A DNA stretch of 31,777 bases from IMG/VR virus record IMGVR_UViG_3300014838_000052, positions 1 to 31,777 of that record; one strand, given 5' to 3'. This DNA is from a virus. The position numbers and the translations under genes are program-made. The notes beneath the pieces were generated by a model that saw only the letters and a program-made list of their open reading frames with translations, searched no databases and was not told the origin of the DNA. Position 1 is the stretch's first letter. Each line of letters opens with the position of its first letter. Positions 1 to 31,777 of this stretch are shown one piece after another.

Positions 1-11
1 TGTCATATAGA

Positions 12-323
12 ATGTACGAGAACATCCAAGGCATGTTTGATTATCATTTTTATCACTGGCCGCAATATCCTATCGTCAATCGTGAATACATTGCACTATG
101 TGTCAAGCAAGGGAACTACATCAAGGCTTATACGCTGGTTAAAGAGTGTTTAAAGTTTAACCCAACGGACTGGGATCTGTTATTGGCTGCCGCGCTGTGT
201 GCGAAACACGCTAATGACAGGAAACTTGCAAGAGAGTATATTGAGCTTATGGAAAACAATTTATATTATGGACAGGAAGATATTCAGAAGAAGTGGATGG
301 CGGAGTTTAGGAGGGGGATGTGA
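12..323 (+). CDS. TPR-like small protein, possibly 5' truncated
   Basis: The protein is 103 aa from the first ATG. The frame stays open to the window edge and no ribosome site is visible in the 11 bases upstream, so the true N-terminus may lie outside. Residues about 25-85 form helix pairs with tetratricopeptide-like spacing (GNYIKAYTLVKECLKFNP, then a second pair around NDRKLAREYIELME), which suggests a protein-interaction repeat rather than an enzyme. It ends at TGA 321-323, overlapping the next ATG (TGATG), so the two are probably co-translated. Its function in the phage is unknown. The position at the end of an early-type operon is the only context. Confidence 0.6.
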   Translation: MYENIQGMFDYHFYHWPQYPIVNREYIALCVKQGNYIKAYTLVKECLKFNPTDWDLLLAAALCAKHANDRKLAREYIELMENNLYYGQEDIQKKWMAEFRRGM

Positions 324-496
324 TGAAAATAATAATTTTAATCAAGAAACCATCTTGTGATATTCCTTATAAATCTTTTGAATTTAAAGTTTCAAAAAAA
401 CGGTTGAAGGAAGGCATTGAAATTGATATTTGCCGAGACGGAATTGGTAATATGTTGGATTTAATGCAATATTATATAATCAAGGAGAATTTATGA
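323..496 (+). CDS. Hypothetical 57-aa protein
   Basis: This short ORF reads MKIIILIKKPS at the start and ends YYIIKENL. It starts one base inside the previous stop codon (TGATG) with a strong GGAGGGGG site just upstream. It ends with a 4-nt ATGA overlap with the next gene, whose AAGGAG site lies inside its last codons. Both overlaps and the filled gap argue that it is a real gene in the operon. No family is recognised. The mixed beta/alpha pattern and lack of a membrane segment suggest a small soluble protein. Confidence 0.6.
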   Translation: MKIIILIKKPSCDIPYKSFEFKVSKKRLKEGIEIDICRDGIGNMLDLMQYYIIKENL

Positions 497-1038
497 ATAT
501 TAAAAAAGCAATCGAAAAAATATATCAGATTAGTACAGAACATTGTGAGCAAGATTTAAAAAATGTTAAAATAAATATGTGGGATTTAAAACGGATTCTC
601 GAAGCCCTCGACGAGCCGATCACGGATAAATTTGAACCATTGAAATTTGAAACTATGTGGAATAATAATCATAGATTGATTGAGGCTAATAGAAAATTGG
701 AATCCGACCTAGCCAAAGCACATACCGAATTGACTAATTGCGGTCAACGTATTTATAAGCTGAATGAAGAATTAGCCCTCGCCAACGGCCTTGTTAAGAA
801 TTTGGAGGAACAAAATATTCATCTTTCCGATAAGGTTCATAAGTTACAACGTAATCCTTTCAAAATAACATATACGGATGGCTTTGTTCCGAGGGAAGAA
901 TATCAAGAAAAATGTTTAGCATATGAAAAATTGTATGACGAATGTATCTGTAAAAGAGACCGCATTGATAAATACTATGCGTCCTGTGAAAAAATAAGGG
1001 AGATCCTAACCGAACTACAAAGGAGCTTACATGTCTAA
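493..1038 (+). CDS. Coiled-coil protein
   Basis: The protein has 181 aa. Residues about 58-118 carry a long heptad-like run rich in Leu, Asn, Glu and Lys, consistent with a coiled coil and oligomerisation. A second helical segment with four cysteines follows (about 138-170). There is no signal peptide or membrane span. The start is set by AAGGAG six nucleotides upstream and by the ATGA overlap with the preceding stop. The gene overlaps the next by 8 nt. No enzymatic motif is visible and the family is not recognised. Confidence 0.7.
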   Translation: MNIKKAIEKIYQISTEHCEQDLKNVKINMWDLKRILEALDEPITDKFEPLKFETMWNNNHRLIEANRKLESDLAKAHTELTNCGQRIYKLNEELALANGLVKNLEEQNIHLSDKVHKLQRNPFKITYTDGFVPREEYQEKCLAYEKLYDECICKRDRIDKYYASCEKIREILTELQRSLHV

Positions 1039-1363
1039 CGACCACCAACACCAAGACGGAACCCTAAAACCCCCCTCAAGCCAAGAACAAACCGACCTAC
1101 CAGTAGCAGAGCTATCCAAGAAGCCTTTGGAGATGGTTCGGTTGACTATGGATCAAGCCGACGCCCTCCGCGCCGACCGGACATTTAAGGATGAAGAACA
1201 GCTCCCAGAGCATCTAAAAATAGCCCTTAATACCCGCGCCTACGAATTTTCAATGTTCCTTATCGAAAACTTCCAAGAAGGCCGCGAGCGTTCCCAGGCG
1301 TTAGGTCAGATCAATGCTGTGGTAGTGTGGGCTAAGTGGGCTGGACAGAAAAATAAATCATAA
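1031..1363 (+). CDS. Candidate Acb2-like cyclic-nucleotide sponge
   Basis: The protein has 110 aa. The first 30 residues are polar and probably disordered (Gln, Pro, Ser). A helical body follows and ends in FQEGRERSQALGQINAVVVW and AKWAG. That C-terminal pattern (GRE-x-S-x-AL, then a helix with W-A near its end) resembles the phage Acb2 family, small helical proteins that sequester cyclic oligonucleotide signals of CBASS and Thoeris immunity. This is resemblance by eye; the ligand-binding residues cannot be verified here. The ATG has AAGGAG a few bases upstream, inside the end of the previous gene. It is the last gene of its operon, since a new promoter begins directly after it. An unrelated helical phage protein is the alternative. 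Confidence 0.55.
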   Translation: MSNDHQHQDGTLKPPSSQEQTDLPVAELSKKPLEMVRLTMDQADALRADRTFKDEEQLPEHLKIALNTRAYEFSMFLIENFQEGRERSQALGQINAVVVWAKWAGQKNKS

Positions 1364-1368
1364 TATTC

Positions 1369-1400
1369 TTGACTTCAATTATACTTTGGTATAATATACC
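1369..1400 (+). promoter_or_regulatory. Sigma70-like promoter with palindromic -10 region
   Basis: TTGACT at 1369-1374 is followed 15 bases later by a perfect TATAAT at 1390-1395; an overlapping TAATAT at 1392 gives a 17-base spacer. The -10 box is centred in a perfect inverted repeat, GGTAT-AAT-ATACC (1388-1400), which could be an operator. The ATTCTTGAC context recurs at the 9272 promoter. It drives the short RNA downstream and, by read-through, the helicase. Confidence 0.6.
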
Positions 1401-1401
1401 G

Positions 1402-1489
1402 TATGATGATTCATTGCGAGGACGTAAGCACAGTTAAAGGACAAAATATTTTAACACCGACGGTGATTTAATTCGCTGTCGGTTTTTTT
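1402..1489 (+). ncRNA. Short terminator-bounded structured RNA (about 88 nt)
   Basis: A promoter immediately upstream and a strong intrinsic terminator at 1456-1489 bound a segment with no convincing ORF, so the expected product is a small RNA of roughly 85-90 nt. Its 5' part has two segments, TGCGAGGAC (1415-1423) and ACAGTTAA (1430-1437), whose exact complements lie just beyond the terminator at 1505-1513 and 1526-1533 in the helicase leader. ACAGTTAA also competes with a local hairpin, GTTAAA (1433-1438) with TTTAAC (1450-1455). The RNA could be an attenuator leader or an independent antisense regulator. It is not a tRNA and matches no RNA family I recognise. Confidence 0.5.
1456..1489 (+). 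terminator. Intrinsic terminator
   Basis: An 11-bp stem pairs 1456-1466 (ACCGACGGTGA) with 1473-1483 (TTCGCTGTCGGT, including two G-T pairs) around a six-base loop, directly followed by a run of seven T at 1483-1489. This is a textbook rho-independent terminator on the plus strand, placed before the helicase start rather than after a gene. Confidence 0.75.
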
Positions 1490-1495
1490 ATTTCT

Positions 1496-1542
1496 CCCCT
1501 GGTAGTCCTCGCAGACTTCAATGACTTAACTGTCGCCAGGGG
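1496..1542 (+). promoter_or_regulatory. Hairpin in the helicase leader
   Basis: CCCCTGG (1496-1502) pairs perfectly with CCAGGGG (1536-1542). The only purine-rich ribosome-site-like sequence before the helicase, AGGGGA (1538-1543), is the 3' arm of this stem. The 33-nt loop contains the two segments complementary to the upstream small RNA, so base pairing there could open or stabilise the stem. A role in helicase translation control is inference. Confidence 0.45.
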
Positions 1543-1558
1543 ATTTTTATTTAAAATT

Positions 1559-2926
1559 ATGTATAACGACATCTATAACAAAGAAATGTTCGTCCACCTT
1601 CACAAATCGAATCTAAAATTCTGTGATCCGTTGGGCGGTTTCTTTGAATTTAATGGAAAATATTGGGAAAGACTTCATCCAGGACTTGTTAAAAAATACA
1701 GCATGGATGTATATGAAAACCTTATAATGGATTTAACAAATTTTACTGGTGATGATACTCAAAAGGGTCTATTAGCAGCCCATGTTAAAAACACTGGGAA
1801 TGTAGGAAAATTAGAAGCGATGATTGACTGCTCTAAGCCTGATCTTTATGAGCCTGCCGAAAATTTTGACTCTAATCCATATTTATTTAATTGTAATAAT
1901 GGCACAATCAATTTAAAAACTTTTAAATTCCAACATCATTCATCTGCTGACTTAATAACTAAAATTTCTAAAGTAGATTTCTTAAAAGACGCCCAATGTC
2001 CTACATGGATAAAATTCGTTAATGATATTTTCTTAGGTAGAGAAGAAATTATAGATTTTATTCAACGGTATCTTGGATATTCACTTACTCCATTTACCAA
2101 AGAACAATGTATGTGTATATTCAATGGCGACGGAAGGAATGGCAAGTCAACATTTATAGAAACAATACGTCAAATATTTAATGATTATGCTGGTGTTTGT
2201 CCTACATCCACTTTAATTGTTAAACGTGATGAACATACCATCCCAAATGACATTGCAAGCCTTAAAGGATGTCGTTTAGTTTCAATGATAGAAACTAACC
2301 AGAATGTTACGCTTGATGAAGGGTGTATAAAAAAACTCACTGGCTCCGATATGTTAAAAGTTCGATTCTTACATAAAGAATTTTTTGAATTTATGCCGAC
2401 TTTTAAAATTATATTTTCAAGTAATCACAAGCCTAACATACGCGGTACTGATAATGGTATATGGCGTAGGATTAGAATGATCCCTTTTGATTTTAAAGTT
2501 GAAGATAATAATGATGATCGTGAATTGCCTCTAAAATTAAAAGAAGAATTGCCTGGCATACTCAAATGGATAATTGAAGGTTATAAAAAGTACCATGAAT
2601 CCGGATTACCTACGCCTGCGTCAATCATGGATACCACTGAAGAATATAAAGAAGAAGAAGATTCTATCGGCCAGTTTATTGAAGATGAATGTGATATTGA
2701 AGAAAAAACATATGTAACAATTAAAAATTTTAAAGAGAGAATTTATCAATATAATAAATATTTACTTCCAAAAGCAATTAATGAATATATGCGTAAGAAA
2801 GGATGGAATCCTAAGAAAAATAGATTATATATTGATGGTCAACAAACGCGTTGTTATATAGGATTAAGTTTCAAGAATGGATTAAAAAAACATATTCCAG
2901 AAGATCAACAAAAATGGGGGGATTAA
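1559..2926 (+). CDS. SF3 helicase, D5/P4-type replication protein
   Basis: This 455-aa protein resembles the C-terminal half of phage/plasmid P4-type primases and poxvirus D5 NTPases. A D5_N-like region (NPYLFNCNNGTINLKT, residues 107-122) precedes a superfamily 3 helicase core: Walker A GDGRNGKST (190-198), Walker B-like RLVSMIETN (239-247), sensor FSSNHKP (286-292) and the basic GIWRRIRMIPF (300-310), probably the arginine finger. Such proteins form hexamers that unwind DNA at phage origins. An N-terminal primase domain is absent, so priming must come from another protein. The ATG has no well-spaced ribosome site; the nearest purine run lies 16 bases upstream within a hairpin. The stop overlaps the next start (TAATG). 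Confidence 0.85.
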   Translation: MYNDIYNKEMFVHLHKSNLKFCDPLGGFFEFNGKYWERLHPGLVKKYSMDVYENLIMDLTNFTGDDTQKGLLAAHVKNTGNVGKLEAMIDCSKPDLYEPAENFDSNPYLFNCNNGTINLKTFKFQHHSSADLITKISKVDFLKDAQCPTWIKFVNDIFLGREEIIDFIQRYLGYSLTPFTKEQCMCIFNGDGRNGKSTFIETIRQIFNDYAGVCPTSTLIVKRDEHTIPNDIASLKGCRLVSMIETNQNVTLDEGCIKKLTGSDMLKVRFLHKEFFEFMPTFKIIFSSNHKPNIRGTDNGIWRRIRMIPFDFKVEDNNDDRELPLKLKEELPGILKWIIEGYKKYHESGLPTPASIMDTTEEYKEEEDSIGQFIEDECDIEEKTYVTIKNFKERIYQYNKYLLPKAINEYMRKKGWNPKKNRLYIDGQQTRCYIGLSFKNGLKKHIPEDQQKWGD

Positions 2927-3126
2927 TGCCTGACCGATCTCCATACGTCCCATTTAGACCAATCCGCATGAAAGTAGCATGTCGTTTAGGATCCATCCGC
3001 CAGCCCGTACACATTTCAACGGTTATACAGCAGGTTTTAATCAAATTATGTCCACCAATACAAACCCCTGAACCATGCGTTCCCGCACAGCCCAGGGGCA
3101 TTGTAGGCTATTTTGACGACTTTTAA
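2926..3126 (+). CDS. Hypothetical 66-aa protein
   Basis: The ORF starts one base inside the helicase stop codon (TAATG) with GGGGGG five bases upstream, so translational coupling is likely. The product MPDRSPYVPFRPIRM... is rich in Pro, Arg and Cys and ends GIVGYFDDF. No domain is recognised. Its stop codon at 3124-3126 overlaps the stop of the opposite-strand gene ending at 3123, so the plus and minus operons meet with no room for a terminator. The good start supports it, but the short length and atypical composition leave doubt. Confidence 0.5.
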   Translation: MPDRSPYVPFRPIRMKVACRLGSIRQPVHISTVIQQVLIKLCPPIQTPEPCVPAQPRGIVGYFDDF

Positions 3127-3266
3127 CAGTTATACCCATAACAAACAGGCTTTGGAGGGTCCCCAAACTTCTGCCCCTGGTCCCATTGACCGGTAGGATT
3201 TGAAGCTGATTGAGCCATGGCCACACCACCAATACATAAAAACACTATTAATAAAATACTTTTCAT
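3123..3266 (-). CDS. Secreted micro-protein with two cysteines
   Basis: The protein has 47 aa and starts MKSILLIVFLCIGGVAMA, a clear Sec signal peptide (basic n-region, hydrophobic core, AMA cleavage motif before Gln-Ser). The predicted mature part has only about 29 residues, is rich in Gly, Pro, Gln and Tyr and ends VCYGYNC, so a disulphide is possible after export. A perfect AGGAGG lies six bases before the ATG. The start overlaps the stop of the upstream gene by 4 nt. It is the last gene of the minus-strand operon. The family is unknown; a periplasmic or surface role such as interference with superinfecting phage is speculation. Confidence 0.65.
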   Translation of the reverse strand: MKSILLIVFLCIGGVAMAQSASNPTGQWDQGQKFGDPPKPVCYGYNC

Positions 3267-3418
3267 AACTCACCTCCTGGTTGATTGTTCATTAATGTCT
3301 TACTTGCCTTAACAGCCCTAGCCTTGACCGCATTTGCGCGTGCTGCCTCTGCCTTGCGGCCACCTGACACGGATCCGCCCTTCTTACCTATTTTGCTTAA
3401 ATACTGTTTAATATTCAT
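3263..3418 (-). CDS. Small basic KGG-type protein
   Basis: This 51-aa protein has the core GKKGGSVSGGRKAEAARANA at residues 11-30, a Gly/Lys/Arg/Ala-rich pattern common to tiny phage and plasmid proteins (KGG-like). It is strongly basic and could bind nucleic acid. GGGGGG sits about five bases upstream of the ATG. Its terminal ATGA overlaps the next gene's start, and its last codons contain that gene's AGGAGG. No specific function is known to me. Confidence 0.65.
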   Translation of the reverse strand: MNIKQYLSKIGKKGGSVSGGRKAEAARANAVKARAVKASKTLMNNQPGGEL

Positions 3419-3428
3419 TTTACCCCCC

Positions 3429-3608
3429 TTATTTTATACATAACCATGCGTGAGGCATAGCCATTATTAGCCAGCAAGCGCCCCGTACTGCCAAGGCCAC
3501 TGTCACACCTCCAATGATCGCAAGAATTATCCCACCGATTAGGATGTCCCGACTCATAAGGTTCCGCTCGCGCTTAAATTTTTCTCTTAAATATGGTGTA
3601 TTTAACAT
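3429..3608 (-). CDS. Small single-span membrane protein
   Basis: The protein has 59 aa. A basic N-terminal segment (LREKFKRERNLMSR) is followed by a long hydrophobic stretch, DILIGGIILAIIGGVTVALA (residues 21-40), continuing into VRGACWLIMAM, so one or two membrane passes are likely with the basic end in the cytoplasm. AAAGGAG lies eight bases before the ATG. That site is partly inside an 8-bp inverted repeat (TATAGGCT 3611-3618 and AGCCTATA 3636-3643), which may sequester it. The gene overlaps the upstream gene by 7 nt. It could be a holin-like or superinfection-exclusion protein, but nothing in the sequence decides this. Confidence 0.65.
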   Translation of the reverse strand: MLNTPYLREKFKRERNLMSRDILIGGIILAIIGGVTVALAVRGACWLIMAMPHAWLCIK

Positions 3609-3772
3609 GATATAGGCTCCTTTACTTGTTCTAATAGCCTATAAAATATAGCATATAGGCGCTTTATTGGTAATTTTTCAAGGCCGGCTACACATTGGCC
3701 TTGGCTAAAATAGCGCTGTCTAATCCAGATTAAGAGTTCTTTTTTAGTTTTAGGGATGTAATAATCTGACAT
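3602..3772 (-). CDS. Hypothetical 56-aa phage protein
   Basis: The protein starts MSDYYIPKTKKELLIWIRQR and has a short helical, basic and aromatic composition typical of small phage proteins whose N-terminus reads K-T-K-x-E-L-x-x-W. There is no membrane span. The start is supported by GGAAAGG six bases before the ATG, directly after a GGCCAG/CTGGCC hairpin. It overlaps the downstream membrane-protein gene by 7 nt. Function unknown. Confidence 0.6.
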   Translation of the reverse strand: MSDYYIPKTKKELLIWIRQRYFSQGQCVAGLEKLPIKRLYAIFYRLLEQVKEPISC

Positions 3773-3785
3773 TTTAATCCTTTCC

Positions 3786-3805
3786 GGCCAGATATAGCGC
3801 TGGCC
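3786..3805 (-). promoter_or_regulatory. Hairpin abutting a Shine-Dalgarno
   Basis: GGCCAG (3786-3791) and CTGGCC (3800-3805) form a 6-bp stem with an eight-base loop. On the minus strand the stem is followed with no gap by GGAAAGG, the ribosome site of the gene starting at 3772. The same arrangement occurs before the genes starting at 4000 and 5155. Confidence 0.45.
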
Positions 3806-3820
3806 ACGCTAAGATAATGG

Positions 3821-4000
3821 TTATATAGTACAATTTAACATGTCAAAATTATCACTTGCAACAGATAGGGCAATTTCTTTACATCGCGGACAATCTTTTG
3901 ATCCACTACACTCCGGACAATATTGACACTTGCAAGAGAATACTCTACATAATTGGTAAGGTTTACGGCATTTTTTACATTGATATACTTTAATTATCAT
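3821..4000 (-). CDS. Cys-rich zinc-ribbon-like protein
   Basis: The protein has 59 aa from the ATG at 4000, chosen because AAAAGGA lies five bases upstream; the longer reading from a TTG at 4024 has no ribosome site. Cysteine knuckles are CKKC (8-11), CKCQYCPEC (23-31) and CPRC (37-40), enough for two zinc sites. Such small ribbons usually contact nucleic acid or protein partners, so a regulator is possible. It lies 48 bases behind the ArdC-like gene in the same operon. No exact family is recognised. Confidence 0.6.
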   Translation of the reverse strand: MIIKVYQCKKCRKPYQLCRVFSCKCQYCPECSGSKDCPRCKEIALSVASDNFDMLNCTI

Positions 4001-4015
4001 ATTGATCCTTTTCCG

Positions 4016-4033
4016 TCCGGACAAGCCGCCGGA
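4016..4033 (-). promoter_or_regulatory. Intercistronic hairpin before the Cys-rich gene
   Basis: TCCGG (4016-4020) pairs with CCGGA (4029-4033). On the minus strand the stem is one base away from GGAAAAGG, the ribosome site of the gene starting at 4000. It is the second copy of the hairpin-next-to-SD arrangement in this operon. Confidence 0.4.
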
Positions 4034-4048
4034 CTCGGCATATAATTG

Positions 4049-5155
4049 TTAATATTTACCATTATAAGATTGATAATCCCTAATTTTTGTAGTTTCTACA
4101 TATACATCGATGCAATTTTCACGTGGCAATTTAACGGCATCGATAAATAATCCGGCATCGCAATCCTCTTCAAGATATACATTACCTTTATGGATATACG
4201 AACAACCACTAATTTTACTTTGTATTCCAGCGGTCAATATATCGAATTGTGGCACTTCAAGCCAGCCATGGCCCGGGTCGTTGATAAAACGGTATTTTTT
4301 AGCGCGTAACTTGGCCATAGGGTCAGCTGGCGCGGCTGGCGCTTCCACGGCCACGGCCGCCGCTTGATCCGCTTCAAGCGATTTTAAGATCTTCTGGACC
4401 GCGCTAATAACCTTCAATACTCTAACTGAAGGTTTATTCTCATTATAGGACTTGATGTATAAAGGACTTTCGCGGAACTCAACTCCAAGCGCGGAGCACG
4501 TCAAAAATGATACCAGCTCCGCTTCGACCTCTTGCGCCGGGACCTGGCCGCCAAGATCATGCGCTAGTATATAATGCCCTAATTCATGAAATAATGTTTT
4601 ACATTGATCGCTATTGTTACTCATGGAGCTAATAACGATCTTTTTCTCTTCCCGGCTGTAATATCCGCGGCCACTTCCCGTTATTGCCGTTGATATATGT
4701 ATCTTGAGGGCCACGGCCAGGGTAGGCACTATATTATCGAACTTACAAGATATAACCTCCGTGCTATTATTCTTATATTCAAGCGGCTTTCCTTCCGTTT
4801 GGGTAATATCGAAAACCTTTTTGTCAAAGAAACCTACACATCGGATTTCATCCTCCGCGGCCGCTGCCAGCTGGCCAGCGCGCGGCAGGACCTTCCCGGC
4901 AGGTAATATATTAGGCACTAATATAGATATATTGGCCCGTTCGCCTCTTTTAACATGCCGGCCTAGTTTCTGCCATCGATCGAACCCAAGCGCAATCGAT
5001 CCGCCTTGAATAGCAATAAGTATGCTATTGCGTATACTATAGCGATATACACCGGGGATCTGATAAAAGCCGCGTAAAAAGTCCAGCTCTCCCGCTTGTA
5101 GCTTGCTGCCTAACAGTTCCTTGATCTTGTATTCCATCTCTTTTTCGTTGATCAT
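4049..5155 (-). CDS. ArdC-like antirestriction protein with M-like metalloprotease domain
   Basis: The protein has 368 aa from the ATG at 5155, which has GGAAAGG six bases upstream; the 40-residue in-frame extension upstream has no ribosome site. Residues about 1-110 match the ArdC N-terminal ssDNA-binding domain (SIRNSILIAIQ, then GFDRWQKLGRHVKRGE). The middle carries a zinc-protease HELGH (190-194) with a downstream acidic ligand in AQEVEAEL (207-214). ArdC proteins of plasmids protect incoming DNA from restriction. After an Ala-rich linker (262-280) comes an extra C-terminal domain with DPGHGWLEV (293-301) and YLEEDCDA (327-334), a pattern I associate with separate small phage proteins, so this looks like a fusion. 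It heads a minus-strand operon and is visibly richer in GGCC/CCGG palindromes than the rest of the window, suggesting acquisition. Confidence 0.8.
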   Translation of the reverse strand: MINEKEMEYKIKELLGSKLQAGELDFLRGFYQIPGVYRYSIRNSILIAIQGGSIALGFDRWQKLGRHVKRGERANISILVPNILPAGKVLPRAGQLAAAAEDEIRCVGFFDKKVFDITQTEGKPLEYKNNSTEVISCKFDNIVPTLAVALKIHISTAITGSGRGYYSREEKKIVISSMSNNSDQCKTLFHELGHYILAHDLGGQVPAQEVEAELVSFLTCSALGVEFRESPLYIKSYNENKPSVRVLKVISAVQKILKSLEADQAAAVAVEAPAAPADPMAKLRAKKYRFINDPGHGWLEVPQFDILTAGIQSKISGCSYIHKGNVYLEEDCDAGLFIDAVKLPRENCIDVYVETTKIRDYQSYNGKY

Positions 5156-5254
5156 TTTGAACCTTTCCCCGGCTGCTGCCGGCCTTGATCCATCTTTGGC
5201 CCTTCCTGGATCGTTTGTCCCCGGCCAATTCCGGGGGACGTGAAAACTATACCA
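5156..5254 (-). promoter_or_regulatory. Candidate promoter and structured leader of the ArdC operon
   Basis: On the minus strand an extended -10, TGGTATAGT, lies at 5254-5246 with no convincing -35. Transcription from it would give a leader of roughly 85 nt before the ATG at 5155. The leader holds two strong hairpins: GTCCCCGG/CCGGGGGAC (5217-5224 and 5231-5239, one bulged base) and CCGGC/GCCGG (5169-5173 and 5178-5182). The latter ends directly against the GGAAAGG ribosome site. Confidence 0.4.
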
Positions 5255-5264
5255 CGCCATTACA

Positions 5265-5425
5265 CCGACGGACATACCGACGCTGTTTTATTCAATCCGA
5301 TTGGTACGCTTACCCGACGACAAAATAGTTGTTGACAACTTCTAACCCGCTTGTTGATGATGCAGTGCAATCAGCGACGAGCTATCGACGAGCAAGATGT
5401 ATTGTTCTTAGTGAATAGCGACGGC
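5265..5425. repeat. CGACG repeat cluster in the control region
   Basis: CGACG occurs repeatedly between the minus operon and the T-rich array: CCGACG at 5265 and 5277, CCGACGAC at 5314, CGACGAGC at 5375 and 5386 (exactly 11 bp apart, one helical turn) and CGACGGC at 5419. The 10-mer CCGACGCTGT at 5277-5286 is repeated at 6145-6154. The same stretch holds the inverted repeat AGTTGT-TG-ACAACT (5327-5340). This pattern suggests protein binding sites. Confidence 0.45.
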
Positions 5426-5460
5426 ACATCGAACGTGTGCGCGAGTTATTATTATGTTTT

Positions 5461-5738
5461 GTCTTGTGTCTTGTATCCTGTCTTGTGTTTTGTCTTATGT
5501 AAGTCTATTATTTACTACTGTTTATACTTTTTTAAGACAAAAAGACAAGATAATAGTAGTAAACATTATAGTGAATATATAGGTGATATTATGGTGATAA
5601 TTCTGTCAATCGTGGGAAAAAGTTTACCTGAGGTGTTTGTCTTGTCTTTTGTCTTGTATTATATATATGATTGTGCAATTATATATTTATTATAAGGTCT
5701 TTCTTGTCTTGTTCTTGTCTTGTTTTTACTGGACAAGA
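5461..5738. repeat. TGTCTTGT iteron array, candidate origin or control region
   Basis: GTCTTGT occurs at 5461, 5468 (tandem), 5480, 5639, 5651, 5706 and 5717, with a variant GTCTTAT at 5492. Inverted copies are around 5542-5549 (AAGACAAG) and 5732-5738 (GACAAGA). TTCTTGTCTTGT is duplicated with an 11-bp period at 5701 and 5712. Between the two clusters TTTACTACT (5511-5519) and AGTAGTAAA (5555-5563) form an inverted repeat enclosing CTTTTT/AAAAAG. Short repeats in both orientations in AT-rich DNA next to a strand switch resemble iteron-type replication origins. An open frame across this DNA encodes only low-complexity hydrophobic sequence and is not called. Confidence 0.55.
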
Positions 5739-5788
5739 TGGTTTAGATGATGTATATTATATCGCACGTGTTTTTTAGTTTAATTAGA

Positions 5789-5830
5789 CTAGTAAAATTT
5801 AACTAGTAAAGGTTTACTATTAAAATTTAA
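5789..5830. repeat. Three 14-bp tandem repeats upstream of a small gene
   Basis: The units CTAGTAAAATTTAA (5789-5802), CTAGTAAAGGTTTA (5803-5816) and CTATTAAAATTTAA (5817-5830) lie head to tail and end where the ATG at 5833 begins (CTATG). The middle junction gives a perfect inverted repeat TAGTAAA-GG-TTTACTA (5804-5819). They are probable regulator or replication-protein sites. Confidence 0.55.
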
Positions 5831-5832
5831 CT

Positions 5833-6054
5833 ATGTTTTACCCAAAAAGATCAAGAAACTTAGCAAAATACCACGCGGAACGCCTAAAGATCAACGTGAC
5901 GAGCATATATCCCTGGACTAACGCCGATAAATGCTTTAATTTAAAAGATTCTGACGCAATTCGTGATACTGTAAGGCGTTGCACCAAAAGAACAGGATAT
6001 ACTTTCTATGTCAGGCGTCATCTCGCAGGCATGGAAGTGACAAGATTGACATAG
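5833..6054 (+). CDS. Small basic protein, possible DNA-binding
   Basis: The 73-aa protein is rich in Arg and Lys. Its C-terminal half, DAIRDTVRRCTKRTGYTF then YVRRHLAGMEVTRL, is a helix followed by two strands, a layout frequent in small phage proteins of unknown function. There is no Shine-Dalgarno before the ATG; instead three 14-bp repeats lie directly upstream, so expression may be regulated by a protein bound there or the mRNA may have a very short leader. It is the only credible gene in the control region. A role as repeat-binding initiator or regulator is a guess from position. Confidence 0.55.
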   Translation: MFYPKRSRNLAKYHAERLKINVTSIYPWTNADKCFNLKDSDAIRDTVRRCTKRTGYTFYVRRHLAGMEVTRLT

Positions 6055-6102
6055 TTGTTGATATTGTAAGTCGTTGACTCCCAACATGTTACAACATCAA
6101 CT
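6053..6102. repeat. Long imperfect inverted repeat after the small gene
   Basis: AGTTG(ttg)ATATTGTAA (6053-6069) is nearly complementary to TTACAACATCAACT (6089-6102): 13 of 14 positions with a three-base bulge. An inner GTTG/CAAC pair lies in the loop. ATAGTTGTTGA (6051-6061) is also present at 5325-5335. It could be a terminator-like or origin structure, but it has no T-run. Confidence 0.4.
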
Positions 6103-6338
6103 TCCTATAATTTATATTATGTTAAGTACGTTGTCGTCGAGAGTCCGACGCTGTCACATATGAGTCATATATAGTCTGTCTTTAAATGCTCTGGCGCATG
6201 GCATACCCGCTTTTTGACTGGGTTCTTTATTATTACCTCCTTTCAAAATTTAGCATGTCCATCCTTACCTCAATTCCTAAAAATTTCTACTTTCCTAATT
6301 TTCTGTTTGAAAAAAATATATTTTTTTATATCTTTAGA
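6103..6338. other. Rest of the non-coding control region
   Basis: No gene can be supported between 6055 and 6373. Beyond the inverted repeat at 6053-6102, this part holds TATAATTTATATTATG (6106-6121) without a well-spaced -35, the second CCGACGCTGT copy (6145-6154), and a minus-strand AGGAGG (about 6237) not followed by a usable start codon. A hydrophobic ORF from the ATG at 6188 lacks a ribosome site. The DNA becomes very A+T-rich towards 6338. Confidence 0.4.
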
Positions 6339-6375
6339 TTGACAAAGATATCTTTCTATGTATAAATATATCTAT
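6328..6375 (+). promoter_or_regulatory. Promoter with three 20-bp-spaced operator sites
   Basis: TTGACA (6339-6344) and TATAAA (6361-6366) are 16 bases apart, a strong sigma70-like promoter. ATATCTTT at 6328, ATATCTTT at 6348 and ATATCTAT at 6368 are exactly 20 bp apart, two helical turns. The middle copy is the right half of a perfect 12-bp palindrome, AAAGATATCTTT (6344-6355), between the -35 and -10. The RHH protein encoded directly downstream is the obvious candidate repressor. The ATG at 6374 is only 8 bases after the -10 box, so the mRNA should be leaderless. Confidence 0.6.
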
Positions 6376-6574
6376 GGATATCAAAAAGCATAAAATACTT
6401 ATTTCATTAACAGGAAATGATTTAGAAATTCTCGACGCTATGTCAGGTGGATATGGCAGGTCTGTTGTTATTGGTGAGGCTATTCGTTGTTTAAATCGTA
6501 TGAAAAATTCTGTAAAGTCATTTAAGGAATTTGATGGTGCGTTACAAATTGCACAGGCAGGTAATGACATATGA
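6374..6574 (+). CDS. Ribbon-helix-helix regulator
   Basis: The 66-aa protein begins with a strand KHKILISLT (5-13), then helix NDLEILDAMS, a Gly turn and a second helix GRSVVIGEAIRCLNRMK (28-44). This is the MetJ/Arc-type RHH layout, where two chains form the DNA-contacting ribbon. It probably represses its own promoter, which carries three regularly spaced ATATCT sites. There is no Shine-Dalgarno; the promoter position predicts leaderless translation. It overlaps the small terminase gene by 4 nt (ATGA) and so could control the packaging operon. Confidence 0.65.
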   Translation: MDIKKHKILISLTGNDLEILDAMSGGYGRSVVIGEAIRCLNRMKNSVKSFKEFDGALQIAQAGNDI

Positions 6575-7230
6575 CCGTTCCCTCTACATTTACCCAACAT
6601 GGGCCAGCGCCATCAGTCAAACCAGCCCCATACTTCAACCCCATCTGCTTGAAACCGACGTTCATGCCTGACGTGATCGATAGGCTTGCGAACGGTGAGA
6701 TGGTGCTTTCGTTGTGTCAATCGCTTGGTATTAAATACTCTGAGTTGCTTGGGTACGTGACGGCTGACACTTCGCGATTACAGATGTTCACGGCTGCGGT
6801 CAAGGCAGGGGAGGGATGGCTCATTCAAAGGTTGTCACAGGAACTGCATAACATTGGGCTTCACGATATAAAGGATGCTTTGGACTCGGCTGGGTGTGTC
6901 CGGCCTATAGAAGAGATACCGGAGGCGCTTCGCAGGACCATCGCGGGCATAGAGGTGGAAGAGCTTTATGAGATGCAGGGTAGGGAGAAGGTGTACATTG
7001 GACGGGTGAAGAAGATCAAGCTAATCGACAAAACCAAGGCCATTGAGATGCTTGGGAAGAAATTGGATATGTTTATTGATAAGGTGCATGTGAGCGGGAC
7101 CGTCCAAGTGAAGCACTCCGTGGAACGGTTTGACTTGGATGAACGGATAGCGGCGCTCAAGCAGGGGCGGCCTACGTCTGCACCGATACAAGAGGCTGAA
7201 CTCGTATCAACCCCTGGAGATGATATATGA
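6571..7230 (+). CDS. terS: Terminase small subunit
   Basis: The protein has 219 aa. An N-terminal helix-turn-helix-like segment (about residues 30-60, DVIDRLANGEMVLSLCQSLG then KYSELLGYV) would recognise the packaging site. The C-terminal part has KKIKLIDKTKAIEMLGKKLD, the K-D-K-x-x-A-x-E-x-L-G-K signature of small terminases of the Terminase_2 type, followed by MFIDKVHVSG. The complex with the large subunit starts genome packaging at the portal. The ribosome site is weak, and the start overlaps the previous stop (ATGA), so translation is probably coupled to the RHH gene. The large subunit lies two genes downstream. Confidence 0.75.
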   Translation: MTVPSTFTQHGPAPSVKPAPYFNPICLKPTFMPDVIDRLANGEMVLSLCQSLGIKYSELLGYVTADTSRLQMFTAAVKAGEGWLIQRLSQELHNIGLHDIKDALDSAGCVRPIEEIPEALRRTIAGIEVEELYEMQGREKVYIGRVKKIKLIDKTKAIEMLGKKLDMFIDKVHVSGTVQVKHSVERFDLDERIAALKQGRPTSAPIQEAELVSTPGDDI

Positions 7231-7532
7231 ACGAAGAACATCCGTGCCAACCTGGCACACAACCAACACCAAACCCCCTATCCAAAGAACACGAACTTCA
7301 CGCCCAAATATTTATGGACAGTGTTTGGGACTGTGTCGCTCAGGCCCGCGGTCTGGCTGCACATGAGATCATAGGGATACTTGAGGTCATTAAGGCTAAA
7401 ATCAGCTTTGATCATAACGTCCGGCAGGCCAATGAAGAGGTCATGCGCATGCGGGAGGCGAACCGGCAGGCACCCCAACCTCAACAGGGTCATTCACCTA
7501 TAATAGATAAACATGGGTTCCCTTTGGAGTAG
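7227..7532 (+). CDS. Hypothetical protein in the packaging operon
   Basis: The 101-aa protein overlaps the small terminase by 4 nt (ATGA). A Pro/Gln-rich N-terminus (1-18) is followed by a helical middle (ELHAQIFMDSVWDCVAQARG, then EIIGILEVIKAK) and a Pro/Gln-rich tail ending HGFPLE. It has no enzymatic motif or membrane span. Its position between the terminase genes suggests a packaging or capsid-assembly accessory, but that is only context. Confidence 0.6.
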   Translation: MNEEHPCQPGTQPTPNPLSKEHELHAQIFMDSVWDCVAQARGLAAHEIIGILEVIKAKISFDHNVRQANEEVMRMREANRQAPQPQQGHSPIIDKHGFPLE

Positions 7533-7535
7533 ACT

Positions 7536-7727
7536 ATGGCCATGACACGTTGTCCAAAATGTAAAGGCAATCTCAAAGAACGGGTGGACGACTTCACCAA
7601 GATGGGACTGAAGGCTCCGGGGATATTTAAAAGGAATAAGGTCATGGAATGTTGTCGTTGTGGTGAACTTTGGTACGAAGGGAAGCCTGATGTCATTAAT
7701 GACCGGACTGTCACGGGAACAAAGTAA
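7536..7727 (+). CDS. Zinc-ribbon protein
   Basis: The 63-aa protein has CPKC (6-9) and CCRC (39-42) about 30 residues apart, a typical single zinc ribbon, with basic residues between. GGAG just before the preceding stop gives a well-spaced start. Its 3' end overlaps the large terminase start by 38 nt in another frame. Small ribbons of this kind are common beside phage packaging genes; function unknown. Confidence 0.6.
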   Translation: MAMTRCPKCKGNLKERVDDFTKMGLKAPGIFKRNKVMECCRCGELWYEGKPDVINDRTVTGTK

Positions 7728-9264
7728 GGCCATCTATGCCGAAGCCCTGAAGTCTGAAGACACAGATCAATTAAGGAAGCTGTGCTTAAATGACCTTTTC
7801 TTCTTGCTAACCTGTGCTTGCAGGCGCATTGACGCGGATAATGACTTCGTCTACGACAGGTGCAGGGAAGTTGAATTGAGTCCAGATGGCCATCTTGACC
7901 TTTGGGCTAGGGAACATTATAAATCAACTATTATAACGTATGCCGGTACAATTCAGGAGGTGCTTCGTGACCCAGAAATCACAATCGGAATCTTCTCCCA
8001 CACCCGCCCAATCGCCAAGGCGTTCCTCTTCGCAATTAAGACAACCCTTGAAGAAAATACCTTTCTCAAAGGACTCTTCAAAGATGTCCTCTACAATGAT
8101 CCGCAGAAGGAGAGCCAGAAGTGGTCGCTCGATGACGGCCTCATCGTTAAAAGAAAAAGCGTCAACCCGACATGCACCCTTGAAGCCTGGGGACTTGTTG
8201 ACGGTCAGCCTACTTCCAAGCACTACGCGATAAGGATTTACGATGACGTTGTGACCCTAGCTTCTGTTACCTCACCGGAGATGATCGAGAAAACAACGAA
8301 TGGATGGAGAATCAGCCTTAACCTTGGATCTGAGTCCGGGCAGGTGTCGCGCGAGAGGTACATTGGCACACGCTACCATGCCAACGATACCTATAAGACA
8401 ATCATTGACTCTGGGGATATTAAAATAAGGGAGTATTACCCAACCGACCTTGGGAAGAACGATATTGATGTTATTGGCAATCCAACCCTGATGACAGCGG
8501 AGGCTTTGGTTAAAAAACGCCGGAAGATGGGACCGTACATCTATGCCTGCCAGATGCTCCAAAACCCACAAGCAGACAAGGCGATGGGATTCAGCACGGA
8601 TTGGCTGATGTATTATGACTGCTTGAAAAATAACAGGAATTGGAATTATTACATCATTGGCGATCCAGCTGGCGAAGGCAAGAAGAAGAACAGGGCGAAA
8701 GATCCTGATTACTCTGTTTTCGCTGTTATAGGAATGGCGCCAGATAAAAATTACTACCTTGTCGACATGGTGCGCGACAGGCTTTCATTGACAGAACGTA
8801 CTGAGAAACTCTTTGAATTGATTTATACATGGAACCCTAAAAAGATAGGATACGAACAATATGGCAAAGACTCCGATATCGCACACATTAAATTCGTACA
8901 GGAACAAAAAGGCTTCCGGTTTGATATTGAACCTCTGGCGGGGCATATGCCTAAACCCGACCGTATACGCCGTCTTGTGCCTATCTTTGAGGAGCATCGA
9001 TTCTTTCTACCGAGGCGCTTACCGTATATTTCACAGACAAAACAAATGTTAGATATGGTTCAGGAATTTATTGCTAAAGAATATATTGATTTCCCTGTCA
9101 GTAGTCACGACGATATGCTCGACGCTATAAGTCGTATCCTCGACGATAATTTAGGTGCTGTGTTCCCCAAGATGAAGGAAATTAGGACAGATGATGCAAA
9201 GAATAATCCTGATGGAAAATTTGACATATTTGTTGGAAATACAGCGGGAGCTAAGATTGTTTAA
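7690..9264 (+). CDS. terL: Terminase large subunit
   Basis: The packaging motor protein has 524 aa from the ATG at 7690, preferred because AAGGGA lies six bases upstream; an upstream GTG at 7660 has no site. The ATPase half has a deviant Walker A WAREHYKST (72-80) and Walker B AIRIYDDVV (180-188). The nuclease half has the RNase H-like acidic positions in IIGDPAG (322-328), a conserved KIGYEQ (385-390) and HDDMLDAI (473-480). It would dock on the portal, pump DNA into the procapsid and cut concatemers. The length is normal for podovirus terminases. A promoter follows the stop, so late virion genes can be expressed separately. Confidence 0.85.
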   Translation: MSLMTGLSREQSKAIYAEALKSEDTDQLRKLCLNDLFFLLTCACRRIDADNDFVYDRCREVELSPDGHLDLWAREHYKSTIITYAGTIQEVLRDPEITIGIFSHTRPIAKAFLFAIKTTLEENTFLKGLFKDVLYNDPQKESQKWSLDDGLIVKRKSVNPTCTLEAWGLVDGQPTSKHYAIRIYDDVVTLASVTSPEMIEKTTNGWRISLNLGSESGQVSRERYIGTRYHANDTYKTIIDSGDIKIREYYPTDLGKNDIDVIGNPTLMTAEALVKKRRKMGPYIYACQMLQNPQADKAMGFSTDWLMYYDCLKNNRNWNYYIIGDPAGEGKKKNRAKDPDYSVFAVIGMAPDKNYYLVDMVRDRLSLTERTEKLFELIYTWNPKKIGYEQYGKDSDIAHIKFVQEQKGFRFDIEPLAGHMPKPDRIRRLVPIFEEHRFFLPRRLPYISQTKQMLDMVQEFIAKEYIDFPVSSHDDMLDAISRILDDNLGAVFPKMKEIRTDDAKNNPDGKFDIFVGNTAGAKIV

Positions 9265-9271
9265 ATTATTC

Positions 9272-9299
9272 TTGACATTTGTTTAAATTGAAATAATAC
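9272..9299 (+). promoter_or_regulatory. Promoter for virion genes
   Basis: TTGACA (9272-9277) is followed by AATAAT (9292-9297) or TAATAC (9294-9299), with a TG just before. The sequence ATTCTTGAC and a downstream ATAATA are shared with the promoter at 1369, which suggests one transcription system. It lies in the 78-base gap after the large terminase. Confidence 0.5.
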
Positions 9300-9342
9300 T
9301 TAGAATTAAGGGAAACTAATTTAATACTAAAAGAGGGGCGTT

Positions 9343-9621
9343 ATGCACAAACCTAATTGGCTTTTCTTCTTAAATAAAGGCGGATTTGGCGGTGGCGGCA
9401 CTCCAGACGTTCAACCAGCACCAGCTCCCCAACCTACCCCAACACCTATTACTCAGAATCCCGTGGCTACTGCAACCGACAGGGCTGCTACTTTAAAAAG
9501 ACTTCAGTATGGTCTTTCGTCAACTATTGCGGGAGGGACTGGCATGACAGGATCTGGAACTAATTTAGCACCAGCAGTAGTTTCAGGCACAGGTGTGGCA
9601 AAAACATCTGGAGGAACTTAG
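9343..9621 (+). CDS. Small Pro/Gly-rich virion-associated protein
   Basis: The 92-aa protein has a Gly run (GGFGGGG), a Pro/Ala/Gln/Thr linker and a C-terminal part with DRAATLKRLQYGLSSTIAGG. This resembles a family of short proteins found between terminase and portal genes in podoviruses (R-x-A-x-L-x-R-x-Q-Y-G-L-x-S-T). The role is not established; assembly or minor head protein is likely from position. GAGGGG precedes the ATG. It ends directly against the next start (TAG then ATG). Confidence 0.6.
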   Translation: MHKPNWLFFLNKGGFGGGGTPDVQPAPAPQPTPTPITQNPVATATDRAATLKRLQYGLSSTIAGGTGMTGSGTNLAPAVVSGTGVAKTSGGT

Positions 9622-9930
9622 ATGAAAAAATATTTCTTAATTGCAGTTTCAGTATTGGCTGTAATAATTTTTTTGAACCATAAGGTTATTGCTCAAAATT
9701 TCCAAGTTTTATATGCGAAGCAAATTCAGTTTGAAGGAAATGGTTGTGGTTTTATATTACAAGGAGGCAATCCCATTAAGGCTGGAAATCAACAAATAAC
9801 CATACCAGATGGCACCGGTACTATTGCTACGAGCTATAATAATTACAATATGTTATTGGTAGCTCTTAAGGCTATTGATGCTGGTAAGGGGAATCATTCA
9901 GGAATTAACTGGACGAGTTTAGGTGTTTAA
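9622..9930 (+). CDS. Exported hypothetical protein inside the head module
   Basis: The 102-aa protein starts MKKYFLIAVSVLAVIIFL and has an AQ cleavage region near residue 25, a convincing Sec signal peptide. The mature part (about 77 residues) has one Cys, beta-rich sequence and ends HSGINWTSLGV. GGAGG lies seven bases before the ATG, inside the end of the previous gene. An exported protein between packaging and portal genes is odd. The signal matches those of the fibre cassette at 26815-31777, so it may be a related adhesin or attachment component. A hairpin and terminator follow. Confidence 0.6.
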   Translation: MKKYFLIAVSVLAVIIFLNHKVIAQNFQVLYAKQIQFEGNGCGFILQGGNPIKAGNQQITIPDGTGTIATSYNNYNMLLVALKAIDAGKGNHSGINWTSLGV

Positions 9931-9949
9931 TTTTTCTTGGTAGTCATTA

Positions 9950-9976
9950 AGCTAAATCGGCTGATCCCCGGTTAGT
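9950..9976 (+). other. Hairpin upstream of the portal gene
   Basis: CTAA(a)TCGG and CCGGTTAG form an 8-bp stem with one bulged base and a seven-base loop, in the non-coding stretch after the exported-protein gene. Together with the terminator at 9998 it makes the 9931-10055 gap a structured leader. Confidence 0.35.
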
Positions 9977-9997
9977 GGCATTACCCAAATTTATAGA

Positions 9998-10035
9998 GTA
10001 CCTCTGTTCGAACAGGCAGGGGTACCCTTTTTTTT
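9998..10035 (+). terminator. Intrinsic terminator before the portal gene
   Basis: GTACCTCTG (9998-10006) pairs along nine bases with CAGGGGTAC (10017-10025, one G-T pair), with a ten-base loop and eight T at 10028-10035. It separates the upstream small genes from the portal and would lower read-through, or act as an attenuator. It also argues that the portal start is downstream of it. Confidence 0.7.
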
Positions 10036-10055
10036 GGGCTAAAAAGGAGTTTCAC

Positions 10056-11831
10056 ATCGAAGATTCAAGTTCCAGATATACAACCCTTAATCCTAAACCA
10101 ATTCCTCGGACTCCGCCTCCTGATGTGAGTGCATGGTCAAGGGCAACCAAGAAAAAAGAATTTGATAAGCGGTTTACTCTCGTAAAACAGACTCATTTGC
10201 TCTACCGACCTGGTATGCAGGAAATGTCCAGATGGATAAATCCTCTGCGCGGTGTTTACGATACTTCGCCTTCCCAACGTGCTATCCTTCCTGATTACCG
10301 GATTATCCTTGATGATCACGCGACACAGGCTTCTAAGACACTCTCAAGCGGTATGAGTTCAGGTATGACCTCACAGAGCATGCCATGGCTACGGCTTAAT
10401 ATTGACGGAATCGAGAATATGCAAGGACAGACAGATGTTCGAGCATGGCTAGATTCTTGCCAGGAAACGCTTTATGAGATGCTTGAAAAGTCAAATCTAT
10501 ATTTTTGTCTTAATAACTGTTATGAAGAACTTGGTGTATTTGGGACCGGATGTTTTATTGTGCTTGAAGATTATGAGGATTTTGTTCGGGGAACGTCTTT
10601 TACAGCTGGGGAATACTATATTGCCTGTGATAATAAGGGAAGAGTAAACACATTTTGTCGTGAGTTTTGGATGACCGTTCAGCAAATGGTTGAAGAATTT
10701 GGGTATGACAACTGCTCCGCTTCAGTCCGCCAACAATGGGATTGGAACCAAGTTGACGTTTTATGGAAAGTCCGTCATATGATAGAGCCTAACGATGTGG
10801 CCATGCTTGATATGCCAGACTTCAAGAACATGCCTTTCCGGTCAGCTTACTGGGATATGGCGGATGGGACAAATACATTCTTAGGTATGAGAGGATTTAA
10901 GCGCTTTCCATTAATTTGTCCGCGGTGGGAGACGGTTGTCACTGATCAGGTTTATGGTTACGGATGCGGGCATTATTCTTTAGGGCATGTCCGCGAACTT
11001 CAAAAGACTACCCAAGATAAACTTTTAACTCAAGAAAAGACTCATAATCCACCTATGCAGGCGGATGGCAGCGTTGACGGTCACGTTTCCACAATACCAG
11101 GGGGAGTAACCCGTACAAACTCGAACGCTGTACCGAACGCCGGAGTCCGCCCCGCATATCAGATCCAAGCTAACCTTGAGAGCTTTCTTGAGCTTGAAAA
11201 CGCCTTACATGACAAAATTGACAAGTGCTTCTTTGTTAATTTGTTCTTAATGTTAATGAATTTCGATAAGAACAACATGACCGCTCAGGAAGTGGCCGAA
11301 CGTCAGCAAGAGAAGATTATGATGATGGGTCCTATCCTTTACCGATTAGAGACTGAATTGCTTGATCCTTTGGTTTCTCTTCTCTTTAATATGGCTTTGG
11401 ATAATAAATTATTCCCACCTCCCCCGCAACAAATTGCGGGCCTACCTATAAAGGTTGAGTATACTTCGATTCTAGCGCAGGCGCAGAAACAACTTGGGAT
11501 TCAGCAGATTTCGCGTGTGGTTGGGTTTGTTCAGACTGTTATTCAGGCTTTGGGTGGACAGGACACTTCGATTGCGGACGGCATTGACTGGGATCAGACG
11601 CTTCGTGAGGTATGTACTATGGAGGGGACGCCAGCCAAGATGAATAAGGATCAATCTGTTATTGATCAGATACGTCAACAACGTGCTAAGGCACAGCAAC
11701 AGCAACAACAGGTTGCAATGGCGGAACAAGCATCAAAAGCAGCTAAGAATGTCGGAACAATTCCTACTGGGCCTGGGACTTTGCACGGAGCAATGACTGG
11801 GGCGCAACAGCCGGTTGGGGCGGGTAAATAA
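10056..11831 (+). CDS. Head-tail connector (portal) protein
   Basis: The frame matches podovirus head-to-tail connecting proteins (T7 gp8 type). Key segments are LLYRPGMQEMSRWINP near the N-terminus, then DDHATQASKTLSSGMSSGMT and SMPWLRL, and a Gln-rich C-terminal helix. Twelve copies form the ring through which DNA is packaged. The start is unusual. AAAAAGGAG (10041-10049) is six bases before an ATC codon at 10056, with no ATG, GTG or TTG in register until GTG 10125. The frame is open upstream to a GTG at 9975 (618 aa), but that start lacks a ribosome site and a terminator lies within the extension. I prefer initiation near 10056 (591 aa). The stop overlaps the next ATG (TAATG). Confidence 0.8.
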   Translation: MEDSSSRYTTLNPKPIPRTPPPDVSAWSRATKKKEFDKRFTLVKQTHLLYRPGMQEMSRWINPLRGVYDTSPSQRAILPDYRIILDDHATQASKTLSSGMSSGMTSQSMPWLRLNIDGIENMQGQTDVRAWLDSCQETLYEMLEKSNLYFCLNNCYEELGVFGTGCFIVLEDYEDFVRGTSFTAGEYYIACDNKGRVNTFCREFWMTVQQMVEEFGYDNCSASVRQQWDWNQVDVLWKVRHMIEPNDVAMLDMPDFKNMPFRSAYWDMADGTNTFLGMRGFKRFPLICPRWETVVTDQVYGYGCGHYSLGHVRELQKTTQDKLLTQEKTHNPPMQADGSVDGHVSTIPGGVTRTNSNAVPNAGVRPAYQIQANLESFLELENALHDKIDKCFFVNLFLMLMNFDKNNMTAQEVAERQQEKIMMMGPILYRLETELLDPLVSLLFNMALDNKLFPPPPQQIAGLPIKVEYTSILAQAQKQLGIQQISRVVGFVQTVIQALGGQDTSIADGIDWDQTLREVCTMEGTPAKMNKDQSVIDQIRQQRAKAQQQQQQVAMAEQASKAAKNVGTIPTGPGTLHGAMTGAQQPVGAGK

Positions 11832-12205
11832 TGCCTGAAAAAGAAGAAATAAAAGATTTAACTAGACTTGACGGTGCAGAAGTAGCCAAGAAAAAAGAAA
11901 AGCTACTTAGGATTAAGCAATACCGTGAAGATAAAGACACGAAAGAAGTTTTGGCTTTACCAGCAGGCAAAAGGTTATTTTATAAACTTTTAGAGCAATG
12001 TGGGGCTTCTCGTACCCCTCATTTTGCTGGCGATCCTTATGCGACTCATGTGAACATAGGCCGTCAACAAATTGGTCTATGGTTGATTTCAGAGATGGAA
12101 CGTGCGGCACCGATGGCATATAGCGAGATGGTAAGACAGCATCAGTCAGATGTTGTTTTTGAAGATAAGTTAAATAAAGAAGCTGAAGCACAAATGGAGG
12201 AGTAA
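11831..12205 (+). CDS. Bbp19-like virion protein
   Basis: The 124-aa protein has a charged helical N-terminus and a core LPAGKRLFYKLLEQCG then RTPHFAGDPYATHVNIGRQQ and IGLWLISEME. This matches the pattern of Bbp19 of Bordetella phage BPP-1 and relatives (short domain with L-L-E-x-C-G, G-D-P-x-A-T, N-x-G-R-x-x-x-G-L-W-L). It sits next to the portal in many podoviruses. The exact role is not known to me. The start overlaps the portal stop by one base. The next gene follows after three bases. Confidence 0.7.
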   Translation: MPEKEEIKDLTRLDGAEVAKKKEKLLRIKQYREDKDTKEVLALPAGKRLFYKLLEQCGASRTPHFAGDPYATHVNIGRQQIGLWLISEMERAAPMAYSEMVRQHQSDVVFEDKLNKEAEAQMEE

Positions 12206-12208
12206 AAA

Positions 12209-13063
12209 ATGGGAAATCCTTTTGACAAGGTGACACCAGTAGCAGACGCACCAGTTACACCGGTGACGCCAGCACCCGTGACGCCTGTCGTACCAGTTAC
12301 ACCTGAAGTAGTGGCGCCCGCTGAAAAGCCAGCAGCCGAAGCACCTGTTAAAGCACAAGAAGGCGAAGGCACCCTTTTAGGCGATGAACCTAAATCGGCA
12401 GACGAAATAGCCAAGTTGGCAGCCGAAGCAACAGAAAAAGCGAAAGCTGAAGCTGATGCCAAAGCAGAAGCGCTCAAGAACGAAACTCCTGAACAGAAGG
12501 CCGAACGCGAGAAGTTGGAAGCGGAAACCGCTGCGAAGGCAAAGTTAGTTCCTGATAAGTACACCCTTAAAGCCCCGGAAGGCATGAAGGTTGATGAAGC
12601 CTTCTTGAATGATAAGTTATCTCCTGTATTAAAGACATATGGAGTAACCCAAGAAGCCTTCCAGAAGATTATTGACGTTTATGCTCCTCATTTGCAAGAG
12701 CAACAGAAGCAGTATGTTATGCAACAGCAAACCGAGGCAATCAAAGCATGGAAAGACAACGTCAAGGCTTGGGGCGAAGAAACAAAGGCTGTTTATGGCC
12801 AGAAGTTAGGTGCTGAAATGGCGTATGCCGCTAAAGCCATTAATACGTTTTCGTCAGATCCTAAAGCTCTGCGTGAACTTATGAATGACAAGCCAGGAAC
12901 AACGGGAACCGGCATAGGGAACAATAAGTTAATCGTTGAATTTATGATAAAAGCTGGGAAATTGCTTGGTGAAGATACTTTCCCCAAAGGCAATCCTGCT
13001 CCTGGGGAAAAGGACACATCCGATGAGGCGAAAGCTAAACGGTTGTTCCCGAACAATCCCTAG
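12209..13063 (+). CDS. Capsid scaffolding protein
   Basis: The 284-aa protein begins with a V-T-P repeat region (residues 9-35), continues with a long Ala/Glu/Lys-rich helical section (55-110), then VPDKYTLKAPEGMKVDEAFL and helices LSPVLKTYGVTQEAFQKIID and VYAP. Low-complexity, highly charged helical proteins directly upstream of the major capsid gene are typically scaffolds that guide procapsid assembly and then leave. GGAGGAG is well spaced before the ATG. No protease is visible nearby to remove it. Confidence 0.75.
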   Translation: MGNPFDKVTPVADAPVTPVTPAPVTPVVPVTPEVVAPAEKPAAEAPVKAQEGEGTLLGDEPKSADEIAKLAAEATEKAKAEADAKAEALKNETPEQKAEREKLEAETAAKAKLVPDKYTLKAPEGMKVDEAFLNDKLSPVLKTYGVTQEAFQKIIDVYAPHLQEQQKQYVMQQQTEAIKAWKDNVKAWGEETKAVYGQKLGAEMAYAAKAINTFSSDPKALRELMNDKPGTTGTGIGNNKLIVEFMIKAGKLLGEDTFPKGNPAPGEKDTSDEAKAKRLFPNNP

Positions 13064-13072
13064 TTAAAAATA

Positions 13073-13091
13073 GTGGCAAAGCCACAAGGAG
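13073..13091 (+). promoter_or_regulatory. Hairpin abutting the capsid-gene ribosome site
   Basis: GTGGC-AAA-GCCAC (13073-13085) is a perfect 5-bp hairpin immediately followed by AAGGAG (13086-13091), the ribosome site of the major capsid gene. The arrangement resembles the hairpin-SD pairs of the minus operon and may hold the site open or protect the mRNA. Confidence 0.4.
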
Positions 13092-13097
13092 AAGTAT

Positions 13098-14123
13098 ATG
13101 GGTCTTAATACGACATATTTCCCGACATATCTCGATATGTCCCGCCGGGTTGATCCCGATGGTTCTGTCGCGGATATAGCGGAAATTATCACGCAATATC
13201 ACGAAATTCTTGATGATATTGGTTGGAAACAAGGTAACTTAGACAGTGGCGAGCAGATCACCGTTCGTACTTCCAAGCCGACCATTTCCTTCCGTTATCT
13301 GAACGCTGGTATCACCCCGGTCAAATCGACAACCGGTCAAATTGTCGAAACATGCGCCATCATGGAAGCCCGCAACCACATTGACATTGATGTGGCTATG
13401 GCTAATGGCAACACTGCCGCTTATCGTTTGTCAGAAGATAAGAGTATCATCCAGGGATTCGGCGATCAGTTGGCTAGCACATTGATTTATGGTGACGTAA
13501 CCGTCTCCCCGAATCAATTCACTGGTTTGGCTGCTCGTTATTATTCAAGTACTGGTACAAACACCACGGCCAAGCAGGTTATTTCGGCTGGTGGTACTAA
13601 TAGCGTCAACAGTTCAATCTGGCTTGTTGTGTGGAGTCCAGATAATATTTATGGGATCGTTCCTAAAGGTTCTAAAGCTGGTTTCCAGTTCAAGGATCTT
13701 GGTGAACAGATGGTTCCGGATCCTAATACTACCGGCGCCTTCATGCAGATGATGTGTTCTTGGTATCAGTGGAAAGCTGGTCTTGCTATTCGCGATTACC
13801 GTTCAGTTGTGCGTATTGCGAATATCGACATGACCAATATTTTGACCACTGGTGCTGCTTCTGATACATCAGCTGACTTGTTGAAGTATATGTCATTGGC
13901 TTTGGACAGAATCCCGCCCAACGTCATTGGTCGTAAGGTCTTCTACATGAATGAGACAGTTCGTTCTTATTTACGTCTGAAGATTGTGAACAAGTCAAAC
14001 TTGCTGTTAAGGTTAGAGGAAATTAAGGGTACTTTGATTCCTCGTCCTGACCAAGTGTTGATGTTCTTAGGCGTTCCTTGCCGTCGTATTGACAGCATTT
14101 TGAACACTGAATCGAGCATCTAA
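13098..14123 (+). CDS. Major capsid protein, epsilon15/BPP-1 type
   Basis: The 341-aa protein has the sequence character of HK97-fold capsid proteins of the epsilon15 gp7/Bbp17 group: an N-arm with two-domain spacing, IIQGFGDQLASTLIYGD, a beta-rich central part, the WYQWKAGLAIRDYRSVVRIA segment and a C-terminal FLGVPCRRIDSIL. It assembles the icosahedral shell. Position between scaffold and cement protein agrees. AAGGAG is six bases before the ATG. A GC-rich hairpin lies downstream at 14137-14157. Confidence 0.85.
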   Translation: MGLNTTYFPTYLDMSRRVDPDGSVADIAEIITQYHEILDDIGWKQGNLDSGEQITVRTSKPTISFRYLNAGITPVKSTTGQIVETCAIMEARNHIDIDVAMANGNTAAYRLSEDKSIIQGFGDQLASTLIYGDVTVSPNQFTGLAARYYSSTGTNTTAKQVISAGGTNSVNSSIWLVVWSPDNIYGIVPKGSKAGFQFKDLGEQMVPDPNTTGAFMQMMCSWYQWKAGLAIRDYRSVVRIANIDMTNILTTGAASDTSADLLKYMSLALDRIPPNVIGRKVFYMNETVRSYLRLKIVNKSNLLLRLEEIKGTLIPRPDQVLMFLGVPCRRIDSILNTESSI

Positions 14124-14136
14124 TTCGTGAAGGCCA

Positions 14137-14157
14137 CGGACGGCATAGGGTCGTCCG
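14137..14157 (+). other. Hairpin after the capsid gene
   Basis: CGGACG (14137-14142) and CGTCCG (14152-14157) form a 6-bp GC-rich stem with a nine-base loop in the 73-base gap between the capsid and cement genes. There is no T-run, so an mRNA-end stabiliser or processing element is more likely than a terminator. Confidence 0.4.
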
Positions 14158-14196
14158 GTAACTTAAAATGTCCCGATTGGGGCAGAGGAGAGAAAT

Positions 14197-14718
14197 ATGT
14201 TGGTTGATAACAGTCTAATATTAGACAACAATTTCGCCCTCACAACGACTGGTTCTTCGACGAATTATATCGACACCGTCGGTGCTGCGGGTGGACAGGC
14301 TCAAATCGCTACGGTCAATACGATCCAGGGTGGTTATGATGCCTATGAAGCGGATTGGTTTGAAGCGATTGTTACAAAGTCTATGACAGCAGGTGGAACT
14401 TCACTTTCTGTCGCTTTATGGACTGCTAACGTGATTGCTAACATCTGGACTACTGGTAATGCCGGGTCTGCGCCGACAGCGGTTGCAGGGCAGACTGTTC
14501 AGTTGTTATCTAGTGGTGCTATTTTGGCTGCATCATTAGTAGGCCCAGCAACAGCAGGAGCTTACGGGTCTACATCTGGTGCTATCTTATTGAAGGGTCG
14601 TATTCCTTCAGGTTGCCAGAGATTCTTGTCAGCATTTTACACCTGCGTTGGTACTTTCTCAGGTGGTGGTACTATCAGTGCCTTGATAGTTCCTGATGTT
14701 GATATTAACCTGACGTAA
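14197..14718 (+). CDS. Bbp16-like capsid cement protein
   Basis: The 173-aa protein starts MLVDNSLILDNNFALTTTGS and contains GGTSLSVALWTANV and a C-terminal GCQRFLSAFYTCVGTFSGGG. This follows the Bbp16 family pattern of BPP-1 (I-D-x-x-L-x-L-S, N-x-I-D, G-G-T-S-L-x-V-x-L, K-R-Y-L-x-L-x-Y). These are jelly-roll proteins that sit on the capsid surface and reinforce it. Its position directly after the major capsid gene is standard. GGAGAG precedes the ATG. Confidence 0.75.
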   Translation: MLVDNSLILDNNFALTTTGSSTNYIDTVGAAGGQAQIATVNTIQGGYDAYEADWFEAIVTKSMTAGGTSLSVALWTANVIANIWTTGNAGSAPTAVAGQTVQLLSSGAILAASLVGPATAGAYGSTSGAILLKGRIPSGCQRFLSAFYTCVGTFSGGGTISALIVPDVDINLT

Positions 14719-14735
14719 GTCAGATTAAGTCGCTT

Positions 14736-14765
14736 GGGGTGGTCGTGTTTGCGGCCGGCCATCCC
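14736..14765 (+). other. GC-rich intergenic hairpin after the cement gene
   Basis: GGGGTGGTCG (14736-14745) pairs along ten positions (two G-T) with CGGCCATCCC (14756-14765); the loop is ten bases. A second stem, GACCG/CGGTC, follows around 14773-14792. Only a short CTTT follows, so partial termination or mRNA stabilisation is possible. Confidence 0.45.
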
Positions 14766-14819
14766 TCTTTAAGACCGTAAGTGCGGCCGGTCGGCAGTTA
14801 GTACAGCAGGGAGAATAAA

Positions 14820-15200
14820 ATGGCTCTTAAAATGATCAAGTATTTAGTTTTAAAAACGAATTACGGATTTAAAGGTCGTTATTGGACAGAGAATGAGATA
14901 GTAGAATTTGAAGCGGACGTTATACCGGATAAAAGATATTTTGAACGCATTACTAAAGGCACTGTTTTGCCGGTAGAGGCAGACGTGGATAAGCCGGTAA
15001 ATACTTTGGCTGATTCTCTTGCAAGACCGTATAAGAAAGAACCAACAGCAGGGCAAGTTTTTGCTGATCAAAAGACTTTCTATAATGGTGAAGGCCCATC
15101 CCAGACTAATATATTTGAAGGCCGTCAACATCCGGCAGAAGTGCCATTGACCAAGAAAGAAAAGAAGTTGATTGAATCGCCTGCTGGTAATGATCTGTAA
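14820..15200 (+). CDS. Hypothetical head protein
   Basis: The 126-aa protein starts with a beta-rich domain (IKYLVLKTNYGFKGRYW, then NEIVEFEADV and YFERI). This small barrel-like pattern is common in phage proteins located between capsid and tail-adaptor genes. The C-terminal half is polar and probably flexible. AGGGAG lies before the ATG. A role in head completion is plausible from context, with no motif to prove it. Confidence 0.6.
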   Translation: MALKMIKYLVLKTNYGFKGRYWTENEIVEFEADVIPDKRYFERITKGTVLPVEADVDKPVNTLADSLARPYKKEPTAGQVFADQKTFYNGEGPSQTNIFEGRQHPAEVPLTKKEKKLIESPAGNDL

Positions 15201-15209
15201 GGAGATAAA

Positions 15210-15893
15210 GTGCCACAAACGCTTGGAGAAACACAACTTTGTAATCTTGCTTTGTATCATATAGGTGAGAATCAAATTGGTGATATTTCCGATCCTGTGC
15301 CGGAAGCTCAAGCATGTAATATGTATTGGGTACCGGCACGGGATGATTTATTTAATGAACATGAATTTGGGTTCTCTCAGTCACAGATACCATTAGTTTT
15401 ATTGCCAACTCCAACTGGAATGTCGCTATTGGCAGGTTGGCAGTACGCCTATGCTTATCCTGTCCAAGTAGGTGGAGTTTGGGCTGTGTATAATCCTGCT
15501 AATTGGAAAAAGAAAGAAGAGATTGAGTTTGATAAATATTATATTCAAAGCCAAAGCATACTTGCATTAGGATCGAATGAGCCAAACGCTATCTGTGATG
15601 CTACAAGTATTGTTACTGATCCTACCCTTTGGGACCCTAAATTTTCCTTATCTTTCTCACATAAACTTGCGGCATATTTGGCTGTAGCATTAACTGGAGA
15701 TGAAGCTGTTGCACAAGCACAAGCAGCAATAGCTCTGGCTATGCTTAATGAATGTAAACGCATAGGATATAATGAAAAGAAAAAGAAGCCTCATCAGGTT
15801 CATGGATATAGGGATTCGCGTGGAGGTGGGTATGTTGGACCACAAGGAGAGATTACTTTAGATAATATATTTGGGCCGAGTGGGACGCCATAA
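15210..15893 (+). CDS. Tail tubular protein A (adaptor)
   Basis: The 227-aa protein starts at GTG 15210, five bases after GGAG. The N-terminus, LCNLALYHIGENQIGDISDP then EAQACNMYW and RDDLFNEHEFGF, is the hallmark of T7 gp11-like tail tubular A/adaptor proteins, as is the late helix SHKLAAYLAVALTGDEA. Twelve copies join the portal to the tail nozzle. It is followed by tail tubular protein B with one small gene between them, the usual podovirus order. Confidence 0.8.
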   Translation: MPQTLGETQLCNLALYHIGENQIGDISDPVPEAQACNMYWVPARDDLFNEHEFGFSQSQIPLVLLPTPTGMSLLAGWQYAYAYPVQVGGVWAVYNPANWKKKEEIEFDKYYIQSQSILALGSNEPNAICDATSIVTDPTLWDPKFSLSFSHKLAAYLAVALTGDEAVAQAQAAIALAMLNECKRIGYNEKKKKPHQVHGYRDSRGGGYVGPQGEITLDNIFGPSGTP

Positions 15894-15905
15894 AAGGAGA
15901 TAGAT

Positions 15906-16208
15906 ATGAACCTAGGAAAGAAGATGGAGAATAATGCGGAAAAGATGTTTCCTACGGCTGTTAAAGAACATCAAGAGCCAATGATTATACATAAAGAAAT
16001 AAACCTTCCTTTAAAATTGATTCAGGGTTTGAAATTAAAAAAGGGTGATAGAGTTCGCATTGAAGTTGAGGGCGAAATTACTGCTATGCACGATGATCAA
16101 TACGATTCTTCATTTACAATGAAGGCTGAAAACGGGGAAGTTGAAAGCGATAAAGACGAAATAGAAGAAGGCGAAAATACGATTTTAGGTAGTGAACAAA
16201 AGGAATAA
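15906..16208 (+). CDS. Small acidic hypothetical protein
   Basis: The 100-aa protein has a middle beta segment, LPLKLIQGLKLKKGDRVRIE then VEGEITAMHDDQYDSS. This pattern is seen in short phage virion proteins where a strand-rich K-x-G-D-x-V-x-x-x-x-x-G-E-I core is followed by an acidic tail; here the last 30 residues are strongly acidic. It may be a capsid-associated staple or decoration protein, but this is uncertain. AAAGGAG is six bases before the ATG. Confidence 0.55.
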   Translation: MNLGKKMENNAEKMFPTAVKEHQEPMIIHKEINLPLKLIQGLKLKKGDRVRIEVEGEITAMHDDQYDSSFTMKAENGEVESDKDEIEEGENTILGSEQKE

Positions 16209-16211
16209 TGA

Positions 16212-19031
16212 ATGTCTCCTGTTGCACAACCACAGACCGCAGATACTGGCAATGGTATGCAAATGCCTCAAATGCCAAATACAAAAATAATTCGCTACAA
16301 TCAGAGTTCGTTTGCGGGAGGAGAATATTCTCCAACCTGTGCTGCCCGCACGGACATGGAACGCTACAAGATTGGTCTTGAAACCTGCCGTAATGCTTAT
16401 CCTCAAATAACTGGCGCCGTAAGTAACCGTCCTGGCTGGCGTATGGTAGCTCCGTATAAGATTCTGGGGATGCCTCCAAGAGTAGTTAAGTTTATTTACT
16501 CAACCTCCCAAGTTTATTATATTGAAGTCGGAAATTACTACATGCGTTTTTATACTCAGAGGGCGCAGATACAGGCATCTGGAGTGGGGGCATGGGTAAC
16601 AAGTACTCCATATGTTGTAGGAAATTTCGTTACATATGGTGGAAACACGTATTACTGTATCGTTAATAATACCTCTGGCACATTCGTAAATGACTTAATA
16701 TCTGGTTATTGGGTATTACAGACAGCCTATGAGATTCCTACACCGTATGCTCAAGCCGACATTAATAATTTAAGATTTGAAGAATCCGCCGACTTCGTTT
16801 ATATAGCTCACCAGAAGTATCCTCAAATGATATTAGAAAGATTAGGAAATGCTAATTGGTCATTGGTATCTTATCTTGATCAGGTGATTGATGGGCCTTT
16901 TATGGATGAAAACACGGATATTACCTCTACGATTACGACAAACGTGACTACTGGCAATGGGTACATGTATTCGACTAAAGGCATATTTAATTCTGGTCAC
17001 GTTGGGGCGTTGTGGCGAAAAACTGATTATATAGAAGGACAATCAGTGAATGTTGCTCTTACAGGAACGGGACCAACATCTTCAATAAGTTGTTTTACAT
17101 CTTGGATGCTTGTAACAAATGGTACTTGGACTGGAACGATTACTCTTGAAATGTCCGAGGATGGAGGAAGCAATTGGACGAAATTACAAACATTTCAAAG
17201 TTCAGCGAATTATAATATTCAAACATCAAATACAGAAAGTGTAACAAATCATTTGGTTCCATTTCTATTGAGAGTTAATTGTACTGCCTTTTCTTCTGGA
17301 ACTATTAATGTAAATCTCTCAACACTTCCTTTTTACCAAGACGGTTTTGTTGAGATTACTTCATTCGTTTCATTGACCAATGTAGGCATTACCGTACTCC
17401 AAACTCTTGGGGCCATGGGTGCCACGCCAACGTGGGCTGAAGGCGCATGGTCCCCATATCGTGGTTATCCTGGGATGGTTCGCTTCTATCAAGACAGGCT
17501 TTGTTGGGCAGGCGCTCCGTTGTCACAGGCGGATTCGTATTGGCTAACAGTTGATGGTGACTATATCAGTTTCCTTACAAGCACTCCCGGTGAAGATTCA
17601 GATGGTATATCGGAACAACTTTCGTCAAGACAATTAAACGCTATAAATGGATTGGTCGGATTCCAGTCATTGCTTATGCTTACGTCATCAACATCATGGT
17701 CTGTTCAGCCAGTGTCAGGGGCGGCTTTGACGCCATCTACAGTTTATCAAGATATTCAGGATTACAATGGATCAGATGGGATTGATCCTGTGGTTATAGG
17801 TAATGAATGTATTTTTACACAGTTTCAAGGTAAGGTTATCCGTTCTATTGTTTATAATTTTTACACTCAATCATTTACTTCGTCTGAATTAAATCCATTC
17901 GCTCGTCATTTATTAAAGGATTGGTCAGTTGTTTCTATGTGCTATCAGCAGAATCCAGATAACATTGTTTGGATGCTACGAAGTGATGGTCAGTTAATTG
18001 GGTTGACGTATCTTAAAGAGCAGGACGTTGTAGCGTGGCATCATAACGATACGAATGGTGTGTTTAACTCGATTGATGCGGCACCTGGAACTGGATATAC
18101 GGAAGTCTGGGCATCGGTCACGCGACCTAATGGTGGGTTTATTGAAGTTTTGGAGAATAGGATTACTACAGATGTCCGTCAGGCTTTCTTCCTTGATAAT
18201 GGCATAAGCAATGTTGTTACAGTATTACCTGTGACTGGGGCGACGAACGCTAATCCTTGTATTATGAAATCAGTAGCTCATGGGTTAGCAACTGGAGACA
18301 TTGTTGAGTTTGATAGCATTGGCGGAATGACTGAGTTGAATGGAAACCAGTATTTAATGACGGTAGTTGATGCAGACCATTTTTCACTTCAAGACGTTTA
18401 CGTTAAAACAAATATAGATAGCACAGCATATGGTGTCTACACATCAGGAGGGAATTGCGTACAATGTTTCGCTACTTTCAGTGGACTTTCATACTTAAAC
18501 GGCCAAACGGTTTCCATTTTAGGGGATGGGTTTGTTTTTCCTCCACAAGTCATAAGCGGTGGAAGCGTAACTCTTACGAGAGCTTGCGGGTATGTTTCGA
18601 TAGGGATGCAATATCTTTCAGATGTTGAGACGTTGCCGGTGGAATTGTCGATGTGGTTTAATCCCGCGCCACCGATGACTTCTCAAGGACGAAGGGTCAA
18701 GATTGGCGGATGTTCATTTGGATTTTTGGATAGTCGTGGAGGATGGATTGGTGTAAATGTCAATGACGTTTATGGAAATCCATCGTTAAGAGAATCTTTC
18801 TTCCCGCCAAGAACTAATCAGAATCAAGTAATTCAGCTTTATACCGGCGACCTGCATCAAGTTATTGGCGGTGGATGGGAAGAAGGGGCGAGGTTGTTCT
18901 ATAGACAGTATGATCCTCTTCCTTTTACAATAACACGCATTATACCTGAAGTAATTGTAGGCGGAGCGACATCATTGGCTGGTGGATCGTATATTCAATC
19001 AGCATCAGGGGTTGGTTCTGTGACTCCATAG
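16212..19031 (+). CDS. Tail tubular protein B (nozzle) with inserted domains
   Basis: The 939-aa protein is longer than T7 gp12 (about 790 aa). The N-terminus SFAGGEYSPTCAARTDMERY then AYPQITGAVSNRPGWRMV is the classic nozzle signature. Residues about 128-169 (AWVTSTPYVVGNFVTYGGNT, ending GYWVLQ) resemble a type 5/12 carbohydrate-binding module. About residues 280-380 are an Ig-like insert with EMSEDGGSNWTKLQTF. Near residue 680-750 comes a VAHGLATGDIVEFDSIGGMT segment typical of phage tail beta-barrels. The nozzle forms the distal tail and carries fibres, so the inserts may bind sugars. AAAGGA is seven bases before the ATG. Confidence 0.8.
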   Translation: MSPVAQPQTADTGNGMQMPQMPNTKIIRYNQSSFAGGEYSPTCAARTDMERYKIGLETCRNAYPQITGAVSNRPGWRMVAPYKILGMPPRVVKFIYSTSQVYYIEVGNYYMRFYTQRAQIQASGVGAWVTSTPYVVGNFVTYGGNTYYCIVNNTSGTFVNDLISGYWVLQTAYEIPTPYAQADINNLRFEESADFVYIAHQKYPQMILERLGNANWSLVSYLDQVIDGPFMDENTDITSTITTNVTTGNGYMYSTKGIFNSGHVGALWRKTDYIEGQSVNVALTGTGPTSSISCFTSWMLVTNGTWTGTITLEMSEDGGSNWTKLQTFQSSANYNIQTSNTESVTNHLVPFLLRVNCTAFSSGTINVNLSTLPFYQDGFVEITSFVSLTNVGITVLQTLGAMGATPTWAEGAWSPYRGYPGMVRFYQDRLCWAGAPLSQADSYWLTVDGDYISFLTSTPGEDSDGISEQLSSRQLNAINGLVGFQSLLMLTSSTSWSVQPVSGAALTPSTVYQDIQDYNGSDGIDPVVIGNECIFTQFQGKVIRSIVYNFYTQSFTSSELNPFARHLLKDWSVVSMCYQQNPDNIVWMLRSDGQLIGLTYLKEQDVVAWHHNDTNGVFNSIDAAPGTGYTEVWASVTRPNGGFIEVLENRITTDVRQAFFLDNGISNVVTVLPVTGATNANPCIMKSVAHGLATGDIVEFDSIGGMTELNGNQYLMTVVDADHFSLQDVYVKTNIDSTAYGVYTSGGNCVQCFATFSGLSYLNGQTVSILGDGFVFPPQVISGGSVTLTRACGYVSIGMQYLSDVETLPVELSMWFNPAPPMTSQGRRVKIGGCSFGFLDSRGGWIGVNVNDVYGNPSLRESFFPPRTNQNQVIQLYTGDLHQVIGGGWEEGARLFYRQYDPLPFTITRIIPEVIVGGATSLAGGSYIQSASGVGSVTP

Positions 19032-19039
19032 GATTAAAT

Positions 19040-19963
19040 ATGGACTTAACTTATAAAGATGAAGTGGTTGGCATTATCCGTCAAGCGACACATGAGGACT
19101 GCTTGATTGTAGGTTCTAATCTAAGAATACGTGAAATGCAAGAAATCTGGGGTTATGACAATAGCCTTCCAGTTGAAGGCGTAACAAATTCTTTTAATAA
19201 GAGTGTTGTATCTATGACCATCTTACATGATGACAAGCCGGTAGCAATTTTCGGCATAATGATATTAAAAGAAGTACCGACGCTATGGCTTATGCCAACA
19301 AATGATTTGGAGAAAATTGGTCGTAACTTTGTAAGGAATACGAAGGAATGGATTAATAAGATGTTAGAAGAATATCCAACGCTAGTGGCATACGTGCATT
19401 GGGCAAACGACGAATCCTTGCAATGGATGAATTTTGTTGGAGGTCGTCAGATAGAAAAAGTTTTCATGGGTAAAGATAATTCTCCCTTTTGGAAGTTTGA
19501 GTTCAAGAAGAATAAAGAATTAGCGACTCGCAACGTAATCTTAGACATTCAAGCAAAAATGGAAAAAGACCCAAGAGCATTATGGGGAAATGCTTTTCCA
19601 TTGAAGCATAGTTTTGCAGAAGGATTATATATCCGTGAAGTATTCCTTCCGAAAGGATATGTTATTGTTACACGAATTTTTAAAAAGTCCCATGCTACAT
19701 TTATGCTATTGGGTGATTGTAGCGTTCTTACTGAGCGTGGCGTCCTGCGAGTAAAGGCACCCATGCACATGGTAACTGCTGTTGGTACAAAGAGGGTTAT
19801 CTATACGCATGAAGATACGGTTTGGATTACGTGTCACGCGAACCCTGATAACATTCGCGACATTGAAGAGCTTGAAAGGATACACGCAACAAATGATTAT
19901 AAAGATTTAGATGCGGAGGAGAGTAAATTTATGGAAGCTTTCGTAACTGAGGTGGTTAGATGA
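19040..19963 (+). CDS. GNAT-like and cupin fusion protein
   Basis: The 307-aa protein appears bipartite. Residues about 1-150 resemble the T7 gp13-like/GNAT phage domain (EVVGIIRQATHEDCL, VSMTILHDDKPVAIFGIM, TLWLMPTNDLE, WINKMLEEYP). Residues about 190-275 (FAEGLYIREVFLPKGYVIVT, FMLLGDCSVL, VGTKRVIYTHEDTVWITCH) match the cupin-like domain usually found as a separate small phage protein. Such GNAT-like proteins are encoded between tail and internal virion genes and may help assembly; an acetyltransferase activity is not shown. The stop overlaps the next frame. Confidence 0.65.
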   Translation: MDLTYKDEVVGIIRQATHEDCLIVGSNLRIREMQEIWGYDNSLPVEGVTNSFNKSVVSMTILHDDKPVAIFGIMILKEVPTLWLMPTNDLEKIGRNFVRNTKEWINKMLEEYPTLVAYVHWANDESLQWMNFVGGRQIEKVFMGKDNSPFWKFEFKKNKELATRNVILDIQAKMEKDPRALWGNAFPLKHSFAEGLYIREVFLPKGYVIVTRIFKKSHATFMLLGDCSVLTERGVLRVKAPMHMVTAVGTKRVIYTHEDTVWITCHANPDNIRDIEELERIHATNDYKDLDAEESKFMEAFVTEVVR

Positions 19964-20022
19964 ATTTTATAAAATTTTGCATAAATAGTTTTCCTAAATA
20001 TATGAGCAACGAGAGAGGGACG

Positions 20023-20631
20023 ATGGCTTGGATAGCTATTGGTACCGCTGTTGTTGCGGGTGGGTATACTGCTTATTCTAGCTATCAACAGGGCGCTGCA
20101 TCAAAGGCTTTTCAGAACTACCAAGCCCAACAACAAGAAGTAGATGCACAAGCGGCCTATGCAGTTGGTCAGGCTCAATCCCAACAAGTCGCACAACAGG
20201 GAGAGATTACCTCACAGACACTTGCTTTTAAGAACGCACAGGAAATAGGAAAGATGAGGGCTGATGAATCAGCCAATGGAATAACAGCTAATTCAGTTAC
20301 CGCCGAGAACCTTGAGGTAAATTCTTTCAATAAGGGCAACAGGGATGAATCAATATTGAATTACAACGCACAGAATCAAATTTGGAGCATAAAGACTGCG
20401 GCTTCCGAGCAAGCGTTTACTGATACGCAGCAGTCAGCTTTGGATACCATTCAGGGAGAAAACGAGATGGCAGCAGGTGAGATGAACGCTACGGGGACGT
20501 TGTTGAGTACGGCGGCTACGGTGGCTAGTCTTGGATATAAGGGAAGCACGGTTAATCCGGCCGGTGGAGGAGCAACTTTAGGTTCACCTACACAAATGGG
20601 AACTGAAATGATTATGGGGGTTCCACAATGA
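20023..20631 (+). CDS. Internal virion protein (T7 gp14-like)
   Basis: From the ATG at 20023 the product is 202 aa and starts MAWIAIGTAVVAGGYTAYSS, a short hydrophobic N-terminus followed by Gln/Ala-rich helices (QAQQQEVDAQAAYAVGQAQS). This is the usual make-up of podovirus gp14-type core proteins, which are ejected and span the outer membrane during infection. GAGAGAGGG lies directly upstream. An in-frame ATG at 19960 (223 aa) with GAGG seven bases upstream and ATGA overlap is also possible. The next gene overlaps the stop by 4 nt. Confidence 0.7.
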   Translation: MAWIAIGTAVVAGGYTAYSSYQQGAASKAFQNYQAQQQEVDAQAAYAVGQAQSQQVAQQGEITSQTLAFKNAQEIGKMRADESANGITANSVTAENLEVNSFNKGNRDESILNYNAQNQIWSIKTAASEQAFTDTQQSALDTIQGENEMAAGEMNATGTLLSTAATVASLGYKGSTVNPAGGGATLGSPTQMGTEMIMGVPQ

Positions 20632-22292
20632 GTGGCATAAGAGTACCAGACGCACAATACGAAGCACCAACACCGACACCGGAACAAGCACAAGTTCCTA
20701 TGCCTAGACAGCCAGTAGCCAATGCCAATATGTTTGGGGCGGCACAGGCAGAGGCTGGGGAACAGGCTGGACAGAAGGTTCAAGGGGCGGTTGTTGATAT
20801 TGCCAAAGACATCATCCAGCAAAAAGCATGGGCGCAAACTTCTCAAGTATTCGAGAACAGGGAGTTGATGAATCAGTATGCCGATAAGTTGCTAAACGAT
20901 ACTGATACGCACATGGTTACAGACCCTAACGGGACTGAAAGACAAGTGGCGAACGGTTATCTTTTAAGAACTGGCCCCGATAAAGTAAGTCCTGATTTAA
21001 TCAAACAACAGTTACAGCAATACCAGAATAGTTTAAGTCCAGACGGTAAGGGTGGCGGATGGCTGATGGAAGTCGCCAAGATGAACTCAAGGTATACGGA
21101 TGCACCGGTTTCGGATGCCTATGGTAAGGTTTCTACATACAATAAAGATCAGAATAAAAGAGAAGTTGCACAGACATATCGGAACGCTTATTCAGATTCT
21201 TTATTAAGTTCCGCTAATCAACCAAACATGGCGGCGGCACTTCATTATACTCAAGCACCTTTGCAGTATATGTTAGCCAATGATCAAGTATCACCTAAAG
21301 ATCATGTGGATGACCAGATTAAGAATGGCCTTTATACTTTAAATCATTATGCTCAAAGCAATATTGGTAAAATTCCGATTGATCAGCTAAAGCAACAAGT
21401 TGACGATGCTCAGAAAGCCGCTCCTCATATTATTACGGATGACGTTAAGGCTGAGGTGAATAGAAATATTGATTTGTACAATGACGCTTACCAAAAGCAG
21501 GTGAAGATCAATCAGGAACACAATCAGAGTGATGCTGTTAAGAAATATGCCGATGGGATAGCTTCTGAAAAATATAATGCTTCAAACTCACTTGCTATTT
21601 TAGCAGATAAGAACTTACCGGCGAATGTCGGGCAGGCTTATTACAATGCGGTGATGAATGTTAGTGGACAGAAGATTGCCAGCATCAATAAGGGTGGCAC
21701 GATGAATGATAAGTTGCCCTTAACTGGAAAAAGCTTAGGCATACCTTTAGCTGGTGAAAAGAATAAAGAAGCGGCTGATACAGCTAATTATACTTTAGGT
21801 ATTGCCAATGCTTTGAACACCAAAGATGCTACAGATAAATTAGTATCAGCGATCACAGATGATAAACTTGATAAGACACAGTTAGAAGTCTATACGCGTA
21901 CACTTGCTTTAGTTGGACAGTATGCCCCTACGGAAACAGAGGCTGGTGATGGTAAGACGATTGATCCCAAAGGCGCTCCGTTAATAGCTGGTCTGAAAAC
22001 GGCAGCGGAATATGCAAAAGGTAAGCCTGGTGGGACAAGTTTGATAAAGAATTATCTGGATGGCGTTCAAGCACCTAACGCTGATCCTACTGCCGCTTTG
22101 ACTGGTGCAATGAGAACACACGCTTTGCAGATTAATCCTAAGTTGGCAAATATACCAGAAGGCGGAATCACTGCTACTGATAAGTACGGAAATAGAAGAA
22201 TGATATTTCCTGATCTTCATACAGAAGCGATTAAAAAATCAAGTGGGGGAATGAATGTCCCAAGCAGCAGTAGCAAGTCCAGCGCAAGCTGA
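20628..22292 (+). CDS. Internal virion protein (T7 gp15-like)
   Basis: The 554-aa protein is almost wholly helical and rich in Gln, Asn, Lys and Asp. The N-terminus is Pro-rich (YEAPTPTPEQAQVPMPRQP). It has no catalytic motif. The position after the gp14-like gene and before a very large virion protein, and the size (T7 gp15 is about 750 aa), support a role in the ejectosome tube. The start has GGGGG with an ATGA overlap. Its last 38 bases overlap the next gene in another frame. Confidence 0.65.
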   Translation: MSGIRVPDAQYEAPTPTPEQAQVPMPRQPVANANMFGAAQAEAGEQAGQKVQGAVVDIAKDIIQQKAWAQTSQVFENRELMNQYADKLLNDTDTHMVTDPNGTERQVANGYLLRTGPDKVSPDLIKQQLQQYQNSLSPDGKGGGWLMEVAKMNSRYTDAPVSDAYGKVSTYNKDQNKREVAQTYRNAYSDSLLSSANQPNMAAALHYTQAPLQYMLANDQVSPKDHVDDQIKNGLYTLNHYAQSNIGKIPIDQLKQQVDDAQKAAPHIITDDVKAEVNRNIDLYNDAYQKQVKINQEHNQSDAVKKYADGIASEKYNASNSLAILADKNLPANVGQAYYNAVMNVSGQKIASINKGGTMNDKLPLTGKSLGIPLAGEKNKEAADTANYTLGIANALNTKDATDKLVSAITDDKLDKTQLEVYTRTLALVGQYAPTETEAGDGKTIDPKGAPLIAGLKTAAEYAKGKPGGTSLIKNYLDGVQAPNADPTAALTGAMRTHALQINPKLANIPEGGITATDKYGNRRMIFPDLHTEAIKKSSGGMNVPSSSSKSSAS

Positions 22293-25200
22293 TACAACAC
22301 AATTTGACATGAGTTCCGCTGTTCCTGAAACGGAAGATGGCAAAGCTGTGTCTGCTATGCCCGCGTTTGATTTGAGTTCGGCTGTGCCAGAAGATCAGAT
22401 AAGCAGGGCAGAACCTAAATCTTGGCAGGATCAAGCATTGAATTTTTTGACAACTCCTTTTAGGAAATCTCCCGAAGATCGTCAAGCAGAAGCCATGAAT
22501 ATCTATGCTATATCAAAGTCAACTGGTATGTCGATGGAAGATGTGTCTAAGAATTATGATCAACTTTCAAGGAATCCTAAAGTTACAGGGATGATGCCGG
22601 AACCGACTAAGGGACAGTATATGGGCGCGATGATGACCGAAGCAATGATACCTTCTGCGCCACTGTTATTGACTACTCAAGGAATAGTTGGGTTAGGTGT
22701 ATTTACTGGAATAAATAAGTTGCTTGATATGGCGGAAGATGAGTATCTTCCTAAAGACACTAATCAAGGGACAAAAGATTTACTTGATATTGGTAAATTA
22801 GCGGCTGGTGCAGTTGGGGCACACGGAGCAGTTGGTGCCGTTGAACGAGGCGTAGATGGTCTTGTAGACAGTCTTATGGGCGATGTTATGCCTCACCCCG
22901 TAGACGCAGTTCCAACTATGGATTTAGCCGCTGAACATATCAAAGCCATTACCGATAGCAAACTTCCCGATGAAGCCAAACAAGATTTGCTTGGTAGATT
23001 AGGCGTAACGCAAGATCATATTGATGCGTCGGTGGCTTCTGGGAAGCCTATACGGGTGCCTTTTACGAACGTGATTAATATGGCTCAGAGTCCTCATTGG
23101 GATGATGTGGCTGGTGAGATTACGGAGAATGGGTTGCCTAAGACGGGGATTGAGACGCCGGAAGTTAAGGCGGTACTTTCGGGAGAAGCATCCCCGGACA
23201 ATATTCCTAATGCCGAAGGAGAACAACAGGGTAATTTTGGGAAAGGTCAGAGTCCATTATTGTTGGATTATCTTGCACAATATTTACCACCAAAAGTTAT
23301 TGCATCATTGACAAATGATGAAAGGTTAAAATTAGCAAATGGGCCGTGGCAAGATTTAAGGGATTTTGCTTCTCAATTTGAAGGTGAAAAGAATCTTGGC
23401 GTTAAGGGTCCTGATTATTATAAAAATCTTATGTTAAAAGGAGAATTAAATGGATACTTCTCAGGGGAAGAAGAAGGCGGAAAAGGAAAAGTCAAAAACA
23501 CCTCCAATGTATCACTTGCGGAAGTTGAAAAGCAAGTTAGGAGTCTTGACACTGAAAACCTCGAAAGTTTGATGGATACTCGCTATGAAGCGGGGGCATC
23601 GCAGAAGGAGTTGGACTTCCTTGAAAATATTTATGCTGAACGCATGAGTGAGGAAGAGCCTAATGTTTCCGAGGATAACGAACCTTCATTGGAAGGTAAT
23701 GGTAGATACGGAGTTGATTTAGAAAGTCAATTAGAGTCTTTTTATTCTCAGTTTAAGTTGCCAGTTAATGCACGTGATGGTCAGTATACCAATAAAGAAT
23801 TGATGACAAATATAAGAGAGAATTTAAAAGCACATGGCGACTTAAAAGATGTATCCGATGAAGATATTGTTAATGCCGCTAAAGATGTTGCTGAATGGAA
23901 AGAGAAATTGAACGAACGCCGTGCCGCTAAAGGTGAACCTATAGTTGAGTCAAAGGTTGAAGCAGAGAAACCCATCTCTCCCATGACCGGCGGCCTCCAA
24001 GAAGAAACCGGCAAATTTGGCGAACACAACACTTTATTCACCGAACAAATGGCCAACGAAGCCCGCGCCGCAATCAACAGCAAGCTCTCCGGCCTACACA
24101 GCGGCGTTGACCCTACCATTATAGGAGACATGCTTAAAGTCGGTGGGTATCATTTTGAAGGTGGAGTGCGTGAGTTTGGCAAATGGTCAGAGAAGATGAT
24201 CAATGATTTAGGTGAGAATGTTAAGCCATACTTACAGCAGGTTTGGGATGGTTTACAGAAGGAAGCTCCGAAGATGGCACAGCCGAAGGTTGAGGCGACG
24301 GAAGATGAACTTTCTAAACAAAAATACTTCCCCTTAGAAAAACTTGGCATTAAGAAGATTGTTAGTTCAAAGACAGGAGAAGTTGACCTCAATCGAAGTG
24401 GCAAGGATATGAGGGAAAGATATTTAGGAACAATGAATGAGAGGATGCAACGGGTATTTGATTTAAAAGATGATATTAAGACTCTTGAGAAAGATAAAGC
24501 ACAGCGAGAAGGCCAATTTATAAATGCAGGTTTTAATGGCGACGTTGAAAAAACTAAGGAATGGATTGCTAAACTTGACGCTGAAATAAAAGACGAAGAT
24601 AGGCAATATTGGGAAAAAGTTGTTAAGCCTGCCGCAGAAGCATCATTGAACCTTTCGGAAGGAGCTAAAGAAGGCATTACTTTAGGCAATCAATACTTCA
24701 GAGAAGCTGGTCTTGCAATGAAGTCCGTTGGAGCTATACGGACATTCCTTGAGAATTATGGTATCAATCGTTTATATGAACCTGATTCAGCAGAGAAAGT
24801 TCTTAAAGGAAATGAGTTTGATAATCCTCAACAGAGTACTGGACATGCCAAGCAACGTGTATTTGAGAATCCCTTAGAAGCGGTTTTATATGGCAAGCGT
24901 TTCAAGACAATGGATTATGCTGACCTTATTGGTATACACGGTGAAGAAGCCGCTGCCGTTACAACTGGTCGTCAATTTGTTCAAGAGACTGTTCCCGAAG
25001 AATTGACAGCATGGACAGACAGAAAGAAAGTACCTGCTGGATGGTCGCAAGTTGGAAATATGGAACGTGATATTCCAATGAAAGATGAAAAGACGGGAGA
25101 GTTAATTCTTGATAAAGACGGGAATCAAGACATTAAACATCAAGTCCTTGTTGCTCCTAAAGAAATAGCCGACATAATGGGCGTTATTACTGATCCTGAT

Positions 25201-26805
25201 AATTTGAAGAAAGTAAACGCATATCAGAAAGTTCAAGCTGTTAATAATTTCACAAAATCATTTAATGTTATGATTGGTCTATTCCATGACAGAAACTTTG
25301 TTGAACAAAAATTATTTTCACCTGGTGGCATAAAAGCATTAACAAATACTTTTGGTGGTAATTTAAGATCATTAATGGGGAAAGATGATTGGCGTCAAGG
25401 AAGATTAAGATTCTTAAAAAATGGTGGAATGTTAGGGTCTTTAAGTACAAATATTGATGTTCTTAAACCAACGTCAGAAGAAGGAACAGAGGGTCAGAAT
25501 TGGTTAAAGAAGATAGAGAAAATGCCGATTATAAAAGGGGCTACGGCTTTAGTGGAATGGCATAGGGATAATTTGTTTGATGTCATGGGTTCATATTATA
25601 AAGTTGACAGCTATATGAAACGTGAAGCAATGTGGGATTTAAAGAATCCTAATGCCACAGAGGACGAAAGAACAGAAGCAATGCGAGGATACGCCAGGGC
25701 TTCCAATAATGACTTTGGTGGCCAGAGTTGGTTCGCGCGAGGATTTAATAAAACCACAATGTCCGTAGCAAGATTATTTTCATTTGCCCCTGATTGGCTA
25801 TATTCAGCTTTCCGTACAGCAAAGACAGCCGCTATTGATTGGAAGGGGATAGCTGGAAGTCAAGGAACAGAAGGTGGTGCGGCCAGAGCTTTATTGATTA
25901 AACAATTCATGTATGCTACTGCCGCAACTCAAGCGGCTAATTATGCTATTACAGGACATTTTACTGATAAGAACACAAAGGGAAACGAATGGTCGGTTGA
26001 GCTTAATAAGAATATTCATATTTCTTTATATGCGGCTGGTCTTGGGGAGCTTGTTAAATTGGCGTCAGATGTTGGTAATAATGGTTGGCTAACTGGTCTT
26101 GGGCAGTATTTGAAAGGTAAAGCATCTCCAATAATTCGTTTTGTGTCTACTTTTGTATCTCATACAAACTATCACAATCAAGACATAACAAAAGAAACTG
26201 GTAATATTGGTGGTCAGATTGCTAAAGTCGTTCCAGAAGAATATCGGGATGATGTTGCAAAACAAATAAATTATGTCAATGAACTTGCTTCTACGATTGC
26301 ACCAGTTCCGTTTGCTGTTGACCCTGGCAATGTGGGCTATATCGCAGATCAAGTTAAAGATGCTATGGCAGGCAAGAAGGCCGATATAGCTGGAAGCCTT
26401 ATGTTGCCTACTGTATTGGCTAAATTTTCAGCGGGCGAATCCCCCGAACGCCAACAACAGGACATCGACACCGAAGTCGAAAAAGGCTTAAAAAATAAAG
26501 ACGATACCGCGGCAAACAAATACCTTGCATCCGGAGACATCTCTCAAGCCAAGATAGACGAACTACAAACCAAAGCCGATGAAACACCTTTGGAAAAATC
26601 TTATAAATCTCTATCTGTTGAAAAGATTATGAAGAAAGCCGATGGCAATATTGACAGCATGGATGCAGATGACAAGGATTCATTAAAAACAATGCTTAAC
26701 GATAAGTATGATCGCATGGTTTCTGCAAATAAAGCATCACCGAACGAAATAAAAAGAATCGGTGATTTACTTGAGGATTTCTATGATAAGCATAAAATAC
26801 AATAA
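22255..26805 (+). CDS. Large internal virion protein (T7 gp16-like)
   Basis: The 1516-aa protein is the largest in the window; T7 gp16 is about 1320 aa. The N-terminus repeats FDMSSAVPE (17-25) and FDLSSAVPE (38-46). A hydrophobic segment lies at 142-163. A module LSGLHSGVDPTIIGDMLKVG, GYHFEGGVREFGKWSEKM (about 610-650) recurs in giant phage virion proteins. Most of the rest is helical, with Ala/Gly membrane-active-looking stretches late in the chain. I see no lysozyme or transglycosylase motif, unlike T7 gp16. It probably enters the cell with the DNA as part of the ejection channel. GGGGGA lies four bases before the ATG. Confidence 0.7.
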   Translation: MSQAAVASPAQADTTQFDMSSAVPETEDGKAVSAMPAFDLSSAVPEDQISRAEPKSWQDQALNFLTTPFRKSPEDRQAEAMNIYAISKSTGMSMEDVSKNYDQLSRNPKVTGMMPEPTKGQYMGAMMTEAMIPSAPLLLTTQGIVGLGVFTGINKLLDMAEDEYLPKDTNQGTKDLLDIGKLAAGAVGAHGAVGAVERGVDGLVDSLMGDVMPHPVDAVPTMDLAAEHIKAITDSKLPDEAKQDLLGRLGVTQDHIDASVASGKPIRVPFTNVINMAQSPHWDDVAGEITENGLPKTGIETPEVKAVLSGEASPDNIPNAEGEQQGNFGKGQSPLLLDYLAQYLPPKVIASLTNDERLKLANGPWQDLRDFASQFEGEKNLGVKGPDYYKNLMLKGELNGYFSGEEEGGKGKVKNTSNVSLAEVEKQVRSLDTENLESLMDTRYEAGASQKELDFLENIYAERMSEEEPNVSEDNEPSLEGNGRYGVDLESQLESFYSQFKLPVNARDGQYTNKELMTNIRENLKAHGDLKDVSDEDIVNAAKDVAEWKEKLNERRAAKGEPIVESKVEAEKPISPMTGGLQEETGKFGEHNTLFTEQMANEARAAINSKLSGLHSGVDPTIIGDMLKVGGYHFEGGVREFGKWSEKMINDLGENVKPYLQQVWDGLQKEAPKMAQPKVEATEDELSKQKYFPLEKLGIKKIVSSKTGEVDLNRSGKDMRERYLGTMNERMQRVFDLKDDIKTLEKDKAQREGQFINAGFNGDVEKTKEWIAKLDAEIKDEDRQYWEKVVKPAAEASLNLSEGAKEGITLGNQYFREAGLAMKSVGAIRTFLENYGINRLYEPDSAEKVLKGNEFDNPQQSTGHAKQRVFENPLEAVLYGKRFKTMDYADLIGIHGEEAAAVTTGRQFVQETVPEELTAWTDRKKVPAGWSQVGNMERDIPMKDEKTGELILDKDGNQDIKHQVLVAPKEIADIMGVITDPDNLKKVNAYQKVQAVNNFTKSFNVMIGLFHDRNFVEQKLFSPGGIKALTNTFGGNLRSLMGKDDWRQGRLRFLKNGGMLGSLSTNIDVLKPTSEEGTEGQNWLKKIEKMPIIKGATALVEWHRDNLFDVMGSYYKVDSYMKREAMWDLKNPNATEDERTEAMRGYARASNNDFGGQSWFARGFNKTTMSVARLFSFAPDWLYSAFRTAKTAAIDWKGIAGSQGTEGGAARALLIKQFMYATAATQAANYAITGHFTDKNTKGNEWSVELNKNIHISLYAAGLGELVKLASDVGNNGWLTGLGQYLKGKASPIIRFVSTFVSHTNYHNQDITKETGNIGGQIAKVVPEEYRDDVAKQINYVNELASTIAPVPFAVDPGNVGYIADQVKDAMAGKKADIAGSLMLPTVLAKFSAGESPERQQQDIDTEVEKGLKNKDDTAANKYLASGDISQAKIDELQTKADETPLEKSYKSLSVEKIMKKADGNIDSMDADDKDSLKTMLNDKYDRMVSANKASPNEIKRIGDLLEDFYDKHKIQ

Positions 26806-26814
26806 GGAGAATTT

Positions 26815-28110
26815 ATGAAAAAAATATTATTATACGCAATGCTTACCTTCGTCCTTTTGGCAGGAATGTCAACTCAAAGTCATGCAGTTGTATCTTCAAC
26901 TGTGAACAAGAACTCATATCTCTGTGATGGATCTAACACATCATTTTCCTATACTTTCCCTATTATATTGTCTACGGATATTCAGGTATATACGATTGAC
27001 TTAAATGGGGCGACAACTCCACAAACAAGTTTCTCGGTAAATACGTTGAATCATACGGTTACTTATCCTACTGTTGGTTCGCCATGTACTTTGAACTATA
27101 CGATTGTATTGTATCGTAATGTGCCGTTAACACAGAATGTTGCAGCATCTAACCAAGGGCCAGCGCCATCACCGATAGTTATGAGCATGAGCGATAAGTT
27201 GACAATGGAGATTCAGCAATTACAGGAACAGATGAATAGGGCTTTAGTTGGACCAATATCTTCTACAACTGGATTAGCACTTCCAGCTGCGTCTAATGGG
27301 ACGGTTCTAGGATGGCAAGGTGGTAATTTGTATAATTTTGTGCCAAATTCATCAACATATTTAACACCATCAACTGATGTAACGATGGGTGGGGAAACGC
27401 CTACGGACAGTCTAATACCGACACAGAAGGCGGTAAGTATATTTGTTAATGCTTTTAGTTACGCAACGGCAGGTGCTAATAGCAATATCACATCATTGAC
27501 AGGACTAACAACGCCTTTGACAACGGCACAAGGTGGAACAGGAACAGCGGCTAATGCAAATACAGCGAATGGTGCTTTAATCTTAAATAGTTCTGGTCAA
27601 ATACCGTCAGGGATAAGTGGTCAGTTATTAAGTGGAGTTATTGGAAAAGTGTCGGTTACTACTTTTACCTCTCAATCCTCCGTCTCCGTTCCTTTGGCTA
27701 GTGGGAATGTGTATAAGGTGATGATAGTAGCTTTACAAAACACTTCTAATAGTAATCCTACTGGAATTACATTTAATAGTGATTCTACATCTGGACATTA
27801 TCAATGGGTAGGAACATATAATTATGTAGGAGACGCAACAGTTAATCCAGCAGGGAGCGGAAGTGCAACTTTTATTAACGTAGTTCAACCACAAGCAACT
27901 TCTCAATTTATGATTTCAATGGATGTATCAACAATTACAAATGGAACTTATAACGCATATATAATTTCTAATGCAAGTTATCTACAGAGCAACAATTTGA
28001 CACAGTTTATGGTTTCTGGATTATATTCTTCAACAACTGTTACTAGCATGCAAATTACACCATCAGCAGGCACAATAAGTGGCACGATATACGTTTATCA
28101 ATTAGCATAA
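26815..28110 (+). CDS. Tail fibre with T7-type N-domain and signal peptide
   Basis: The 431-aa protein starts MKKILLYAMLTFVLLAGM and has SHA near residue 24, a clear Sec signal. Next comes a T7 gp17-like fibre N-domain: SYLCDGSNTSFSYTFPI, later IVLYRNVPLTQ, then MSDKLTMEIQQLQEQMNRAL (about 130-149). That domain normally binds the tail nozzle. The C-terminal part has fibre motifs (TPLTTAQGGTG) and a beta-rich tip. The mature chain has just two cysteines (CDGS and SPCTL). AAGGAG precedes the ATG. A cytoplasmically assembled fibre should not need export, so the signal is unexpected. Confidence 0.75.
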   Translation: MKKILLYAMLTFVLLAGMSTQSHAVVSSTVNKNSYLCDGSNTSFSYTFPIILSTDIQVYTIDLNGATTPQTSFSVNTLNHTVTYPTVGSPCTLNYTIVLYRNVPLTQNVAASNQGPAPSPIVMSMSDKLTMEIQQLQEQMNRALVGPISSTTGLALPAASNGTVLGWQGGNLYNFVPNSSTYLTPSTDVTMGGETPTDSLIPTQKAVSIFVNAFSYATAGANSNITSLTGLTTPLTTAQGGTGTAANANTANGALILNSSGQIPSGISGQLLSGVIGKVSVTTFTSQSSVSVPLASGNVYKVMIVALQNTSNSNPTGITFNSDSTSGHYQWVGTYNYVGDATVNPAGSGSATFINVVQPQATSQFMISMDVSTITNGTYNAYIISNASYLQSNNLTQFMVSGLYSSTTVTSMQITPSAGTISGTIYVYQLA

Positions 28111-28118
28111 GGAGATCT

Positions 28119-28187
28119 ATGAAAATATTATTATCAGTAGTTTTAAGTTTTTTTCTATCTGGACTATCTTTTGCTCAAGGAGAATAA
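28119..28187 (+). CDS. 22-aa ORF consisting almost only of a signal peptide
   Basis: The ORF begins MKILLSVVLSFFLSGLSFAQ and stops two codons later. AAGGAG is well spaced upstream, and its own last codons form the AAGGAG of the next gene. The predicted cleavage after SFA would leave three residues. It may be a decayed exported gene, a translational leader for the coiled-coil protein, or a tiny membrane-active peptide. The good ribosome site and the position within the signal-peptide cassette favour expression. Confidence 0.45.
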   Translation: MKILLSVVLSFFLSGLSFAQGE

Positions 28188-28188
28188 T

Positions 28189-29061
28189 ATGCTTACTTAT
28201 GACGAATACATGAAGCAACAAAAAGATTACTGCGACGCTCTTGATTTGCTCAAACGTGAAGTGGCAAATATGCGTAGTGCAAAGGCTAATGAGGCCACAA
28301 TGACAGTCAGACAACTTGAACCACGCATACCTGAACTTGAAGGCAAGATAAACACCCTTAACGCCGAAATCAAACGGCTCGACGGACTAATCGCAACCAA
28401 ACAAAAACAGTCAGAATATGATGAACAATATTGGAAAAAACATTATTTAGATCTAGAAACCAAATTAAACAATGCCCACGATGCCCGTACAGACATGTTT
28501 AAAGGTAAGGACGACCAGTATGACGTCCGTGAAAAGGCTATTACTGACAGCAAGAACGATTTGGATAAACGTGAACAATTACTTATTGAAGCTAATAATA
28601 AACTTATCGAATCACAGGTTTTACACAATGATTTGATAAATAGTTTCATTGAAGAGAAATCCGTACAAGAAGATAAAATTAAGAAAATAATGTCTAATCT
28701 TAATGGACATATAAATGAAGCAAATGCTGAAAAGTTGAAACAGAAAGAATTAACAGTACGGCTAGAAGAACAGGCCGTTGAATTGTCTAACAAGATTAAA
28801 CAAGCGGAATCTACCATTGCCAGTATTGGCGAAGCTCAAAAGAAGTTAGATGAAGCAAGTACTTTGGTAGTTACTGTTGATAGTCGTAATAAAGAACTCG
28901 ACGCTCGTGAAGAGAAGCTAAACGAATCGCATGTAAAAAGTCGTGCAAACCTTCAACGTGATACAGAAAGGTCTGACGCTATTTCTTTGAGAGAACAGTC
29001 TCTTAGTGAGAGAGAAAAAAATATTAAATTAGCTGAAGCGTCTATTGCTAAACGGGGGTAA
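28189..29061 (+). CDS. Long coiled-coil protein
   Basis: The 290-aa protein starts at ATG 28189, five bases after AAGGAG; a TTG-started extension from 28171 would overlap the signal-peptide ORF and is not preferred. From residue about 20 to the end it is almost continuous heptad-repeat helix, rich in Lys, Glu, Gln and Leu. Unlike its neighbours it has no signal peptide. It could be a chaperone or scaffold for fibre assembly, or a structural rod. No known domain is recognised. The next gene starts two bases after its stop. Confidence 0.65.
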   Translation: MLTYDEYMKQQKDYCDALDLLKREVANMRSAKANEATMTVRQLEPRIPELEGKINTLNAEIKRLDGLIATKQKQSEYDEQYWKKHYLDLETKLNNAHDARTDMFKGKDDQYDVREKAITDSKNDLDKREQLLIEANNKLIESQVLHNDLINSFIEEKSVQEDKIKKIMSNLNGHINEANAEKLKQKELTVRLEEQAVELSNKIKQAESTIASIGEAQKKLDEASTLVVTVDSRNKELDAREEKLNESHVKSRANLQRDTERSDAISLREQSLSEREKNIKLAEASIAKRG

Positions 29062-29063
29062 TT

Positions 29064-29300
29064 ATGGGAGCGCCACTTAATTCAATACCGACGAATATTG
29101 TTCCTGATTTAATGCAGAATTTGTTTGATTATTCAAGTGGTACGCTTGTTGTTTATGCTGGTTATGCACCGATGGGAGCGGCTACAACTGACGATAAATG
29201 GACTATATTTTATTATAAATATGATGGTAATAATAATGTATTATCAAAACAAACATGGTTAGGAAAATGGTCGCAACGGACTTCGGGGAATTATTCGTGA
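29064..29300 (+). CDS. Small phage protein of the fibre region
   Basis: The 78-aa protein contains GTLVVYAGYAPMGAATTDDK and WTIFYYKYDGNNNVL, ending QRTSGNYS. This pattern is common in short proteins beside podovirus fibre genes (Y-x-G-x-A-x-x-G-x-x-T-x-x-x-x-W, ending R-x-S-x-x-Y). No function is assigned. Its stop TGA overlaps the GTG start of the next gene. Confidence 0.6.
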   Translation: MGAPLNSIPTNIVPDLMQNLFDYSSGTLVVYAGYAPMGAATTDDKWTIFYYKYDGNNNVLSKQTWLGKWSQRTSGNYS

Positions 29301-29932
29301 AAAAAATAATAATTTTTATATTATGTTTAATGGGTACGGTTACGGCAAATGCGACTGTTCAAGTCAAGGCTATTACAGGACCGCCTGTCCAAGTATGCCA
29401 GCCATCAGATCCTAACTCTGCTTGTGGTGGTGGCGGAAATCCGGGCGGTTCTAACACTCAGGTACAGTATAATTCTTCAGGTACTTTTGCCGGCTCAAAT
29501 ACTTTTACCTTTGATGGAACAAATCTTTTTATTGGCAGTATCCAGTTAGGGGGTGGTGATATATCAGTTCCTCAGTCTGGTGCGTTTGATGGAACACTAA
29601 ACCTTTACAATAACTATGCATACCCACAATACATAACAGATTATAATAATGTATCACAGCCTTCTGCATACGCCCTTTTAGAATTTGATGGCACTGGTGT
29701 AGCGTGGACTCAGATTTCCTCTGCTTGGCTGTCTGACGGAAAGACCGGAAGCGGTTACATCGTGTTCAGCAATACCCCAACCATATCGACTCCAGTGATA
29801 AGCGGTTCAGAAACATTCAATGGTTCAACAAGTGGTTCAACAACCGTATCAGCGCATGCGGTTGCTCGTGGGAGTGTAGATTTGCAAACAGTCCAATATA
29901 TTATCGCAAACAATTTAGGGGAGGGTGTATGA
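29297..29932 (+). CDS. Exported fibre-like protein
   Basis: I start this at GTG 29297, which overlaps the previous stop (GTGA) with GGGGA seven bases upstream; an earlier in-frame start at 29255 would bury the signal peptide. The 211-aa product begins MKKIIIFILCLMGTVTANA, a Sec signal. The mature part has VCQPSDPNSACGGGG, then fibre motifs NTQVQYNSSGTFAGSNTFTF and GYIVFSNTPTISTP. Two cysteines lie close together after the cleavage site. It overlaps the next gene by 4 nt. Confidence 0.65.
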   Translation: MKKIIIFILCLMGTVTANATVQVKAITGPPVQVCQPSDPNSACGGGGNPGGSNTQVQYNSSGTFAGSNTFTFDGTNLFIGSIQLGGGDISVPQSGAFDGTLNLYNNYAYPQYITDYNNVSQPSAYALLEFDGTGVAWTQISSAWLSDGKTGSGYIVFSNTPTISTPVISGSETFNGSTSGSTTVSAHAVARGSVDLQTVQYIIANNLGEGV

Positions 29933-30435
29933 AGAAGTTACTCTTGTTCTTAGGGATTCTATTCTGGTCTACAAGTGGGTTTTGTGCTTACACTACGAAT
30001 AGCACAACGAACCCTCTAGTTCCTGATGTTCAATTCCAGAATTTCGTTCAGGGAACGGATACTGCTGGCACGTATAAAGTAGTGTTTACTCCGGGGGCTA
30101 ACTCCGCATCTGGTTCTGTTGGTGGTAGATTATACGCAATTTACGAGAGTAATAATGACACTAGCACAACTCATCTTGTCAGTTGTGAAGAAGTTGTATC
30201 TGGTGTTTCTTATGTTTTCACCGCAACAACTACCGCTGTGAATGATGGCACGGCTAATGGAGTTCCAGCTAAGAATTTCATTATTTCTGGAAACTTACCT
30301 AATCTAAAAATGGAGACAAATGGTAATACGTACCTTGATTTTTCTTCTGACGGTCAAGTTGTGAAGTGTACTTATGCTACAGCCTTAACGTCAACTGACC
30401 TAATTAATCTTATAGCTGTTGGAGCTGATTACTAA
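29929..30435 (+). CDS. Exported beta-rich protein
   Basis: The 168-aa protein starts MKKLLLFLGILFWSTSGF followed by a C-A-Y cleavage region, a Sec signal; the Cys does not fit a lipobox. The mature domain is beta-rich with two further cysteines (VSCEEV and VKCTYA) about 60 residues apart, suggesting a disulphide-bonded sandwich. The start overlaps the previous stop by 4 nt and the stop overlaps the next ATG by one base. It has no recognised family and is probably a receptor-binding or surface protein by context. Confidence 0.6.
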   Translation: MKKLLLFLGILFWSTSGFCAYTTNSTTNPLVPDVQFQNFVQGTDTAGTYKVVFTPGANSASGSVGGRLYAIYESNNDTSTTHLVSCEEVVSGVSYVFTATTTAVNDGTANGVPAKNFIISGNLPNLKMETNGNTYLDFSSDGQVVKCTYATALTSTDLINLIAVGADY

Positions 30436-31754
30436 TGAAGAAGCTATTACTTACCTTAATTCTTTTATTCCTTTGTTCCAATGCTTTTGCATTGACTAAT
30501 CAATACGCTTGCACTTCTGGTGGTACCTGGTCAGGGAGTATTTGGGTATTAACCACAGGTGCACAGGTCGCTTGTACTGGTGGTTCAACTCCAATAACAA
30601 CAGATGAGCAAGTATTAAATTCTTCATCGGGGAACGTGACCCTTACTGCTTCAACGTCAACGGCTGACCTTTCTATGTCAGGGTATACCGGAACATTTAC
30701 TATTAATTCCGCAGTAACTCTTACAGATACAGGAGCCGCAGATTTACAAGGCGTATTTTCTGCTGGAAGCCCGACAACAAGCATTATAGTTATAGAAGGT
30801 GGGGTTACCCTTGATGCTACTCCAACTGGTTCTTCTTTTCCCTTGTTAAATTTCACCACAGCGAATCAGACTCTAACTTCTGGTGGATTTACTTGGCCCG
30901 GGAACTTGAACTTTTCCTTGACATCAGGAGTATTTACTTTAGTTGGGAATTGGATTACCTCTGGATTGACCACCTTTAGTAACACAACTGATTTGAACTA
31001 TACAACAACAGAAACGTACTCTACAAATAATGGACTTACCTTAAGTGCGGCAACTATATCAAATGCCAGCAATGCTACAATTATCATAGGTGGTGGAAAC
31101 TGGGCTGGGCAGGTTTACTTATATAATCCTGTAATTTTAAAACCCTCTGTAAGTAATATATCCATTCAGAATGTGGACATTGGAGCGTCCATTACCTACA
31201 CTCCATCGACATATAGTGTTTCCCAATCTAGTGGTTATGTAGCAAGCATTGCTCTGAACAGCACAATTAATACCTTCGGAATGACTTGGTATGAAATACA
31301 GGCATATAATACTACCAATACAATAACTCTTTCTTCTACTCTATCTACACAGCTTTTATATATGAATCAGGGGAATGTAACATTCACTGGTAGTAATATA
31401 GTTACTCAAAGTTACTTACAAAATGAAAATTCAACAGTAATTTTCCAATCCGGACTAACACTTTACGTGACCAATTCACTAACCTTTGAAAGTGTTTATG
31501 GTGCTGGGGCATCAACCCTAAAATCAGGAACAGCCTCATCACCTTTTTACCTTGTTTATACTGGCCCGTTATCTGGTGAAAATATTGAATCTGGATATTT
31601 TACGGACGTGGCTGCTTCGGGTACACCTATACCTTATTATGGGCCTAAACTATTAAATTACTTCGGAGGAACTTTAACTCGCACAAGTGGTATAGTCAAC
31701 GTAACAGCAGCAAATATAAATAAAAAACAGATAAATTTCTACAATGGGGTCTAA
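30435..31754 (+). CDS. Exported repetitive adhesin-like protein
   Basis: The 439-aa protein starts MKKLLLTLILLFLCSNAFA, a strong Sec signal. The mature chain is Thr/Ser/Asn/Gly-rich with repeated short strands (TLTDTGAADLQGVF, FTINSAVTLT, NGLTLSAATISNAS), which suggests a beta-helix or beta-solenoid stalk. Two cysteines occur near the new N-terminus (YACTSGG and VACTGGS). A C-terminal segment ends KKQINFYNGV. Such proteins serve as fibres or surface adhesins. AAGGAG is not seen; coupling by the TAATG overlap is likely. Another gene follows. Confidence 0.65.
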   Translation: MKKLLLTLILLFLCSNAFALTNQYACTSGGTWSGSIWVLTTGAQVACTGGSTPITTDEQVLNSSSGNVTLTASTSTADLSMSGYTGTFTINSAVTLTDTGAADLQGVFSAGSPTTSIIVIEGGVTLDATPTGSSFPLLNFTTANQTLTSGGFTWPGNLNFSLTSGVFTLVGNWITSGLTTFSNTTDLNYTTTETYSTNNGLTLSAATISNASNATIIIGGGNWAGQVYLYNPVILKPSVSNISIQNVDIGASITYTPSTYSVSQSSGYVASIALNSTINTFGMTWYEIQAYNTTNTITLSSTLSTQLLYMNQGNVTFTGSNIVTQSYLQNENSTVIFQSGLTLYVTNSLTFESVYGAGASTLKSGTASSPFYLVYTGPLSGENIESGYFTDVAASGTPIPYYGPKLLNYFGGTLTRTSGIVNVTAANINKKQINFYNGV

Positions 31755-31770
31755 TATTAAAGGAGAACGT

Positions 31771-31777
31771 ATGAAAA
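31771..31777 (+). CDS. Start of a further gene, cut by the window end
   Basis: AAAGGAG (31759-31765 region) is followed at normal spacing by ATG AAA A, reading Met-Lys and then the window ends. The same MK(K) start and ribosome site as the preceding exported proteins suggest another signal-peptide gene, but only two codons are visible. Confidence 0.4.

Follow-up and report, generated by a model that had tools for sequence, protein, structure and literature searches.

The window analysed here, a 31,777-base contig of an uncultured virus, ends in a cassette of fibre-like genes, several of which open with a predicted Sec signal peptide (SP). We give a probability of about one half to the reading that these are genuine tail fibres or receptor-binding proteins which have acquired Sec SPs and which would be exported, cleaved, in many cases stabilised by disulphides and most likely docked late. 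The usual assumption is that tailed phages both produce their fibres and attach them inside the cytoplasm; our literature searches returned no report of SPs on such fibres, and the fibres in the annotated phage records that we examined are without them.

Results

A predicted signal peptide upstream of the virion-anchoring domain

The main tail fibre gene (26815-28110, plus strand) encodes 431 aa, comprising a SP (residues 1-24, predicted cleavage SHA/VVSS), an anchor domain (about residues 26-147), a shaft and a C-terminal head. Judged by its profile matches, the product is a podovirus tail fibre or tailspike with an anchor domain of the phrog_1640/Dpo31 type: residues 26-147 match PHROG profiles for tail and tail fibre proteins, with residue 26 aligned to profile position 3 (phrog_1640, E 3e-16), and a profile of the anchor domain hits the N-terminal domain of Dpo31, a tailspike (PDB 28lx, 8ck1), at E 6.7e-36. 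The domain is shared over the whole anchor with the known family (Dpo31 of Cobetia phage Carin1, PDB 28lx/28mg/8ck1; the epsilon15 tailspike; the fibre of Pelagibacter phage HTVC010P; phrog_1640), whose members open at the domain and have no SP, whereas the fibres of the window and of its relative L004 (see below) have a 24-aa signal. In each of the six homologues read from annotated records, the initiator Met is where the anchor domain starts; in the window fibre the 24-residue SP comes first. In all but one of the 60 matches listed (71 annotated phage records), the anchor match starts at query residue 18-26; the one listed exception, HTVC035P, aligns from residue 3, and its fibre gene opens at the domain with no signal. 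The predicted SP has therefore been added in front of an otherwise ordinary virion-anchoring domain.

The position of the domain relative to the cleavage site is also informative. After the predicted cleavage, a conserved Tyr becomes residue 11 of the mature protein in both the window fibre and that of L004, and it is residue 11 after Met removal in HTVC035P, HTVC010P, ctVRi840, epsilon15 and BcepC6B (at 12 in one Vibrio phage). Since this position is equal in fibres with and without a SP, the predicted cleavage would restore the N-terminus of the cytoplasmic fibres. A second start giving a SP-less window fibre was considered and rejected: neither of the internal Met residues, Met9 and Met18, is conserved in L004, which has Ile in place of the latter, and no spacing separates Met18 from the AGGA in front of it. 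No SP-less copy of the same fibre was found in the window or adjoining the fibre in L004. The AlphaFold model of the window fibre (pLDDT 34) was unusable.

Conservation in relatives

Scans for relatives used three queries: the fibre itself, an alignment of the N-terminal pair, and the internal virion protein. The sole relative found with the fibre region was IMGVR_UViG_3300049716_000014 (L004), the only other contig, L003, having an unrelated fibre. The L004 internal virion protein is 60% identical to the 22255-26805 product over the C-terminal 835 columns, and its fibre keeps the SP (MKRLMLSALVAFGLLSAISTPSYA, followed after the cleavage site by IVSS). Identity between the two fibres is 61% over SP and anchor, 63% over the anchor and 43% over the whole mature fibre, indicating a retained SP and anchor together with a diverging tip. 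The C37/C91 pair, which in the window fibre lies entirely within the anchor domain, is not present in L004, where the cysteines are elsewhere (C291/C314). Two further L004 genes carry signals, the one next after the fibre (16203) and a fibre-like gene (16719), the latter with a weak score.

The preliminary description had asked whether homologues lack the hydrophobic N-terminus, and the answer is divided: the distant homologues from annotated records are without it, but the close relative L004 has it. In a more distant genome (G010/L027, portal 47% identical), the fibre is present with no signal.

Two other L004 genes of this region deserve mention. The 18132-19157 product, SP-less and extremely rich in Cys, Tyr and Gly, lies in the fibre cassette and resembles a fibre in which certain codon positions are hypervariable. 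Adjoining the fibre genes, 19625-20521 reads as a GT9-type (heptosyltransferase-like) glycosyltransferase-like ORF, which may modify fibres or the host lipopolysaccharide.

Signal peptides across the cassette

SPs were scored with a home-made heuristic (basic start, hydrophobic core, no acidic residue and a small-X-small site; pass at >=3.5). Within the cassette, 26815, 28119, 29297 and 30435 pass and are predicted SPs; these four and the outlying 9622 show a basic n-region, a hydrophobic h-region and a small-X-Ala site. The heuristic fires for 1/321 ORFs of 80 unrelated phage loci and for one (9622-9930) of the 30 other ORFs of the window; shuffled N-termini pass in 0.06% of cases overall, and shuffles reach a protein's own score in 0-1.3% of cases. 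SPs had been claimed for all four large proteins: the products of 26815, 29297, 29929 and 30435 do all open with MKK and a hydrophobic core, and three of them reach 3.5, but the N-terminus of 29929 is atypical (score 2.63), being hydrophobic with an ambiguous cleavage site (GFC/A or FCA/Y).

The gene starts are fixed by Shine-Dalgarno sequences (SD) and by overlaps with the preceding stops: AAGGAG precedes 26815, 28119 and 31771, GGGGAGG precedes 29929, and stop/start overlaps are found at 29297 (GTGA), 29929 (ATGA) and 30435 (TAATG). All ORF positions given in the preliminary description are correct, and its bare signal peptide is borne out: 28119-28187 (plus strand) encodes 22 aa only, namely MKILLSVVLSFFLSGLSFAQGE, behind a good SD, and passes the score. 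As it is located where L004 has a SP-bearing 72-aa gene (16203-16421), it is, by this comparison, probably the remnant of a similar gene. Downstream on the same strand follow a coiled-coil protein (28189-29061, 290 aa) and a 78-aa protein (29064-29300), both inside the cassette and both without SP by the heuristic. The next gene, 29297-29932 (plus strand, GTG start), encodes a SP-bearing fibre-like protein of 211 aa (cleavage ANA/TV) with the motif GGSNTQVQYNSSGTFAGSNTFTFDGTNLFIG. The two last complete genes, also on the plus strand, encode a SP-like protein of 168 aa (29929-30435) and a SP-bearing protein of 439 aa (30435-31754, cleavage AFA/LT), neither of which has a family match in profile searches. 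As described, another gene beginning MK starts at 31771 (31771-31777, plus strand): a SD and ATGAAAA are visible before the window end truncates it.

The claim of two cysteines outside the cleavage region also holds, with exactly two in each large mature protein: C37/C91 (26815), C34/C43 (29297), C86/C147 (29929) and C26/C47 (30435). Those of 29297 sit in VCQPSDPNSACG, which resembles VCKPYDTTPGCG of the L004 fibre-like gene (16719-17879). Two other readings of the N-termini were rejected. The cleavage regions read as free of a lipobox ([LVI][ASTVI][GAS]C), which sets aside lipoprotein (signal peptidase II) signals, and the five SP-coding segments are only about half identical, which sets aside a recent duplication of one such segment.

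Genomic context of the cassette

The contig is classed as a fragment of an epsilon15/HTVC010P-like podovirus. Profile matches identify the portal (PF12236, E 4e-130), the major head protein (phrog_212) and internal virion proteins (phrog_308); the closest annotated relatives of the portal, all below 60% identity, are podoviruses (Uetakevirus-type enterobacterial, Caulobacter, Bordetella BPP-1 and Pelagibacter phages). The fibre cassette begins right after the gene for a large internal virion protein (22255-26805, plus strand, 1516 aa), immediately 5' of the main fibre; in HTVC035P the fibre gene likewise comes immediately after internal virion proteins. Further upstream, the 19040-19963 product combines an internal-virion (Gp13-like) N-terminal half with an adhesin/short-fibre match in its C-terminal half, and could be the virion's own receptor-binding protein, without SP. 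A large tail protein (16212-19031), with a CBM_5_12-like stretch (weak match) and an E1_FCCH/endosialidase-barrel-like stretch, is a possible second carbohydrate-binding part of the virion.

The outlying SP-like gene 9622-9930 (plus strand, cleavage VIA/QN) lies between terminase and portal and bears the fibre-type motif ITIPDGTGTIATS; its homologues occupy the equivalent place in L005, L006 and L009. On the minus strand, outside the structural module, 3123-3266 is a 47-aa ORF with an AGGAGG SD and a SP-like start (AMA/QS). The terminase-like ORF of another locus (L008:418-3030) has 870 aa, compared with about 520 in relatives, an apparent insertion that is possibly intein-like. No tRNA was found within the 31,777-base window, and scans of genome contigs for a host returned no match.

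A second fibre family

Among 80 IMG/VR loci sharing the fibre motif of 29297, none has a SP on the motif-bearing ORF, so that fibres are normally without SP. A second, unrelated fibre family (motif TADASQVMANYN), reached through the chance match to L003, differs: about half of 80 IMG/VR loci carry a SP. The Q of QVM stands at mature position 20 in 17 of 26 SP-bearing members, the same position as the mode among 30 SP-less members (20 in 16, 21 in 9), and cleavage would again restore the SP-less N-terminus. The AXA-type site is fixed relative to the domain in those 17/26 members although the signals span 18 to 23 residues. Cleavage is called well before the domain border in 4 members and is without a call in 2; cleavage sites are longer or poorly placed in L125, L141, L142, L144 and L148.

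A cysteine pair flanks the motif in 20/24 SP clusters vs 0/21 SP-less clusters, and in one locus (L138) both cysteines are shifted together. The tree of the family is poorly resolved: SP status changes about five times at most, and the association does not amount to many independent events because one contrast only lies on well-supported branches. In a model of the domain (pLDDT 82), the second cysteine is borne by helix 19-38 and the first lies in the N-terminal coil; a PDB fold search with this domain gave no match.

SP proteins of these phages match tail fibre or tail families (L125, 1.7e-27; L146, 3.9e-18; L143, 2e-13; L113, 8e-12; L116, 2.8e-12), and in L136 the SP fibre is located downstream of a major head gene. 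SPs are found on 30/195 other ORFs in SP loci vs 3/275 in loci with SP-less members, and 28 of these 30 extra ORFs lie no more than 3.5 kb from the fibre. Among the plasmid, phage and Methylophilales relatives examined, the fibres are SP-less. Yet another family of fibre-like proteins with a SP, the third (motif EASQ..CLN), was seen in L139 (2052), L141 (7078) and L142 (2885 bases after the fibre), its members showing both cysteines or neither.

Discussion

The preliminary description had suggested that the fibres are exported and either added to virions later or used to decorate or block the host surface. Export of the SP-bearing fibres is well supported by comparative data, namely the SP kept in the relative, its placement and the cysteine pair in the second family; later addition and surface decoration or blocking are inseparable by sequence. 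From these data we infer a route in which fibre or receptor-binding proteins that acquired SPs of the Sec/signal-peptidase-I type would be exported through Sec during infection, and cleavage of the signal would leave a mature N-terminus the same as that of cytoplasmic fibres. Many fibres would be stabilised by a disulphide formed outside the cytoplasm, through periplasmic oxidation. The folded fibres, most likely waiting in the periplasm, would then dock, by means of the usual anchoring domain, onto tails that lysis has set free, an attachment at or after lysis that would be both late and extracytoplasmic.

The main rival, which we consider unlikely without dismissing it, is that the exported fibres are not virion parts and serve as secreted decoys that coat or block host receptors, for superinfection exclusion or to shield progeny from debris or siblings. 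Secretion alone would be enough for such a role, several SP-bearing fibre-like proteins are encoded per phage, 19040-19963 offers another candidate receptor-binding protein without SP, and the GT9-like ORF lies beside the L004 fibres. However, a virion-anchoring domain and an exactly conserved N-terminal length are needless for a decoy, and no SP-less copy of the same fibre was seen in the window or adjoining it in L004. Late docking is favoured for the first of these reasons and is our best guess for the purpose of export. Two points weigh against it: while in the periplasm, fibres could become bound to surface components of the host itself, and the virion may have another receptor-binding protein (19040-19963, with 16212-19031 as a weak candidate).

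It is a good deal less probable that the hydrophobic N-terminus stays uncleaved, as a membrane anchor or insertion tail that would either keep the fibre on the inner membrane through assembly or have a part in ejection. The longer or poorly placed sites of the five second-family members named above and the weak site of 29929 would fit such a tail, but AXA-type sites at a fixed place in 17/26 members, behind signals of 18 to 23 residues, and the linked cysteine pair of that family argue for cleavage. Very unlikely, in turn, is a cargo of lysogenic-conversion genes or of surface adhesins of the host type. Bacterial surface proteins do typically have SPs, and 29929 and 30435 are without family match, but the first gene of the cassette has a phage fibre anchor domain directly after an internal virion protein, and in the other phages the SP proteins belong, by their matches, to tail fibre families and sit within the structural module. 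Finally, chance or mis-annotated starts, with hydrophobic N-termini misread as SPs, can hardly account for the pattern, for although the predictor is home-made and 29929 scores low, the background (1/321) and shuffle rates are minimal, the SP is conserved in L004 and the starts are set by SDs and stop/start overlaps.

In vitro, particles can receive P22 tailspikes or T7 fibres as the final step of their assembly. As preformed trimeric fibres attachable last to otherwise complete particles, the P22 tailspike and T7 gp17 resemble what is proposed here, but both their synthesis and their attachment are cytoplasmic, and they lack a SP. The pIII and pVIII proteins of filamentous phages are virion proteins with cleaved Sec SPs, and pIII has disulphides; filamentous phages, however, assemble at the membrane, whereas the window comes from a podovirus, a tailed dsDNA phage whose head genes are cytoplasmic. 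Lys44 of fOg44 and the endolysins of the J5a clade are tailed-phage late proteins with a Sec signal, as here, but they are lysis enzymes and not receptor-binding virion proteins. Secretory endolysins are known from tailed phages (J5a clade, PMC8878798), the target proteins of phage DGRs are stated to lack SPs (PMC6199706), and the literature on Bacteroides phages mentions unassigned SPs. We put forward tentatively, as a possibility that falls short of even odds, a class of tailed phages in which fibres of at least two unrelated families would be exported by Sec, folded and oxidised in the periplasm and assembled to completion outside the cytoplasm at or after lysis, a split-compartment route that is undescribed for tailed phages.

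Judging from the loci surveyed, the pattern of SP-bearing fibres is wider than one phage and recurs in many uncultured soil phages. If late docking were true for many uncultured phages of soil and peat, final assembly and disulphide-stabilised receptor binding would move to another compartment. If the fibres were instead decoys, superinfection control in these phages would include a layer of secreted proteins derived from fibres. Either reading would alter the annotation of receptor-binding proteins, since the presence of a SP would cease to be a sign of host cargo, and the pattern suggests that phage fibres are made or used in a manner not yet described.
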